A stretch of DNA of 64,000 nt. Source: Chthonomonadia bacterium (lineage in GTDB: Bacteria; Armatimonadota; HRBIN16). The notes below the pieces were generated by a model, which searched no databases, was not told the DNA's origin, and was given only the letters and a program-made list of their open reading frames with translations. Positions 1 to 64,000 of the stretch are shown piece after piece. Numbering within the stretch: the stretch's first letter is position 1; each line of letters begins with the position of its first letter. A program made the position numbers and the translations under genes. The stretch is taken from NCBI GenBank assembly GCA_013314755.1, contig JABUFA010000001.1:87594-151593 (forward strand), read 5' to 3'.

Positions 1-1661
1 AGGAAGGCTTCATCCTTGCCGTGTCCAAAGCAGACCACCGTCACGGTGATACCCGCCCTGCGCAACTGCGCCGCCAGAGGAATGGCGCCCTCCTGGTCGT
101 CGCAGTCGTCGCCATCGGCAAGGATAATCATGTGTTTCAAGCGGGCACGGCTGAGCTGCAACAGTTTCGCACCCGCCTCCATGCCCGGTCGCACGTAGAT
201 ACCACCGCCGCCCGGCTGGAATGCCGCGATGGCACGCAGGATCTCTTCCTTCTTTTCGCCCACGCGCCACATCGGCACCACCGCCCGACAGTCGGAACCC
301 GCGGCGATAATGCCTACCTCATCCTGCGCCGTTAGGAGCCGCACCACCGTGGCGGCAGCGCGGTTCGCCAGCTCCATCTTGGTCGTTCCGCCCTCCGGCG
401 CTGCCATACTGCCCGAATCGTCCACCACCAGCACAATGCCAACCGAAGGGAAAGAATGGTATTTGCGCACGTCCATCGACACGGGCAGAACCTCCTCCAC
501 AGGCGTCTCGAAGTAGCCTCCCGCGCCGAAACTGTCCTCACCGCCAATCATACCAAGCCCTACGCCCAGCTCGCGCGTGGCGACCTGCAGGGCGCGCATC
601 GCCGGTATGCTCAGCTCGTAAGCGGGCACGTTGTGCAGGATAACGGCATCATAAGCCTGAATCTGCGCGGGCTGTGTCTTCATCCCCGAGGGGCTGACCA
701 CCTCCACCCGGATGCGCTGGGTTTGCGCCGCCTGCGCGAAGGGGCTGGGTCTGCCGTCGCCCGTCACGTACAGCACGCGCGGCGTGCCCTGCACCCGCAC
801 ATAGCCCGCGCCCCGGTTGTTCTGGGGATAGGTATCGGTAGATGCCAGCAGGGATACCTGATAGCGGTACTGCCCGGCGGTGTCCTCGCGGTGCGACATC
901 TGCACCAGATTCTTGCCCGGCTTGAGCTCTATTGCCTGACTCTTCACCGGCTGACCGTCGCGCAACAGCACCAGCTCCGCCGATTGCCGATGGGTGGACA
1001 TTATCCACACGCGCAGGTTGAACGGCTCGCCCTCCTTCACCAGCGTGGGGGTCTGCACCCGTTCTACCAGTGTTTCTGTGCGCACCTCGCGTGGGAAGGG
1101 AACCACGTGCACCTTCACGCCTCGTCCCGCTGCCTGCAGTACCTGGGCAACCGTGTCGCCTGCGTTGGCGTTGCCGTCGGAGAAGAGCACAATCTGTTTG
1201 CCCACGTTTTCGGGGAAGGCGGCGAGCGCCAGGCTGAGCCCCCGCCCGATGTCGGTCATTTCAGGAGAGCTGCTTGGGGGGATGTGCGTCACATCCAGCC
1301 GATTGCTCAGCGGAGCCACTATCTGCGGGTCGCTGCCGAAGACGATGATGCCTGCCATATCGTCCTCGCGCATCTGGCGCACGGCATCCCGGATGAAACG
1401 CAGGGCGGATTCGCGCTGTTGCGGGTCTACACTGGCACTTCCGTCCACCACGAAGAACACCGCCTGCGCGGTGCTGGTGCGCACCCAGCGGATGCCTGCG
1501 AGTGCGAGAATAATCAGCGTCACCAGCAGGAGCCGAAGCCACAACGATGCCCGCATCTGCCAGCGCGGCAGAGCCGCCATGCTATAGCGATGCACCCACC
1601 AGAAGAAGGGCAGGGTCGCCAGCAGTAACAGCATCCACGCACGCGCGAACTCCACAGGCAT
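1..1661 (-). CDS. Double-VWA membrane protein (BatA/GATase1-like), C-terminus outside window
   Basis: Read directly on the minus strand from an ATG 6 bp after the stop of the upstream O-antigen-ligase gene; about 553 codons are visible and the 3' end runs off the window. Two membrane segments (about residues 8-24 and 39-58) precede a von Willebrand A domain whose MIDAS site is D73-G-S75-A-S77 (VFFVVDGSASVD). A middle stretch resembles the glutamine-amidotransferase-like region of large VWA proteins. A second VWA domain follows with D414-D-S416-G-S418 (VLVVDDSGSM). Such proteins bind divalent metal and are thought to mediate protein contacts at the membrane; no substrate can be named. No strong ribosome site is seen, so translation may be coupled to the upstream gene. 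Confidence 0.8.
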   Translation of the reverse strand, partial: MPVEFARAWMLLLLATLPFFWWVHRYSMAALPRWQMRASLWLRLLLVTLIILALAGIRWVRTSTAQAVFFVVDGSASVDPQQRESALRFIRDAVRQMREDDMAGIIVFGSDPQIVAPLSNRLDVTHIPPSSSPEMTDIGRGLSLALAAFPENVGKQIVLFSDGNANAGDTVAQVLQAAGRGVKVHVVPFPREVRTETLVERVQTPTLVKEGEPFNLRVWIMSTHRQSAELVLLRDGQPVKSQAIELKPGKNLVQMSHREDTAGQYRYQVSLLASTDTYPQNNRGAGYVRVQGTPRVLYVTGDGRPSPFAQAAQTQRIRVEVVSPSGMKTQPAQIQAYDAVILHNVPAYELSIPAMRALQVATRELGVGLGMIGGEDSFGAGGYFETPVEEVLPVSMDVRKYHSFPSVGIVLVVDDSGSMAAPEGGTTKMELANRAAATVVRLLTAQDEVGIIAAGSDCRAVVPMWRVGEKKEEILRAIAAFQPGGGGIYVRPGMEAGAKLLQLSRARLKHMIILADGDDCDDQEGAIPLAAQLRRAGITVTVVCFGHGKDEAF

Positions 1662-1667
1662 CTCACA

Positions 1668-3752
1668 TCACCGCTGCTCCTTCAGCGCACGCGCACATTC
1701 CTCGCGCAGTGCCTCCAGCGCCCGCTCACGCTCCGGGGGACGGGACAGAGCCTGCGCCATCGGGTTGTTCTCCCGCACGGAACGGTCGGTATCCAGTATC
1801 TGCAGGGCGCGTGCGCACAGTTTCCGCGCCTCTTCCGGCTGATTGCGCGCTCTGGCAAGGCGTGCCAGCCCGGCGTAGGCGAAGGCGTAGTCCACCTCCG
1901 GTATCTCGGGAATAGCGCGTATCTGGTTGAAGACGCTCGCCTCAATATCCAGCATTCGCCGGTACACCGCCTCTGCCTGCTGAAGGTCGCCTGCTTGTTC
2001 CAGTGTCCTGCCCAGCTCCGCCATCACGCGCAGAGCGTGAGGGTCTAATTCCAGTGCACGGCGGTACGCCTCTATCGCCTTAGCAGGGTCGCCGAGCACG
2101 TCGCGATACAGGTTGCCCAGGTGATACCACGTTTTGGACATGGGCAGCACCTGTGCTGAACGACGAAGAAGGCGTGCAGCATCCTCTGCCCGCGAAGTAT
2201 CCCCCGCCCGCGCCATGCCGTAATACAGCATTCCCAGGCTGAGCAGATGGTCGCCGTTCCAGGGTTCCCAGCGCAGGGCGCGTTGAAAACCCTCCTCGTC
2301 AGGTATTCCCTGCGCCATGTCCCAGTTCGCCCTGTTTGCGCTGAGTGCACCAGCCATCCGCAGGGTGAGCACAGGCAGGGCGAGAAGTAAAAGCAGAGCG
2401 TGTGCGAAGTAGAGCCGTTTTGTCGGTGTTTTACGTTCCTCCTCCGGCGCGAAGGACATCGCCAGCATCAGCCCCACCACCGCCCAGAAGGTAAGCAGAC
2501 AGGCGACAATAGACCAGTCGGAGTCCACCAGATTACGTGCCAGCCCGGCGGCAATCGCACCTGCCAGACCGGCACGCAGGGGGCGGGCGTCCCATTCACC
2601 TGCCTGATGGGAAGCGTTCCTTTCCCGACGGAGCACCGCCCATGCCAGCGTTCCCAGCGTGCCCAGCAGGAAAAGCAGTGCGGGCACTCCCGCCTCCGTG
2701 CTGATTTGCAGGTAACTGTTGTGCGCCAGGCGGGTAAAACCGACGATGGCGTAACGTGGGTAGGCAATTTCGTACGTTCCCAGACCCGTGCCGAGTATCG
2801 GGTTCGCCTTCGCCATCCTCAGTGTGCCCTTCCACGTCCAGATGCGAAAGCCTCCTGAGTGGCTTTCTGCCTGCGCCGCCTGTGCCGTGACTCGCTGGGT
2901 GAGTGGACGCGCCGCCAGCACCGCCGTCAACACCGCTATCAGGCAGAACAGCGCAAACGTCACGGCACGCTGGCGGCTCCACGAGCGATTGAACGCCATC
3001 CAACCAGCCATCACCACCAGCGAAAGCACTGCGCAAATCGCCCCGAAGCGCGAGCCGGTGAGCAGCAGTGCACCTGTCTGAAGCCACGCACCGAAGCCTG
3101 CCAGCCAGCGGATGCTCTTGGCGTTTGGGAGAGAGGGAGGGGTGGATAGAGCGATAGCCAGCGTGACCGGCATTGTCAAACACAGGTAGCCCGCGAGAAA
3201 GTCGGGGTTGAAGAATGTTCCGAACACCCTCCAGTTCGCCACCGCGCGCACGTTCTGGGCGTATTCGCGCACGGCAACGGCGGCAGCCAGTGTGCCCCCT
3301 ATTGCCAGCGCATGAACCACCGTCACCGTCGCCTCGCCGCGCCGCTGAGAGAACAACCATGCCAGCGCAATGGCAACCACCCAGTAACTCCACGCGACCA
3401 GCGTGCCCCAGCGATACACGGAGGCGAACACCGACACCAGCAGCCACACCAGCAAAAGCACCGCCAGCACGCGCGCCTCTCGCGGCACGCTGTCGCCCAG
3501 TGCCGGCTGGCGCACTCCCTCCCACACCAGCGCAACCAGCGCCAGCAGAAGGATGCACCATACCGCCACCGACAGCATGGTGCCCGTGGTGAACAGCGCG
3601 AGGAGCACTCCACGCAGGGACGGCTCTACCGGCTCACCACCCACCTCCAGCCGACCGGTGATGAGCGGTGCCAGCACCAGTATCGCCCCTAACAGCCATG
3701 TAGACAGAGCGACTTCTTTTTGGGTTTCCTTTTTACGCGAACGTTTCTTCAT
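1668..3752 (-). CDS. O-antigen ligase/polymerase family membrane protein with C-terminal TPR repeats
   Basis: 694 residues. The first ~430 are hydrophobic with about a dozen predicted membrane segments and the Wzy_C-type core (WTWKGTLRMAKANPILGTGLG, then a loop with LAHNSYLQISTEAG), the pattern of O-antigen ligases and polymerases. The remaining ~250 residues form tetratricopeptide repeats (for example WYHLGNLYRDVLGDPAKAIE followed by a helix ending in ALELDP). The family joins or polymerises lipid-linked glycans outside the inner membrane; TPR fusions occur in Gram-negative and deep-branching phyla. It lies downstream of two GT2 glycosyltransferases, separated by a repeat-rich spacer, which fits a surface-polysaccharide role. 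The exact reaction cannot be decided from sequence. Confidence 0.85.
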   Translation of the reverse strand: MKKRSRKKETQKEVALSTWLLGAILVLAPLITGRLEVGGEPVEPSLRGVLLALFTTGTMLSVAVWCILLLALVALVWEGVRQPALGDSVPREARVLAVLLLVWLLVSVFASVYRWGTLVAWSYWVVAIALAWLFSQRRGEATVTVVHALAIGGTLAAAVAVREYAQNVRAVANWRVFGTFFNPDFLAGYLCLTMPVTLAIALSTPPSLPNAKSIRWLAGFGAWLQTGALLLTGSRFGAICAVLSLVVMAGWMAFNRSWSRQRAVTFALFCLIAVLTAVLAARPLTQRVTAQAAQAESHSGGFRIWTWKGTLRMAKANPILGTGLGTYEIAYPRYAIVGFTRLAHNSYLQISTEAGVPALLFLLGTLGTLAWAVLRRERNASHQAGEWDARPLRAGLAGAIAAGLARNLVDSDWSIVACLLTFWAVVGLMLAMSFAPEEERKTPTKRLYFAHALLLLLALPVLTLRMAGALSANRANWDMAQGIPDEEGFQRALRWEPWNGDHLLSLGMLYYGMARAGDTSRAEDAARLLRRSAQVLPMSKTWYHLGNLYRDVLGDPAKAIEAYRRALELDPHALRVMAELGRTLEQAGDLQQAEAVYRRMLDIEASVFNQIRAIPEIPEVDYAFAYAGLARLARARNQPEEARKLCARALQILDTDRSVRENNPMAQALSRPPERERALEALREECARALKEQR

Positions 3753-3775
3753 GATGGCACTCTGTTATCAACCCC

Positions 3776-4190
3776 TCTTCTGACCTCTCCCCGACGCGGG
3801 GAGAGGTGCATCTCCCGATGAACCGTTCGCAGGGGCAACCCTTGTGGTTGCCCACTGAGAAGCAAAACAGCCCCACCTGACCTCCCCGCAGGCGGGAAAG
3901 CCCTCACCCTGACCCTCTCCCACAAGGAGAGGGAATGTCCCCCTGCTTGCGGGGGACGACAGGGGGGCTGACAACACCTGAAAAAGCGAAAACCCCTCTC
4001 CCGTCCTCTCCCCGACGCGGGGAGAGGCAGGCTCCCCTTCCCTCGCAGGGAAGGGGCTGGGGGTTAGGTTGCGCTACTGAAACCCCTCTTCTGACCTCTC
4101 CCCGACGCGGGGAGAGGCAGTGCGCCCCTTCTTCGCAGGGAAGGGGTTGGGGGTTAGGTCTGTCGCTCCCCCTTCCTTACCTGCCCGCAA
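3776..4190. repeat. Intergenic cluster of modular short repeats (cluster 1)
   Basis: Non-coding spacer between the GT2 and O-antigen-ligase genes. It consists of short repeat modules found elsewhere in the window. The self-complementary CCTCTCCCC...GGGGAGAGG unit is present at 3784-3806, 4005-4027 and 4095-4117. An AGGGGCAACCC...GGTTGCCC unit lies at 3831-3853, a CACCTGACCTCCCCGCAGG unit at 3873-3891, and a CCCTCACCCTGACCCTCTCC unit at 3901-3933. A 'ccttccc...gggaaggggttgggggttaggt'-type unit occurs twice near 4035-4072 and 4123-4160. Most units can fold into hairpins. No gene is supported here. Confidence 0.85.
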
Positions 4191-4192
4191 GT

Positions 4193-5089
4193 TCACTTCC
4201 CCAGCAGCTTCAGCCGAATGGCTATCAGATGATTGCGCGCCACCAGCAGGTTTGCTCTCAGCCACAAGCCCAGCGGGATGAGCACCCGGCTCCAGATGGG
4301 CAGGCGGCGCGCGTAGTGCTTCTGAAAAAACAGCCGGTGACTGCGGTGAAACTGTCGGATCATCGCGTTGACCGCCCTGTCGGTGCTTCGCCCGATGGCG
4401 TGAGTGACGATTGCTTCAGGGTGGTATATTACCTTCCAGCCCGCTTCATGCGCTCGCCAGCACAGGTCCACATCCTCGCAGTACATGAAAAACTGTTCGT
4501 CGAACCCGCCCAGCTGGTCCCATGTTTCCCGCCGTATCATCATGGCACAGCCCGACACCCAGTCCACCTCTATCGTGTGGGCGTGGTCAAAGTCGGTCAT
4601 CAGGTAATCGCGCACAAAGCGGTTCTGCGGAAACAGCCGTCCCAGAAAGGTGTTGCGAAACAGCCCCGCCTCGTACACGGGGAAGCGTCGGCAGGAGTAT
4701 TGCAGGGAACCGTCGGGGTTCAGCACCTTGGGCGCGACGATGCCGACCTCGGGATGGGCGTCGGCGTAGTCCACCAGCGCTTTGAGTGCGCCCGGATGCG
4801 CTTTGGCGTCCGAGTTCAACAACATCAGATAACGTCCCTTTGCGACCTGTGCTGCGCGGTTGTGTGCCTTACCAAAGCCCTCGTTCAGCCGGTTCTCAAT
4901 CAGCTTTACCTCGGGGAACTCGCGTTTCACCATTGCCACGCTGTCGTCCCAGGAGGCGTTATCCACCACGATAATCTCCACCTGCACGCCCGGATGCAGG
5001 GAGGGGTGAAGCGAACGCAGGCACTCGCGCAGGTCGTCGCGCGTGTTCCAGTTGACGATAATCACGCTCACATCAGGCTTTTCGTTCAC
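4193..5089 (-). CDS. Family 2 glycosyltransferase (rhamnosyltransferase-like)
   Basis: GT-A-fold inverting glycosyltransferase. The N-terminal strand DVSVIIVNWNT and VDNASWDDS are the nucleotide-sugar binding signatures, LLNSDA is the metal/nucleotide acidic motif, and the acceptor-side ED motif is MYCEDVDLCWRAHEAG. The C-terminal end is positively charged and hydrophobic, suggesting membrane association. I prefer the GTG start at 5089 because a GAGGGG ribosome site sits 7 bases upstream and the protein then begins just before the first beta-strand. A TTG at 5116 would add nine residues. It overlaps the preceding GT2 gene by 17 bp, so the two are cotranscribed paralogues. The sugar and acceptor are unknown. 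Confidence 0.88.
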   Translation of the reverse strand: MNEKPDVSVIIVNWNTRDDLRECLRSLHPSLHPGVQVEIIVVDNASWDDSVAMVKREFPEVKLIENRLNEGFGKAHNRAAQVAKGRYLMLLNSDAKAHPGALKALVDYADAHPEVGIVAPKVLNPDGSLQYSCRRFPVYEAGLFRNTFLGRLFPQNRFVRDYLMTDFDHAHTIEVDWVSGCAMMIRRETWDQLGGFDEQFFMYCEDVDLCWRAHEAGWKVIYHPEAIVTHAIGRSTDRAVNAMIRQFHRSHRLFFQKHYARRLPIWSRVLIPLGLWLRANLLVARNHLIAIRLKLLGK

Positions 5090-5951
5090 TTTGCCACCCC
5101 TCGCGTCCTCTGCCAAGCGTCCTCAGCCAGGCGTTGCAGGTAATGCTCCACAGAATCAGCCCATATATCGGCAGGGGAAGCCGCTGTCGGTAGTGCTTCT
5201 GGTAAAACTTCTGCAGTGACCGATGCGATTCCCATATCATCTGCGGGCGCACCTGCCGGGTACTTGCCCCACCGTGATGGATGACCACCACGCCGGGATG
5301 GAAATATATCTTCCAGCCCATCTTTTTCGCCCGGTAGCACCAGTCCACCTCGTTGAAGAAGATGGGGAACCGTTCGTCCATCAGTCCCACCTCCTCCACT
5401 GCCCTGCGGGACAGCATCAGGAACGTGCCCATCGGCTGGTCTACCTCGGCGATGTGGTCATAGGTAAACCACGTCATGCGGTATGCCCCGAACCGGCGCG
5501 AGCGGGGAAACAGCCTCGCCAGTCCCAAATACTCCCACATCACCGCTTCGGGTTCCGGGAAGCCTCGCACCGACGCCTGCACACGCCCGTCGGGATGCAC
5601 CAGCTTCGCGCCAAGCGCTGCGGCTTCGGGGTGTTCGCGAAGGAACTGCACGGCGGTATCCAGCGCCCCCTCGGTGACCTCTGTGTCGGCGTTGAGCAGA
5701 AGCAGGTATTCGCCCTGTGCCTTCTGCATCAGCAGGTTGTTGCCCGCGGCGTAGCCCAGGTTGCTCTCCGAAGCTATCAGGTGCACCTCGGCGAACTCCT
5801 GCCGAACCATCTCCGCGCTGCCATCGCGCGAGGCATTATCCAGCACCCACACCTCCATCGGCTCGGAAAGGGGATAGCACCGCAGTGAGCGCAGGCATGC
5901 CCTCAGCAGGTCGCGCGTGTTCCAGTTGACGATAAGGATGGAGAGGGTCAT
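5073..5951 (-). CDS. Family 2 glycosyltransferase (rhamnosyltransferase-like)
   Basis: 292 residues with the same layout as its downstream paralogue: MTLSILIVNWNTRDLLRACL at the N-terminus, VLDNASRDGS, LLLNADTEV as the acidic metal-binding motif, and FFNEVDWCYRAKKMGW near the acceptor site. The ATG overlaps the TGA of the HAD phosphatase gene (ATGA), so translation is coupled. The pair probably adds successive sugars to the same lipid-linked glycan. The family assignment is firm; the donor specificity is not visible. Confidence 0.9.
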   Translation of the reverse strand: MTLSILIVNWNTRDLLRACLRSLRCYPLSEPMEVWVLDNASRDGSAEMVRQEFAEVHLIASESNLGYAAGNNLLMQKAQGEYLLLLNADTEVTEGALDTAVQFLREHPEAAALGAKLVHPDGRVQASVRGFPEPEAVMWEYLGLARLFPRSRRFGAYRMTWFTYDHIAEVDQPMGTFLMLSRRAVEEVGLMDERFPIFFNEVDWCYRAKKMGWKIYFHPGVVVIHHGGASTRQVRPQMIWESHRSLQKFYQKHYRQRLPLPIYGLILWSITCNAWLRTLGRGREGWQSERKA

Positions 5952-6604
5952 AGCAGTTCTCTCAGCTCCCGCACCAGCACATCGGGCGGATGATTGCGGA
6001 AGGGATTAATGGGCACGTCGCGCCGCCAGATACCCACCGTACGACAGCCCGCACACCTGCCCGCCTCCACGTCCATCCAGTAATCGCCCACCACCACGCA
6101 CCGCTCCGGTGCAATCTGCCACTCCTGCAGGGCGACGAGCACGTGCTCTGGATGCGGTTTAACCTTCTGCACGTCGTCGCGGCTGACCAGCAGGTCATAG
6201 GGTATCTGCAGCTGTTCCAGGGTTCGCAGGGATACCTGTCGGTCGTTGCGGGTGATGATGCCGATGCGCACTTCCGTTGCCTTCAGCGCGTTCAGCAGGT
6301 CGGTCATGCCCGGTACCGGGCGTGGGGTCGCGCAGTAAGCCATTTCCATCGCCTGCAGGCGGGCAAGCGCGCGCCTGCGAAACTCCTCCGCCTGCTCGGG
6401 TCTGCCAGCAGAGCGCAACTCGCTCGCCGCCTTCTCCACCGCGCCAAGCACATCCAGCGACTGCAAAGGCTGAGGGTCCAGCCCGTATTCGGCAACCAGC
6501 TTCAGCGTCGCCTCGCGCAGTTTGGAGAAGTCGATATCCGTCTCGGCGAGCGTGCCGTCCAGGTCAAACAGTACCGCCTGTGCGTTCTGGAAGATTACGT
6601 GCAT
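5948..6604 (-). CDS. HAD-superfamily phosphatase (phosphoglycolate/beta-phosphoglucomutase type)
   Basis: 218 residues. Motif I is LFDLDGTLAE with nucleophile D14 and acid D16; motif II is IGIITRNDR; motif III/IV is KPHPEHVLVAL followed by VVVGDYWMDVEAG. The helical cap between residues ~20 and 95 is typical of phosphoglycolate-phosphatase-like HADs. It heads a three-gene run with two glycosyltransferases, so a sugar-phosphate substrate is plausible, but the family is promiscuous. A TATAAT box ends 6 bases before the ATG, and there is no ribosome site, which suggests a leaderless transcript. Confidence 0.88.
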   Translation of the reverse strand: MHVIFQNAQAVLFDLDGTLAETDIDFSKLREATLKLVAEYGLDPQPLQSLDVLGAVEKAASELRSAGRPEQAEEFRRRALARLQAMEMAYCATPRPVPGMTDLLNALKATEVRIGIITRNDRQVSLRTLEQLQIPYDLLVSRDDVQKVKPHPEHVLVALQEWQIAPERCVVVGDYWMDVEAGRCAGCRTVGIWRRDVPINPFRNHPPDVLVRELRELL

Positions 6605-6610
6605 ACCCCG

Positions 6611-6616
6611 ATTATA
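6611..6616 (-). promoter_or_regulatory. Minus-10 box of HAD-GT2 operon, probably leaderless
   Basis: Perfect TATAAT on the minus strand with only 6 bases to the ATG at 6604. A weak -35 (TTCCTG, 6634-6639) is 17 bp upstream. Initiation about 7 bases after the box would place the first nucleotide at or next to the start codon. Confidence 0.55.
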
Positions 6617-6687
6617 CCAGATGCACGGCGAAGCAGGAACTGCCTGCCCTCCCTGCGAACCTTTCCCCTGCGAAAGGAGGAAATGGG

Positions 6688-7071
6688 ATGAGCAAACAGG
6701 TCATCAGCACAGCAGATGCCCCCGCCGCGATCGGACCCTACTCGCAGGCGATTCGGGCGGGGAATATGCTTTTCGTGTCGGGACAGATACCCCTGAATCC
6801 CCAGACGGGCGAGATGGTAGGCGCAACCGCCGCCGAACAGGCGCGACAGGTGCTGAACAATCTGAAAGCGATTCTGCAGGCGGCGGGCACATCGCTGGAC
6901 AACGTGGTGAAGACGACCATTTTCCTCACCGACCTGACACAGTTCGCCGAAGTGAACGCTGTCTACGCCGAGTTCTTCCCTCAGAATCCACCGGCGCGTT
7001 CAACGGTGCAGGTTTCCGCCCTGCCGCGCGGGGCGCAGGTAGAGATTGAGGCGATAGCCATCATCCCGTAG
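6688..7071 (+). CDS. ridA: RidA family enamine/imine deaminase
   Basis: 127 residues. RidA hydrolyses reactive 2-aminoacrylate and related enamines released by PLP enzymes such as threonine dehydratase, protecting other PLP enzymes. The YjgF/RidA signature is visible: AIGPYSQAI at the N-terminus, LFVSGQIPLNP, then VVKTTIFLTDL, and the C-terminal RSTVQVSALPRGAQVEIE with the conserved substrate-binding arginine. Start ATG 6688 has AGGAGG 8 bases upstream; the longer open frame upstream is not coding. Proximity to branched-chain amino acid genes fits its known link to isoleucine synthesis. It converges with the flavoprotein gene. Confidence 0.95.
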   Translation: MSKQVISTADAPAAIGPYSQAIRAGNMLFVSGQIPLNPQTGEMVGATAAEQARQVLNNLKAILQAAGTSLDNVVKTTIFLTDLTQFAEVNAVYAEFFPQNPPARSTVQVSALPRGAQVEIEAIAIIP

Positions 7072-7095
7072 GGGCGACAGCCCCGTCGCCCCTAC
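7068..7095. terminator. Bidirectional hairpin spanning both convergent stop codons
   Basis: An 11-bp perfect stem GTAGGGGCGAC/GTCGCCCCTAC with a 6-base loop. The TAG of ridA and the TAG of the opposing flavoprotein gene both lie inside the stem arms. There is no long T-run on either side, so it is a strong hairpin but not a textbook intrinsic terminator. It resembles the AGGGGCAACC repeat module seen elsewhere. Confidence 0.65.
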
Positions 7096-8447
7096 GTCCG
7101 CGCCGCCTCGTGCAGTACCTCTATCATGGTGGGATGGGCGGGGAACAGTGACGCCAGGGTCTCCACCGTCGCGCCCAGCGCCATCGCTGCTGCCAGCGGC
7201 GCCAGCACGTCCGCCGCGTGTGCCCCGATTGCCGCGCCGCCCAGAAGCCTGCCTGTCGCCCTTTCCACCACCAGCTTGACGAACCCCTCGCTCTCGCCCA
7301 GCAGTTGCGCCTTGAGGGTGTCGGCGTAGCGGGCGCGGAGCACCTGAACTACCATTCCCTGCTGGCGTGCCTGCGCTTCGGTGATGCCTACCTGTGCCAC
7401 CTGCGGCTGGGTGTACACCGCTTCCACCACCAGGTCGGGGCGGAAGGGAGCAGTTGCCAGGCCAAGCGCGTGACGCACCGCCACTCGCGCCTGCGCCCAG
7501 CCGCGATTGAGGGTGAACGGCGGTCCGGCGGAGTCACCGGCGACGTAGATGTGCCCAACGGACGACTGCATGAACTCGTTCACCACAACGCCCTGTGCAT
7601 CGGTCTTTATCCCTGCCGATTCGAGGTTCAACCGCGCCAGGTCCGCCCGTCTGCCGATGGCAACGAAGGCGTGCGAGCCTTCTATCACCGTGCCGTCTGC
7701 CAGCCTGACCTGTACGCCCCCATCGGTAGCGGTCACGCTCTCCACCGGAGAGGAGAGCAGAATCTCTATACCCATCTGGCGGAAGGCGTGTTCGAGTTCT
7801 TTCGAAACCTCCTCATCGGCGCGAGGCAGAAGACGAGGCATATCGGTGATAACCGTCACTTCTGAACCGAGTGTGCGGAACAGGTAGGCGAACTCGCTTC
7901 CGGTGACTCCACCGCCTACCATCACCATCCGCTCGGGCAGGGTCTGCAGAGTGCTGGCGAAGCGGGGTGCAAGGATGCGTTTGCCGTCGGGTTTCATGCT
8001 GGGTGGAAAGATGGGTACTGAACCGGTGGCAACCAGCGCAAGGTCGAAGGTTATCTCCTGCTCGCCGGCGCCCTCGCTCTGCACCTTCAGCCTGTGCGGG
8101 TCTGCAAAGGAAGCCACACCTGTTATCACCTGCACTCCCGCCTGCTGTAACGCCTCGCGCTGATGCTCACCCCACTGGCGGGTGCGCTGGCGGATGCGCT
8201 CCATCAGGTCGGCGAGATGGACAGGGGAAGCCTGAACGTTCACCCCGCGATGCTGAGCATAACACCCGTCGCGCAGGGTGTCTGCCGCCGTCAGCAGTAC
8301 CTTGCTCGGAACGAGGCTATCCCATGTGGTGCGGCCGCCGATTTCGCTCTCGCTAATCAAGGTTACCTCTGCTCCCCCTTTAGTCGCCTCCAGCGCAGCG
8401 AACACACCCACCGCGCCGCCCCCAATGATGACAAACCGTTTGGGCAT
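7092..8447 (-). CDS. FAD-dependent disulfide-reductase homologue lacking redox cysteines (LpdA-like quinone reductase?)
   Basis: 451 residues. FAD-binding MPKRFVIIGGGAVGV at the N-terminus, the NAD(P) motif VMVGGGVTGSEFAYLF, the second FAD motif IYVAGDSAG and the dimerisation-domain FPAHPTMIEVLHEA place it in the dihydrolipoamide/mercuric reductase family. The usual CxxxxC active-site pair before PSK is absent: the site reads GGRTTWDSLVPSK. It therefore cannot carry out normal disulfide chemistry. Mycobacterial LpdA, a quinone reductase, shows a similar loss. Start ATG 8447 has GGAGGTGA 7 bases upstream; an upstream extension is rejected. The electron acceptor is unknown. Confidence 0.85.
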   Translation of the reverse strand: MPKRFVIIGGGAVGVFAALEATKGGAEVTLISESEIGGRTTWDSLVPSKVLLTAADTLRDGCYAQHRGVNVQASPVHLADLMERIRQRTRQWGEHQREALQQAGVQVITGVASFADPHRLKVQSEGAGEQEITFDLALVATGSVPIFPPSMKPDGKRILAPRFASTLQTLPERMVMVGGGVTGSEFAYLFRTLGSEVTVITDMPRLLPRADEEVSKELEHAFRQMGIEILLSSPVESVTATDGGVQVRLADGTVIEGSHAFVAIGRRADLARLNLESAGIKTDAQGVVVNEFMQSSVGHIYVAGDSAGPPFTLNRGWAQARVAVRHALGLATAPFRPDLVVEAVYTQPQVAQVGITEAQARQQGMVVQVLRARYADTLKAQLLGESEGFVKLVVERATGRLLGGAAIGAHAADVLAPLAAAMALGATVETLASLFPAHPTMIEVLHEAART

Positions 8448-8572
8448 GTGTCTCACCTCCACCGTTCTCACAGGATTGGACTCCGCAAAGGGGGCGGAAG
8501 ATTCTGGGACACCGGAAGGCAGACCTTCTGGGAAGCCAGACACCCCGCCTGACCTCTCAGCAAACGGGATGG

Positions 8573-8602
8573 AAAAAGCCTCTCCCCGCGTTGGGGAGAG
8601 GC
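8573..8602 (-). terminator. Intrinsic terminator of cimA built from the GGGGAGAGG repeat module
   Basis: On the minus strand a stem GCCTCTCCCC/GGGGAGAGGC with a short AACGC-type loop is followed by TTTTT. It lies 41 bp after the cimA stop. The 195-bp spacer 8448-8642 contains nothing else recognisable. The stem is the same module as in the other intergenic clusters. Confidence 0.75.
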
Positions 8603-8642
8603 TGGAAGAGGGGGATAACAGGTAAACCTCTCGCCGAGCCGT

Positions 8643-10229
8643 CTACCCAGCATCCTGCTTTTTCATCGTCAACAGACCGTATTCGATGCTGTCCACCAGC
8701 GCGTGCCACGAGGCTTCAATGATGTTGGTGGAGACGCCGGTGGTGCTCCATGTCTGCCCGCCGTCTTCGGACTCCACGATGACGCGCACCTTCGCAGCGG
8801 TTCCCTCCCGGACGTTCACCACGCGCACCTTGTAGTCGGTGAGGCGAATCTGCGCCAGCTCGGGGTAGAACTCGAGCAGGGCTTTGCGGAGCGCGCTGTC
8901 CAGCGCGTGCACCGGACCGTTCCCCTCGGCGACGGTCAGCATCTCGCGCCCATCCACAGCCACTTTCACCGTTGCCTCGGTCACCACCTCGCCCTTATCG
9001 CCGCGCTTCTCCACAATCACGCGGAACCCCTTCAGCTCGAACAGCTTGCGGTAGTGCCCCGTCTGTTGCATCAGCATCAGCTCAAACGAGGCTTCCGCCG
9101 CTTCGAACGAGTAGCCCTCGTTTTCCAGATGGGCGACCTTCTGCAGGACCTTGCGCACTTCGGGCGTGCTTTTGTCCAGTTGCAAGCCCAGTCGCTGAGC
9201 GTGATGCGCCACGGTGGCGCCGCCCGCCAGCTCGGAGACAAGGATGCGCCGTTCGTTGCCTACCGCAGATGGGGGAATGTGTTCGTAGGTGCGTTCGTGC
9301 TTCAGTACGGCGTCGACGTGCACTCCGCCCTTGTGCGCGAATGCGCTTCGCCCCACATACGGCATCCGGTGGTTGTGCGGCATGTTCGCCACCTCGTCCA
9401 CGTAACCGGACAACGCCGTCAGGTGACGCAGGGAATCGGGCTTCAGGCAGTCGTAACCCATCTTCAGTATCAGCGCAGGGACGATGGAGCACAGATTGGC
9501 GTTGCCGGTGCGCTCGCCATAGCCGTTGATGGTTCCCTGCACATGCATGGCGCCGTGCTCCACGGCAATCAGGCTGTTCGCCACGGCACATTCGCTGTCG
9601 TTATGCGTGTGGATACCCAGCGGCGTGCGCACGCGGGCTTTCACCTCTTCCATGATTCGCGCAATTTCCATCGGCAGGGTGCCGCCATTGGTATCGCACA
9701 GCACAAGGATGTCCGCGCCTGCTTCCTCTGCGGCGAGAAGCGTCTTGATGGCGTATTCCGGGTTGTGCTTGTAGCCGTCGAAGAAGTGTTCGGCGTCGTA
9801 GATGACCTGTGGCACGCGCTCCTTCAGGAACTTCACCGAGTCGTAAATCATCTCCAGATTCTGCTGGAGCGATACCTTTAGCGCGTGCGTCACATGCATA
9901 TCCCAGCTCTTGCCGAAGATGGTAACCACCGGAGTCTCGCACGCTACCAGCGCCTGCAGGTTCTCATCCTCTTCTGCTTTCAGTTTGGCGCGGCGCGTGC
10001 TGCCGAACGCCGCCAGCTTCGCATGGGACAGCTTCAGCGAACGCGCCCGCTGGAAGAACTCGGAATCCTTGGGATTGGAGGCGGGCCAGCCTCCCTCAAT
10101 GTAGTCCATCCCGAACTCGTCCAGCCGCTGGGCGATTTTCAGCTTGTCTTCGACGGTGAAGTTGACCCCTTCACCCTGTGAACCATCCCGTAACGTGGTG
10201 TCATAGATTTCAATGCGTCGTCCTTCCAT
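8643..10229 (-). CDS. cimA: (R)-citramalate synthase
   Basis: 528 residues. Condenses pyruvate and acetyl-CoA to citramalate, the first step of threonine-independent isoleucine synthesis. The N-terminal YDTTLRDGSQGEGVNFTVED is diagnostic of the CimA/AksA-type branch; GGWPASNPKD, the metal-binding GIHTHNDSECAVANS and NGYGERTGNANL complete the HMGL-like TIM barrel. The LeuA-type regulatory dimer domain occupies the last ~130 residues. ATG 10229 has AGGAGG 8 bases upstream. It is a single-gene unit ending in an intrinsic terminator, separate from the T-box-controlled ilv-leu cluster, so it may be regulated differently, perhaps by isoleucine feedback on the C-terminal domain. Confidence 0.95.
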   Translation of the reverse strand: MEGRRIEIYDTTLRDGSQGEGVNFTVEDKLKIAQRLDEFGMDYIEGGWPASNPKDSEFFQRARSLKLSHAKLAAFGSTRRAKLKAEEDENLQALVACETPVVTIFGKSWDMHVTHALKVSLQQNLEMIYDSVKFLKERVPQVIYDAEHFFDGYKHNPEYAIKTLLAAEEAGADILVLCDTNGGTLPMEIARIMEEVKARVRTPLGIHTHNDSECAVANSLIAVEHGAMHVQGTINGYGERTGNANLCSIVPALILKMGYDCLKPDSLRHLTALSGYVDEVANMPHNHRMPYVGRSAFAHKGGVHVDAVLKHERTYEHIPPSAVGNERRILVSELAGGATVAHHAQRLGLQLDKSTPEVRKVLQKVAHLENEGYSFEAAEASFELMLMQQTGHYRKLFELKGFRVIVEKRGDKGEVVTEATVKVAVDGREMLTVAEGNGPVHALDSALRKALLEFYPELAQIRLTDYKVRVVNVREGTAAKVRVIVESEDGGQTWSTTGVSTNIIEASWHALVDSIEYGLLTMKKQDAG

Positions 10230-10323
10230 TCGTCCAACCTCCTGATGATGACAGACCTTTGCAGGTTAACGTGCGAGTGCCAGCGAAAGGAGATAGTACT
10301 TCAGATGTTAAGCGGAGACGGGC

Positions 10324-11394
10324 ATGAAAACGGAAGTCCAGATTGACGGCAACCGTTTTTTGATTAACGGGCGTCCCACCTACCAGGGCGTCTCTTACAA
10401 AGGGATGCCGGTGGAAGGGTTGCTGTTTAACTCGCGCATGGTGCAGGCGATTTTTGACGACGAGTGCGAGCAAACCCGCCACCTGTGGGCGTACCCCGAT
10501 ACCGGCGTCTGGGACCCCGACCGCAACACCGACGAGTTTTGTAAGATGCTTCCCGTTTATCGCTCGTACGGTCTTCTGGCGGTGACGGTAGGGCTTCAGG
10601 GAGGCGGTTCGGTATACACCCCGGAGGTATACGACCGATATGTCAACTCCGCTTTCACGCCCGATGGCAGGTTCAAACAGCCCTATTTTGACCGCCTTCT
10701 GCGCGTGCTCAAAGCCGCCGACGAAGCGGGCATGGTGGTGATTGTGAACTACTTCTATGTGAAACACGCCCGCCGATTCGTTTCCGAGAAGGTGGTGTAC
10801 GACGTCGCCGTGCGCACGACCGAGTGGTTGCTGTCCACCGGCTACCGCAACATTCTGGTAGACGTCGCCAACGAGTCCGCCAGCTGGTGGCAGTTCCCTG
10901 TGCTGGAGCCCGACAACATCCACCGCGTGATTCAGATGGTCAAAAACGTGACTTACAAGGGCAGGCGGTTGCTGGTGGGCAGTAGCACAGGCGGCGGCGA
11001 CCAGATACCCACCGAAGCCTGGCTGGAGGCGGAAGACCTCACCCTGCCGCACGGCAACGGCTGTATGCCCGAGGAACTGCGCGACAAAATCCGGCGCATC
11101 CGCCAGACGCAGGCTTATCGCAAGCGCCACCGCCCTATCGTGATCAACGAGGACAGCGTTTTTCTGGACAACTTGGAAGCCGCGCTGAGCGAATACGCCT
11201 CGTGGGGATTCTACCACCAGGGCTACGGCAGTATGTACAAAGACCGCCGCATGGACTGGACGGTGAAGCCCCGCGAACGAGACTACGCCCTCCTCAGCGG
11301 TTTCCAGACCGTTCCGGTTAACTGGTCCATTAACGACGAGCATAAACGTGCCTTCTTCCAGAAACTGCGAGAGATTACCGGAGGCGGTATGTGA
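10324..11394 (+). CDS. Putative clan GH-A (GH5-like) glycoside hydrolase, cytoplasmic
   Basis: 356 residues, no signal peptide. The layout is a (beta/alpha)8 barrel like GH5/GH42 relatives: NGRPTYQGVSYKGMP at the start, a strand ending ILVDVANESASWW whose NE is a candidate acid/base pair, and PIVINEDS, which could hold the catalytic nucleophile on strand 7. I cannot assign a numbered family or substrate. The GTGA overlap with the next gene couples it to an auxin-efflux-type carrier. Expression probably starts in the 94-bp divergent spacer shared with cimA. It could also be a non-catalytic barrel; the two glutamates are the only evidence for hydrolysis. Confidence 0.6.
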   Translation: MKTEVQIDGNRFLINGRPTYQGVSYKGMPVEGLLFNSRMVQAIFDDECEQTRHLWAYPDTGVWDPDRNTDEFCKMLPVYRSYGLLAVTVGLQGGGSVYTPEVYDRYVNSAFTPDGRFKQPYFDRLLRVLKAADEAGMVVIVNYFYVKHARRFVSEKVVYDVAVRTTEWLLSTGYRNILVDVANESASWWQFPVLEPDNIHRVIQMVKNVTYKGRRLLVGSSTGGGDQIPTEAWLEAEDLTLPHGNGCMPEELRDKIRRIRQTQAYRKRHRPIVINEDSVFLDNLEAALSEYASWGFYHQGYGSMYKDRRMDWTVKPRERDYALLSGFQTVPVNWSINDEHKRAFFQKLREITGGGM

Positions 11395-12293
11395 GCGCCT
11401 TCGGCATCTTCTGGCAGGTCATCTTCCCCATTTTCTTCATTATCCTCGTGGGCGCGCTGTTAGAACGCGCCCTGACTCTGGACATCTCCACGCTAACGCG
11501 CATCAACTTCTATGCCTTCGTGCCTGCGCTGGTGTTCGTCAAAATGCTCCAGGCAGACCTGGCTCTGCTGACGATGGGCAGTATCGCCCTGTTCGTGCTG
11601 TTGCACAGCGCTCTGCTTTTTGGACTGGCGTTGTTGATTTACCGACATCCCCTGTTTGCCCCATACCGCAAGGTGCTTCTCCTTGCTTCCATGCTGACCA
11701 ACGCAGGCAACTACGGCATCCCCTTTGTACTGCTCGCCTTCGGCGACCGGTACGCCAGCGTCAGCGCGGTCATTTTTCTGGTGCAGAACCTGATGACCTT
11801 CACCTTCGGTATCCTGCTAATGGAAAGCGGACAGGCGCAGCGTGCACACATCCTGCGCTCTATCACACGCCTTCCCGTCATCTATGCGCTTGTCGGCGCG
11901 CTTGCGCTCGATGCCTTTTCGGTTAAATTACCGTCCCCGCTGGCGATACCGCTGGACTACATGGCGAACGCTCTGGTGCCGGTCGCCCTGTTAACGCTGG
12001 GCACGCAGCTGGGCAGGGGCATCGGTCGCCCATCGGTGGCGTTGCTGGCGATACCCGTCGCTCTGCGCCTGGTCGTTGCGCCCCTGCTGGCTCTGGTTCT
12101 GCTTCCCCTGTTCGGCTTGTCCGCCGACATTGGCAAGGTGCTGGTCGCCACGGCGGGCTTGCCGATTGCCGTCAATGTATTCATTCTGTCCGCTCAGTAC
12201 CGAACGCAGGAGACGTTCGCCTCGCAGGTGGTCACCGTTTCCACCCTGCTCAGTGCGCTCACGCAGTCGGTCTGGCTGACTCTGCTTCGCTGA
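11391..12293 (+). CDS. AEC (auxin efflux carrier) family transporter
   Basis: 300 residues, about ten membrane segments in two halves, each ending in the family's crossover region: MLTNAGNYGIPFVLLAFG in the first half and ATAGLPIAVNVFILSAQY in the second. AEC proteins move organic acids and other small anions; members near malate or amino-acid genes are common but specificity varies. GTG start overlaps the TGA of the glycosidase-like gene. It converges with glnB, with only 3 bp between the stops. Confidence 0.88.
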   Translation: MSAFGIFWQVIFPIFFIILVGALLERALTLDISTLTRINFYAFVPALVFVKMLQADLALLTMGSIALFVLLHSALLFGLALLIYRHPLFAPYRKVLLLASMLTNAGNYGIPFVLLAFGDRYASVSAVIFLVQNLMTFTFGILLMESGQAQRAHILRSITRLPVIYALVGALALDAFSVKLPSPLAIPLDYMANALVPVALLTLGTQLGRGIGRPSVALLAIPVALRLVVAPLLALVLLPLFGLSADIGKVLVATAGLPIAVNVFILSAQYRTQETFASQVVTVSTLLSALTQSVWLTLLR

Positions 12294-12296
12294 AGG

Positions 12297-13717
<1,421 letters not shown>

Positions 13718-13978
13718 TGCCAGAACCTCCTGCACTGTACTGTAGTTAAGAGAAGAAAAGTGTGAAGAATGAAGGCGCACAAGATGTGGAACGCACTGAA
13801 GCAGTGCGAGGCGTCAAATATCAACCTCCGTATCGGCTTCGCTGGCGGAAAGCCAGTTACAGGGGAGGAGGAGACGCGGCATCGTGCGAGGCTTCGCTGT
13901 GAACACGAAACCGCGTCTCAGTCGGCAACCTGCCTCTTCTCGCAGGGCGTATCCCGAACGAATCCTGAGCATCGTCGG
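13718..13978 (-). other. Intra-operon spacer with three hairpins upstream of leuB
   Basis: No gene seen. Three potential stems occur: CGCACTG/CAGTGCG (13790-13806), CTGGC/GCCAG (about 13842-13856) and a 9-bp GAGACGCGG/CCGCGTCTC pair (13871-13879 with 13911-13919). No T-run follows on the minus strand, and I see no leader peptide rich in leucine. They may be mRNA-processing or stability elements. Confidence 0.4.
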
Positions 13979-14608
13979 CTACGAAGTTTCCTCCGGCACA
14001 TATTCGCGTGTCGTCACCATCGCTTCGTCGTACTCGGGCATCCTGTCGGTACGGGCGATATGCGGAGCCATCTCGCGCAGGTCAAAATAGTTGCGCCCGA
14101 CCACGTTGCGCAGCTCGCGGGCAGTCATCTCGGGATGAGCCACCACCGCCACCCGCTTGCCCTTACAGCGCAACAGCTCCAGCGCACGCTCGAAATCGCC
14201 ATCTCCGCTCATCAACACGCACATGTCGAACAGGTTCAGCGTGTTGAACATATCAATAACCAGTTCAACATCCAGATTCGCCTTTTCGACAATTTCGCCC
14301 GTGGTGTCATCAATGACCTGTTTAATGTTTTTGGTACGCACGATATAGCCCGAGTACATCAGATACTCGTGAAACCGAATATCCCTTGCCAGAGTGGCGC
14401 TGTCCGCGCCGGTGTAATAGTACGCCTCACTGATGATATTGCCCTGTGCTGGTCCAAAATAGTGAAGCACTTTTCGGAAGTCAATGAACCAGCCCAGTCG
14501 CTTCTGGGCATAGTACATATTTGCCCCGTCCACAAAGATGCTCACGCGAAGAGGTGGCTGACGCACCAGTATCCCCCGTTCGTACTTCCATGCGTCGCGT
14601 GAGTACAT
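13979..14608 (-). CDS. NYN-domain (LabA/DUF88-like, PIN-fold) putative ribonuclease
   Basis: 209 residues. The NYN core is clear: VSIFVDGANMYYAQK holds the first metal-binding aspartate, EKANLDVELVIDMFN the second, and VLMSGDGDFERALELLRCKG the SGDGDF signature with two further acidic residues; AREL near residue 175 ends the domain. NYN proteins are PIN-fold Mg-dependent nucleases acting on RNA. ATG 14608 follows GGAGG closely. It lies inside a branched-chain amino acid operon between a small membrane gene and leuB, with no obvious partner. Whether it processes the operon mRNA, which starts with a T-box leader, is speculation. Confidence 0.85.
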   Translation of the reverse strand: MYSRDAWKYERGILVRQPPLRVSIFVDGANMYYAQKRLGWFIDFRKVLHYFGPAQGNIISEAYYYTGADSATLARDIRFHEYLMYSGYIVRTKNIKQVIDDTTGEIVEKANLDVELVIDMFNTLNLFDMCVLMSGDGDFERALELLRCKGKRVAVVAHPEMTARELRNVVGRNYFDLREMAPHIARTDRMPEYDEAMVTTREYVPEETS

Positions 14609-14649
14609 AGCTCCTCCTTTCACCCAGTGTCTGTATGTTCCCCTTCCTT

Positions 14650-15078
14650 TTAAACATGCCTAACTCGTGTTCCTGCTTTAACTGCAAAGTTTCTGGGAAC
14701 AGCCTGTTTTTCCTCTTCCCGATGCTGTTGCAGGCTCCGTTCAATGGCTTGCTGGGCGTGTTCCACCCTCTGCTGAATCTGCTTCTGCAACCGTTCCCGG
14801 TCGGGAAACGCCAATCCCCTGGCGATGCCGATAGCCAGAGATAGCAGTGCATACACCAGCCACAGGCGACCGTAAAAGAGCGAGCCTTCTACCCACAGAG
14901 GCAGGGGGATGAGCAGGCTGAACAGGTACAGCGTGGTCATCCACCGCGTCCACTCCGCCCGCAGAGTGAAGCCCAGCCGGTCGGCGACGCCGTGCCCTAC
15001 AATGCCGCCGAGGAAGAACAGACCGATCGACGGCACGTACACCTGCATCATCCCCAGTACTGTCTGCCAGTAGTCCAT
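14650..15078 (-). CDS. Hypothetical three-helix membrane protein with coiled-coil tail
   Basis: 142 residues. Hydrophobic segments at about 10-30, 48-66 and 70-88 are followed by a charged helix (DRERLQKQIQQRVEHAQQAI) likely to form a cytoplasmic coiled coil. I recognise no family. It begins 2 bp after the leuA stop and precedes the NYN gene by 41 bp, so it is in the operon. Confidence 0.7.
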   Translation of the reverse strand: MDYWQTVLGMMQVYVPSIGLFFLGGIVGHGVADRLGFTLRAEWTRWMTTLYLFSLLIPLPLWVEGSLFYGRLWLVYALLSLAIGIARGLAFPDRERLQKQIQQRVEHAQQAIERSLQQHREEEKQAVPRNFAVKAGTRVRHV

Positions 15079-15080
15079 GC

Positions 15081-16652
15081 CTACATCCGTTCCAGTTCTT
15101 CTGCTATCGCCGTGCGGCGCACGCCCGAACGCCTGTCCAGCAGTTTGTTCAGCGCCTGCACATAGGCTTTCGCGCTGGCGACCACGATGTCGGTGGCAGA
15201 ACCCCTGCCGGTAAACACGTCGCCCTCCTGTCCGCGCACACGCACGGTCACCTCCGCCATCGCGTCGATGCCTTCGGTCACCGCCTGCATGGTGAACTCC
15301 AGCAGTTCGTTGGGCGCCTGCACGATGTTGTTAATCGCGCTGTACGCGGCGTCCACCGGTCCCGTGCCGGTAGCGGTGGCGACGTGCTCCTCGCCGTTGG
15401 CGTGGCGCAGTTTCACGGTGGCGGTGGGCACAACCTTGTCGCCTGCCAGCGCCTGCACGTGCACCAGCTCGTAGGTCTGAACCACCGTGGAAGCGACGTC
15501 GGCGACAAGAGCCTCCAGGTCCTCATCATACACCTGCTTCTTCTTGTCCGCCAGCTCCAGGAACCGCTCGTAGATGCGCTCGAACTGCTCACCCTCGAAG
15601 CGGTATCCCAGCTCTTCCAGGCGATGGCGCACGCCATGCCGTCCGCTGCGCGCGGTGAGGATGATTTTGCTCTCGGTAATACCCACCGAACGCGGGTCGA
15701 TAATCTCGTAGGTGGTGCGCTCCTTCAGCACGCCATCCTGATGGATGCCCGACGAATGGGCAAAGGCGTTGGCGCCCACGATGGCTTTGTTCGGCGGCAC
15801 CAGAATGCCCGTCAGGGTACTGACCAGTCGGCTTGTTTTGTAGATTTCGGTGGTGTTGATACCCGTGTACATGTTCTTGAACACGTCCTTGCGGGTATGG
15901 ATAGCCATCACTACCTCTTCCAGCGAGGTGTTGCCCGCTCGCTCACCGATGCCGTTGATGGTCACCTCCACCTGACGTGCCCCGTTCAGCACCCCAGCCA
16001 GCGTGTTGGCGGTTGCCATGCCCAGGTCATCGTGGCAGTGCACCGAGACAATGGCTTTGTCGATGTTGGGCACGTTGTTCATGATGCCCCGGATTAACGC
16101 GCCGAACTCCTCGGGAACGGTGTAACCGGTGGTATCGGGCACGTTGATCACGGTTGCGCCCGCGTTGATGACCGCCTCGATGACGCGGTAGATGTACTCG
16201 GGGTCGGCGCGTCCGGCGTCCTCCATGAAGTACTCCACCTCGTCCACGAAGCGTCGGGCGAACTTCACCGCGTCCACTCCGCGCTCTAACGCCTCTTCGC
16301 GCGTCATGCGCAGTTTATACTTCAGGTGGATGTCGGAGACGCCCAGTCCAGTATGGATGCGCGGGCGTTTGGCGGGCTTGAGTGCCTCTGCAGCCACCTC
16401 AATGTCTTTGTGCACTGCACGGGTCAGCCCACACACCGCCGCGTTCTGCACGATTTTGCTGACCTCCTGCACGGCGCGGAAGTCGCCCGGCGAAGAGATG
16501 GGGAAGCCCGCTTCGATTACGTCCACCCCCAGCCGTTCCAGCTGCCGGGCGATTTCGATCTTCTCCTCCACGTTCAGGGATGCGCCCGGAGATTGTTCGC
16601 CGTCGCGCAGGGTGGTATCAAAAACGAAGATGCGTACCCCGTCACCAGTCAT
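15081..16652 (-). CDS. leuA: 2-isopropylmalate synthase
   Basis: 523 residues, the long bacterial (LeuA type 1) form. Joins acetyl-CoA to 2-ketoisovalerate, committing carbon to leucine. FDTTLRDGEQSPGASLN holds the catalytic arginine and metal-binding aspartate; VSVHCHDDLGMATANT gives the metal histidines; NGIGERAGNTSLEE and the HSSGIHQDG segment follow. The C-terminal ~130 residues form the leucine-binding regulatory domain (GTGPVDAAYSAINN). ATG 16652 lies 18 bp after ilvC. It is therefore under both T-box control at the operon head and probable feedback inhibition. Confidence 0.96.
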   Translation of the reverse strand: MTGDGVRIFVFDTTLRDGEQSPGASLNVEEKIEIARQLERLGVDVIEAGFPISSPGDFRAVQEVSKIVQNAAVCGLTRAVHKDIEVAAEALKPAKRPRIHTGLGVSDIHLKYKLRMTREEALERGVDAVKFARRFVDEVEYFMEDAGRADPEYIYRVIEAVINAGATVINVPDTTGYTVPEEFGALIRGIMNNVPNIDKAIVSVHCHDDLGMATANTLAGVLNGARQVEVTINGIGERAGNTSLEEVVMAIHTRKDVFKNMYTGINTTEIYKTSRLVSTLTGILVPPNKAIVGANAFAHSSGIHQDGVLKERTTYEIIDPRSVGITESKIILTARSGRHGVRHRLEELGYRFEGEQFERIYERFLELADKKKQVYDEDLEALVADVASTVVQTYELVHVQALAGDKVVPTATVKLRHANGEEHVATATGTGPVDAAYSAINNIVQAPNELLEFTMQAVTEGIDAMAEVTVRVRGQEGDVFTGRGSATDIVVASAKAYVQALNKLLDRRSGVRRTAIAEELERM

Positions 16653-16670
16653 GGTGCATCACCTGTCCTT

Positions 16671-17941
<1,271 letters not shown>

Positions 17942-18254
17942 AGGATGTGTTCCCCCGTCTTGTGCGAAGTGCGGTCACGTAGCCCGCGATGGCGCCCAGC
18001 GCAACGAACAGGGCAAGGTTCACCAGCAGATTGCGTACCGTGTCCAGACCCAACCGGTCGGTAATGGCGTTGTAGATGCGCCAGAGGAGCCAGTTGGCGG
18101 TGAGGAGCAGTCCCCACAGCAAGCCGGTGAGCGGTCGCCTGCCCCTTACCCAGCCGATGCCAGCCCCAATCAGGGGACCGGCGATAGCCAGAGCAAGGAA
18201 CAGCGTTTCAACCTGCCCTGCGGTGACTATCTCCTGCACCGCCACCCTCCCGGA

Positions 18255-18770
18255 TTACGCGGTTTTGGTGCCGCGTGCCATCGCGATAACGCCCGTCCGA
18301 GCCATTTCGCGGATGCCGTAAGGCGCCATCAGGCGGGCGAAGGCGTCGATTTTGTCCGGTCCGCCGGTCAGCTCTATCAGAAACGTCTTCTCGCCCACAT
18401 CGATGACGCGCCCGCGGAACACCTCCGCCAGCTGCAGAATCTCTGAGCGGTCTTTCGGCTCGGCGTTGACCTTAATCAGCGCGAGCTCGCGCTCCACCGC
18501 TGCGTGTTCGATGTAATCCACCACGCGGATGACCTCTATCAGCTTGTTGAGCTGCTTGGTGATTTGCTCAATCACCCGGTCATCTCCTCGCGCCACGATA
18601 GTCATCCGCGAGACCTCCGGGTTTTCGGTGACCGATACCGCCAGAGACTCGATGTTGAAACCTCGCCTGGCGAACAGTCCCGCCACTCGCGCAAGCACAC
18701 CCGGATGGTTCTGCACCAGCGCGGTTATCGTATGCTGGTGTTCTCTCCCGTTGCCATTCATCCCTGCCAT
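18255..18770 (-). CDS. ilvN: Acetolactate synthase small (regulatory) subunit
   Basis: 171 residues. The ACT domain begins HTITALVQNHPGVLARVAGL and RRGFNIESLAVS, the valine-binding surface known from IlvH; the C-terminal half (IELTGGPDKIDAF) is the usual second domain. It activates the catalytic subunit and mediates feedback by valine. It starts 15 bp after ilvB; ATG 18770 or 18761 are both possible. Confidence 0.95.
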   Translation of the reverse strand: MAGMNGNGREHQHTITALVQNHPGVLARVAGLFARRGFNIESLAVSVTENPEVSRMTIVARGDDRVIEQITKQLNKLIEVIRVVDYIEHAAVERELALIKVNAEPKDRSEILQLAEVFRGRVIDVGEKTFLIELTGGPDKIDAFARLMAPYGIREMARTGVIAMARGTKTA

Positions 18771-18785
18771 CGTGTTTGCACTCCC

Positions 18786-20576
18786 TTACTGCCTGGATGG
18801 CTGTTCCACGAACTGTTTCAGAATCGCGTCCTGGTCGGCGAACGACCACTCTTCGCCGTCGGTGTCTACCGTCGCCCGTAACTGCTCCAGGTCCTTGCGA
18901 AGCATCATCTGTTCAATACTCTGCCCGGACGGAATCATCGGGTACACGTTCTCTTCGGTAGGCACCACGAAGTCAATAATCACCGGCTTGTGTTTCTGGC
19001 TGAGCGCCTCGCGCAGGGCTGGCTCGACGTCCTCGGCTTTGGTCACGCGCATGCCGATGGCGCCGTACGCCTCTGCCAGCTTCACAAAGTCGGGCGAGGC
19101 TTGCAGGTCCACCTCGCTGTACCGCTCGCTCCAGAACAGCTCCTGCCACTGGCGCACCATGCCCAGCGAGCGGTTGTTGATAATCGCCACGACGATGGGC
19201 AGTTCGTACACCACCGCTGTCATCAGCTCCTGCACGGTCATCTGGAAGGAGCCATCGCCATCGATACACACCACCTTCTCGTTAGGGAAGGCGAGCTGCA
19301 CTCCAATAGCCGCGGGCATACCAAAGCCCATCGTGCCCAGCCCACCGGAGGTGATGAACTGTCGCGGTCGCTTCACCTTGTAATACTGCGCTGCCCACAT
19401 CTGGTGCTGTCCCACGCCGGTGGTCACGATGGCGTTGCCTTCGGTCACCCGCCAGATTTCGTCAATCACGTACTCGGCGTGCATCTGCCCGTCCTTCGGA
19501 TAAATCAGCGGGAAGCGTTTCTTCCACTCCATAATCTGGCGGTTCCACTCGGTCGCAGGGCGAGGCTCCACATACTTCAGCAGTTCGCGAAGCACGGTCT
19601 TCACATCGCCCACAATCGGAATATCGCAGTGCACCACCTTGCCGATTTCGGCGGGGTCGATATCAATGTGGATGACCTTGGCGTATTTGGCGAACTGGTC
19701 CAGCTTGCCCGTCACGCGGTCATCGAAGCGTGCGCCCACCGCAATCAGCAGGTCGCAGTTGTGCACGGCGTGGTTGGCGTAGGCGGTGCCGTGCATCCCC
19801 AGCATTCCTAAGCAGTTAGGATGGTTCTCGTCGATGGCGCCTTTGCCCATCAGCGTGGTGGTGACCAGGATGTTGGTGCGTTCCGAGAGCTCGGTCACCT
19901 CCGCCTGCGCACCAGACTGCACCGCGCCGCCGCCCACGTACAGCACCGGACGCTTCGCCTCTTTAATCGCCTGCGCCGCCTTGCGAATCTGCATCTCGTG
20001 CCCCTTGTACGTCGGGCGATACGACGGGATGTCTACGTTCCGGTTGTACTGCGATGGGTCCCACTCAATCTTGCCAAGGCTTACGTCCAGAGGGATGTCT
20101 ACAAGCACAGGACCGGGGCGTCCTGACCGTGCGATGTAGAACGCTTCGGCGATGACGCGCGGGATGTCTTCCGTGCGCCTCAGCAGGAAGTTGTGTTTGG
20201 TGATAGGCATGGAGATGCCGATGGCGTCGGTTTCCTGAAAGGCGTCTTTACCGATGTAGGTGGTGCGCACCTGTCCGGTCAGCGCAATGATGGGAATGGA
20301 ATCCATCTGCGCGGTGGCGATGCCGGTAATCAGGTTCGTTGCGCCCGGACCGCTTGTCGCCAGGCAGACGCCCACCTTTCCCGTCGCGCGTGCGTAGCCA
20401 TCCGCCATGTGCGCGGCGCCCTGTTCATGCCGCACAAGGATGTGTTTGATGTCCTGGTAGTCGTACAGCGCGTCGTAGATGGGCAGAACGGCTCCGCCCG
20501 GGTAGCCGAAGATGAACTCCACGCCTTCCTGCCTCAAACACTCCAGCAGGATTTGTGCTCCAGACATTTTTGCCAT
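18786..20576 (-). CDS. ilvB: Acetolactate synthase large (catalytic) subunit
   Basis: 596 residues from ATG 20576, with GGAGGT 11 bases upstream; the open frame continues upstream through the T-box leader but is not coding. ThDP enzyme that makes 2-acetolactate (valine/leucine) and 2-aceto-2-hydroxybutyrate (isoleucine). The N-terminal VRHEQGAAHMADGYARATG holds the ThDP-activating glutamate; GPGATNLITGIATAQMDSIP follows; the C-terminal CIDGDGSFQM...NNRSLGMV is the GDG-NN ThDP/Mg motif. First gene of the branched-chain operon, controlled by the T-box. Confidence 0.97.
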   Translation of the reverse strand: MAKMSGAQILLECLRQEGVEFIFGYPGGAVLPIYDALYDYQDIKHILVRHEQGAAHMADGYARATGKVGVCLATSGPGATNLITGIATAQMDSIPIIALTGQVRTTYIGKDAFQETDAIGISMPITKHNFLLRRTEDIPRVIAEAFYIARSGRPGPVLVDIPLDVSLGKIEWDPSQYNRNVDIPSYRPTYKGHEMQIRKAAQAIKEAKRPVLYVGGGAVQSGAQAEVTELSERTNILVTTTLMGKGAIDENHPNCLGMLGMHGTAYANHAVHNCDLLIAVGARFDDRVTGKLDQFAKYAKVIHIDIDPAEIGKVVHCDIPIVGDVKTVLRELLKYVEPRPATEWNRQIMEWKKRFPLIYPKDGQMHAEYVIDEIWRVTEGNAIVTTGVGQHQMWAAQYYKVKRPRQFITSGGLGTMGFGMPAAIGVQLAFPNEKVVCIDGDGSFQMTVQELMTAVVYELPIVVAIINNRSLGMVRQWQELFWSERYSEVDLQASPDFVKLAEAYGAIGMRVTKAEDVEPALREALSQKHKPVIIDFVVPTEENVYPMIPSGQSIEQMMLRKDLEQLRATVDTDGEEWSFADQDAILKQFVEQPSRQ

Positions 20577-20612
20577 TTTGCAAACGACCTCCCTCTGTGT
20601 AGCCTTAGTATC

Positions 20613-20646
20613 AAAAAAGCCTCTCATCCCCCAAGGGACGAGAGGC
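20613..20646 (-). terminator. T-box leader intrinsic terminator
   Basis: On the minus strand GCCTCTCGTCCC pairs with GGGGATGAGAGGC (one G-T wobble) and is followed by TTTTTT. It sits immediately downstream of the T-box sequence and 37 bp before ilvB, as expected for transcription-attenuating T-boxes. Confidence 0.9.
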
Positions 20647-20932
20647 TGGATGACCTCACGTGGTACCACCCTTGTTGCTCGCGCCATTGGGCGGATACAG
20701 TAAACCGTACTAATTATCGGCTGCGCGAGCCACTCTTTGCGCGATATCGGGCGCACCCGGAGAGACCTACTCGAAACCTCCGCTCTTTCAGCCTCTCTGC
20801 TCCGAGGCGAGTTTCGGCAGGGGCGTCTACTGCCTCGCACCAGCCGGCAGCTCTCTGTAAGTCCACCGTCCGCCTACTACTCCTCTTCAACGCGTTCCCG
20901 GTATGAACTTGTCCAGCAAACTTGCGATTGGT
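20613..20932 (-). promoter_or_regulatory. T-box leader controlling ilvB operon, likely leucine-specific
   Basis: A ~320-nt leader on the minus strand. The antiterminator T-box AAGGGTGGTACCACG is at 20659-20673, just before the terminator. Stem I elements are visible further upstream: an AGTAG specifier-loop motif near 20877-20882, then the AG-bulge/apical signatures CAGAGAGCTGCC and GGTGCGAGGCAG. On the 3' side of stem I the segment GAAACTCG suggests a CUC (Leu) specifier; ACU is the alternative reading. Uncharged tRNA is expected to stabilise the antiterminator and allow transcription of ilvB and downstream genes. Leucine fits the operon content. Confidence 0.9.
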
Positions 20933-20938
20933 GCATAG

Positions 20939-20968
20939 TTTATACCACACCTCTGGAGAGTTTGTCAA
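20939..20968 (-). promoter_or_regulatory. Promoter of the ilv-leu operon
   Basis: On the minus strand a perfect TTGACA (20963-20968) and TATAAA (20939-20944) are separated by 18 bp. Initiation about 7 bases downstream would begin the T-box leader near 20932. Confidence 0.8.
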
Positions 20969-21049
20969 TACTTTTTGGGGACAATTTGGGAAATTGGTTG
21001 TTAAAGATGTTTTTATGCGAGAGAGATTCGGCTCACCGGGGGTTGCCCT

Positions 21050-21262
21050 CCAATTTGGGCGGATGCGTCGTTCCCTGGAGGGCAAGGCTCCTGCCGAGCC
21101 GTTTGAACCTAACCCCCAGATTCGCCTCCCCCCGCGTCGGGGAGAGGCTGGGAGAGGGGTTTGCTGTAGGAGGGGTGTCGTTAGCCCCCCCTGTCGTCCC
21201 CCCGCAAGCAGGGGGACACTCCCGCCCCGCCTGCGGGGATGTCAGGTGGGGCTGTTTCACGT
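21050..21262. repeat. Intergenic cluster of modular short repeats (cluster 3)
   Basis: No gene. Contains a CTGGAGGGCAAGGCTCCTGC unit (21075-21101, ending CGAGCCG), a CCCCGCGTCGGGGAGAGGC unit near 21129-21148, a CCCCCTGTCG/CCCCGCAAGCAGGGGG stretch near 21186-21213 and a reversed GGGGATGTCAGGTGGGGC unit near 21236-21253. The same units occur in the other clusters in different order and orientation. Confidence 0.8.
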
Positions 21263-21333
21263 CAAGGAGAAGGGCGTTGCTGAGGGGTTATGCAAGTCCT
21301 CTTATGAAGTTGTTAAGTTCAGAATATATACGT

Positions 21334-21580
21334 TATAGGAGTTACGCAGTTGAGGTGTGTTCGCGAAGGGTTCAGCTTGCTTACTGATTGCTCGGAAAGT
21401 TGAGATTCTTCGCTCCGCTCAGAATGACAGCCTTTATTTGTCATGATGGACATTTGTCTTGTCATGCTGAACGCAGTGAAGCATCTCGTTTTTAACCCCC
21501 TTCGCTCTGATTAGAATGACAGTTTATGTGACCTTGCATCGCGTTACTAGAAGTGGTTTCCCAACTGCGTAACTCCTATA
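21334..21580. mobile_element. 247-bp MITE-like element with 19-bp terminal inverted repeats
   Basis: The left end TATAGGAGTTACGCAGTTG (21334-21352) is repeated perfectly in inverse at the right end (21562-21580). Both sides are flanked by CGT, a possible 3-bp target duplication. The interior has no ORF. It carries degenerate copies of a TCTTCGCTCCGCTCAGAATG-type repeat, in direct (about 21402-21430 and 21497-21524) and inverted (about 21461-21489) orientation. It is too short to encode a transposase, so if mobile it needs one in trans. Confidence 0.7.
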
Positions 21581-21599
21581 CGTTACCTTCTTGAGGGGG

Positions 21600-21626
21600 T
21601 TGACTCTTTTTTTTTCGAGATATAAT
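21600..21626 (+). promoter_or_regulatory. Promoter of the secreted-protein pair
   Basis: TTGACT (21600-21605) and a perfect TATAAT (21621-21626) with a T-rich 15-bp spacer, shorter than the ideal 17. The strong ribosome site GGAGAGGAGGT and ATG at 21659 follow. Confidence 0.6.
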
Positions 21627-21658
21627 GATGCAAAACATAGGAGAGGAGGTAAAGAACA

Positions 21659-22114
21659 ATGCGTAGCCTAACGGTCATCGGTTTGTTTGTGGTTGCAATC
21701 AGTAGCATCTTCGCCGGGAAGGCTACGGCTCAGTACTTTGGATATCTCCCTACGCAAACAGGAGGAGCTGAGCAGCAGTCGGTGGAGTTTCGCAGCAACC
21801 AGTGGGGTGAGTATGTCCTCTACCAACGTGACATGGATACAGTACTGGTGGGCTTTCCACCACAGCAGATGCTGGTGCTTGATACTACTTGCTATGCATG
21901 GTATGATTCCACTGCGTCCATCCCAAGGTGGTGGTCACAAAGGTTCGAGGGGCAGGATGGTACACGTCGCTACCTCATCGGAGCGCGCGCACGATTGGTA
22001 ACCCAACGGGAGCGTTTCAGAGACATCTTTTATCTGGAGAATCTTCGCCCGAACACAGATATCTATAAAGACCCTTGGCTGCAGGTTATTCAGACAGTGT
22101 ACGTGGTTCCATAA
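21659..22114 (+). CDS. Secreted hypothetical protein
   Basis: 151 residues. A signal peptide (MRSLTVIGLFVVAISSIFAG, cleavage likely after KATA) precedes a mature domain rich in aromatic residues (YAWYDSTASIPRWW). No known family recognised. Its own promoter and strong ribosome site are clear. The next secreted protein follows 21 bp later, so they probably form a two-gene unit exported together. Base composition is more A+T-rich than the neighbours. Confidence 0.75.
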   Translation: MRSLTVIGLFVVAISSIFAGKATAQYFGYLPTQTGGAEQQSVEFRSNQWGEYVLYQRDMDTVLVGFPPQQMLVLDTTCYAWYDSTASIPRWWSQRFEGQDGTRRYLIGARARLVTQRERFRDIFYLENLRPNTDIYKDPWLQVIQTVYVVP

Positions 22115-22135
22115 CTCTTTCCGGAGGTGAGAACC

Positions 22136-23194
22136 GTGCATCGACGCTGGGCATGGTTGCCAAAGGGCATCCTGCTGTGTTCTCTGCTCTTAGCGATAAA
22201 TGTCGCTTGGGCTCAGTCTCGAGATGACGTTTCTGACCGGCGGGAGCCGCCCCCTATTCACATCACAGAGATTTTGGAGCGATTTGCCAGGCAAAATAAA
22301 GTCAATGTACTGGCGGATTACTATGCTACCGAGCATTCATCCGCAGTCTGGCGTGAAGCAAGCATGCTCCAGTCGTTAAATCTACAAACGATCCTGCAAT
22401 TATATCGTCGCAATCTCGCAGTTCAAATAGGCAACACCTTCGTCTTAATGAGATCGGGACCTGTCATTAATTCTCATGACGCATACGTCCAGTTCAACGA
22501 AAGGCGCGCAGAGCAAATTTTCGACTCGCTATTCTGGCAGAACGCTAAGCTGGACGTGCGCGTCAAAAAAGAGGAAACAGGCGCTATGCGAGTCACCATA
22601 CGTGCATCCGATGTTTCAATCAAACAGCTTTGCGAGCAGTTCGAGAAACAAACGGGTTGGAAGATTGAAGTAGATGCAGAAGTAGCCAACAAGCGCGTGT
22701 TCGCCTACTGGGATTCGGCACCACCTGGTGAGATATTGGAAGCCATTTCTGTGCTATTACAGACGCCCGTGCAGGCAAAGCTGCTGCTTACTCAACAGCA
22801 AAAAGAGGCGCGAAAGGATGCCTTCCAGCGAATGCTGGAAGAGTATCCACTGGCGAAACGCTGGCAACGGTCGGACGAGCTGTTGCCCGATTTGCTGTCT
22901 GCATTGACCCCTGAAGAAAGGCAACAGTATCAGCGCGGAGAGATGGTAAGGTTGGATCTGTCGCGCCTGTCTGGAGAAGTTTATGAACGGGCATTGCAGT
23001 ACGTTGCCTTCGCGATTGAGCAATCGATCGCTCAGGACCCGTCGGATCGGCTGTTGGCATCACTGCGCGATAGGCTGCGCGAGGTAGAGATCGCACTCTT
23101 CCTTCCCAGCGTAGATAGGGACATGGGGACTTTTGCAACCGGTATAGGAATTGGGATAAGACACCCAGAAGACGGAATTTGGACATACTTTTAG
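22136..23194 (+). CDS. Secreted protein with two STN/secretin-N-like modules
   Basis: 352 residues. Signal peptide GILLCSLLLAINVAWAQS. Two segments resemble the short secretin/TonB N-terminal domain: residues ~35-105 (ITEILERFARQNKVNVLADY ... VQIGNTFVLM) and ~140-210 (MRVTIRASDVSIKQLCEQFE ... GWKIEVDAEV). No secretin pore or TonB barrel follows. The C-terminal half is helical. GTG 22136 lies 8 bases after GGAGG; the GTG at 22127 overlaps that site and is unlikely. Function unknown; partner of the preceding secreted gene. Fold assignment is inference from residue pattern. Confidence 0.7.
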   Translation: MHRRWAWLPKGILLCSLLLAINVAWAQSRDDVSDRREPPPIHITEILERFARQNKVNVLADYYATEHSSAVWREASMLQSLNLQTILQLYRRNLAVQIGNTFVLMRSGPVINSHDAYVQFNERRAEQIFDSLFWQNAKLDVRVKKEETGAMRVTIRASDVSIKQLCEQFEKQTGWKIEVDAEVANKRVFAYWDSAPPGEILEAISVLLQTPVQAKLLLTQQQKEARKDAFQRMLEEYPLAKRWQRSDELLPDLLSALTPEERQQYQRGEMVRLDLSRLSGEVYERALQYVAFAIEQSIAQDPSDRLLASLRDRLREVEIALFLPSVDRDMGTFATGIGIGIRHPEDGIWTYF

Positions 23195-23232
23195 AAGGGG
23201 AATTAGGGAAGACTGCTCCACCCAAAGCCAAA

Positions 23233-23254
23233 CAGCCCGCCGGATGGCGGGCTG
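23233..23254. terminator. Convergent-gene hairpin
   Basis: Perfect 9-bp stem CAGCCCGCC/GGCGGGCTG with a GGAT loop between the convergent STN-like and PEP-CTERM genes. On the minus strand it is followed by TTTGG, on the plus strand by TTGTGG. Confidence 0.7.
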
Positions 23255-23286
23255 TTGTGGAATACGGAGGCTTGCGCAGGCGGGGA

Positions 23287-23865
23287 CTAGCCGGCACGGC
23301 GTCGCCGTACCGAATAACCCAGTAGCCCAGCAATACCCGTGCCCAGAGCAAGCAACCCACCCGGCTCGGGCACCGGCACCAGGCTGAGCGTCAGCAGATA
23401 CTTGATGTTCTGCGAATGTGTGCCGTTGAATGGGATCCCGTCGTCTCCGAGGAACGTGGCGCCTACGTCAGGATAACCACTTACCGCCACTCGCCAGTTG
23501 CCGTTGCTGTAGATAAGGCCAGACAGCACATTGGGCGCGTACAGGTCGTAAGCAGCAAAGTTTGCAGAGGGGTCAAAAATGCCCAGTGCGCTGGAATTGC
23601 TCAGCGAGCCGGGAACTATCACCAGCTGCGCTGCGAAGAAATCTCCTGCCAGCAAGGGTATCTGGAAGTAATCTACATCACCAGGTGCAACCGAACCCAG
23701 AATGCTCACCGAACCCGTTGGGGTAAATAACGTACGGGCTATCAGCTGGGCACTGCCAAAAGTATCATTCGGTTCCAGCTCTGGAATTGGGCTACCAGCA
23801 AACACCGGCAGTGCGGTAACCGCACCCACCAGCACCGCTATCAGAACGCTTCTTAGCTTCCGCAT
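23287..23865 (-). CDS. PEP-CTERM surface protein with PPC-like domain
   Basis: 192 residues from ATG 23865 (AGGAGG 7 bases upstream). Signal peptide up to LPVFAGS, then IPELEPNDTFGSAQLI, the entry signature of pre-peptidase C-terminal (PPC) beta-sandwich domains, and IYSNGNWRVAVSGY. The C-terminus is a classic exosortase sorting signal: VPVPEPGG, a hydrophobic helix GLLALGTGIAGLLGY and the basic tail SVRRRRAG. Such proteins are processed by exosortase and delivered to the envelope or extracellular matrix. No exosortase gene is in the window. A sigma-54 promoter precedes it. Confidence 0.88.
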   Translation of the reverse strand: MRKLRSVLIAVLVGAVTALPVFAGSPIPELEPNDTFGSAQLIARTLFTPTGSVSILGSVAPGDVDYFQIPLLAGDFFAAQLVIVPGSLSNSSALGIFDPSANFAAYDLYAPNVLSGLIYSNGNWRVAVSGYPDVGATFLGDDGIPFNGTHSQNIKYLLTLSLVPVPEPGGLLALGTGIAGLLGYSVRRRRAG

Positions 23866-23906
23866 TATCCATCCTCCTTTCGTATCATACCCGTACACTA
23901 CTATAG

Positions 23907-23922
23907 TGCAAGATTCGTGCCA
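23907..23922 (-). promoter_or_regulatory. Sigma-54 (-24/-12) promoter of PEP-CTERM gene
   Basis: On the minus strand TGGCACGAATCTTGCA matches the RpoN consensus TGGCAC-N5-TTGC exactly. The -12 element ends 42 bases before the ATG at 23865. Nearly identical to the site at 47820-47835 before the other PEP-CTERM gene. Confidence 0.88.
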
Positions 23923-23933
23923 AAACAAGGGGT

Positions 23934-23960
23934 ACGGCTCCTTTTTTGCGAAAAAGCCGT
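23934..23960. other. Hairpin between cstA and the sigma-54 promoter
   Basis: ACGGCT/AGCCGT arms with T-rich and A-rich inner segments (CCTTTTTTGCGAAAAA). Lies 26 bp after the cstA stop and 11 bp upstream of the -24 element; it could end cstA transcription. Confidence 0.4.
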
Positions 23961-23986
23961 TAAGAATACTTGTTTTGTATTTTTTA

Positions 23987-25714
23987 TCAATCTCCGCCTT
24001 CCACCTGCACCGCCTGATAGGCCACCTGGGGCTGGCGAATGGTGCTCATCGCCTCCTTGACCAGCCATATCGCCAGCACCAGGATAACCCCTGCGAAGCT
24101 CAGAAGCAGCCAGTTTCCCTGCTTCCAGAAGCTGGACATACTCCACAGCAGAGCGCTGATGGTGACCACCAGCATGAAAGCCATCGGCACAGCGGTGTAC
24201 ACCGTAGACCGCCCCAGCGCACGCAGGTACAGCGACACCACCAGCAGAGACAACCCAGCCAGCAACTGGTTAGACGTGCCGAACAGCTGCCACAGGATGG
24301 AGCCGAGCGGCTTGAGCTGACCCGTTACCGGGTCGGGAGAGCGCATAAGTGCAAATCCTCCGATGAATCCCACTGCAATGGCTGTGGCTACCAACGGGTT
24401 CTGAAGCACCGTCAGCCGCCACGCCCCGCCCAGTTCCTGAATGTTGTATCGGATGAGCCGGGTGCCGCTGTCCAGCGTGGTGAGCGCAAAGCCCACCGCC
24501 ACGGTAGCCACAAACACTTTTGCCAGCTCCAGCGGCACACCGCTGAAGGAGACAATGGTGCCGGCTCCGTGCACGAAGTTCGCCAGAGCGTGCGTGCCTG
24601 CGCTCTTCCAGTCGGCATAGCGAGCGGACCACTCGGCAAACGAGCCCATTCCCGCCGAGACGCCTATCAACGCCAGCGTCGCCAGCAAGCCTTCGGTCAG
24701 CATCCCTCCGAACGCCACCGGTCTGGCATGGCTTTCCCGGGCAATCTGCTTGGAGGTAGTGCCCGACGCCACCAGCGAGTGAAATCCCGAAACCGCCCCA
24801 CATGCCACCGTAATGAACAGCATGGGGAAAAGCGGTTGCAGAGAAGACGCCGAGGTGTTGACGGCTGGCGCGGTGATGCGCGGATTGCCCACCACCGTGC
24901 CGACAAACAGCAGGATCATGCCCAGATACAGCTGGAACGAGTTCACATAGTCGCGCGGCTGAAGCAGAAGCCACACCGGCAACACAGAGGCGGCGAAAGC
25001 GTAAACCATCAGCACATACGTCCACCGCTCTGGTGTTAGCGACGCGCCCGCGACGCTGGTAATGGGCATTTGCACCCCCACCCACACGAAGAACAGACTG
25101 GCGATAACCGCCAGCACCGTCAGCGGGGTGAGGGCAGTGCGCAGGCGATAGTGCAGAGTCCCTACCACCAGGGCAATCAGGATGAGCATGACACTCGGAA
25201 GCACCGCCTCCGGCACGTGTCCACCTTCAGCAGACCCCGCTCCGGGCGCGAACAGCATGGAGATATTCACTACGAACACGCCCATCGCCAGCGAGAGCGC
25301 GAAGATGGCGAACAGCAAGAACAGGATACGCGCACGATGCCCCATCACGTCGGCGGTCACGTCGGCGATAGAACGCGCCCGATTGCGCACGGAAGCCACC
25401 AGACAGCCCATGTCGTGTACCGCGCCCACGAAGATGCTGCCAACTACAATCCAGATGAGGGCAGGAAGCCATCCCCAGACCACGGCGATAGCCGGTCCCA
25501 GCAACGGTCCCAGACCGGCGATAGAAGCGAAGTGATGCCCAAACAGCACGGGCGCGGGGGCGGGTACATAGTCCACATCATCTCGCTCGGTGTGCGCGGG
25601 GGTAGGGTTATCATCGTTCAAGCGGAAGACCTTCTGCGCCAGAAACCCACCATACCAGCGATATGCAACCCACAGGGCAAGTGCCACAAAGAGCACAATC
25701 CACACTGCCTGCAA
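23987..25714 (-). CDS. cstA: Carbon starvation protein A / peptide transporter
   Basis: 575 residues, many membrane segments. Family motifs: DDVDYVPAPAPVLFGHHFAS near residue 45, the helix GPAIAVVWGWLPALIWI and AVHDMGCLVASVRNRARSI, VACGAVSGFHSLVASGTTSK, and TTLDSGTRLIRYNIQE. CstA-family proteins import peptides or pyruvate during carbon limitation. A TTG start at 25714 is used because it opens just before the first helix, with GGAGGG upstream; it is uncertain. The gene follows panD by 19 bp and is the last member of the ccm operon. Confidence 0.9.
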   Translation of the reverse strand: MQAVWIVLFVALALWVAYRWYGGFLAQKVFRLNDDNPTPAHTERDDVDYVPAPAPVLFGHHFASIAGLGPLLGPAIAVVWGWLPALIWIVVGSIFVGAVHDMGCLVASVRNRARSIADVTADVMGHRARILFLLFAIFALSLAMGVFVVNISMLFAPGAGSAEGGHVPEAVLPSVMLILIALVVGTLHYRLRTALTPLTVLAVIASLFFVWVGVQMPITSVAGASLTPERWTYVLMVYAFAASVLPVWLLLQPRDYVNSFQLYLGMILLFVGTVVGNPRITAPAVNTSASSLQPLFPMLFITVACGAVSGFHSLVASGTTSKQIARESHARPVAFGGMLTEGLLATLALIGVSAGMGSFAEWSARYADWKSAGTHALANFVHGAGTIVSFSGVPLELAKVFVATVAVGFALTTLDSGTRLIRYNIQELGGAWRLTVLQNPLVATAIAVGFIGGFALMRSPDPVTGQLKPLGSILWQLFGTSNQLLAGLSLLVVSLYLRALGRSTVYTAVPMAFMLVVTISALLWSMSSFWKQGNWLLLSFAGVILVLAIWLVKEAMSTIRQPQVAYQAVQVEGGD

Positions 25715-25733
25715 ACCAGGGTCACCCTCCTTC

Positions 25734-26081
25734 TTACAGGTACTTCACGAACCGGTTGTGGTCATCCACCAGAATGATGCGAGGCGTTATCGGCTCGTCG
25801 GTGAGCGCAAAAGCGGCGATGATAATCTTCTGTCCAACCGCAACCCTCAGTGCCGCAGCGCCGTTGATACAGATAACCCCACTGCCCGGCTCGCCGGCGA
25901 TGGCGTAGGTTTCAAACCGTTCGCCGTTCGTCAGGTTCCAGACGTGCACCAGCTCGCCGGGCAGAAGGTCTACTCGCTCCATCAGGTCGGCGTCAATGGT
26001 GATACTGCCGATATAGTCTACATTGGCTTCGGTAATGGTGGCGCGATGGATTTTGCTTTTCAGAACCTGTCTGAGCACCAT
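25734..26081 (-). CDS. panD: Aspartate 1-decarboxylase (pyruvoyl-dependent)
   Basis: 115 residues. Makes beta-alanine for pantothenate. The self-processing site YIGSITID is intact, with cleavage expected between G25 and S26 to create the pyruvoyl group; [16 protein letters not shown] and the C-terminal [14 protein letters not shown] segment are standard. It begins 3 bp after the ccmF stop and precedes cstA, whereas panB and panC are together 29 kb away. ATG start. Function is secure; the operon context is unusual. Confidence 0.96.
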
Positions 26082-26084
26082 GCG

Positions 26085-28430
26085 CTAATGTCCTCCGGTC
26101 ACTCCCGGAGCCGGTCTGGTGCGGGCTTTGCCCTTCTGTTTGCCGGTCACCGCTGGCGAGGCCGAAGGTTCCTGCACCTCCACAGTCACTTCCGCAAACC
26201 GCCGGCGCATGGCGATACCACCGCCCACCAGCATCAGTATCGTGCCCAGCCAAACGAGGTTGATGAGCGGTTTCCGCTTCACCTCTATTGGTACGAGCAC
26301 GTGGTCAGGCATCACGGTCTGCCCCGGCAGTCCGAAGAAGTGCAGGATGACCTGTCGCTCGTTGGCGTTAATCTCATCGGCGAAGATAGCCACCTCGCCC
26401 CCGCCGGGCAGTTTGGCAGGCTTCCCGTCCTTCCCAAACACCGCCACAGGCACCAGCTCCGTCTTTTTTCCCTTATATTCTACATCAAGCACCGCGCCGA
26501 TGCTCATGTCTGCACCACCCATCGCGCCCTCAATTTGGAACCGCTTGAAATGGATGGTGTAGTCACCCATTTTCTTGGTTTCGCCGCGGCGGATGGGAAG
26601 GGTCTTGCCCGGGTCCTGCATCCGCTCGATGACGCCAGCGCCGTCGCTTCCGATGGCGATGTACAGGTCGTAGAGGGCATGTTTGTGCACGTGCGGTTCC
26701 GCCACACGACGCGGTTGCATCGGGTTGTGCATGTCGAAGTAGTAGACGGGTCGCGCCTCGAAGCTTTTGCCGCCGTTCAGGTGCTCGAACTTCAGTCGCA
26801 CCGCGTTGTCTTTGCCCATCTCCCCTTCGGGGTGGGTCATTCCGACATAGCTCACGCGGTAGCCGAACATCTCGGCGCTCATCCCATTGGTAATCACCGC
26901 TTGAGCCTTCTGCTGGTAGAACAGACTGGCGGCAGAGCCGAGCAGTAGAAGCCCTACACCAACATGCGTCAGGTATCCGCCTAAGCTCATCGGGCTGCGT
27001 TTCGCCAGCCGCCACACCATTATCGCGTTGGACAGAATGGCGAACACCGACAGCAACATCAGGAAAAAGACCCCGACGGCGGTGGGCAGGCGCATAAAGT
27101 AGGAGGTAATCGCCACCCCCAGCCCGACCACCAGCGTCGCGTACCAGGGCGCGGAGATGCGCTGGATAAAAGCGTCGGTATTCTCTACCTTGCGCCAGCT
27201 GAGGAACGGAACCAGCCCCAGCAGAAGCAGAAACACATACGCGAAAGGCGCATTCGCAATGTGGTAGTAGCTGATGTCCACGGCACTGCTCTGTTTGGCA
27301 ATCAACAGGGAGATAATCGGCATGGACGCACCGATGAGCGTTAAACCCGCAATCACCACCAGAGCGATGATGCCCAGCGAGAGCGCCAGGTCTCGCGACA
27401 GCACCCCTTCAGCGGTCTGCCTCGCGGGGATGCTTCGCAGGCGGAACAGCCACAGCCCCAGCCCTCCAACCGTGTAGGTCAGGAGCATGGCAACCACCAG
27501 CCCCAGTGCACCCTTCGCCAGCGCATCGAAAGCATGCACGGACGCCTCTGCGAGTGCGCCACTGCGCGTCATGTAGGTTCCGTAGAAGAAGAGCGGCGCC
27601 CCCATCAGAGCCATCAGCAGGTTGGAGCGGTGCAGTCCACCGCGAGTACGCTGAACTATCAGACCGTGCATCAGCCCCGTGATGACCAGCCAGGGCACCA
27701 GCGACGAGTTCTCCACCGGGTCCCACGCCCAGAATCCGCCCCAGCCGAGCGTCACGTATGCCCAGTATCCCCCAAGGATAATGCCGGCGCCCAGCGTGAG
27801 CCAGCACAGGATGACAAAGGGCAGAGCGATTTGCGCCCAGCCATCCCAGTCCTTGCGCAACAGCGCGGCTACCGCAATCGCGAAGGGGATACCCAGCGCA
27901 GCGAAGCCGATGAAGATAACAGGCGGATGGATTGCCATCCAGTAGTTTTGCAGAAGCGGATTCAGCCCCATGCCCTCAGGGGGCACTTCGCTTGGCGGAT
28001 ACAGCAGAAACGGCGACTGCTTGGTGAGTATCGCCATCAGGAGGGCAAGGATACTGCTGTATACCGCCATCGTCAGCGGCTCGTAGCGATGCAGGCGACG
28101 GATCAACAGTAAACCCAGCACCCCCGTCCAGAACGCCCACAGCAGAAAACTGCCTTCCTGTCCTGCCCACGCAGAAGAGAGTTTGAAGTACCACGGCAGG
28201 TCACTGGAGCTGAAGTTCGCCACGTATACCACGCGAAAATCGCTGCGCATACACAGCGCAATCAGGATACCAAACGCCGTGACCGCGCTGGCGACCGCCA
28301 GAGCGTACGCACGGCGCGCCCAAAGGAGCCACCGTTCCTGCCGGGCAGAGAGCGCAAACAGCACAGTGGCTGCCACTGATGCTGCGGCGCCCAAATATAT
28401 GATTAAACGACCCCACTCTGCGGCGTTCAT
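26085..28430 (-). CDS. ccmF: Cytochrome c maturation protein CcmF
   Basis: 781 residues from ATG 28430 (AGGAGG upstream), overlapping the ccmE stop by 4 bp. About 15 membrane helices. The haem-handling WWD motif is GWGGFWAWDPVENSSLVPWL, with flanking conserved histidines (for example MAIHPPVIFIG). A periplasmic C-terminal domain follows (YRVSYVGMTHPEGEMGKD). CcmF delivers haem from CcmE to apocytochrome c. The short tail after the last helix is rich in Pro, Ala, Lys and Arg. Confidence 0.96.
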   Translation of the reverse strand: MNAAEWGRLIIYLGAAASVAATVLFALSARQERWLLWARRAYALAVASAVTAFGILIALCMRSDFRVVYVANFSSSDLPWYFKLSSAWAGQEGSFLLWAFWTGVLGLLLIRRLHRYEPLTMAVYSSILALLMAILTKQSPFLLYPPSEVPPEGMGLNPLLQNYWMAIHPPVIFIGFAALGIPFAIAVAALLRKDWDGWAQIALPFVILCWLTLGAGIILGGYWAYVTLGWGGFWAWDPVENSSLVPWLVITGLMHGLIVQRTRGGLHRSNLLMALMGAPLFFYGTYMTRSGALAEASVHAFDALAKGALGLVVAMLLTYTVGGLGLWLFRLRSIPARQTAEGVLSRDLALSLGIIALVVIAGLTLIGASMPIISLLIAKQSSAVDISYYHIANAPFAYVFLLLLGLVPFLSWRKVENTDAFIQRISAPWYATLVVGLGVAITSYFMRLPTAVGVFFLMLLSVFAILSNAIMVWRLAKRSPMSLGGYLTHVGVGLLLLGSAASLFYQQKAQAVITNGMSAEMFGYRVSYVGMTHPEGEMGKDNAVRLKFEHLNGGKSFEARPVYYFDMHNPMQPRRVAEPHVHKHALYDLYIAIGSDGAGVIERMQDPGKTLPIRRGETKKMGDYTIHFKRFQIEGAMGGADMSIGAVLDVEYKGKKTELVPVAVFGKDGKPAKLPGGGEVAIFADEINANERQVILHFFGLPGQTVMPDHVLVPIEVKRKPLINLVWLGTILMLVGGGIAMRRRFAEVTVEVQEPSASPAVTGKQKGKARTRPAPGVTGGH

Positions 28431-28819
28431 CGTATTCCCTCCTGATACTCTTGCATCTGCTTGCCCTGATACTTGGACGGGCACTTGTAGAGTATCCGCT
28501 CCGCAACGAACACTTCGCCCTCCGTTTTGCCGATAGCCACAATCTCGGTGGCATCCTCTACATTGCCCTGCGCCAGTTTGGGATAGACCACGGGCAAGCG
28601 GTCGCCTTTAGCGTCTTCTATGATAAACCGGGTCTGCATCTGAGCGTGGTCCATCTCGAGCGAGCCCGGCACCAGTTTCCCCTTTACCTGCACTTTCCCG
28701 CTACTCTGGCGTGCCTGAGCGACCGAGACGTACGGCACGATGGTTTGAATCATCGCGCGTCCCGCCATCACCAGCCCCAGCGCGATGAAGCCGAGCGCAA
28801 TCAGATACGCCTTTTTCAT
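28427..28819 (-). CDS. ccmE: Haem chaperone CcmE, CxxxY (System I*) type
   Basis: 130 residues. N-terminal anchor followed by an OB-fold domain (VQVKGKLVPGSLEMD, TEIVAIGKTEGEVFVAERIL). The haem-attachment site reads ILYKCPSKYQGK: cysteine and tyrosine (CxxxY) in place of the classical HxxxY. This variant is known from archaea and some Desulfovibrio ('System I*'), usually with CcmH absent. No ccmH is seen in this operon. It overlaps ccmD and ccmF by four bases at each end, so translation is coupled. Confidence 0.95.
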   Translation of the reverse strand: MKKAYLIALGFIALGLVMAGRAMIQTIVPYVSVAQARQSSGKVQVKGKLVPGSLEMDHAQMQTRFIIEDAKGDRLPVVYPKLAQGNVEDATEIVAIGKTEGEVFVAERILYKCPSKYQGKQMQEYQEGIR

Positions 28820-28944
28820 CGGTCTCCTCCCTCATCCAGTCGTTGTTCCAGCGTTCGCAGGCGCATGTCCAGCCAGAACAGGTATCCGAATATCCCAGCC
28901 CATATCAGCAGGGGGGCAATCATATACGCGAGCAGTGGGTTCAT
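28816..28944 (-). CDS. ccmD: CcmD-like small membrane protein
   Basis: 42 residues, read directly. MNPLLAYMIAPLLIWAGIFG opens a single helix, then YLFWLDMRLRTLEQRLDEGG. Size, single helix, following Tyr/Trp residues and the charged coiled tail match CcmD, which helps release CcmE from CcmABC. It sits exactly between ccmC and ccmE with ATGA overlaps at both ends. CcmD is weakly conserved, so the name rests mainly on position. Confidence 0.8.
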   Translation of the reverse strand: MNPLLAYMIAPLLIWAGIFGYLFWLDMRLRTLEQRLDEGGDR

Positions 28945-29636
28945 GGTTGTACTCCTGTTAAGGTAGGTTCAGGTTCAGTTTGACGTCGCCGACGCACGCG
29001 GGCTTCCAGCATCTCCACGCGCAGGCGCAGGCGAAACATCCATACGAATACTGCCATCATGCCCACGAAGAAGCTCCACAGCGTGATACGATAGACAGGG
29101 TCCAGTCCTGACCCCGTAAACAGCGTGTTGGTCGGGTGCAACGACTCCACAATTCGGGGCATTATCCAGATAAGGAACACCATTGCCGGGAAAGCCAGCA
29201 GGGCATACGCAGCAGAAAGTCGCGCTCGTTTTCCGCTCTCTTCCACCGCCCCACGAAGCACGAAGTAGGCAGCATAAACCAGCATCAGCATCACGATGGA
29301 GGTCTCGCGCGGGTCCCAGTTCCACGCACTGCCCCACTGTTCCATCGCGAACAGCGAGCCGGTCACCGTCGCCAGCACGGCGAACAGCAGTCCCAGCTCG
29401 GCGGCGACGCTGGCTTTCATGTCCAGCAACGGCTCGCGACGGCGCAGATAGAACCAGGAATACCACGCGTTCACCAGAAACGCCACGAAGGTGAGTATCG
29501 CGCAGGGAACGTGGAACACCACGATGCGCGCCGATTCGGGACTGCGGAACCCCTGAGCCGGCGGAAGCCACAGGAAGGCAGCGACCGTCACCCCGGCAAT
29601 CCAGACGCCAGTCAGTATTTTCGCTACCGCGTTCAT
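28941..29636 (-). CDS. ccmC: Haem exporter/handling protein CcmC
   Basis: 231 residues from ATG 29636. Six membrane helices with the WWD-type tryptophan-rich motif FAMEQWGSAWNWDPRETSIV and conserved histidines in VVFHVPCAI and VESLHPTNTL. CcmC presents haem to CcmE in the periplasm. It starts 1 bp after the ccmB stop and overlaps ccmD. Confidence 0.95.
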   Translation of the reverse strand: MNAVAKILTGVWIAGVTVAAFLWLPPAQGFRSPESARIVVFHVPCAILTFVAFLVNAWYSWFYLRRREPLLDMKASVAAELGLLFAVLATVTGSLFAMEQWGSAWNWDPRETSIVMLMLVYAAYFVLRGAVEESGKRARLSAAYALLAFPAMVFLIWIMPRIVESLHPTNTLFTGSGLDPVYRITLWSFFVGMMAVFVWMFRLRLRVEMLEARVRRRRQTEPEPTLTGVQP

Positions 29637-29637
29637 G

Positions 29638-30324
29638 TTACTCGCTCCAGATGTGTTCAAATACCAGCAGGGACGCCGGCACAATCACCAGCATGAAGCC
29701 GACCAGCACCTGCAGGTCGCCCGTTGCCATGCGCCATCCACCCTCGCTCAACCATGCCGCTTTGGTGGCGTGGATGGCTACTAGCAGAGGCGGCAGCGCT
29801 ACCGGAAACGCCAGCACCCCAAACAGCGCGCCGCGCATGGTGGCTTTGGCAACGATGGCTCCAACCGCCGTCGTCGCGCACGCCAGCGCCGTACTACCCA
29901 GTATCACCACCGTCACAAACAGGCTCCAGTGGCGCACCGGCACCTCCAGCAACAGCAGATACAGCGGCACCGTGACCACACAGAGCGCCCACATCAGCGC
30001 GATGTTAAACGCCAGTTTGCCCACAAACACACCCGTCGGCGATACTGCCAGCCTCAGCGCGTCGGCGGTGCGTGTCTCTTCCTCCACTACAAATACGCGC
30101 GACAAGCCTGCTATCGCAGCGAAAAACACAATAACCCACAACAGCGATGCTTTGACCTCACCCGCCACTCCCGACGGCGGCGCCAGCGCAAACCCTGACG
30201 CCACCACCGAAGTGACCGCAAACAACAGCACCGCCCCCAGCGCCACCCGCGTGCGCAGCTCCAGCAGGCAGTCCTTGCCGAATACTGCCAGTGCCTCACG
30301 CGCCCAGCTGGATGAGCGGCTCAC
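29638..30324 (-). CDS. ccmB: Haem ABC exporter permease CcmB
   Basis: 228 residues from GTG 30324, chosen because it gives the usual CcmB length and only a 29-bp overlap with ccmA; a start at 30444 would overlap by ~150 bp. Opening motif FGKDCLLELRTRVALGAVLLF, then FVVEEETRTADALRLAVSP, both family-typical. Six helices. Forms the CcmAB ABC complex that drives release of holo-CcmE. Confidence 0.92.
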   Translation of the reverse strand: MSRSSSWAREALAVFGKDCLLELRTRVALGAVLLFAVTSVVASGFALAPPSGVAGEVKASLLWVIVFFAAIAGLSRVFVVEEETRTADALRLAVSPTGVFVGKLAFNIALMWALCVVTVPLYLLLLEVPVRHWSLFVTVVILGSTALACATTAVGAIVAKATMRGALFGVLAFPVALPPLLVAIHATKAAWLSEGGWRMATGDLQVLVGFMLVIVPASLLVFEHIWSE

Positions 30325-30916
30325 CGTAGTCCAACTCTCGGGTGTCGTTTGTGGCGACGATAACGATGCCATGTTCTGCCTGCACTCGCACCGTGTGACG
30401 GATAAACTCCATTCCCGCCTCGTCCAGATTGCTTCCCGGCTCATCCAGCAACAGCACCGGCGGACGGTGCACCAGCGCGGTCAGCACCTTCAACCGCTGA
30501 ACCATGCCGGTAGAGAATGTGGCAACCGGGTCGTGCGCCCGCGAACGCAGATGCACCTGTTCCAGCAGGCTCAGCAGGTCGCCATCCTGCACCCGCACAC
30601 CGCGTGCCCTGGCAAAGAAGCGCAGATTCTCGATAGCCGTTAACGGGCGATACAGCGCGATATCGGGCGCCACCATGCCTACCACCTGCCGCCTCTGCTG
30701 GGCGTTCAGCCGTTCTCCATTGTGAAGGTACACTACCTCGCCCTCTGTCGGCGTCAGCAGCCCCGCGATAATCTTCAGCAGGGTACTTTTACCGCTGCCG
30801 TTGGGTCCCAGTATGGTCCACACTCCGGGAGCGGTGACACTCGCCGAGATGTCCTGCAGGACAGGGCGTTCATTGTACTCCTTGCCCACTCGCCGGAGCT
30901 CAATCTGCCAGTTCAT
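30296..30916 (-). CDS. ccmA: Haem ABC exporter ATPase CcmA
   Basis: 206 residues from ATG 30916. Walker A GPNGSGKST, signature FSTGMVQRLKV (the shortened CcmA-type variant of LSGGQ), Walker B PVLLLDEPGSNLD. First gene of the ccmABCDEF-panD-cstA operon; a good promoter lies immediately upstream. Confidence 0.95.
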   Translation of the reverse strand: MNWQIELRRVGKEYNERPVLQDISASVTAPGVWTILGPNGSGKSTLLKIIAGLLTPTEGEVVYLHNGERLNAQQRRQVVGMVAPDIALYRPLTAIENLRFFARARGVRVQDGDLLSLLEQVHLRSRAHDPVATFSTGMVQRLKVLTALVHRPPVLLLDEPGSNLDEAGMEFIRHTVRVQAEHGIVIVATNDTRELDYGEPLIQLGA

Positions 30917-30931
30917 CACTTCCCCAAGCAA

Positions 30932-30960
30932 AGTATACCCGATGTTTGGTCACAGAGCAA
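30932..30960 (-). promoter_or_regulatory. Promoter of ccm-panD-cstA operon
   Basis: Minus-strand TTGCTC (30955-30960), 17-bp spacer, TATACT (30932-30937) preceded by a G one base out. Expected start near 30925, giving a leader of only about 9 bases before ATG 30916. Confidence 0.6.
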
Positions 30961-30970
30961 AGTAGCCATG

Positions 30971-32161
30971 CTACATAGCAATCTCCACCTTCGCCGGCGA
31001 AGCAAACGGTTGATACAGGGCATCCAATCGCTCGGCAGGAAGCGCGCCTTTGGTGAAGATGACACGATAGCGAAACGTCTGCTGTCCGCCAGCGGGAATG
31101 GTGATACTGCCGTCGGCGTTGGGGTTGTTCTGGAAGTCGCGCCAGCCGAACGGGTTGGCGGCAAACAGACCGTAGTCGCGCACGTGCCAGTAGGTGGGAT
31201 GGTGTGGGTTGCCCGGATGGTCAAACACCGAGATGCTGTACACCTCTCCGCCGACGTCTCCGCTGTATTCGCACCAGACGGCGCGCGTGCCCCATGCCTC
31301 TTTGTCGCGTTTGCCCGCCGCGGTCAGTATCGCGCCCTTGCCGCGGCGCAGTTCCATGCTGGTGGGGATGCGAATGCCAAACGTGCCCTCTTTGGTGTCC
31401 CCCAAACGCACCGGCTGGTCGCCCGCGCGAAGGGTGACAGTGAAGTCGATGATCCGCAGGTCATCCAGGTCATAGATACAGGTCTCGCGCGTGTCGGTGC
31501 AGAGCACCCGTCCATCCGGTGCACGCCACTCGTTGCGCGTGATAAGAAACGTCCCTACGCGCCCACCGGAAATATCGGAGAACTCGCGATGCACGATGCG
31601 CCCCTTGCCTTCTCCTTCGCCCCAGAAGTCCACGCCGTTCACGTCGCCATGCGTGAACCAGAAGGATTTCTGATGCGGGTGGTCGGTCGACTCGCCTTCG
31701 CGCTGTTCCATCGGGAAGGCGCGGGTCATCGCCACGCCGGTCTGGGCATGGATGGGATACAGATAGGGTTTCGCCGCACCTGAAAAGACGTATCGGGTGA
31801 CCAACCTGCCGTCACAGGTGATTTCAAGCCCGTTGCCCGTCAGGCGTGCTTGCCATCGCGAAGGAGCAGAAGGGGCTTTGTCGGTCTCCAGCAGATACTC
31901 GCGCCTGCCGCCGGGATGTATCCACAGCAGCTGGCGCGTGCCTCCCTCTCCAATCCGCACATCACAGGGCACTTCAGAACGTCCGGGAAGCAGAAGCAGG
32001 CGCAGGGCATCGGTGCTTACCGAAGCGGGTAGATTGGCGGTAACAAGGGTGGGGGCGTTGCCCGCGGTTTGTACGCGCAGGCGAATCGCCGGCTCCGCCC
32101 CCAGCCCAGAAACGCTAAGCAGGAACACCGTCAAACAACCGAAGAATGTGGCGAGCCGCAT
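30971..32161 (-). CDS. Secreted DUF6807 ('methane oxygenase PmoA') family protein
   Basis: 396 residues from ATG 32161, with GGAGGT 7 bases upstream. Signal peptide to GLGAEP. Family features are the histidine-rich STDHPHQKSFWFTHGDVNG followed by VDFWGEGEG, and the closing FDHPGNPHHPTYWHVRDYG. The 'PmoA' label in databases is a misnomer: this is not the membrane methane monooxygenase subunit. Members are common in Planctomycetes and Armatimonadetes near carbohydrate genes; a beta-sandwich carbohydrate-active role is suspected but unproven. It is followed on the same strand by the ccm operon's own promoter. Confidence 0.85.
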   Translation of the reverse strand: MRLATFFGCLTVFLLSVSGLGAEPAIRLRVQTAGNAPTLVTANLPASVSTDALRLLLLPGRSEVPCDVRIGEGGTRQLLWIHPGGRREYLLETDKAPSAPSRWQARLTGNGLEITCDGRLVTRYVFSGAAKPYLYPIHAQTGVAMTRAFPMEQREGESTDHPHQKSFWFTHGDVNGVDFWGEGEGKGRIVHREFSDISGGRVGTFLITRNEWRAPDGRVLCTDTRETCIYDLDDLRIIDFTVTLRAGDQPVRLGDTKEGTFGIRIPTSMELRRGKGAILTAAGKRDKEAWGTRAVWCEYSGDVGGEVYSISVFDHPGNPHHPTYWHVRDYGLFAANPFGWRDFQNNPNADGSITIPAGGQQTFRYRVIFTKGALPAERLDALYQPFASPAKVEIAM

Positions 32162-32191
32162 CTGTGCCACCTCCGTATGGATAGGGCTGTT

Positions 32192-32839
32192 TCAGAACTC
32201 TAACGTATATCCCGCGCTGAAGAACAGCTGGTTGCGCCACACACCTGCCTGCAGGCGCAGGTACTCATCGTGGCTGTAGCGCAAGCCCCCGTTCAAGTTG
32301 TCGCCGTCATACTCCAGAATCACGCGCCATTTCGGGTCTAACACCCCTTCCGCACCACCGATAATCTTCTCGCGGAACAATCCCGTGCCGTAGCCGGCGT
32401 GTAAGATAATCTGCGACACCGTATCCTCCGCCTCAGGTGGGACCTTCGCGCGGGTGCTCAGCATCAGGTAGCCCGTTCGCTCCACCGCCTTGGCGACGTC
32501 AATCACCCCCACGCCGATTTTCAGGTTCTCGAAGCCGGTGGGGATGAACTGCACCTTGGCGCTGGCGATGGTGCGGTTGTCGGCGTTGTCGCGGTCAAGG
32601 TAGGCAACACCGACCTCCACGAAGTTGGCGATGCCGGCGTTCAACGCCACCGTGCTCAGGTCCCGCCCGAAGTGAGTGCCTATCTGGAACTTGCGCGCAC
32701 TCAGCACATCTGCCGTGGGCACGCTGAACAGCCCCGTGGGTCCGTAAACGGTGCCCATACGCGAAGGCAGGGTCGGCGTTTGCGCCAGCACAGGAAGCGC
32801 ACATGCCACACCGGCAACAATCATGAGCAATCGTCTCAT
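32192..32839 (-). CDS. Outer-membrane-like beta-barrel protein
   Basis: 215 residues from ATG 32839 with AGGAGG upstream. Signal peptide (LLMIVAGVACALPVLAQ). Alternating hydrophobic/polar strands, e.g. KFQIGTHFGRDLSTVALNAG and WRVILEYDGDNLNGGLRYS, and the terminal LFFSAGYTLEF ends in phenylalanine, the usual C-terminal residue for BAM-inserted barrels. PTGLFSVPTADVL resembles YjbH-type barrel proteins. Function unknown. It is transcribed 30 bp before the DUF6807 gene. Confidence 0.7.
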   Translation of the reverse strand: MRRLLMIVAGVACALPVLAQTPTLPSRMGTVYGPTGLFSVPTADVLSARKFQIGTHFGRDLSTVALNAGIANFVEVGVAYLDRDNADNRTIASAKVQFIPTGFENLKIGVGVIDVAKAVERTGYLMLSTRAKVPPEAEDTVSQIILHAGYGTGLFREKIIGGAEGVLDPKWRVILEYDGDNLNGGLRYSHDEYLRLQAGVWRNQLFFSAGYTLEF

Positions 32840-32939
32840 GGAAACCTCCTCTTTCACAGATTCAACATGGTTCACTGCTATCTTCGCGATGCTGCCCTGT
32901 AACTCCTCTGCCCTTGCCGTTTGGGCGTTGCGAGGGTAT

Positions 32940-32945
32940 TATAAT
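32940..32945 (+). promoter_or_regulatory. Minus-10 box of acyltransferase operon, possibly leaderless
   Basis: Perfect TATAAT seven bases before ATG 32953. No ribosome site fits in between. The -35 is poor (TTGCCG at 32914-32919, 20-bp spacer). Confidence 0.5.
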
Positions 32946-32952
32946 AGCCAGT

Positions 32953-33951
32953 ATGTCATACGGAAATGGTCGCAAACGGAGTGAAGAAGAGGGAAGCGCA
33001 CGCTCGGAAGGCACTGAGACGAAGCAGGTAACGGTGCTGAAAAGGCTGAGCGGTTTCGCCGGGCGGGTGGCACTGCTGGCACTGCACCAGATGGCAAAGC
33101 GCGTCCCTCTGCCCACGCTGTATCGGATAGGCACGTGGCTGGGGAAGATGGCGTATCGTTTGTCCCGCCGGTATCGCACCGTCGCCGAGCGCAACCTTCG
33201 CATGGCATACGGTGAAACATTGTCCGATGCAGAACGCCAGCGGCTGGTTCAGCAGGTCTTCATCCATTTTGCTAAATCGCTGATGGAGTTTCTGGTCGGG
33301 GATGGGCTGTCTCCTGAGCACATCGGACGCATGGTCACCATTACGGGCGAAGAGCATCTGCAGTGGTGCGTTCAACAGGGCAAAGGCACGCTCATCGTCA
33401 CCGCACACTATGGAAACTGGGAGATGGCGGCGCGTTTTCTGACGCAATGCCGCGGCTACACGCTCAACGTGGTGGCGCGAGACGCCGACGATTCGGTAAC
33501 GACCGTGCTGGTGAACCGTATCCGCGAACAGGGAGGCTACCGGGTGTTTTCCAAAGGACAGGCGGTGCGTGCCACCCTGCAGGCGTTGAAGCGGAACGAG
33601 CTGGTTGCCCTCTTGCCCGACCAGAACGCGGGCGATGTGTTCGTGCCGTTCTTCGGGCGGCTGGCAGGCACGGTGGCGGGACCGGCAATCCTTGCCCTGC
33701 GCACGGGTGCGCCCATCCTGCCGGTGTTCTGCACGCGCCAGCCTGACGACACCTATCTGTTTGAAATCCTGCCGCCCCTCACCGTCCATCCCTCTGGCGA
33801 CAAGGAGCGAGACGTTACCGAGACCATGGCGCAGATTACCGCTATTATTGAACACCAGGTGCGCAAGTATCCGTCGCAGTGGCTGTGGCTGCACAACCGC
33901 TGGAAGACGCGCCCACCGGAGGAGGTTCATGCGTACAACGCCGCGGGTTGA
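32953..33951 (+). CDS. LpxL/HtrB-family lipid A-type acyltransferase
   Basis: 332 residues. The catalytic HxxxxE motif is TAHYGNWEMAARF; ARDADDSVTTVLVNRIREQG and LLPDQNAGDVFVPFFG are the typical following blocks, and the C-terminal YPSQWLWLHNRWKTRP is a hallmark. Family members add secondary acyl chains to lipid A or related glycolipids at the inner membrane. Followed by two GT9 enzymes, it supports an LPS-bearing outer membrane. The start is either ATG 32953 or GTG 33034, which has an AGGT site; the first 27 residues are highly charged and may be untranslated. Confidence 0.9.
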   Translation: MSYGNGRKRSEEEGSARSEGTETKQVTVLKRLSGFAGRVALLALHQMAKRVPLPTLYRIGTWLGKMAYRLSRRYRTVAERNLRMAYGETLSDAERQRLVQQVFIHFAKSLMEFLVGDGLSPEHIGRMVTITGEEHLQWCVQQGKGTLIVTAHYGNWEMAARFLTQCRGYTLNVVARDADDSVTTVLVNRIREQGGYRVFSKGQAVRATLQALKRNELVALLPDQNAGDVFVPFFGRLAGTVAGPAILALRTGAPILPVFCTRQPDDTYLFEILPPLTVHPSGDKERDVTETMAQITAIIEHQVRKYPSQWLWLHNRWKTRPPEEVHAYNAAG

Positions 33952-35011
33952 TATGCAACGGCTGGAGCGTGTGGCAATTGTCAAGCTGAGTTCCATCGGC
34001 GACGTGGTGCACGCCCTGCCTGTGGCCTCCGCCCTCAAACGCAGTTTCCCCCACCTGCAGATCACCTGGATTACCGAAGAGCGATGCGCCGAGATGGTTA
34101 CCGGCAATCCGTACGTGCACGAGGTACTGACCATTCCGGGCAAAGCCTGGCGACACCGCGCCTGGGACCCCCGCACGTGGCAGGAGGTGCATCGGCAGGT
34201 GAGCCTGCTGCGTTCGCGCCGCTTCCAGATGACAATTGACCTGCAGGGATTGCTGAAAAGCGCGGTGGTGGCGTGGCTGACGGGTGCGCCCATCCGAATC
34301 GGCTATCACTGGCAGCGGGAGGGGGCATGGCTCTTTAACCGGGTGGTGCCCAAAGAGCCGACCAGCGTGCACGTGGTGCAGGAGTATCTGGATGTTGCCC
34401 GGTTTCTGGGAGCAGATACCGAGCCAGTGGAGTTTCCGCTGTACATCCCGCCAGAGGCGGACGAACGGGTGCGCCGCCTTCTGCAGGAGGAAGGCATCCC
34501 TTCGGCAGAGGGTTTTATCTCCATCAACCCTTCGGCGGGACAACCTTTCAAGCGGTGGCGCACCGAGCGATGGGCGGAGCTGATTAGCCAGATAGACCAT
34601 CAATATCATCTGCCGGTGGTGCTGGTAGGTGGCAAAGCAGACCGCCCCCTTGCCGACGATATTCGCGCCCGCACCTCTGCGCCCTTCGTGGACATGGTGG
34701 GCAGAACGAACCTGAAGGAGCTAGCGGCGATACTGCGTCGCAGCCTGTTGCATATCTGCGGGGATACCGGCTCGGCACACATCTCTGTCGCTCTAAGCAA
34801 GCCGGTTATCGGACTGTATGGACCCACAAACCACCTGCGTACCTCCCCCTACGGACAGGAGCACCGCCTGATTACGCACAAAGACCGGTGTCCTGTGTGC
34901 AACGGTGCGAAACCGCGCCGCGAGCACTCGGACTGCATGGACATGATTACTGTATCGGAGGTTGTGCAGATGGTGGAACGCACTCTGCTGGAGGTAATGA
35001 CCCATGCCTGA
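33929..35011 (+). CDS. GT9 heptosyltransferase-family glycosyltransferase I
   Basis: 360 residues. RVAIVKLSSIGDVVHALPVA is the standard WaaC/WaaF opening; SINPSAGQPFKRWRTERWAE is the donor-site block; HICGDTGSAHISVAL and GLYGPTNHLRTSPYG complete the ADP-heptose-binding half. A late cluster of cysteines (CPVCNGAKPRREHSDCMD) is common in the family. ATG 33929 has GGAGGAGG upstream and overlaps the acyltransferase by 23 bp; ATG 33953 is the alternative. Probably builds the LPS inner core; the true sugar is unproven. Confidence 0.92.
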   Translation: MRTTPRVDMQRLERVAIVKLSSIGDVVHALPVASALKRSFPHLQITWITEERCAEMVTGNPYVHEVLTIPGKAWRHRAWDPRTWQEVHRQVSLLRSRRFQMTIDLQGLLKSAVVAWLTGAPIRIGYHWQREGAWLFNRVVPKEPTSVHVVQEYLDVARFLGADTEPVEFPLYIPPEADERVRRLLQEEGIPSAEGFISINPSAGQPFKRWRTERWAELISQIDHQYHLPVVLVGGKADRPLADDIRARTSAPFVDMVGRTNLKELAAILRRSLLHICGDTGSAHISVALSKPVIGLYGPTNHLRTSPYGQEHRLITHKDRCPVCNGAKPRREHSDCMDMITVSEVVQMVERTLLEVMTHA

Positions 35012-36032
35012 CCCTGAGCGCATTCTGATTGTCACCAAATCGCGCTATCTGGGCGATACCATCGTGGCGACGCCTGCGATGCGCGCGCTGGCAGCACGCT
35101 ATCCCGGAGCGCAAATCACCCTGCTCTCCAACCCGCTGGCGAAAGAGCTTCTGCGCGGCTGCCCGTACGTGCAGGAGTATCTGGCGCGTCCGGCAGTGGC
35201 ACGCCGCCGGGTGGATATGGAGATGTGGCGTGTCCTGCGTCGGAAGAAGTACGACCTGGCGGTGTTGTTTAACCGTTCATTGAGCAGTGCGATACTGGCT
35301 TTTCTGGCGAGGATTCCCGAACGGGTGGGGTTTGACACCGAAGGCAGAGGCTTCCTGCTGACCAAACGAGTGCCTTATCACCCGCCCAAGCACGAGATTC
35401 TGCACCTGCTGGACGTGGCAGAGGCATGCGGCGCTCCGGCACAGGGTACACACATGGAGCTGTGGGTGACCCCAGAGGAGCATGAAGCCATTCGCGACCG
35501 CCTGACGAAGGAAGGCATTGACCTCAACGCGCCGATCATGCTGGTGCAGCCGGGTTCAAACGATGCCTATGTGAAGCGATGGCGTACCGAAGGTTTCATC
35601 TGGGTGGCACAGCAGCTGCAGAAGGAGTACGGCTTTCAGATTATCCTGCTGGGCGCCAGCAACGAGCAGGACGTCGCCGACGAGGTAGCACAAGCCCTGA
35701 AGGAGGGAACACTGAATATGGTGGGGCGCACGACCCTGCGCGAGGCGCTGGCTCTCCTGCAGGAGGTGGACCTGCTGATTGGCAACGATACCGGGATGAT
35801 GCACGCGGCGGTGGCGTTCGGCACGCCGACGGTGGCGATATTCGCGCCGCACAAGTTCCAGCGCTGGGCGCACAATCACGATTGCCACCGTGCGCTGACT
35901 GTACCCTTACCGGAGGGAGCACGCCCCACTCAGGATCTGATCCACCAGCATCTGTTTGCGGTGAAAGAGCAGGATGTGCTGGAGGCGGCGCGGGAGGTAC
36001 TGAGGGTCAAACCGCCACGCAGTGGCAAATAA
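35004..36032 (+). CDS. GT9 heptosyltransferase-family glycosyltransferase II
   Basis: 342 residues. RILIVTKSRYLGDTIVATPA, VQPGSNDAYVKRWRTEGF, LIGNDTGMMHAAVAFGTPTV and FAPHKFQRW follow the same GT9 plan as the preceding paralogue but diverge enough to suggest a different acceptor. Overlaps the preceding gene by 8 bp, so the two are translationally coupled. WaaF-like by order; the donor sugar cannot be read from sequence. Confidence 0.92.
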   Translation: MPDPERILIVTKSRYLGDTIVATPAMRALAARYPGAQITLLSNPLAKELLRGCPYVQEYLARPAVARRRVDMEMWRVLRRKKYDLAVLFNRSLSSAILAFLARIPERVGFDTEGRGFLLTKRVPYHPPKHEILHLLDVAEACGAPAQGTHMELWVTPEEHEAIRDRLTKEGIDLNAPIMLVQPGSNDAYVKRWRTEGFIWVAQQLQKEYGFQIILLGASNEQDVADEVAQALKEGTLNMVGRTTLREALALLQEVDLLIGNDTGMMHAAVAFGTPTVAIFAPHKFQRWAHNHDCHRALTVPLPEGARPTQDLIHQHLFAVKEQDVLEAAREVLRVKPPRSGK

Positions 36033-36056
36033 ACCACACAGGGGGGATAAGAGAGG

Positions 36057-37472
36057 GTGAGCGTAACTATCAAATTTGGCACCGACGGCTGGCGCGCGGT
36101 GATGGCGCGTGAGTTCACGTTTGAAAATGTGGCGATTGTCGCGCAGGCGATTGCCAATTATGTGAAAACGCAGTCCCATGCGGAACGTGGTATCGTTATC
36201 GGTTACGATGCGCGCCTGTTGTCCGACCTTTTTGCGGAGACCATTGCCGACGTGCTGACGGCAAACGGCATCCCCGCGCTGGTCACCGACCGCGACACTC
36301 CCACGCCTGTCACGGTTTACACCATCCGGGCGCGGAGGCTTGCCGGAGCGGTGATGCTGACTGCTTCGCACAATCCGCCCCAGTACAACGGCATCAAGTT
36401 CATCCCAGAGACCTGTCACCCCGCCCTGCCGGAGACGACCGATGCCATTGAGGAGCAGATTGCCTATTGCTTGAGCCATCGGGGGACGGTGAAACGCGAT
36501 GGAAATCCGTCGCTGAAACAGACCATTGACCCCCGCCCCGATTACTTCGCACACCTGCACGACCTGCTGGACACCCGTGCGCTGGCAGGGCTGAAGGTGG
36601 TGTACGACCCGCTGTATGCAACGGGGCGCGGCTACGTGGACGGTTTCCTGCATGAGGTGGGAGCGCAGGTAGAGACCATTAAAGGGGAGCGCAACCCCGC
36701 GTTTGGCGGCTCTCTGCCCGACCCGAATCCCGACAATCTGCGCCTGCTGAGCCAGCGCGTGCGGGATCTGGGGGCGCATATCGGGCTGGCAACCGACGGC
36801 GATGCCGACCGCTTTGGCGTGGTAGATGCCGACGGCGAGATGATAACCGCCAATCAGGTGATTGTGCTGACGCTGTGGTATCTTTTGCGCAAGCTGAAAC
36901 CCCAGAGCGGGCACGCCGTGCGCACGGTTGCCACCACGCACCAGATAGACGCTCTTGCCCAGAGCTACGGCAACATCACGGTACACGAGACGCCCGTGGG
37001 CTTCAAGTGGGTGGGCAGCACGATGGCGCGAACGGGTGCGCTGGTCGGCGGCGAAGAGAGCGGCGGACTGAGCATCACCGGGCATATCCCTGAGAAGGAC
37101 GGCATCCTTGCCGACCTGCTGATGGCGGAGATGGTGGCGAAGGAGGGTATCACACTGAAGCAGGCTCTGGCACAGGTGGAGGCGCAAACGGGACCATTTA
37201 TCACCCGGCGGATTGACCTTCACGTGGAAGAGACGGTCAAACAGCAGACCATGCGCCGTTTCCGCGAAGAGCCGCCGGCAAACCTCAACGGTTTGCGTGT
37301 GGAAGGCACGAACCCGGTCGATGGCGTGAAGCTGTTGCTGGAGGGAGGCGCATGGGTGCTGGTGCGCCCATCGGGCACAGAGCCGTTGATTCGCTGTTAC
37401 ATTGAGGCGCACGACGGGGAGACGTTGAGCGGGTTGATGCGGGCAATGCAGGAGCTGGTGCAGGCGGGATAG
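36057..37472 (+). CDS. Phosphoglucomutase/phosphomannomutase family protein
   Basis: 471 residues, all four alpha-D-phosphohexomutase domains. The phosphoserine loop is MLTASHNPPQYNG, the Mg loop GLATDGDADRFGV, the sugar-selectivity loop VGGEESGGLS and the phosphate loop VRPSGTEPLIR. Interconverts hexose-1- and -6-phosphates, supplying nucleotide sugars. GTG start preceded by GGGGGATAAGAGAGG. GEESGG fits both glucose and mannose use. Follows the GT9 pair by 24 bp, so it likely feeds envelope glycan synthesis. Confidence 0.93.
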   Translation: MSVTIKFGTDGWRAVMAREFTFENVAIVAQAIANYVKTQSHAERGIVIGYDARLLSDLFAETIADVLTANGIPALVTDRDTPTPVTVYTIRARRLAGAVMLTASHNPPQYNGIKFIPETCHPALPETTDAIEEQIAYCLSHRGTVKRDGNPSLKQTIDPRPDYFAHLHDLLDTRALAGLKVVYDPLYATGRGYVDGFLHEVGAQVETIKGERNPAFGGSLPDPNPDNLRLLSQRVRDLGAHIGLATDGDADRFGVVDADGEMITANQVIVLTLWYLLRKLKPQSGHAVRTVATTHQIDALAQSYGNITVHETPVGFKWVGSTMARTGALVGGEESGGLSITGHIPEKDGILADLLMAEMVAKEGITLKQALAQVEAQTGPFITRRIDLHVEETVKQQTMRRFREEPPANLNGLRVEGTNPVDGVKLLLEGGAWVLVRPSGTEPLIRCYIEAHDGETLSGLMRAMQELVQAG

Positions 37473-37484
37473 TCGCCGTTCTGG

Positions 37485-37725
37485 ATGGCGAACCTCCTGT
37501 AGGGGCAACCCCCTGTGGTTGCCCAACCCGACGGAACAGCCCCACCTGACCTCCCTGTAGGCGGGGAGGAAAGTCTTCACCCTGACCCTCTCCCACAAGG
37601 AGAGGGCAATATGGCTGTCCCCTATCTGGAGGGCGAACCTCCTGTAGGGGCAACCCTTGTGGTTGCCCTCTAACCTCGCGCAAGGGGAGACGGCTCGGCA
37701 GGAGCCTCGCCCTCCAGCGGATAAG
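37485..37725. repeat. Intergenic cluster of modular short repeats (cluster 4)
   Basis: Spacer between the phosphohexomutase and the transporter fusion; no gene. Units: AGGGGCAACCC...GGTTGCCC at 37501-37524 and 37646-37668, a CACCTGACCTCCCTG unit near 37542-37570, TCACCCTGACCCTCTCCCAC at 37577-37606, and a reversed CGGCTCGGCAGGAGCCTCGC unit at 37691-37717. The 37646 copy is identical over 23 bases to that at 3831. Confidence 0.85.
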
Positions 37726-37764
37726 ATTCAAATGGTGGACATTGCACAGGGAAGTTGAGGCACG

Positions 37765-40221
37765 ATGCGCGAGCGGTTGCAACATGCCCTGCCTTGGGCG
37801 ATTTTGTTCGTGGTCCTGCTGGCGGTGATCCTCGTCTCGCTGACGCTGGCGAGCCGCCCCCCAGAGCCAACACGCAAGGTCAAACTGGTCGTATGGGGGC
37901 TGCAGCTGGGTGAGGAGAGCGCAGGTCTGCAGGCGCAGGTGGAAGAGTTCGAGCGGCGTTACCCGCATATCGAGGTCAGCCTGCTTTCCATGGGCGCGGG
38001 GCGTATGAACCCCCAGAAGCTGATGACGGCGATTGTGGGTAACGTGGCGCCGGACGTCATCTTTCAGGACAGGTTCACCATCGGGGACTGGGCATCACGC
38101 GACGCCTTCCGCCCGCTGGATGACCTCATCGCCCGCGACCGCGACAAACCCGACGGTATTCGCCCCGAAGAGTTCTACAACGCCTGCTGGCAGGAGGCGT
38201 GCTATAAGGGCAAAGTATACGCCATCCCAGCCGGCACCGACAACCGTGCGCTTTACTACAATAAACAGCTGTTCCGCGAGGCTGGGTTGGACCCCAACCG
38301 TCCGCCTCAAACGTGGGAAGAACTGTTGGAGTACGCCAAAAAGCTGACCAAACGCAACCCAGACGGCACTTACCAACGTATCGGCTTCATCCCGAATTAT
38401 GGTAACTCGTGGCTGTATCTGTATTCGTGGCAGAACGGTGGCGAGTTCATGTCGCCAGATGGACGCACCTGCACGCTCAACAACCCGCGCACGGTACAGG
38501 CGCTGGAGTGGCTGGTGAAGGTATACGACGAGCTGGGCGGCGCCAAAGCCATCAACTCCTTCGCCTCCGGGTTCCAGACGAACGAGATGGACCCCTTCCT
38601 GATTGGCAAAGTGGCGATGAAGATAGATGGGAACTGGGTGTTGAACACCATCGCCCGCTACAAGCCGGACCTGGAGTTCGGCGTTGCCCCTGCGCCCGTT
38701 CCCGCCGCGCGCCTGCGTGGAGAACCACCCTTTGAGGGACAGCCCAAATTCATCACCTGGTCAGGTGGGTTCTCCTTCGCCATTCCCCGCGGGGCGAAGC
38801 ATGTGGAAGAGGCATGGCTTTTTATCAAGTGGATGACCAGCGTAGAGAGCAATCTGATTTCCGCCCGCGCCCAGAAAGCGTGGAACGAAAGCAAAGGTCG
38901 CCCCTTCGTGCCCGGCTTGTCCGCCAATCTGAAGGTGAATGAGGCGGTGTTCAGGGAGCTCGCCCCGAAATCCGCCAAGTTCCGTGAACCCCTGCGCATG
39001 TTTATTGACCTGATGCAGGTCTCCAAGTTCCGCCCGGTGACCTTCGTGGGGCAGAGGCTATGGGACGAGCACGTGCGCGCGTTTGATATGGCAATCCTGC
39101 ACGAGATGACTCCCAAAGAGGCACTGGACGCCGGCACGCTGACGGTACAGCGCGAGCTGGACAAGGTGTTCACCCGCGAAAAGTATCCCATTCTGGACAT
39201 TCGCCTGCCGATGGCGCTGATTGCGCTGGGGCTGGGCGCGTTTGTCGTGGTGGTGGCGGTGCTGGCGCGACGGTCAGGTCCGGTGGGCAAGCTGGCACGC
39301 CCCGAAGCGATAGCGGGGTATCTGTTCGCCTCGCCGTGGATTATCGGCTTCTTCCTGTTTACTGCGGGACCGATTCTGGCGTCTATCGTGTTCAGCTTTT
39401 GCGATTACGACGTGCTCCATCCGCCACGCTACGTGGGCTTATTGAACTATAAAGAGCTGTTGACGGTAGACTTCGGCTTCCTCAGCAAGGCTTTCTACAA
39501 CGCAGGCTACCTGGCGTTTTTCGGCATCCCGCTGGGCATGACCACCGGGCTGGCGATTGCCATGCTGTTGAACACGCAGGTGCGCGGCATGAGCGGTTAC
39601 CGCACCGCCTACTACATGCCATCCATTGTGCCGGTGGTGGCGTCGGCAGTGTTGTGGGCGTGGATACTGAACGGCGACCCCAACCGCGGCATCATCAACG
39701 CGGCATGGAAAGCCACACTGGGCGAGTGGTTTGGCTGGGCACCGCCGGGCTGGTTCGGTGTGCCAGAGTGGAGCAAGCCCGGCTTAATCGTGATGGGACT
39801 GTGGGGCGCTGGCGGCGGGATGATCCTGTGGCTGGCAGGTCTGCAGGGCGTGCCCACCCACCTGTACGAAGCCGCCGAGCTGGACGGCGCCAGCAGCTGG
39901 GCAAAGTTCCGCCATGTGACCCTGCCCATGCTTTCGCCGTATATCTTCTTTAACCTCATCATGGGCACCATCCACGCCCTGCAGGAGTTTGACCGCATCT
40001 ACATTCTGGGCGGTGTGGGCGCCGGAACCAGCAGCACCGGTCCCGGCGACAGCCTGCTGGTGCCGGTGATGTATCTGTTCAACAACGCCTTCACCTATTT
40101 CAAGATGGGCTATGCTTCCGCGCTGGCGTGGATTATCTTTATCATCATCCTCGCGCTCACGTTAATTCAGTTGAAGCTGGCTCCCCGCTGGGTGCATTAC
40201 GAGGCAGAGAAGGGGAAGTAG
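37765..40221 (+). CDS. Fused ABC solute-binding protein and permease (MalE-MalF-like, CUT1 type)
   Basis: 818 residues. One N-terminal helix (LPWAILFVVLLAVILVSLTL) anchors a family 1 extracellular solute-binding domain (about 35-470: KLVVWGLQLG, QDRFTIGDWASR, IPAGTDNRALYYNKQLFREA, ITWSGGFSFAIPRGAKHVEE). A second helix near 480-500 leads into a MalF/UgpA-like permease (ASPWIIGFFLFTAGPILASI) with the ATPase-coupling EAA loop EAAELDGASSWAKFRHVTLP. Fusing binding protein and permease in one chain is rare for sugar ABC systems. No MalG-type permease or CUT1 ATPase is adjacent. Likely imports an oligosaccharide; the substrate is unknown. Confidence 0.92.
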   Translation: MRERLQHALPWAILFVVLLAVILVSLTLASRPPEPTRKVKLVVWGLQLGEESAGLQAQVEEFERRYPHIEVSLLSMGAGRMNPQKLMTAIVGNVAPDVIFQDRFTIGDWASRDAFRPLDDLIARDRDKPDGIRPEEFYNACWQEACYKGKVYAIPAGTDNRALYYNKQLFREAGLDPNRPPQTWEELLEYAKKLTKRNPDGTYQRIGFIPNYGNSWLYLYSWQNGGEFMSPDGRTCTLNNPRTVQALEWLVKVYDELGGAKAINSFASGFQTNEMDPFLIGKVAMKIDGNWVLNTIARYKPDLEFGVAPAPVPAARLRGEPPFEGQPKFITWSGGFSFAIPRGAKHVEEAWLFIKWMTSVESNLISARAQKAWNESKGRPFVPGLSANLKVNEAVFRELAPKSAKFREPLRMFIDLMQVSKFRPVTFVGQRLWDEHVRAFDMAILHEMTPKEALDAGTLTVQRELDKVFTREKYPILDIRLPMALIALGLGAFVVVVAVLARRSGPVGKLARPEAIAGYLFASPWIIGFFLFTAGPILASIVFSFCDYDVLHPPRYVGLLNYKELLTVDFGFLSKAFYNAGYLAFFGIPLGMTTGLAIAMLLNTQVRGMSGYRTAYYMPSIVPVVASAVLWAWILNGDPNRGIINAAWKATLGEWFGWAPPGWFGVPEWSKPGLIVMGLWGAGGGMILWLAGLQGVPTHLYEAAELDGASSWAKFRHVTLPMLSPYIFFNLIMGTIHALQEFDRIYILGGVGAGTSSTGPGDSLLVPVMYLFNNAFTYFKMGYASALAWIIFIIILALTLIQLKLAPRWVHYEAEKGK

Positions 40222-40224
40222 CCG

Positions 40225-40560
40225 TATTCCGGGCGTCTGCATCCTCTGTGGAGGGCGAGGCTCCCGCCGAGCCGTTATTGAGAGGCAACCTAACCCCCAG
40301 CCCCTTCCCTACGAGGAAAGGGGAGATTCTCCTCTCCCCGCGTCGGGGAGAGGTCGGGAGAGAGGTTTCCTCCCCGCCTGCGGGGAGGTCAGGTGAGGCT
40401 ATCTCGCGTCGGGGAGAGGTTGGGAGAGGGTTTTCCTCTCTGGAGGGCGAGGCTCCCGCCGAGCCGTTTTGCCCTCTCCTCGTGGGAGAGGGACAGGGTG
40501 AGGGCTGTATACCGCTACGGGCAACCACAAGGGTTGCCCCTACAAATGGCTCCTCTCCAC
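40225..40560. repeat. Intergenic cluster of modular short repeats (cluster 5)
   Basis: No gene. GAGGGCGAGGCTCCCGCCGA-type units at 40249-40274 and 40440-40466, a CCTAACCCCCAGCCCCTTCC unit near 40289-40325, CCTCTCCCCGCGTCGGGGAG at 40332-40354, a CCCCGCCTGCGGGGAGG unit near 40372-40394, CCCTCTCCTCGTGGGAGAGG extended to 40504 from 40472, and GGGCAACCACAAGGGTTGCC at 40519-40541. Confidence 0.85.
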
Positions 40561-40590
40561 CTTTGGGCAGGTCCCCTGGCGAAAAGCAGG

Positions 40591-42537
40591 ATGTTTTACC
40601 CCTGTCACGAACCCGAATCGCAAAACACTCACTGGGTGATGACAATGGTGATGGCATGTCTGCTGCTGGCTCTGTCCGCTCATACAGCGCCGCAGTTGGA
40701 ACTGCTCGGTCAACCCTGCCGGGCGAAGAACGTGCTCGCCGCGCGCTATGTGCTCGCGCCCGACGGCAGGGAGTGGTTCGTGCTGACCAATATGAACGAA
40801 ACCGCCGGCATGGAGTTGATTTTCATCGACTTTCAGCATGACACCGCTCAGGCGATTCGTGCGCCGGCAGGCTCCGGCTCGTGGGCGCTGCTGCAGGTGC
40901 CCGGCAACCGCCTGATCGTCGGAACCTTCTACGATGGCAGGTTTATGGTGTTTGACCTCCAAAAGATGCAGTTCGTGCACACCTCCGACTTTCCGGGCGA
41001 AAGCTATATCTGGAACCTCGCGCTGGGCAAAGATGGGCGCGTGTACGGCGGAACCTATCCGGGCGCGAAACTGGGCGCGCTGGACCTGAACACCTACGCA
41101 GTGGAAGATTGTGGCGCTCCTGCGCCTCCCAACATGTATCTGCGCTACGTCTCCGCCCTGCCCGATGGACGCATCCTGTGTAACTTCGGTATGGAGAAGC
41201 CCGTCAACATGATTTACGACCCCGACACTCGCAAGTTCGAAGAGGCTCCATCTTCCCTGCAGGGCATCAGCCGGGGCGTCTCGTGGAACGGCTACTTTCT
41301 GGCGGGCTCTCAGGTGCTGGACGGCAAAACCCTTCAGCCCGTATCGCCGCCCTTCCCGGTGCCCGATGGTGGTTGGGCGGTGGACGTGAACCTGACCACC
41401 GATGAGGTTCTATATCTGCGGCAGGGGAATACGGTCTACCGGTACAACCGCGGGGATGCGCAACTGCAACAGCTTGCTTCCGTGGAACTGCGGGGCGGGG
41501 GCATCTACGCGGCAACCCCACGGGGCGACCTGCTGGGCGTGCGTGGACAGGACTATTTCGTCATCAAGCCCGGCGAGACGCAGGTGAACCTGAAGCCGAT
41601 ACCCGTGGAATCCGCGCCGCGCCCAACCCTATTCCTGCGTCTGGACGACAAGGGCAGGCTGTGGGGCGGACCGCACTTCGGGCAGACGCTGTTCTGGATG
41701 GACACCCGCACCCGCCAGGTGGTGAATACCCGAACCGTGTGCAACGCTGGCGGCGAGGTGTACGACGTGACCTTCTGGAACGGCAAGGTATATGCAGTGG
41801 CTTATGCGGGCGGCGACATCGTGCAGTACGACCCGGAAGCGCCCTGGGACCAGTGGAACAACGTCAACCCGCGCGTGATTGCCAGCATTGGCGAGAAGGG
41901 CTACATCCGTCCGACGGCAGGCGTGCTGGTCGCCCCCGACGGCAAGCTGTATTCGGGATGGATGGCGAAATACGGCGTGTACGGTGGCGCGGTCGCCATC
42001 ACCGATCCGACAACAGGCGACACCGAGCTGATTGAGAACCCGCTGGGCGAACAGGCGGTGGAAGGGCTGGCGGTGGACGAAAAGTTTCTGTACATCGGCA
42101 CGTCGCTGGGCGCAAACGGCTTGCCCAACAAGAGGGGCGAATGGGCACGCTTCGGCGTGATGAACAAAAGCACCAGGCAGGTGGTCTTCCGGCACGAGTT
42201 CGAAGGGGTGTCGGGAGTGCGCACCTTCTGGCTGGACGCCCGAACGAAGCGGCTTGCACTCTCGGTGGATGGTCGCCTGCATCTGTTCGACACAGCATCC
42301 CGGCAGTTCGTCAGCCCGCCTGCGGATGCGCCGCGCGTCGGAAGCCGGATCGTGGGGCTGGGCGACGGCAAAGCGTTCTACAGCAGCGGCAGGGCGATAG
42401 TGCAGGTGGATATACAAACCGGCGCAACCGAAACGATTGCAGAGCTGCCTGCAGACGTTTCAAACGTGGCAGTAGAGCGCGATGGCACGCTGTACGCCGC
42501 CTGCGGGGCGGACATCTATCGCATCAGGAGGCAGTGA
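40591..42537 (+). CDS. Secreted beta-propeller protein of unknown function
   Basis: 648 residues. A hydrophobic leader (MACLLLALSAHTA) suggests export. The rest is repeated four-strand blades with SMP/NHL-like phrases: LALGKDGRVYGGTYPGAKLG, DVTFWNGKVYAVAYAGGDIV, LAVDEKFLYIGTSLGANG, VERDGTLYAACGADIY. About 10-12 such blades could make one or two propellers. The start is uncertain: ATG 40591 or 40639, neither with a strong ribosome site; the open frame upstream crosses repeat cluster 5. The stop overlaps the next start (TGATG). A carbohydrate-binding or lyase-like role is possible from context only. Confidence 0.75.
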   Translation: MFYPCHEPESQNTHWVMTMVMACLLLALSAHTAPQLELLGQPCRAKNVLAARYVLAPDGREWFVLTNMNETAGMELIFIDFQHDTAQAIRAPAGSGSWALLQVPGNRLIVGTFYDGRFMVFDLQKMQFVHTSDFPGESYIWNLALGKDGRVYGGTYPGAKLGALDLNTYAVEDCGAPAPPNMYLRYVSALPDGRILCNFGMEKPVNMIYDPDTRKFEEAPSSLQGISRGVSWNGYFLAGSQVLDGKTLQPVSPPFPVPDGGWAVDVNLTTDEVLYLRQGNTVYRYNRGDAQLQQLASVELRGGGIYAATPRGDLLGVRGQDYFVIKPGETQVNLKPIPVESAPRPTLFLRLDDKGRLWGGPHFGQTLFWMDTRTRQVVNTRTVCNAGGEVYDVTFWNGKVYAVAYAGGDIVQYDPEAPWDQWNNVNPRVIASIGEKGYIRPTAGVLVAPDGKLYSGWMAKYGVYGGAVAITDPTTGDTELIENPLGEQAVEGLAVDEKFLYIGTSLGANGLPNKRGEWARFGVMNKSTRQVVFRHEFEGVSGVRTFWLDARTKRLALSVDGRLHLFDTASRQFVSPPADAPRVGSRIVGLGDGKAFYSSGRAIVQVDIQTGATETIAELPADVSNVAVERDGTLYAACGADIYRIRRQ

Positions 42538-44324
42538 TGAGCGGTTTGAAAGGTCTTCCGTCCCCGCTGGGCGTGTGCTGTTTGCCTCCGCGTCCACGAA
42601 ACGCACCGCGCACGGTCATCTACGCCCACTACGTTCACGAAATCCTCGCCCATGCGGGGATATGCTACGCTCCGCTGGAGGCGCATGAAATAGAAAACGC
42701 CCTGCCTGCCCTTCGCCTGCTGGTAACGGTGGGCGACACCCCCCTGCCCGACACCACACTGAGGAAGCTGGCGCGATGGATAGAGGCGGGAGGTGCGTGG
42801 CTGGCAATCGGGGGCACGGCGGGCGCATCTGCGCTGTTCGGCGTGGAGGAAGAGCCTTCTGCGTTCGTGGGCTGGGGTTCCAGCATCGGCACGCTGGGGG
42901 AAGGCTACCTGCAGGTTGATGACACCGGTCACCCTCTGCTGGCGCATGTACGGATACCCCTGCACTTCTTCAACGGCGTGCCCGTGCGGGCAACGGAGGG
43001 CGAGGTACTCGCCAACGTGCTGGACGCTCACCAGCGGAAGACACCGAGAGCGGGCATCGTGCGGAGAAGCTTCGGCAGGGGACAGTGTCTGCTCATTGCG
43101 CCCGACGTTACGGGCACGGTGGTGCGCATCCAGCAGGGAGTGGCGGTCACGCGGGACGGCGTTTCCGCTCCAGACGGCACTGCGCCCATCTGCGACGGCA
43201 TGCTTAAAAGCAGTGACGGGGCGGTGCTGGACTGGTGGTTCGACCGCCAGCCGGTGGAAGGTGTACCCGGCTTCAGCGCGTTCCTGCACCCGGTTGCCGA
43301 CGCCTGGCGCGATATGGTGGTGCGGGCGATACTGGCTCTGGCGCAGGCGCAGGGAGTGGTGCTTCCCATTCTTTGGCTCTATCCGCGCAATCTGCCCGCA
43401 CTTGCCCACCTGTCGCACGATACCGACGGCAACGAGCCCGCTCTGGCGGAAAGGATGCTGGAGGTGGTAAGGGAGGCAGGAATCCACTCCACGTGGTGCG
43501 TAATTCCGCCCGGCTATCCCGAAGGGCTGATTGCCCGCATCCGCGAGGAGGGGCACGAGCTGGCGATGCACTTCGACGCGGTGGAAGAGGGCACCATCTG
43601 GGACGAAGGTGCGTTTCATGAGCAGTGGCGAACGCTCAAAAGGCTGTTCGGCGGCGAAGCGCCCGTGACCAACAAAAACCACTACCTGCGCTGGGAAGGC
43701 GATACGGACTTTTTCGAGTGGTGCGCACGGCGCGGCGTTCGGCTGGACCAGTCCAAGGGACCCTCCAAAACGGGCGAGGCGGGCTTCACCTTCGGCACAT
43801 GCCATCCCTACTTTCCGCTGGACCCGCAGGGCAGGCGCATCGACGTGCTGGAACTGCCCACGCACACGCAGGACCTGAACGTGTTCGCCCCCGACGCCCT
43901 GCTGGAGCCGTTGCTGAGCGCGGTGGAGCGGCATCACGGCATCCTGCACCTGCTGTTCCATCCCGCGCACGTTGCCAAACCGGGCATCGCCGAAACGATT
44001 CTAGGGGCGGTGCGCACTGCCCAGCAGAGGGGCATGGAATGGTGGACGGCGCGTCGAATCGATGAGTGGGAGCGTGCCCGCCGGCAGGTGCAATGGCGCG
44101 AGTACCGCGCAGAGGGCGACACGGTAACAATACGGTTGCACAGTGAAGTCCCCCTGCAGGAGGCGACCCTGCTGTTCAATGGAGAAGTCCTTGTGGACGA
44201 AGCGACAGACCTGCGAGCAGATCACACAGAACGATGGGGCTTCCCCATGACCGCGGTGACGCTGGACCTGCACGGGGAACGGAGCCTGCGATTGCGGCGG
44301 AGCGCACTTCCAGAGGAGGTCTGA
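42537..44324 (+). CDS. Polysaccharide-deacetylase-like protein with N-terminal GATase1-like domain
   Basis: 595 residues. The N-terminal ~270 residues look like the class I amidotransferase-like fold seen in trehalose-utilisation and similar proteins (LRLLVTVGDTPLPDT, GGAWLAIGGTAG). The C-terminal ~300 residues carry NodB-like motifs: LAHLSHDTDGNEP with the two acidic metal ligands and GHELAMHFDAVEEG with the paired histidines. It may deacylate or otherwise hydrolyse a sugar, though the motifs are divergent. ATG overlaps the propeller gene stop. Ends 3 bp before the DegT gene. No signal peptide, so cytoplasmic. Confidence 0.75.
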   Translation: MSGLKGLPSPLGVCCLPPRPRNAPRTVIYAHYVHEILAHAGICYAPLEAHEIENALPALRLLVTVGDTPLPDTTLRKLARWIEAGGAWLAIGGTAGASALFGVEEEPSAFVGWGSSIGTLGEGYLQVDDTGHPLLAHVRIPLHFFNGVPVRATEGEVLANVLDAHQRKTPRAGIVRRSFGRGQCLLIAPDVTGTVVRIQQGVAVTRDGVSAPDGTAPICDGMLKSSDGAVLDWWFDRQPVEGVPGFSAFLHPVADAWRDMVVRAILALAQAQGVVLPILWLYPRNLPALAHLSHDTDGNEPALAERMLEVVREAGIHSTWCVIPPGYPEGLIARIREEGHELAMHFDAVEEGTIWDEGAFHEQWRTLKRLFGGEAPVTNKNHYLRWEGDTDFFEWCARRGVRLDQSKGPSKTGEAGFTFGTCHPYFPLDPQGRRIDVLELPTHTQDLNVFAPDALLEPLLSAVERHHGILHLLFHPAHVAKPGIAETILGAVRTAQQRGMEWWTARRIDEWERARRQVQWREYRAEGDTVTIRLHSEVPLQEATLLFNGEVLVDEATDLRADHTERWGFPMTAVTLDLHGERSLRLRRSALPEEV

Positions 44325-44327
44325 GCC

Positions 44328-45575
44328 ATGTCAGACACAGTACATACCGACCTGCCCGCCATCGCCGGCGGTGAACCGGCAAAGCGTACTCCGTTTGGGA
44401 GAGAAAAACGCTACGGTGAGGTGGAGCTTCAGCAACTGCGCGAGGCGCTGGAGCAGGGCAGTCTGTTCTACGCGCACGGCAACAAGGTGAAAACGCTGGA
44501 ACAGCGGTTCGCCCAGATGAACGGCGTGCCCTATGCCGTCGCTTGCAGTAGTGGAACCGCCGCCATCCACGCCGCGCTGATTGCGGTGGGCATCTCGCCC
44601 GGCGATGAAGTGATTACCTCCCCCATCACCGACATGGGCACGGTAATCCCCATCCTGTATCAGGGCGCTGTGCCCGTTTTCGCCGACCTGTATCCCCATT
44701 CGTACACGCTGATGCCCGAGTCGGTGGGGGCGCGAATCACCCCGCGCACCCGGGCGGTGCTGGCGGTACACCTGTGGGGCAACGCCTGTGACCTGCAGGC
44801 TCTGCGAGAGATTTGCAGGAAACATAACCTCTGGCTGATTGAGGACTGCGCCCAGGCGTTTGGCTGTCGCTATCGGGGCGAGCCTATCGGCACGCTTGGC
44901 GACATCGGCTGTTTCAGCCTGAACGAGTTCAAGCACATCTCCTGCGGCGACGGCGGGCTGGTGATTACCCGCGACGAGCGTCTTGCCCGGCGGCTTCGGC
45001 TGGCAACGGATAAGTGCTACAACCGCGAGCCGGGCGTCACCCAGCGCAATGCCACGTTCCTCGCCAACAACTACCGCATGACCGAACTGCAGGCGGCGGT
45101 GGCGATAGCCCAGCTGGAGAAACTGGAGAGCATCGTTGCCCGGCGCAGAAGCTGGTGCCAGTCGCTGAGCGAGAGGCTTCGCGGCATCCCCGGCATCGCC
45201 CTGCCCCAGCCAACGCCCGGCTGTGAGCCGTCGTGGTGGTTCTATATGCTTCGCGTCCTGCCCGAAACGCTGGGCGCGGATGCCGACACCTTCGCCGAGG
45301 CACTGCGTGCGGAGGGACTGCCGGTGGGGGCGCATTATATCGGGCAGTGCGTGTACGAATATCCGATATTCACCAGTCACTCGGCGTTCGAGCGGGGAAC
45401 GCACGCCTATGCGGCGCGCCCCTATATGAAGGGACTGTGTCCGTTTGCGGAGGCTATTCTGGACACCTGCGTCCTGCTGTCGGTGAACGAAGCGTACACG
45501 CAGACCGACCTGGAGGAGACCGCCCACGCCATCCGCCGGGTGGCGCAGTGGTTCCATCACCGGAGGCAGATCTGA
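44328..45575 (+). CDS. DegT/DnrJ/EryC1/StrS-family PLP aminotransferase
   Basis: 415 residues. AVACSSGTAAIHAALIAVGI binds the cofactor phosphate, LIEDCAQAFGCRYRG carries the PLP-pairing aspartate, and FSLNEFKHISCGDGG holds the Schiff-base lysine. The fold-type I family makes amino sugars or AHBA-like precursors, and some members act as dehydrogenase-linked sugar modifiers. RYGEVELQQLREALEQGSLF is the usual N-terminal block. Operonic with the propeller and deacetylase-like genes, pointing to sugar modification. Substrate unknown. Confidence 0.92.
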   Translation: MSDTVHTDLPAIAGGEPAKRTPFGREKRYGEVELQQLREALEQGSLFYAHGNKVKTLEQRFAQMNGVPYAVACSSGTAAIHAALIAVGISPGDEVITSPITDMGTVIPILYQGAVPVFADLYPHSYTLMPESVGARITPRTRAVLAVHLWGNACDLQALREICRKHNLWLIEDCAQAFGCRYRGEPIGTLGDIGCFSLNEFKHISCGDGGLVITRDERLARRLRLATDKCYNREPGVTQRNATFLANNYRMTELQAAVAIAQLEKLESIVARRRSWCQSLSERLRGIPGIALPQPTPGCEPSWWFYMLRVLPETLGADADTFAEALRAEGLPVGAHYIGQCVYEYPIFTSHSAFERGTHAYAARPYMKGLCPFAEAILDTCVLLSVNEAYTQTDLEETAHAIRRVAQWFHHRRQI

Positions 45576-45677
45576 ACGCCTTTTCGTTTCCTCCTGTCCT
45601 TCGTGTACAATAAGGGGGCGAGAAACCTGCGCCCTCAATGGTGTGTCTTCCTATGGCGAAGGGACAGGAGGAAACGC

Positions 45678-46424
45678 ATGGTTACGGCATCTGGGCTGAG
45701 TAAGGTCTTCACCGACCGCAAGCGGGGCACGGTGCTGGCGCTGGACGAAGTGAGCTTCGAAGCGCGACCGGGCGAGGTGTTCGGCATCCTGGGAGTGAAC
45801 GGCGCGGGCAAGACCACTCTCCTGCGCGTGCTGGGCACGATTCTCTCGCCGTCCGCAGGGGATGCCACCGTCGCCGGCTACAGCATCCGCACACATCCCC
45901 AGCAGGTACGCCAGCATATCGGCTACCTGACCGGCTCCACCGCCCTGTACGGACGCCTGACCGCGCGGGAGGTGCTGTACTATTTCGGCGCACTCTACGG
46001 CATGTCGGGCAACGCTCTGCGCCAGCGGGTGGACGAGCTGGTGGAGACGCTGGGAATGGGGGAGTTTATTGATGGGCGGTGTGACCGCCTCTCCACCGGT
46101 CAGAAACAGCGGGTCAGCATCGCTCGCAGTATCATCCACAATCCGCCCGTGATGTTTCTGGACGAACCGACGGCAGGGCTGGATGTGGTCACCTCGCGCA
46201 CCATCATGCAGTTCATCGAGGAGAGCCGCCGCCGCGGACATACCATCCTCTTCTCCACGCACATCATGAGCGAGGCGGAGCGACTGTGTGACCGCATTGC
46301 CGTCATCCACCGCGGGCGCATCGCCACCGTGGGCACGCTGGACGAACTGCGTGCGCGAACGGGCGAGCGGGCGCTGGAACTGGTCTTCCTGCAACTCATC
46401 GGCGAAAAGGAGGGGGAAGAATGA
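45678..46424 (+). CDS. ABC transporter ATP-binding protein (NatA-like)
   Basis: 248 residues from ATG 45678 (AGGAGG upstream). Walker A GVNGAGKTT, signature RLSTGQKQRVSIARSI, Walker B VMFLDEPTAGLD, and the switch histidine in LFSTHIMSEAERL. The closest functional type is the DrrA/NatA exporter ATPase class. Overlaps the permease gene by 4 bp. A TACAAT box at 45606-45611 may provide a separate promoter. Confidence 0.93.
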   Translation: MVTASGLSKVFTDRKRGTVLALDEVSFEARPGEVFGILGVNGAGKTTLLRVLGTILSPSAGDATVAGYSIRTHPQQVRQHIGYLTGSTALYGRLTAREVLYYFGALYGMSGNALRQRVDELVETLGMGEFIDGRCDRLSTGQKQRVSIARSIIHNPPVMFLDEPTAGLDVVTSRTIMQFIEESRRRGHTILFSTHIMSEAERLCDRIAVIHRGRIATVGTLDELRARTGERALELVFLQLIGEKEGEE

Positions 46425-47614
46425 ACCACACGATGATTGTCTTCTGGAAGGAGCTGCGCGAGGTACTGCGCGACCGACGGGTGCTCTTTTCCACCATCAT
46501 CTCGCCCCTGTTGATGACGCCGCTCCTGCTGTGGGGAATCGGCATGATGGTTCGGCAGAGGGAGGAATCCGCCCAGAAGGTCATCATCCCCGTTGCCGTT
46601 GTCGCTCCCGGCGGGGGACAGGAGCTGATTGCGGTCATGAAGGATAAAGGGTTCACCGTCCATCAGGCGCAGGACCGTTCGCAGGCGGAGGCGATGCTGA
46701 AAGGGCGTCAGGTCAGGGCGGTGATCGTGCTGGACGAACGGTTTGACCAGAAACTGCACAACGAGAGCACGGCGCAGGTGCAGGTGCTGTTTGACCCGCT
46801 GAGCGATACCTCTCGCGACGCGCTCGCCCGGCTGAGGTCGCTGGCGGATGAGTTCAATGCCAGATGGCTCCAGCAGCGTCTTGCGCGGCGGTTCATCGGC
46901 GCGGAGTTTGCCCAGCCGATAGCGGTGCGCACACAGGCGATTCAGACCGAACACCCCGCTGGCAACCTGATTCTCAGCATCTTTCTGCCGTATGTGATTG
47001 TGCTGTCGGCGTTCTTCGGGGCGGTATCGCCCGCCTTTGACCTGGTGGCCGGCGAGAAGGAGCGCGGTACGATTGAAACGCTGTTAGCCACGCCCGCCTC
47101 GCGCCGACAGATAGTGTGGGGCAAGTTCCTGACGGTAACGGTAGTGTGCATGACCGCGGCGCTGTTTGCCATGATAGGAATGCTCGTTGCGCTTGCCCTG
47201 CCCACCAGTTCGCGCGTGTTCATGGAGCAGGCTGGCAGTTTCAGCATCTCGGCGCAGGCAATCGCCCTCCTGCTGGTAACGCTCCTGCCGCTGACGGTGT
47301 TCTATTCTGCCACGCTGACCATTATCTCCACCTTCGCCCGCAACCAGAAAGAGGCGCAGACCTATCTGATTCCGCTCAGCTCGCTGATTGTTCTTCCCGC
47401 GGTAGCGTCCATGTTCGTGCGCACCGAGTCTGCTATCTGGCTATCGGCAGTGCCGGTGCTGAACAGCGCGATTATCATCAAGCAGGTGCTGACGGGCATT
47501 GTGGACGTGCCGTTTGTGCTTATCTCCCTGCTGATTGCGTGCGTGGTGGCGGCTGTCACCCTGCAGATAGCCACGCGCCTGTTTGACCGGGAGACGATTC
47601 TGCTCAGCTCGTGA
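46421..47614 (+). CDS. ABC-2 type permease (NatB-like)
   Basis: 397 residues. An N-terminal helix (FSTIISPLLMTPLLLWGIG), a ~130-residue extracytoplasmic domain, then five or six helices containing PAFDLVAGEKERGTIETLLA, the motif of NatB/YhaP-like ABC-2 permeases. With the ATPase it forms an exporter; NatAB exports sodium in Bacillus, but related pairs have other or unknown substrates. Confidence 0.92.
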   Translation: MNHTMIVFWKELREVLRDRRVLFSTIISPLLMTPLLLWGIGMMVRQREESAQKVIIPVAVVAPGGGQELIAVMKDKGFTVHQAQDRSQAEAMLKGRQVRAVIVLDERFDQKLHNESTAQVQVLFDPLSDTSRDALARLRSLADEFNARWLQQRLARRFIGAEFAQPIAVRTQAIQTEHPAGNLILSIFLPYVIVLSAFFGAVSPAFDLVAGEKERGTIETLLATPASRRQIVWGKFLTVTVVCMTAALFAMIGMLVALALPTSSRVFMEQAGSFSISAQAIALLLVTLLPLTVFYSATLTIISTFARNQKEAQTYLIPLSSLIVLPAVASMFVRTESAIWLSAVPVLNSAIIIKQVLTGIVDVPFVLISLLIACVVAAVTLQIATRLFDRETILLSS

Positions 47615-47887
47615 GGGGGGAGGTGCTCTCCTATCACCCAGTTGGGGGTGGGGAACAGCACCAGCACCCCCGCAGTCTCACCTCAGCCACGTAATTCCTA
47701 TCAAAAATAATTTCTTACACAAAATATTGTAAGTAACAATCTATTCCAGATATTGATACTGGTAAATCCTCACAAATTTTTCAGATTTTTCCCCTGTAAT
47801 TTCTCTAAAATCGCCCGTATGGCACGATTCTTGCACGTATAACAGGCGCATGGCTGTGAAGCCATAGAAAGAAAGGGAGGGAACAAG
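47615..47887 (+). promoter_or_regulatory. A+T-rich regulatory region upstream of PEP-CTERM gene
   Basis: No gene. Strikingly A+T-rich compared with the rest. A CTTACA-N8-TGTAAG inverted repeat at about 47713-47732 could be an enhancer-binding-protein site roughly 90-110 bp upstream of the sigma-54 promoter. A small ATGGCT/AGCCAT hairpin at 47850-47865 lies in the predicted leader. Confidence 0.5.
47820..47835 (+). promoter_or_regulatory. Sigma-54 (-24/-12) promoter of PEP-CTERM gene
   Basis: TGGCACGATTCTTGCA matches the RpoN consensus perfectly and differs at only two of 16 bases from the site before the PEP-CTERM gene at 23865. Start of transcription expected near 47846, about 42 bases before the TTG start codon. 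Confidence 0.9.
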
Positions 47888-48718
47888 TTGAAACGATTTG
47901 CTGTACTGGCAAGCATGGTTGGCCTGGCTCTCGCGGTAAGCAGTGCACACGCTTTCACACTGCAGCCAGCCGCAACGGGAGTCGTCTGGGAGGGAACATG
48001 GTCCGCAGACCAAAACGGCAACCCCTACTGGGATGGTAACTCCAGCGATTACACTCAGCCCGGTAACATCGGCAACTTCATTGCTGGAAACGGTGCGTTC
48101 ACAGGGCATCCCCAGAGCCCGAACAATCCCACCATGCCCTATCTGAAAGGTAGTGGGTCAAACGCGGGCACAAACGGCATGCCTATCGACGTCTACTTTG
48201 ACGCTGGTCCACAGCCGAACTGGGCAGCGCTCAAGATCGAAATCGCCGGGTTGAGTAACTACAACTACTTCGGCATCTACGAGCAGGGCAACAAGCCTGC
48301 AAACCTTGCCGAACTGCTCACCACACCGCCCGGCACTCTGGGGTCATCGGGAAAAAGCATGCTTCTGTTCAAAGGCACAGACGGGCCAGGGCAGAGCATT
48401 ACCTTTGTCGCCCCATGGTCGCAGTTCGGTTTCTATCTGGCAACCGAAAGCTCGACCACGCCCGGCACCGTGGTGCGAGCGTTCTTCTCCGAGTCCACCC
48501 TGAACACAGGCAGTGAGCTGAACCTTCAGCACTTTGCCTTCTTCCAGGCTGGACCCACCGCCTACTATGTAGGGTCGGAAGACCTGCCGCTGGGTTCGTC
48601 TGATAAGGACTACAACGACCTGGTGGTGTACGTGGCGGCAATCCCGGACGCATCCACCTGGATGCTGTTCCTGGCGGGTATGCCTGCGGTGCTCGCACTT
48701 CGCCGCAAAAGGGCGTAA
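47888..48718 (+). CDS. PEP-CTERM-type surface protein with DUF4114-like domain
   Basis: 276 residues from TTG 47888, preceded by GGGAGGG. Signal peptide MKRFAVLASMVGLALAVSSA, cleavage after AHA. The C-terminal half contains GSEDLPLGSSDKDYNDLVVY, the Asp-rich DUF4114 signature (probable Ca binding). The sorting tail is IPDASTW, a hydrophobic helix MLFLAGMPAVLAL and RRKRA. The PEP motif is replaced by PDAST, a variant seen in some exosortase substrates. Likely anchored or released at the envelope by an exosortase encoded elsewhere. Controlled by a sigma-54 promoter. Confidence 0.87.
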   Translation: MKRFAVLASMVGLALAVSSAHAFTLQPAATGVVWEGTWSADQNGNPYWDGNSSDYTQPGNIGNFIAGNGAFTGHPQSPNNPTMPYLKGSGSNAGTNGMPIDVYFDAGPQPNWAALKIEIAGLSNYNYFGIYEQGNKPANLAELLTTPPGTLGSSGKSMLLFKGTDGPGQSITFVAPWSQFGFYLATESSTTPGTVVRAFFSESTLNTGSELNLQHFAFFQAGPTAYYVGSEDLPLGSSDKDYNDLVVYVAAIPDASTWMLFLAGMPAVLALRRKRA

Positions 48719-48727
48719 GGTAAAAAC

Positions 48728-48754
48728 GCTCGCCCTGCGCTCTGCAGGGCGAGC
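48728..48754 (+). terminator. Strong hairpin after PEP-CTERM gene
   Basis: Perfect 11-bp stem GCTCGCCCTGC/GCAGGGCGAGC with loop GCTCT, 10 bp after the stop. No T-run follows. Confidence 0.65.
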
Positions 48755-48773
48755 ACTCTGAAAGGGAGGCTGT

Positions 48774-48860
48774 TTCTCCCCTTCCGCAAGTCTCATGAAC
48801 GGCGTTGCGAACCGTTCCCTTTCCCTTTCCCCTTCAACTTGCGGAAGGAGAAAAACGGCT
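48774..48860. terminator. Large nested hairpin between convergent genes
   Basis: Arms TTCTCCCCTTCCGCAAGT (48774-48791) and ACTTGCGGAAGGAGAA (48837-48852) pair with one bulged C; the loop holds a second stem GAACGG/CCGTTC (48797-48802 with 48812-48817). TTCTTTTTT follows at about 48861. It ends just before the last codons of the minus-strand SPFH gene. Confidence 0.55.
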
Positions 48861-48867
48861 TTCTTTT

Positions 48868-49899
48868 TTACCGCCTCAGCGGTGCGGTTTCACGTCCGCC
48901 TGGGCTGGGCAGGGGTATGGACTCCGTGCTGGAAGGCAATGCACCGCTGGTAGAGGTGGGCATCATCATCACCGTGCCGCCGGGCAGGATGCGCACTTCC
49001 AGGTCCGACGGCAGCCTCTGCACGAACTCCAATCCGACCACCGCGCTGTTCTGCCGCAACGCCTGGGCACGCAGTCGGATAGCTTCTGCCTGTCCCTTGG
49101 CGCGTTCCACCTGTGCCTTGGCTTGAATCTCGGCGATGCGCAGGCGATACTGCTGGGTAATCACCGCTTGCTGAGCCACCTGCTTCGCCACGATTGCCTG
49201 CTCGAACTCCTGGGACTCGTACGCTACGTTGCGCAACAGCACTCGCTCCAGGGTGATGCCTTTCTCTTCCAGCTTCGGCTTCAGCTCGGCGTAAATCTCG
49301 TTCTCCACCTGCTGGCGCTTGCCCACGTAGGGTACGATGCCCTGCTGGCTCGCCGCGGTTAGTGTCTCGGGGGCGTTGCTGTACACCTCCATGATGCTGT
49401 ACCGTGCCACCACCAGCCTCACCACGTTGCGCGTCGCGGGGCGCACGATGGTGTTGACATAGTTCGGTCCCACACTGCGCCACAGGCGGTCCGCGCCTTC
49501 CCCGCTGATGCGGAACAGCACCGTCACGTCCACTTTGACCTTCAAGCCCTCTCTGGTCTGGCAGGTCATGGCATCATCGGAGCCTGCGAGTTCGTCGCGG
49601 GCGCTGCTCATCGTGTACTGCTGGGTACGCACGTTGAAGAGCTGTACCGTCTGCCAGGGCAGGACAAGGCTCCAGCCCTCGCCCAGCTCGCGCTCCTGAA
49701 TGCCCCCGGCAAAGGGGTCAAACTTCACGCCTACATGCCCTGGCGGCACCTCCACCCACATCTTGCTGAGCAACAGCACCACCAGCAAGCCAGCAACGAT
49801 CCCTCCTAACAGCCGCTGCGGGCGGTAGCGCTCGGGGCGAAAACCAACCACCAGTGCCGCCACTACACACATAATCAGGAACAGAATGGACTCTCTCAT
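48868..49899 (-). CDS. SPFH/band-7 (prohibitin-like) membrane protein
   Basis: 343 residues. One or two N-terminal helices (LLGGIVAGLLVVLLLSKMWV), then the band-7 domain (VPPGHVGVKFDPFAGGIQER, TREGLKVKVDVTVLFRISGE, IVRPATRNVVRLVVARYSIM). A long coiled coil (IQAKAQVERAKGQAEAIRLR) precedes a Pro/Ser/Thr-rich tail. Prohibitin-like proteins form large membrane scaffolds that often regulate membrane proteases. It directly follows a paralogue (2-bp gap), so a hetero-oligomer is likely. Confidence 0.92.
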   Translation of the reverse strand: MRESILFLIMCVVAALVVGFRPERYRPQRLLGGIVAGLLVVLLLSKMWVEVPPGHVGVKFDPFAGGIQERELGEGWSLVLPWQTVQLFNVRTQQYTMSSARDELAGSDDAMTCQTREGLKVKVDVTVLFRISGEGADRLWRSVGPNYVNTIVRPATRNVVRLVVARYSIMEVYSNAPETLTAASQQGIVPYVGKRQQVENEIYAELKPKLEEKGITLERVLLRNVAYESQEFEQAIVAKQVAQQAVITQQYRLRIAEIQAKAQVERAKGQAEAIRLRAQALRQNSAVVGLEFVQRLPSDLEVRILPGGTVMMMPTSTSGALPSSTESIPLPSPGGRETAPLRR

Positions 49900-49901
49900 G
49901 G

Positions 49902-50834
49902 CTATTTCCCTCCCGGTCGTGGAGAAACAGGCAGATAGCTTGGAGGCAGATACAGAGCGCGCACGTTGGGGGCAATCTTCTGCACCAGCTCATACTGCAC
50001 CACTTCGGGGTTCTGGCGTAGGGTTTCGCCCCGCCGCTGGATGGCTTCCGCTTCGCCTTTCGCCTGGGCAATCGTCGTCTGCTTTTCTATCTGGGCGCGA
50101 CGCAGATTTTGCTCTTCGGTGCGTATCTGCTGTTCCGCCACCTGCTTTTCGGTGATAGCCTGCGCAAATTCAGGATTCGCGAACTCGACGTTGCGAAGCA
50201 TTACGCTCTCCAGGGCGATGCCCTTCTCGGCGAACGCCTGCCGCATCGACTCCGTAATCTCCTGCTCAATCTGCTGACGTTTGGCGCCGTACACGTCCAC
50301 CACCGAGTACTTCGCCACCACCATGCGGATAACGTTGCGGGCGTAGGGGCGTACGATCACCTGCTGGTAATCCTCGCCCACCTTCTGCCACAGGGCGTGA
50401 GCCTCCTTCGGGTCGATGTGGAACAGCACGGTCACGTCCAGATTCAGCCCCAGCCCTTCGTTGGTCTGGCAGTGGATGGAGTCGTCGCCGATGACCGCCC
50501 CCTCCGAGCGGATGGCACTCATGGTGTACTCCTGCGTCTGCACCCGCCACAGCTCCGTCCTCCACCACGGCAGAACAAAATGGAACCCTTCGGGAAGCTC
50601 GGTAGACTGCACACCGCCACGCAGAGGGTCGTATACCGTGGCAACGTATGCAGCAGGCACGCTCAGAAAACAGCGGTTGGCGAACGACGCCGAGAAAACG
50701 GTCAGCCCAATGCCCAGAATGAGCAGACCGGGGTTGCGAAGCGTGGTGCGCGGGCGTTCACCGCTGGTATCAATCTTCAGGCTGAGCAGAAGGAACAGCA
50801 CCGCTACCAGCACTCCCACAATCACGCCAAACAT
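49902..50834 (-). CDS. SPFH/band-7 (prohibitin-like) membrane protein, paralogue
   Basis: 310 residues. N-terminal helices, then VPAAYVATVYDPLRGGVQST, TNEGLGLNLDVTVLFHIDPK and IVRPYARNVIRMVVAKYSVV, aligned to its downstream partner throughout. The coiled coil QIEKQTTIAQAKGEAEAIQR follows. The ribosome site GGAGGTGCCTCC is itself a 12-base palindrome (50835-50846) and might fold on itself. Separated by 31 bp from the CPBP protease homologue upstream. Confidence 0.92.
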   Translation of the reverse strand: MFGVIVGVLVAVLFLLLSLKIDTSGERPRTTLRNPGLLILGIGLTVFSASFANRCFLSVPAAYVATVYDPLRGGVQSTELPEGFHFVLPWWRTELWRVQTQEYTMSAIRSEGAVIGDDSIHCQTNEGLGLNLDVTVLFHIDPKEAHALWQKVGEDYQQVIVRPYARNVIRMVVAKYSVVDVYGAKRQQIEQEITESMRQAFAEKGIALESVMLRNVEFANPEFAQAITEKQVAEQQIRTEEQNLRRAQIEKQTTIAQAKGEAEAIQRRGETLRQNPEVVQYELVQKIAPNVRALYLPPSYLPVSPRPGGK

Positions 50835-50865
50835 GGAGGCACCTCCTTGAGGTTGAGTAAGCGCG

Positions 50866-51570
50866 CTACAGCGCGGATGTGCGTATCAACACAAAAACGT
50901 CCATCGTTGCCGACACCAGCGCATGGCAGGCAAACCCGGGAAGAAACGACCGAGCGCGTACAGCCACGATACCCAGCACCATTCCGGCCGCGAACGAACC
51001 TGCCACTTCGGGTACGGGCTTGCCCACATGCAGCAGGGCAAAGGCGAGCGACTGCAGAACAATCCCTGCCCACCCCAGCCACCTCCAGCAGATATTGGTC
51101 AGCACGCCGCGGAAAAACAGCTCCCAGCACCACAGGTAGAAGGTGTAGGTTATCTCGTGATAAAACAGGGCTGTGTGCATGTAGCGTGCCATGCGGTACA
51201 GCGGATAGGTCTGCTGGAAGTCGGAGCGACCCGCCGCCCACCACAGCAGAGGAAGCATCAACAGGTAACAGCCACCCGCCACTTTCCAGCCCCAGCGCGT
51301 GCCTCTGCCGATACCATAAGGAGACAACCTGCCCTCTGCAGCCAGGAGCACTATCAGGGGCATAAGCAGTAGCAGGCAGTTGATGAGCAGATACTCCTCG
51401 TGGGAACGGTAGATGCGCTGTGGTGAGTGGTGCAGCCAGCTTGCGAAGCTGTACGGCTGTTGATTGTAGGCATACAGCACCGCGATGATGCAAACAGATA
51501 AGGCGAGCAACAGAGCGTCCCATCGTTTTTCAATGGATTCCGACACCTCTGCCCGCCCAAAGTTGCGCAT
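50866..51570 (-). CDS. CPBP-family intramembrane protease homologue
   Basis: 234 residues, about seven helices. The CPBP (Abi/Rce1-like) motifs are WCWELFFRGVLTN (motif 1), SLAFALLHVGKP (motif 2) and PGFACHALVSATMD (motif 3). Motif 1 lacks the first glutamate of the canonical EExxxR; the tryptophan variant is common in one bacterial subgroup whose activity is unclear. ATG with GAGGAAG upstream, 10 bp after the histidine kinase. Placement just before two prohibitin-like genes suggests the protease is controlled or scaffolded by them. Confidence 0.8.
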   Translation of the reverse strand: MRNFGRAEVSESIEKRWDALLLALSVCIIAVLYAYNQQPYSFASWLHHSPQRIYRSHEEYLLINCLLLLMPLIVLLAAEGRLSPYGIGRGTRWGWKVAGGCYLLMLPLLWWAAGRSDFQQTYPLYRMARYMHTALFYHEITYTFYLWCWELFFRGVLTNICWRWLGWAGIVLQSLAFALLHVGKPVPEVAGSFAAGMVLGIVAVRARSFLPGFACHALVSATMDVFVLIRTSAL

Positions 51571-51580
51571 CTGTTCTTCC

Positions 51581-53986
51581 TCAGCGGCGCACCAGCTGCA
51601 ACAGCGCGGAGCGCAGCGTTGCCCGGCGCACCGGTTTTGCCAGCACCATGTCCACCCCGTGCGGTTCCTCCCCCCGCAAATGGTCGCCCCAGCCGGTCAA
51701 CAGGATAATCGGAATGGTGGGGGAAATCTCCTTCAGCTTGCGTGCCAGGCTCAGCCCGTCAAGGTGAGGCATTCCCAGGTCCAGGATCACCAGGTCATAC
51801 TCACCCGGCTTGAACTGCTGGAGTGCGCTATCGGCATCGGACATAGCGGTTACCCGGTGTCCGTCTGCTTCCAGCAGGTGCTGTATCGCCGTGCGCACCG
51901 CCTCGTCGTCGTCCACAGTTAGGATGCGCAGGTTCACTGGGGGAACCGACTGAGGCGCTTCATACCTGGCCGTTTCTCCTGCCACCACGACAGGGAGTTG
52001 CACCGTGAAGACCGTTCCCTTGCCGGGTTCGCTCCACACGCTAATCTGCCCGGCGTGGCGTGCAATAATCTGATACGAGACGCTCAGCCCCAGTCCGCTG
52101 CCGTTCTCGCCCTTGGTGGTGAAAAAGGCGTCAAAACAGCGGTCACGCACCTCGGGTGTCATGCCGATGCCCGTATCGGCGACATCTACGATAGCCTGTC
52201 CTGATTGTTCTCGCAAGCGCACGGTGAGCTTGCCTCCAGACGGCATCGCGTCGCAGGCGTTGATAATCAGGTTGGTGAACACCTCATGCAGTTCACTGCG
52301 GTTCGCGTCCACTGCCGGGTCGGCTTCGGTGACAAAGTGCACCTCTATCTTCACCCCGCGTCGTGCGGCGAGGTCGTGCCACACCGGGCGCGTGGACTCA
52401 ATCACGTCATCCAGCAGGACCCGAAGCGGAACCCTTTCGCGTCGGGCGGGAGGTTGCAGTTTGTAGAACCCCTGCATTCGCTGAACAATTGCCGAGGCGT
52501 CGTGCGCCAGCTGGGCAATGATTTCCACCCGCCGCCGCAATTCGGGGTCGTGCTGGAGCGATGCCTGCAAGAGCTCCGCATTGCCCATGATGCCCATCAG
52601 GATATTGTTGAAATTATGGGCGACGCCGCTGGCGATTTCTCCCAGCGAGCGCAGGCGCATCAGATGCAGTTGCTGTTGTTCCGCTATCTTCTGGGCGGTG
52701 ATGTCGGTGGTGACGCCGCGCACCAGGGCATCCCGTCCCTCCTCCTGGGTCAGCGTCCAGAGGATGCGGCACCAGTGCCATTTGCCCTGCTTGTCACGCA
52801 GGCGTATCTCAACGGGCTGGGGCGTTGCGGGAACCTGCGGGTTGATGACCTGGCGGAAGGTTTCGATATCCTCGGGGTGCACCACCGAACGGTATAGCCT
52901 GGGGTTTGTCTGCCACTCTTCAGGCGTGTAGCCGAGCCAATGCTCCACGTATTCGCTGACAAACTCCAGCTGGCGCGTTGCCAGGTTCAGCTCCCATACT
53001 GTGACCGGCAGGTTTTGCACCAGGTGGCGCAACCGCTCTTCCGCCACCTGGCGCTCGTGAAGCAGGCGCACGTTGTCCAGCGCCAGCCCAGCATACCGCC
53101 CGATGGTCAACAGCATGGAGATCTCCCCTTCGGTGATTGGTTCTGCGGTATCGCGTCGGTCTACAGCCAGCGCGCCCAGCACCTGCGTGCGTCCACGGAT
53201 GGGCACCACCGCGTTGCTGAAAACGCGCTCCTCCTCGCCCAGAATCTGCATCCAGACCTCTCTCTCCCGCTCGCTGACGTCTCTGAGCGCATCCTGAGAG
53301 ATGAAATAGGGGATACTGCCATCAAGAACGTCGCGCAGGCGGGTGCGTTCTCCCTCCAGAGATACCTCCAGCTTCTCCCAGGCGACCGTATCGTCCAGCA
53401 CAAGCGCTTTCTCGATGGCGCCGTTGCGTCGGCGCAGGAAAATCGCCACGTATTTGAACTCCAGAGTGCGGTTCATCAGCTCGCACAGCGCCACGATGAC
53501 TTCTTCTTCGGTCTGCGCCTCCACGAAGCGACTGCTGAAGTGAATCAGTGCCTCCAGCTGCTTGGTGCGTCGTTCCAGCAGGTGCTGGGTTTCCACCTCA
53601 CCGTGGATGTCGTAGCAGACGCCTCGCGCTGCCACCAGGTTCCCCGCCTCGTCAAGCACCGGCACAATCGCTGTTTGAAGCCATCGCCAGCCATCGGGAT
53701 AACTCTCGTTGCGCAGGCGAAACCGCCAGGTGCACGGGGTGTGCTCCTGTTTTAACTGTTTCCACAACGGCTGGAACCGCTCGAGGTCCTCGGGGTGAAT
53801 CTGCTGAAAAAAGAACTGGACATCCTGCAGAAAACGCTCTGTCTGGTAACCGGTCAGCACTCGTGCATAATCGCTGATGAGGGTAAACCTTTGCTCCTGA
53901 CGACTGTACTCCCATACCACACCTGGCAGAGTACTGATTAGATCCGCCAGACGCCTCTCGGCATCATGGGCAGAAGGTTTTTTCAT
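51581..53986 (-). CDS. PAS-GAF-PAS hybrid sensor histidine kinase with C-terminal receiver
   Basis: 801 residues from ATG 53986 (GGAGGGA upstream). PAS domain ~10-130 (PGVVWEYSRQEQRFTLISDY), GAF domain ~145-310 (SNAVVPIRGRTQVLGALAVD), second PAS ~330-450 (VWELNLATRQLEFVSEYVEH). The dimerisation helix GEIASGVAHNFNNILMGIMG contains the phosphorylated histidine; the ATPase boxes are IINACDAMPSGG, DVADTGIGM and GSGLGLSVSY. The receiver domain has VILDLGMPHLDGLSLA with the phospho-accepting Asp and a conserved Lys (VLAKPV). No separate response regulator is adjacent, so signal output may go elsewhere. No membrane helix: cytoplasmic sensor. Confidence 0.95.
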   Translation of the reverse strand: MKKPSAHDAERRLADLISTLPGVVWEYSRQEQRFTLISDYARVLTGYQTERFLQDVQFFFQQIHPEDLERFQPLWKQLKQEHTPCTWRFRLRNESYPDGWRWLQTAIVPVLDEAGNLVAARGVCYDIHGEVETQHLLERRTKQLEALIHFSSRFVEAQTEEEVIVALCELMNRTLEFKYVAIFLRRRNGAIEKALVLDDTVAWEKLEVSLEGERTRLRDVLDGSIPYFISQDALRDVSEREREVWMQILGEEERVFSNAVVPIRGRTQVLGALAVDRRDTAEPITEGEISMLLTIGRYAGLALDNVRLLHERQVAEERLRHLVQNLPVTVWELNLATRQLEFVSEYVEHWLGYTPEEWQTNPRLYRSVVHPEDIETFRQVINPQVPATPQPVEIRLRDKQGKWHWCRILWTLTQEEGRDALVRGVTTDITAQKIAEQQQLHLMRLRSLGEIASGVAHNFNNILMGIMGNAELLQASLQHDPELRRRVEIIAQLAHDASAIVQRMQGFYKLQPPARRERVPLRVLLDDVIESTRPVWHDLAARRGVKIEVHFVTEADPAVDANRSELHEVFTNLIINACDAMPSGGKLTVRLREQSGQAIVDVADTGIGMTPEVRDRCFDAFFTTKGENGSGLGLSVSYQIIARHAGQISVWSEPGKGTVFTVQLPVVVAGETARYEAPQSVPPVNLRILTVDDDEAVRTAIQHLLEADGHRVTAMSDADSALQQFKPGEYDLVILDLGMPHLDGLSLARKLKEISPTIPIILLTGWGDHLRGEEPHGVDMVLAKPVRRATLRSALLQLVRR

Positions 53987-53987
53987 T

Positions 53988-54836
53988 TTATCCCTCCGAT
54001 ATCGCCGCCTGTGCTGGCGGCAAACATTGTAGAAACTCGTCCACGTCGAACACAAAGCCGAATGCCAGCGCCACACGCCATAATGCTATCTGCTTGCACA
54101 GCTCATTGCGGGCGGTTTCCTTATTTTCCACGGCAGTTACCGCCTGCCGAAATGCCGAACACATCACTCCTCTTTGCGACATGTCCGCCATGCCTCCGGA
54201 CGACAGCAGCAGACACCAGTTAATCGCAAACCCCGCATAAATCAGATGGTTTATCCCGTAGTGTTTGCACAGGGCAAAGAGCTGGTGACCATCCTCAGCA
54301 ATCTCTTCGTCCGCTTGAGGTTCTGCTTCAGGGGCAAAACGCAGGTGCTCGAACGCCCGGCGCACGTCGGGTTCGTTGTGCTTCCCCACGAATACATTTT
54401 CGGCACGAAACTGCTGTAATCGGCGCAGGCTGGGGTCGGGCTCTATGCGCTCCAGCGGCGGAGGCGAATCGCCTGCCAGTTCCCGCGTACGCTGATAGCC
54501 GGGCAGGTGTCGGTAGTAATCTCCGCCGCCTACCACATGAAACACCTTCATACCTGCTGCACGCACTCCCCCCAGCAGGCGCGGAAACACGGTATCGCAG
54601 ATATGTTTGGAGCGCGGCAGATACTCCACCGCTCGATACCAGCCCGGAAACTGCTCATACGTATGCGCGTGCCAGGCGTGCATCACCACCACGGCGGTGC
54701 GTGAAAGGTCTATTTCCAGCTCTGCTACCTTCCAGCCGCCGTAGCCCTCGGCAGGCACGTCCAGCGTGTAGTCCGCGTCAAACTGCTGGTAGTAGCGAGC
54801 AGGTACCCGAATAATGCGAGAAGATACGGGCTTCAT
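53988..54836 (-). CDS. Isochorismatase-like (cysteine hydrolase fold) protein, divergent active site
   Basis: 282 residues. The catalytic-cysteine loop LIYAGFAINWCLLLSSGGMA and the lysine-containing VFVGKHNEPDVRRAF match the family. The usual catalytic aspartate after the first strand (VIDMQ) is replaced: this segment reads AVVVMHAWHAHTYEQ. It may therefore catalyse a different reaction or none. The last residues overlap nothing; the kinase gene begins 1 bp after the stop, so both are likely cotranscribed. Role in the signalling operon unknown. Confidence 0.75.
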   Translation of the reverse strand: MKPVSSRIIRVPARYYQQFDADYTLDVPAEGYGGWKVAELEIDLSRTAVVVMHAWHAHTYEQFPGWYRAVEYLPRSKHICDTVFPRLLGGVRAAGMKVFHVVGGGDYYRHLPGYQRTRELAGDSPPPLERIEPDPSLRRLQQFRAENVFVGKHNEPDVRRAFEHLRFAPEAEPQADEEIAEDGHQLFALCKHYGINHLIYAGFAINWCLLLSSGGMADMSQRGVMCSAFRQAVTAVENKETARNELCKQIALWRVALAFGFVFDVDEFLQCLPPAQAAISEG

Positions 54837-54915
54837 GCCTCGTCCATCATAACATCGTTTCTAAACACACAACATACTTCGCCATGCGATGTCAGATTAC
54901 CTTTTACCTTCTGGT

Positions 54916-54944
54916 TTGCTAATACGTCTTTTCGAGTGTACAAT
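54916..54944 (+). promoter_or_regulatory. Promoter of panBC
   Basis: TTGCTA (54916-54921), 17-bp spacer, TACAAT (54939-54944), 26 bases before panB. Lies in the 134-bp divergent spacer with the isochorismatase-like gene. Confidence 0.7.
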
Positions 54945-54970
54945 CTCATCAGAGGAAGGGAGTGATAGCG

Positions 54971-55771
54971 ATGCCCGGCAAGAAAGTGACTGCACCGGCG
55001 ATTCGACAGAAGAAGGGCACAGAGAAAATCGTAGCGGTCACCGCCTACGACTACCCCAGCACGCTATTCGCGGATGCGGCGGGGGTTGACCTGATACTGG
55101 TTGGTGATTCGCTGGGGATGGTTCTGCTGGGTTATCCCACCACACTGCCGGTGACGATGGAGGATATGCTGCACCACACGAAGGCTTGCGCCCGCGCCAG
55201 ACCGCGCGCCCTGCTGGTAGCGGATATGCCCTACCTGAGCTACCAGATTACGGTGGAAGAAGCCGTGCGCAACGCGGGGCGGTTCATTCAGGAAGGCGGC
55301 GCGGAAGCGGTCAAACTGGAAGGCGGCGAGCCGGTTGCCGAGGCGATTCATCGCATCGTCAGCATCGGCATTCCCGTGCTGGCGCATCTGGGGATGACTC
55401 CGCAATCCGTGCACGCCTTCGGGGGACACCGGGTGCAGGGGCGAACCGACGAATCGGCGAAAAGGCTGATAGAAGACGCCCACATCGTGGAACAGGCAGG
55501 GGCGTTTGCAGTCGTGCTGGAGCTGATACCTTCTGCCCTCGCCCGGGAGATTACCGAGCAGTTGCACATCCCCACCATCGGCATCGGGGCAGGACCCCAT
55601 TGCGACGGACAGATACAGGTTCTGCATGACCTGATAGGTCTGGTTCCGGGTGAACCGTTCAAGCATACGAAGCGCTATGCGCATATCGGTGAAACCATTA
55701 CCCATGCACTCCAGCAGTATGCCGACGAAGTTCGCAGTGGACAATTCCCAACGGAGGAGCATGCGTTCTGA
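54971..55771 (+). CDS. panB: 3-methyl-2-oxobutanoate hydroxymethyltransferase
   Basis: 266 residues from ATG 54971, 8 bases after GGGAG; a GTG three codons earlier is less likely. Transfers a hydroxymethyl group from methylene-THF to 2-ketoisovalerate, making ketopantoate. VTAYDYPSTLFADAAGVDLI, VGDSLGMVLLGYPTTLPVTM with the Mg-binding Asp, VKLEGGEPVAEAIHRI, HLGMTPQSVH and IPTIGIGAGPHCDGQ are standard PanB blocks. Shares its substrate with the valine pathway encoded upstream in the window. Its stop overlaps panC. Confidence 0.97.
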   Translation: MPGKKVTAPAIRQKKGTEKIVAVTAYDYPSTLFADAAGVDLILVGDSLGMVLLGYPTTLPVTMEDMLHHTKACARARPRALLVADMPYLSYQITVEEAVRNAGRFIQEGGAEAVKLEGGEPVAEAIHRIVSIGIPVLAHLGMTPQSVHAFGGHRVQGRTDESAKRLIEDAHIVEQAGAFAVVLELIPSALAREITEQLHIPTIGIGAGPHCDGQIQVLHDLIGLVPGEPFKHTKRYAHIGETITHALQQYADEVRSGQFPTEEHAF

Positions 55772-56622
55772 TGCAGGTAGCGAAGACCGTTCGTGAAGTT
55801 CGGGCGTGGACAAAGCTTGCCCGTGCAGAAGGCAAAACCATCGGATTCGTGCCCACCATGGGCTACTTTCATGAGGGACACCTGAACCTGATGCGTCGCG
55901 CCAAAGCCGAGTGCGACCTGTGCGTGGTGAGCCTGTTTGTGAACCCCACACAGTTTGGTCCTTCGGAAGACTACCAGCGTTACCCGCGCGATTTCACGCG
56001 CGACGCCGCGATGGCGGAAAGCGTTGGTGTTGACCTGATTTTCGCCCCGGAAGTGGACGAGATGTACCCGGAGGGCTACCAGACCTGGGTGGAGCTCACC
56101 GAGATAACGCGGCGGCTGGAGGGGGCGGCGCGCCCATCGCATTTCCGCGGAGTCGCCACCGTGTGCACCAAACTGTTCAACATCGTACAGGCGGACCGCG
56201 CCTACTTCGGCAAGAAGGACTACCAGCAGCTGAAGGTTATACAGCGGCTGGTGAAAGATTTGAACATCCCGGTGGAAATCGTGCCGTGCGAGACCACGCG
56301 CGAGCCAGATGGTCTGGCGATGTCCTCGCGCAATACCTATCTGAACCCGCAGGAGCGGCAGGCGGCGACCGTACTGTATCGTGCGCTGTGTGCCGGGCGG
56401 GATGCCATATTGGCAGGCGAGCGCGACGGCGCGAAGGTGCAAAAGCTGGTGGAAGAGGTTATCGCCACCGAGCCGCTGGTCAAAACCGAGTACGTGGATG
56501 TGGCAGATGCAGAGACTCTGGAACCCCTGCAGACGCTGAAAGGCGAGGTGCTTATCTCGCTCGCGGCGCGGGTGGGAGTTGCCCGGTTGATTGATAACGT
56601 CACTGTGGTTGTTCCCGGGTAG
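55771..56622 (+). CDS. panC: Pantothenate synthetase (pantoate-beta-alanine ligase)
   Basis: 283 residues. Nucleotidyltransferase-fold ligase joining pantoate and beta-alanine with ATP. GFVPTMGYFHEGHLNLMRRA holds the HxGH-type motif, SLFVNPTQFGPSEDYQRYPR the pantoate/ATP contacts, RPSHFRGVATVC and YFGKKDYQQL the adenylate site, and DGLAMSSRNTYL the KMSKS-like loop. ATGA overlap with panB. The beta-alanine comes from PanD encoded at 25.7 kb. Confidence 0.97.
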   Translation: MQVAKTVREVRAWTKLARAEGKTIGFVPTMGYFHEGHLNLMRRAKAECDLCVVSLFVNPTQFGPSEDYQRYPRDFTRDAAMAESVGVDLIFAPEVDEMYPEGYQTWVELTEITRRLEGAARPSHFRGVATVCTKLFNIVQADRAYFGKKDYQQLKVIQRLVKDLNIPVEIVPCETTREPDGLAMSSRNTYLNPQERQAATVLYRALCAGRDAILAGERDGAKVQKLVEEVIATEPLVKTEYVDVADAETLEPLQTLKGEVLISLAARVGVARLIDNVTVVVPG

Positions 56623-56639
56623 GCATGGTGCGGAGACAT

Positions 56640-56780
56640 CCAAGGTCTGTTCGGGAGGCAACCCTGCAACTGGAAGTTGCGGGCTTGCTGAAGCATGGCT
56701 TCAGCACTCCATATGTGTGCAGGCTAACCTGCGCCAGCAGGTTTTGTTCTGTGTAGCCTGCGACTTTCAGTCGCAAGGGC
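56640..56780 (+). repeat. Array of four short perfect hairpins between panC and mntP
   Basis: No gene in 56623-56832. Stems: GCAACT/AGTTGC (56666-56680), GCTGAAGC/GCTTCAGC (56687-56705), GCAGG/CCTGC (56719-56732, with an alternative CCTGC/GCAGG at 56728-56741) and GCGACT/AGTCGC (56760-56774). I compared it with the yybP-ykoY Mn riboswitch often found before mntP and could not match it. Confidence 0.6.
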
Positions 56781-56832
56781 AGAATAAAAAGGGGAGAAGA
56801 CAACTACAACAGGGTGTGCTGACAATCGAAAA

Positions 56833-57384
56833 ATGCTGACAACTTTCGTCATCGCGGTTGGGCTGGCGATGGATGCGGTCGCCGTCGCTATCTCCACTGG
56901 GCTGAACCTGAAGGGAGCAAAAGTAGCGTATGCCCTGCGTGTGGCAACCGCTTTCGGGCTGGCGCAGGCGGTCATGCCTGTGATTGGCTGGTTCGCCGGC
57001 TACGGTGCAGGCGAGCTGATTGCAGGGCTTGACCACTGGGTAGCGTTCGGGCTGCTGGCTGCCATCGGTGCGCACATGATATGGGGGGCTTTTCAGCAGG
57101 AGCAGGTCGCCGATGACCTGAGCTGTCTGCATACCTCTCGCCTGTTCTTACTGGCGATGGCTACCAGCATGGACGCTCTGGCGGCGGGGCTCGGGCTATC
57201 GTTTTTACGCGCCCCCATCCTGCAGGCGGCGGTGCTTATCGGTACGGTGACGTTTGGGCTGTCTCTGCTCGGAGTGTTCGCCGGTGACCGATTAGGGCGT
57301 CGCTGGGAGGGCAGAGCGGAACTGATAGGAGGCGTGGTGCTCATTGCCATCGGAGTCAAAATCCTGATAGAACATTCGCTGTAA
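56833..57384 (+). CDS. mntP: Manganese efflux pump MntP
   Basis: 183 residues, six helices in two inverted halves. Family motifs: GLAMDAVAVAISTGLNLKG in the first half and ATSMDALAAGLGLSFL in the second, each with the conserved aspartate in a helix; FGLAQAVMPVIGWFAGYG between them. Exports Mn(II). ATG 56833 lacks a strong ribosome site. Often Mn-regulated; here no riboswitch or MntR box is evident. Confidence 0.94.
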   Translation: MLTTFVIAVGLAMDAVAVAISTGLNLKGAKVAYALRVATAFGLAQAVMPVIGWFAGYGAGELIAGLDHWVAFGLLAAIGAHMIWGAFQQEQVADDLSCLHTSRLFLLAMATSMDALAAGLGLSFLRAPILQAAVLIGTVTFGLSLLGVFAGDRLGRRWEGRAELIGGVVLIAIGVKILIEHSL

Positions 57385-57453
57385 TCAGCGAGTGTAACCG
57401 AAGTGGTACCAGTGCGTCTTTCACTTATGGAACGAGAAAAAGGGGGCACACCG

Positions 57454-58161
57454 GTGACGCATCCCTCCGAGCGAGATAGGGAAGATGAGGTCTGGCTGGA
57501 AGGTTGTGCCAGAGGGGAGCCAGACTATCTGCGGCTGTTGATGGAGAGGCATGGCGGAGGCGTTCTGCGTTTCCTCGAACGCATCGTCGGCAACCGCAGT
57601 GAGGCTGAAGAGCTGCTGACCGAAGTTTTCTTGAAAGTGTGGCAACACGCCGGGCGGTTCGGTCACAGAGGGCTGGTGCGCAACTGGATTTACACGATTG
57701 CGGCGAACCTGGCACGGGATGTCCTGCGCCGCCGAAAGGTACGCGAGCCTATCGCCGCCGAGTCGCTGGAGATGCTGGGACAGGAACCGGACCCGGCAGG
57801 GGTAGACCCGTTGCGCGAAACGCTGGGGCGAGAGCGAAGCGAGATACTGCAGAGAAGCATCGACCGGCTCCACCCCACCGACAGGATGCTGATCGTGCTG
57901 TATCACTTTCAGGAGAACTCGCTGGAGGAGATAGAGCAGATTACCGGTATCCCGCGTAACGTCGCGAAATCACGGCTATTCCGTGCCAGACGCAAATTGC
58001 GCGATATCCTGATTTCAGAAGGTTTCGAGGCACCGAACTATGAGATGTCAAAAAGTTCAGATGAATCTGACGGAATATCTCCGGGGCAGATGTGCACCTC
58101 GTCTGACGAAGGCGATAGAGGAGCACCTCAGCCGATGCCCGGACTGCCGGAGCATGCTTGA
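57454..58161 (+). CDS. ECF-type RNA polymerase sigma factor
   Basis: 235 residues from GTG 57454 (GGGGG 8 bases upstream). Region 2 spans about 20-95 (NRSEAEELLTEVFLKVWQHA, RNWIYTIAANLARDVLRRRK) and region 4 about 135-195 (LHPTDRMLIVLYHFQENSLE, IPRNVAKSRLFRARRKLRDI). The last ~40 residues (Ser/Asp-rich, then Pro-rich) have no family counterpart. They are encoded by the same DNA as the start of the anti-sigma gene, which overlaps it by 122 bp in another frame. Confidence 0.93.
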   Translation: MTHPSERDREDEVWLEGCARGEPDYLRLLMERHGGGVLRFLERIVGNRSEAEELLTEVFLKVWQHAGRFGHRGLVRNWIYTIAANLARDVLRRRKVREPIAAESLEMLGQEPDPAGVDPLRETLGRERSEILQRSIDRLHPTDRMLIVLYHFQENSLEEIEQITGIPRNVAKSRLFRARRKLRDILISEGFEAPNYEMSKSSDESDGISPGQMCTSSDEGDRGAPQPMPGLPEHA

Positions 58162-58510
58162 GGAGGAGCGCGCTTTTCTGCAGTTACTGCGTGAGGAGCC
58201 GGCGGAGCTGCCCGCGTGGGCATGGGAGCGCGTGCAGGCACGTCTGCATGAACCTGCTCGTGTGGGCGACCGGCTGAGCCTGTGGCGGTGGTGGAACCGC
58301 AGACTGCTGGCAGGCGCTCGGTGGGCAGCGGCTGCGGTGGTCGCCGTGCTGGCGATGTGGACGTGGACGTATCATACCCAGAGCACACCGCCTCGTTCGG
58401 CGGATAGCCTGGCGGGTTATGTACAGGCGGTATCCTATGCGCAATCAACCGTCGTAGATGACCCTCTGAATGAGAATACACAAATCATCCTCAGTGGCTG
58501 GGGAAACTAA
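58040..58510 (+). CDS. Zinc-finger anti-sigma factor, single-pass membrane protein
   Basis: 156 residues. The ZAS (zf-HC2) motif is complete: C3, H29, C33 and C36 in MRCQKVQMNLTEYL and EEHLSRCPDCRSML. One membrane helix at about 95-109 (WAAAAVVAVLAMWTW), then a short outer domain. Expected to hold the ECF sigma factor until a signal arrives. ATG 58040 has GAGG 9 bases upstream, inside the sigma gene; no shorter start keeps the zinc site. Confidence 0.92.
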   Translation: MRCQKVQMNLTEYLRGRCAPRLTKAIEEHLSRCPDCRSMLEEERAFLQLLREEPAELPAWAWERVQARLHEPARVGDRLSLWRWWNRRLLAGARWAAAAVVAVLAMWTWTYHTQSTPPRSADSLAGYVQAVSYAQSTVVDDPLNENTQIILSGWGN

Positions 58511-58529
58511 GACTGCTGGAGGAATGGAT

Positions 58530-59024
58530 ATGCTTCGCTGGCGATTATTGGTGTTAGTGTTGTTGCTATTGCTGGGCGCGGTAGCTCCGGGCGCCAGGGC
58601 GCAGTTTCAGCCTCCTCCGCCGCGCGGGCAGGAGGGAAAGCCGCCACCTCCACCTCCGTTCGACCGCGAGTCGCTGTTCAATCGGCTGAACCTGACGTCT
58701 CAACAGCGCACGCGCCTGACCGCCCTGATGAACGAAATGGAAGAAAAGATGCGCCAGCTGATGACTCGCCTGCACGAACAGCGGATGCAGCTGGCGAAAC
58801 TGTACGAGCAGTACGATTTCGACGAACGAGCGGCGCAGCGACTGCTAAGCGGCATCCGCCATGTGCAGGACGAGATTCTCAAGACACACCATGAGCACCA
58901 GAAGCAGTTGCGGCGCATTCTGGATAAGGAGCAGTTCGAGCGGTGGAAGCAGTGGTGGAGAGAGCGGATGTTCTTCCCACCGAAGCCCGATTGGGGGCGG
59001 CGTGAACGTGGTAAGCCGGGGTAA
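58530..59024 (+). CDS. Secreted Spy/CpxP-like protein
   Basis: 164 residues from ATG 58530, 6 bases after GGAGGA. Signal peptide ending GARAQ, a proline-rich linker (PPPPRGQEGKPPPPPP), then a helical domain with LFNRLNLTSQQRTRLTALM, the LTxxQ pattern of Spy/CpxP/CnrX-type periplasmic proteins; YEQYDFDERAAQRLL and HHEHQKQLRRILDKEQFERW follow. Such proteins bind misfolded proteins or metal and feed into envelope stress sensing. Directly downstream of the sigma/anti-sigma pair, it may act as their periplasmic input. Confidence 0.85.
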   Translation: MLRWRLLVLVLLLLLGAVAPGARAQFQPPPPRGQEGKPPPPPPFDRESLFNRLNLTSQQRTRLTALMNEMEEKMRQLMTRLHEQRMQLAKLYEQYDFDERAAQRLLSGIRHVQDEILKTHHEHQKQLRRILDKEQFERWKQWWRERMFFPPKPDWGRRERGKPG

Positions 59025-59027
59025 TGC

Positions 59028-59909
59028 ATGCACTGGATTGTACTCGCGGCGGGCGCGCTACTGCTGTTCTGGTGGGTGGCACTGGCAATCGCGTCGGTGC
59101 GCCCACCCCGTGCTCCCCTTTTCCTGACCCCCTTTGACGTGCAGGTTCCCTATGACTCCGTAACCTTTGCCTCACGGGATGGCATTCCCCTTTCGGGGTG
59201 GTGGCTATCGCATCCGCGGGCGCGCGGTGTGGCGGTTCTGTGTCATGGCTACGTGGCAAACCGCTGTGAGGTGCTGGGGGTGGGGCTGGAGCTGTATCGC
59301 ATGGGCTTCAGCTGCCTGATGTTTGATTTTCGCGCACACGGCGAAAGTGGTGGACGCTTTACCACCATCGGTGCGAAGGAGGTGAACGACGCGCTGGGGG
59401 CGATTGATTTCGCCTCGCAGTTTGGATTGCCCATCCTGCTTTTCGGTTCCTCCATGGGCGGCGCTGTAGCCATCATGACCGCCGCGCGCGACGAGCGGGT
59501 GGGTGCAGTAATCACCGACAGCGCCTACGCCCGCCTCGTTCAGGCAGCAGACACCTGGTGGGAAGCTGGCTTCGGCAGGGTTCTGGGCAAACTGTGTCGC
59601 CCGGTGAAGTATCTGGCGATGCTGTTCACGCGCACGCGCCCCTCCGACGCCGAACCGGTGCGCGAAATCGGCAAAATCGCCCCACGCCCCATCCTGCTGA
59701 TTCACGGCGACCGCGACCATCTGGTGCCTCTGCAACACGCCTACGACCTGTACCAGTCCGCAAGCGAGCCACGCACGCTGTGGATTGCCAACGGCAGCGG
59801 ACACGTGCAGGCGAGGGTGGACCAGCCCGAAAACTACTACGAACAGATAGCCCGCTTCATCGAGAGATGGCTGGAGGTTGTGCCAGCTCGTGAAGCTAAA
59901 GAAACCTGA
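59028..59909 (+). CDS. Alpha/beta hydrolase with N-terminal membrane anchor
   Basis: 293 residues. An N-terminal helix (IVLAAGALLLFWWVALAIA) is followed by a BEM46/serine-aminopeptidase-like hydrolase domain. The catalytic triad is visible: Ser in LLFGSSMGGAVA, Asp in LLIHGDRDHLVP, His in NGSGHVQARVD; the oxyanion segment is AVLCHGYVANRCEVLG. Substrate unknown. It starts 3 bp after the Spy-like gene, so it may belong to the ECF regulon. Confidence 0.9.
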   Translation: MHWIVLAAGALLLFWWVALAIASVRPPRAPLFLTPFDVQVPYDSVTFASRDGIPLSGWWLSHPRARGVAVLCHGYVANRCEVLGVGLELYRMGFSCLMFDFRAHGESGGRFTTIGAKEVNDALGAIDFASQFGLPILLFGSSMGGAVAIMTAARDERVGAVITDSAYARLVQAADTWWEAGFGRVLGKLCRPVKYLAMLFTRTRPSDAEPVREIGKIAPRPILLIHGDRDHLVPLQHAYDLYQSASEPRTLWIANGSGHVQARVDQPENYYEQIARFIERWLEVVPAREAKET

Positions 59910-59916
59910 ACTAGGG

Positions 59917-59922
59917 TATAAT
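59917..59922 (+). promoter_or_regulatory. Putative minus-10 box of htpX
   Basis: TATAAT in the 103-bp spacer before htpX; no convincing -35 element at the right distance. Confidence 0.4.
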
Positions 59923-60012
59923 ACAGACGGTCGCGTGCGGTAACAACGCGCCATGCCTTCACCGTAATATATGGTGGAGGTTTTTGCCAGCTTCGGAGGT
60001 GAGGGAGGACAG

Positions 60013-60882
60013 ATGAACACGCTCAAGGTCGGTGTCTTGCTGGTGGCATTGACCGCCCTGTTTATCCTTGTCGGCGACGCCATCGGCGGTCGCAGTGGGG
60101 CAATGATTGCCTTCGCGCTTGCCCTGCTGATGAACTTCGCCAGCTACTGGTTCAGTGACAAAATCGTGCTGGGCATGTATGGGGCGCGTCCCCTGTCGCC
60201 TGCCGATGCGCCGGAGCTGTATCGGCTGACAGAGCGGCTTGCCGAACGGGCTGGTATCCCTGTGCCCCGTCTGTATGTGGTGCCGGGCGACCAGCCGAAT
60301 GCATTTGCCACTGGTCGCAGTCCTGCGAACTCTGCGGTGGCGGTCACGGAGGGGCTTCTGCGCCTGCTGGACCGGGACGAGGTGGAGGGTGTCATTGCCC
60401 ATGAGATAGCGCACATTCGCCATCGCGATACGCTGACGATGACCGTGGTGGCGACGATTGCAGGCGCGGTGATGTTGCTGGCGGATATGGCACGCTGGGC
60501 GATGATTTTCGGCGGCGCGCGAAGCGACGACCGCGAGGGAGGCAACCCGCTCGTATACCTGTTCATCATGATAGTGGCTCCTATCGCGGCGATGCTCATC
60601 CAGCTGGCTATTTCGCGAGCACGTGAATATGAGGCGGATGCTACCGGCGCAAGGCTCGCTGGCAATCCCGACGGGCTGATCAATGCCCTGCGCAAGCTCG
60701 AGCAGGCGTCGCGCATGATACCCATGCAAGCGTCGCCTTCCACTGCCCATCTGTTCATCGTGAACCCTCTGCGCGGCGTCGGCGGCACACTGGTAAGCCT
60801 GTTCATGACCCACCCGCCCATTGAAGAGCGCATCCGGCGACTGCAGCAGATGCGCGGCAGTGAGTGGTATCTGGGCAGCTAA
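60013..60882 (+). CDS. htpX: Membrane metalloprotease HtpX (M48)
   Basis: 289 residues from ATG 60013 (GGAGG upstream). The zinc site is GVIAHEIAHIRHRDT, with the third ligand in REYEADATGA; VVPGDQPNAFATGRSPANSA is the HtpX-specific block. Four hydrophobic helices in two hairpins. Degrades damaged membrane proteins; envelope-stress regulated in E. coli. Neighbouring the ECF/Spy cluster fits a stress role, though it has its own spacer. Confidence 0.95.
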   Translation: MNTLKVGVLLVALTALFILVGDAIGGRSGAMIAFALALLMNFASYWFSDKIVLGMYGARPLSPADAPELYRLTERLAERAGIPVPRLYVVPGDQPNAFATGRSPANSAVAVTEGLLRLLDRDEVEGVIAHEIAHIRHRDTLTMTVVATIAGAVMLLADMARWAMIFGGARSDDREGGNPLVYLFIMIVAPIAAMLIQLAISRAREYEADATGARLAGNPDGLINALRKLEQASRMIPMQASPSTAHLFIVNPLRGVGGTLVSLFMTHPPIEERIRRLQQMRGSEWYLGS

Positions 60883-60895
60883 CAGCCGTATCCAT

Positions 60896-60921
60896 CCCCT
60901 CGCCCGCAACAGGGCGAGGGG
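60896..60921 (+). terminator. Hairpin after htpX overlapping next gene's ribosome site
   Basis: Perfect 10-bp stem CCCCTCGCCC/GGGCGAGGGG with loop GCAACA. The 3' arm contains the only ribosome-site-like GAGGGG before the TTG at 60925, so the hairpin could mask it. Confidence 0.6.
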
Positions 60922-60924
60922 AAC

Positions 60925-62949
60925 TTGCAGGAATCCGCTCGCCTCTCTCCGAAACAATCCCTCGTGAACGCACAAACGCATCTCTTGCTCTTGACAATCA
61001 CATGCATCGGGGGTATAGCAACAGCCATGATGCCTGAAACACCGCCGCAACAGTCTGTGCTCACCGTCGACACGGTCACTTATCGACCTCACGTCTCCAG
61101 CGAGCAGATACAGGAACCGTCTCCACCTCGTGAAACGCTCGGCGGAACCTATCTGGTGCTGGTGCATAATCGCTCGAACCAGGTTCTGCATTTCTCGCGC
61201 CTGGTGGTAGATGACGAAGATGCCGACCTTCTGGTGGACAAAGGGATTTTACACTGGTGGGATATTGTGCCTGCGGAACTTCCGCCCGACGGGGTAGCGG
61301 CGCTGACCATTAACGGCACACATCGCCTCGTTGAGAACGACAGGACGTGTCGGGCGTGGTTGCACACCGAAGAGGGACAGGCTCTGCGAATCGTACTACG
61401 CCCGCTTGTACAATCCCTGCGCATCACGTACGCCTATGTGGATGGAGCAAGCGGCGGTGTGTTCATCCAGAACCGCGACCCGAACATGGCTTACCGGCTG
61501 GATAACGTCCTGCTGGGTTCGGAGAGGGTTTCCGTGCAGTATCTCCAGCGCACCGTCGGACCGGGCGAAATCGCTATGGTGAAGGTGATACTGGAGAACC
61601 CACTGCCTGTCGGCACGATAGTGCCCATTCGGGTGATTGCTACCGACCGTCTGGGCAAGCGCATCTCCACCGGTGGGCTGATTCGGGTGGTTCCCATGCA
61701 CTTTCCGATTGGCACGTGGGATGATGCCATCTGGAGGGACGCGGACTATCGCGCCGACCTGCTGAAGCGCGGCTTCGACACGGCGGTTTTCGGGGCAGGG
61801 GGCGACGAAACCCCTTCCGAGCAGGAGAAGCAGGCTTTCGAGCAGATTTGTCCGCAAACGGGGCTGAAAACGCTGGTGTACGTGGGCTTTGACGAACCGA
61901 AGGAGGGCTTTCTGAAGCGCAATCGCGATAACGCGCACATCCTCGCCTACATGCTTCAGGACGAACCCGACTGGCGACCGGAGCCGGCTGTGCCCCGATA
62001 TGCCCTGCAAAAGATTCGTATCTGGCGCAAACACGCCGTGCCCCAGCCCATCTATATCAACCTCGCACGCAGTCGCCGGTTTGGCGAGTTTGCTCCCCTT
62101 GCCGACATTCCCTCCTACGATGCCTATCGCGTGGGCGCACCGATGCCCGACGATTCACCGCATCCCTGGGGCAATCGACTGGAGCTGGCTGGCGAGTATA
62201 CCTCCGACCTGCGGGCGAACAGCCTGTGTCGCCCCATCTGGGTATGGGCGCAGGGGATACACACGTGGGACGAGCGCGTGTGGGTGGACAACGAGCTCGG
62301 CAGGGCAGTGCCCACCCCGGAAGAGGCGCGAGTGCAGCTCTGGTTCCAGCTCAGCCGGGGCGCAAAAGGCGTGATGTGGTTCCGCACTCTGCCCGAACAG
62401 GAAGTGCGTCGATACTACACCGAGCTCGCCCAGAAAGCGATGCCGTCAATGGAGCAGGCGAAGGTAGAAGAACTGGTGGAGCAGATTGTCGGGCAGTGCC
62501 GGGAAACCCTGGAAGAGATGACCCGGCTCAATCGCGTGATACACAGCATTCGCCCGTTCCTCCTGCGAAGCGACGCGGGCTACAGAGGATACGTTCGCGC
62601 TGCCACCGAGCCGGACAAGCTGGATGTGATGTCGCTGGTGGGCGAGCGTGTGACGCTGGTGTTCGTCACAAACTTCGCGTACGACATGCATCCTAAAGGC
62701 TATCGCTTCCGTGAGCAGAAGAACGTGACGGTGGTAGCACGCCTGCCGAACTGGTTGAAAGCGATTGACGTGTTCGCCGTGACCCCGGAGGGCGTGAAGC
62801 CGGTGACATGGCATCTGGAGAAGGGACACGTTCGCCTGACGTGGCGTACGCTGGACGAGCAGGTCGCGCTGGTGGTGGTCTCTTCCGACGGTCAGGCACG
62901 ACAGCAGATACAGCAGGCGTTCAGGCAGAGCCTCTCCTTGCCCGATTGA
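60925..62949 (+). CDS. Secreted glycosidase-like protein of unknown family
   Basis: 674 residues. Possible leader THLLLLTITCIGGIATAMM. Residues ~40-230 form beta-sandwich modules (YLVLVHNRSNQVLHFSRLVV). Residues ~235-540 look like a TIM barrel (RGFDTAVFGAGG, LKTLVYVGFDEPKEGF, ILAYMLQDEPDWRPEP, DIPSYDAYRVG, WVWAQGIHTWD, FQLSRGAKGVMWFRT), the layout of clan GH-A enzymes; LQDEPDW is a candidate acid residue. The last ~120 residues are another beta domain. Start is TTG 60925 or GTG 60964. No numbered family recognised. It overlaps endonuclease V by 29 bp tail to tail. Confidence 0.65.
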   Translation: MQESARLSPKQSLVNAQTHLLLLTITCIGGIATAMMPETPPQQSVLTVDTVTYRPHVSSEQIQEPSPPRETLGGTYLVLVHNRSNQVLHFSRLVVDDEDADLLVDKGILHWWDIVPAELPPDGVAALTINGTHRLVENDRTCRAWLHTEEGQALRIVLRPLVQSLRITYAYVDGASGGVFIQNRDPNMAYRLDNVLLGSERVSVQYLQRTVGPGEIAMVKVILENPLPVGTIVPIRVIATDRLGKRISTGGLIRVVPMHFPIGTWDDAIWRDADYRADLLKRGFDTAVFGAGGDETPSEQEKQAFEQICPQTGLKTLVYVGFDEPKEGFLKRNRDNAHILAYMLQDEPDWRPEPAVPRYALQKIRIWRKHAVPQPIYINLARSRRFGEFAPLADIPSYDAYRVGAPMPDDSPHPWGNRLELAGEYTSDLRANSLCRPIWVWAQGIHTWDERVWVDNELGRAVPTPEEARVQLWFQLSRGAKGVMWFRTLPEQEVRRYYTELAQKAMPSMEQAKVEELVEQIVGQCRETLEEMTRLNRVIHSIRPFLLRSDAGYRGYVRAATEPDKLDVMSLVGERVTLVFVTNFAYDMHPKGYRFREQKNVTVVARLPNWLKAIDVFAVTPEGVKPVTWHLEKGHVRLTWRTLDEQVALVVVSSDGQARQQIQQAFRQSLSLPD

Positions 62950-63598
62950 CCAGCTCGTGCGCCAGGCGCAGAGGTTCGGGGATGCGATGCCGGCGCACAC
63001 AGCGGCGCACCATCTCCAGGGCGGAGGGCAGGTCTACCCTGTGCCCAATGGAGACGTACACCGGTCGTGCGCTGGGCTGGGTGAGCAGTGCCGCGCCAAG
63101 CAGCTCCTCACCCTCGCGAATGGGGAACCAGTCCCGCATGGGTGACATCGTTTCCACCTCGCCGCACAGCAGGCTCTTTGCACAGCCGATGGTGGGGGTG
63201 TCTATCAGCAGACCAAAGTGGCACGCCATGCCGAACCGTCGAGGATGCGCTCTGCCATGCGCGTCGCACAGCACCACGTCTGGCTTTATCCTCAGCCCGC
63301 GCCACGCTTCCAGCAACGGGGGCGACTCGCGAAAGGAAAGCAGACCGGGCACATACGGGAAGCTGATGGACGTGCGCACCACCACCTGGTCCACCACCTG
63401 CATGTCCGCCACCTGCAGCACGACAATACCCGCCCACGCCTCCGAACCGAACCGCTCGAAGGACACATCAGTCCCCGCCACCAGCCGCACGGAATCGACG
63501 TTCAGAGGCTCTTCAATCACCTGCTCGCGCAGGCGCATCTGCACGTCTATGGCTTCCGCAACCGTCTGCGGAAAGAGAAATCGCCGTGCCTCACTCAA
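62921..63598 (-). CDS. nfi: Endonuclease V (deoxyinosine 3' endonuclease)
   Basis: 225 residues from TTG 63598, which follows AGGAG by about 8 bases; GTG 63619 would add seven residues. VAGTDVSFERFG has the first catalytic Asp, FPYVPGLLSFRESPPLLEAW is the strand-separating PYIP wedge region, VVLCDAHGRAHPRRFGMACH the second acidic motif (the usual DGHG is DAHG here), and DTPTIGCAKSLL closes the core. Nicks DNA or RNA near inosine. Overlaps the O-antigen-ligase-family gene by 8 bp. Confidence 0.93.
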   Translation of the reverse strand: MSEARRFLFPQTVAEAIDVQMRLREQVIEEPLNVDSVRLVAGTDVSFERFGSEAWAGIVVLQVADMQVVDQVVVRTSISFPYVPGLLSFRESPPLLEAWRGLRIKPDVVLCDAHGRAHPRRFGMACHFGLLIDTPTIGCAKSLLCGEVETMSPMRDWFPIREGEELLGAALLTQPSARPVYVSIGHRVDLPSALEMVRRCVRRHRIPEPLRLAHELVNRARRGSA

Positions 63599-64000
63599 CG
63601 CCTTCGCTCCTCTCGGCACTATCTGTCTGCCCCATCAGCGCACCCGCGCACAACCACATACACCACGAAACGGGCGGTAGGAAGGTGGAAAAGTTCACCA
63701 GATTGCCCACCGCACTCTGGAGCAGAATGCTCCATGCCACAACTGCGCCCGTGCGCTCCGGCGAGCGTGGCATCCCTCTTATCTTACGCCAGCCGACCAC
63801 CAGAATGCTCCCCAGCGCCCACAGATACAGCAGAAGTCCCACCCATCCCGTCTCCACAAGGATGTACAGGTAGTTGTTGTCTGCCCCGGTGGTGTAGCCG
63901 AACAGGCGCGGGCTATCCTCGCTCCACCTGCCGATGCCCAGCGTGCCCAGCCCCATGCCGAAAGGATGCTGCCACACCTCCTGCAGAGCCTTCTTCCAGA
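63591..64000 (-). CDS. O-antigen ligase family protein, C-terminal part only
   Basis: The frame is open to the window edge; about 136 codons visible, N-terminus missing. WKKALQEVWQHPFGMGLGTL and YTTGADNNYLYILVETGWVG are the Wzy_C active-loop pattern (conserved Gly-rich turn and acceptor-loop Asn), followed by two or three membrane helices. A second member of this family in the window, unlike the 1668-3752 protein in lacking TPRs. The next gene, endonuclease V, begins within its last codons. Confidence 0.85.
   Translation of the reverse strand, partial: WKKALQEVWQHPFGMGLGTLGIGRWSEDSPRLFGYTTGADNNYLYILVETGWVGLLLYLWALGSILVVGWRKIRGMPRSPERTGAVVAWSILLQSAVGNLVNFSTFLPPVSWCMWLCAGALMGQTDSAERSEGVE

Follow-up and report, generated by a model that had tools for sequence, protein, structure and literature searches.

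Among the closest described systems, the sugar importers MalEFGK2 of Escherichia coli and LpqY-SugABC of mycobacteria combine permeases of MalF- and MalG-type fold, EAA loops and a MalK-type ATPase with OB/TOBE domains, while their binding protein is a separate molecule, either periplasmic or a lipoprotein. In E. coli, MalF-P2 acts as a docking platform for this binding protein. A different arrangement was reportedly described by Licht and colleagues in 2019 in Bdellovibrio bacteriovorus, in which a single solute-binding domain is fused to MalF, and PDB entry 6FFL is the MalE domain of this bacterium, presumably from that MalE-MalF fusion. Its ligand is maltotriose, and the fusion is cited as transport-competent in a passage of one paper (PMC7756565). 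In GlnPQ and OpuA (PMC8025302, PMC11065425), too, receptor and permease form a covalent unit, joined by short linkers and transmembrane (TM) segments; these importers belong to the amino-acid and glycine-betaine families and carry at least two tethered domains per transporter. The energizing subunit can be shared: MsmX of Bacillus serves several CUT1 importers (PMC7658222), and for MsmX/MsmK the use of one unlinked MalK-type ATPase by several importers devoid of their own has been demonstrated experimentally in Firmicutes.

The gene described here lies in a 64,000-nucleotide stretch of a Chthonomonadia genome (Armatimonadota), hereafter the window. Together with an orphan MalG and a dimer of a shared MalK-type ATPase, its product very probably forms a CUT1 (MalFGK2-type) oligosaccharide importer. 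One open frame runs from ATG to TAG (Table 1), and the MalE-like domain and MalF-like permease announced for it by the initial annotation were both recovered within its 818 residues. In Pfam, SBP_bac_1 (aa 52-361, 5e-44) and SBP_bac_8 (aa 58-368, 1e-33) match the binding domain and BPD_transp_1 (aa 591-809, 1e-14) the permease, which is placed on the MalF side of CUT1 systems because its top NCBIfam matches are UgpA, MalF and GlcT. The predicted coupling loop is equally well founded, as the EAA loop LYEAAELDGASSWAKFRHVTLPML (aa 700-723) contains residues E702, A703, D707, G708, A709 and P721, invariant in an alignment of 40 homologues.

Mean hydropathy over the same 40 homologues reveals hydrophobic helices peaking at aa 20 and aa 490, on either side of the binding domain, followed by the permease helices, with flanking linkers of approximately 8-10 residues on each side of the domain. 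An AlphaFold2 model built on the 40-row alignment (mean pLDDT 82.8, pTM 0.78) agrees with this layout. Hydropathy and model thus bear out the membrane anchoring proposed for the binding domain, and domain search and structure prediction both support a fusion of binding protein and permease. The anchor is a plain hydrophobic N-terminus devoid of a lipobox cysteine; in the nearest paralogue that is not fused, the N-terminus resembles that of a lipoprotein (LLLLLPACQRRQ). The binding domain has the fold of a sugar-binding protein, its closest folds in Foldseek being CpMnBP1 (4r9f/4r9g, TM-score on target 0.84-0.85), and the sugar-binding proteins returned include the Bdellovibrio MalE domain 6ffl. 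As in Bdellovibrio, a CUT1 MalE-type domain and MalF share one polypeptide, giving one tethered receptor domain per importer, but the two proteins are distant (E about 1e-15, 22% identity over the binding domain), and the fusion described here is known from sequence and model.

Table 1. Features of the fusion gene and its flanks, in window positions
Feature	Position	Strand	Length, sequence or basis
SBP-MalF fusion: signal-anchor helix, SBP_bac_1 domain, TM helix and MalF-type CUT1 permease	37765..40221	+	818 aa
N-terminal membrane anchor helix, aa 2-29	37768..37851	+	hydropathy of 40 homologues, AlphaFold2 model
Extracytoplasmic sugar-binding domain, aa 38-467	37876..39165	+	Pfam, phmmer vs PDB, Foldseek
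Second TM helix, aa 480-503, about 10 linker residues after the binding domain	39202..39273	+	hydropathy, AlphaFold2 model
MalF/UgpA-type permease core, aa 520-818	39322..40218	+	Pfam, NCBIfam, AlphaFold2 model
EAA coupling loop, aa 700-725, LYEAAELDGASSWAKFRHVTLPMLSP	39862..39939	+	sequence and invariant residues; predicted ATPase contact
Dispersed short repeats, left cluster (right cluster in inverted orientation)	37503..37717	.	
Dispersed short repeats, right cluster (left cluster in inverted orientation)	40249..40544	.	

The fusion is real, vertically conserved and under purifying selection. The whole single frame is present in eight of the ten genus genomes at 93-95% identity; G006 (89% complete) retains a C-terminal fragment (97% identity), and no orthologous match to the fusion was obtained in G007 (77% complete). 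Between genus members, dN/dS is 0.026-0.040 for the whole frame, 0.019-0.029 for the binding domain, 0.012-0.029 for the permease and 0.06-0.11 for the linker or joint region, with synonymous changes far outnumbering nonsynonymous ones in both halves. Of 101 phylum genomes searched, 59 contain an orthologue (E below 1e-180), usually as one frame, the exceptions being four genomes with one internal TAG each (G067, G082, G024 and G075), one split into two overlapping frames (G013) and one partial copy (G074). A frameshift or stop between the domains, or close relatives with two separate genes, had been named as the findings that could overturn the fusion, and neither did so; among close relatives, none encodes the two domains in separate genes. 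As MAGs are the majority of Armatimonadota assemblies, two genes could in principle have been joined by an assembly or sequencing error, through a lost stop or a frameshift. However, eight independent assemblies of the genus share this frame, which also recurs across dozens of families, single-contig genomes included, and dN/dS is low across the joint itself; we therefore reject this explanation, whose likelihood is negligible. Among the 40 aligned members, mean pairwise identity is 55% for the binding domain and 62% for the permease, and the conservation of the binding domain suggests a fixed ligand.

The absence of a MalG or MalK-type ATPase gene beside the fusion, noted initially, holds within the window, but not for MalG genome-wide. 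An orphan malG is located at C66:56571-57887 (+) in the same genome (G000) and on the same contig, ~68 kb from the fusion (C66:125358-127811) and ~31 kb outside the window. Beyond the genus, 41 of 51 relatives encode MalG directly downstream of the fusion on the same strand, whereas within the genus it occupies a separate locus in all seven fusion-bearing genomes where a cognate MalG was found. In G004 (98% complete), the fusion is present and no cognate MalG was found, possibly owing to an assembly gap. Fusion and MalG are also far apart in the single-contig genomes G086 and G092, so malG has probably been displaced more than once.

The closest paralogues of the fusion in the genome (51% identity for the permease, 39% for the binding protein) belong to a split operon on C70/C73 encoding a lipoprotein binding protein, MalF and MalG. 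The fusion might accordingly borrow the MalG of this system and provide an alternative receptor-MalF half for mixed transporters; at locus L073, the fusion gene is followed by this operon after about 1.6 kb, and the lack of a cognate MalG in G004 would fit. In a tree of the MalG core, however, the four genus orphans sampled (G000, G001, G006 and G008) are nested within the fusion-partner clade (support 100/97 for partners plus orphans), and the orphan has the same characteristic insert as the partner MalGs in its first periplasmic loop; neither applies to the C70/C73 MalG. With the orphan found and placed in the tree, borrowing from C70/C73 is unlikely and no longer favoured. By descent, the C66 orphan can thus be shown to be the cognate MalG, the predicted heterodimeric partner of the fusion; malG was displaced in the genus, and the transporter would not be incomplete. 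More generally, where one window lacks an expected neighbour, the gene may have moved elsewhere and the transporter need not be incomplete.

Within the window, the fusion has no sugar-catabolic genes among its neighbours and no adjoining MalG, as might be expected of a binding protein-permease remnant that signals sugar occupancy as a sensor or regulatory receptor and transports nothing. The invariant EAA residues, the very strong constraint on the permease half and the co-conservation of MalG, mostly directly downstream in relatives, all speak against such a role, which we regard as very improbable.

The model of the orphan MalG has additional helices at the N-terminus and, at aa 144-209, a beta domain with a pLDDT of about 90, the permease core being weaker (block means about 52-82). 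These helices and the loop beta domain are absent from the MalG of E. coli and from its LpqY-SugABC counterpart. Foldseek with the whole model returned ABC importer permeases only, with MalG first, and yielded no identification of the beta domain. The partner MalGs L083 and L090 are devoid of this domain although their fusions belong to the same clade; it is therefore not essential for docking, and we rejected the idea that the fusion strictly requires it.

The ATPase was sought throughout the G000 genome, where a single UgpC-type protein, encoded at C5:10042-11139, matches above the curated cut-off (485 bits, the next match reaching 157 bits) and carries OB_MalK and TOBE domains. Since the genome contains one UgpC-type ATPase and about eight CUT1 MalF-type genes, this stand-alone ATPase is probably common to all its sugar systems, by analogy with MsmX/MsmK, for which sharing was demonstrated directly and not, as here, deduced from gene counts.

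In the importer that we propose, the binding protein is part of MalF itself, placed behind an N-terminal signal-anchor helix and ahead of the canonical permease helices. The anchored domain would bind an oligosaccharide, close over the sugar and dock on the channel formed by the fusion and MalG without diffusing away, the short linkers holding it near the channel mouth. Driven by ATP, the shared ATPase would then close and, coupled via the two EAA loops, open the channel outward. For docking, the platform may be the beta domain that MalG carries in its first periplasmic loop, in a role comparable to that of MalF-P2 in E. coli. Each channel would have a single covalent receptor in place of the usual excess of free or lipidated receptor, and we infer a 1:1 ratio because receptor and channel are covalently linked. 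In this the importer would resemble GlnPQ and OpuA, although a heterodimeric CUT1 system would carry one tethered domain where these carry two or more. Its assembly, stoichiometry, direction of transport and substrate class are all proposed on the basis of sequence. As to the substrate, the nearest solved binding protein, CpMnBP1, has mannobiose and mannotriose as ligands and is about 26% identical to the fusion domain, which makes a similar mannooligosaccharide a lead and no assignment.

Gene context was uninformative in this respect, and a substrate assignment from it was rejected. The neighbours of the fusion in the window match GT9 transferases, a phosphohexomutase, a beta-propeller-like protein and a DegT aminotransferase in Pfam, and among 52 loci with long flanks, conserved neighbours beyond malG were not widely found. 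Large proteins devoid of a clear Pfam family are encoded downstream (42141-44324 and 40393-42537), one weakly polysaccharide-deacetylase-like and one beta-propeller-like. The gene is bracketed by the two repeat clusters of Table 1, which include an arm pair of 26 nt (37643-37668 and 40519-40544), inverted and 100% complementary. The repeat patterns are nearly absent elsewhere in the window; allowing one mismatch, one of them has 13 copies in the genome and none in a reversed control. That recombination between such repeats helped to separate the fusion from malG is speculation.

The initial annotation considered fusions of this kind rare for CUT1 systems. This wants qualifying, both because the Bdellovibrio CUT1 fusion is known and because the present one is common in Armatimonadota. 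A wider scan of contig collections yielded 78 fusion loci, nearly all from Armatimonadota, the other labels, taken from record titles, being two Poribacteria and one Abditibacterium. In maximum-likelihood trees of each half, the 29 sampled members form one group (support 99/98 for the permease and 99/99 for the binding domain), that excludes unfused proteins and other fusions. As the fusion is monophyletic in both trees, the simplest reading is that the two halves were fused once, long ago, and have descended together since. The two loci labelled Candidatus Poribacteria (L134 and L135) belong to this clade, either because the fusion was transferred horizontally or because the MAGs are misassigned; in L134, the partner MalG has a different and larger loop insert.

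In open-licence papers, we found no report of this fusion for Armatimonadota, and in the Fimbriimonas genome paper, which gives numbers of ABC genes, the passages retrieved mention no fusion. While a CUT1 fusion of binding protein and MalF is itself known, the phylum-wide clade, the MalG partner with a loop domain and the displaced malG seem to be new. A tethered CUT1 receptor fixes the stoichiometry and makes docking intramolecular, the reverse of the usual excess of free receptor. An ancient, strongly conserved and phylum-wide clade, whose MalG often has an extra periplasmic domain, thereby offers a comparative system for the roles of receptor dissociation and excess. It is conceivable, if rather doubtful, that tethered-receptor CUT1 import is a phylum-level habit of Armatimonadota, with several lineages of such fusions, some relying on a loop-enlarged MalG as docking platform instead of MalF-P2 and one having zinc-ribbon-like segments in its receptor.

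The remaining fusions of binding protein and MalF ("fusB") do not form one group, with at least two label changes in the permease tree and at least three in the binding-domain tree on starred branches. Within Armatimonadota, several lines appear to have gained such a fusion or kept one. Further examples outside the group of the window fusion are found at L180-L189 (genomes G011, G020, G027, G033, G038, G040 and G069). The genome of the window also encodes a second, distant fusion of 931 aa (G000:C25:11057-13849; L193:4058-6850, - strand), the binding domain of which is broken by a zinc-ribbon-like stretch with several CxxC pairs and weak Pfam matches only. It is present in nearly all genus genomes, and 24 of the 41 genomes searched match it at E<1e-60, mostly through the C-terminal part outside the genus. 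The adjoining MalG (L021:1480-3303, - strand, G000:C25) has 608 aa and a very long periplasmic loop, which contains a GH42 beta-galactosidase-like segment (Pfam 2e-6).
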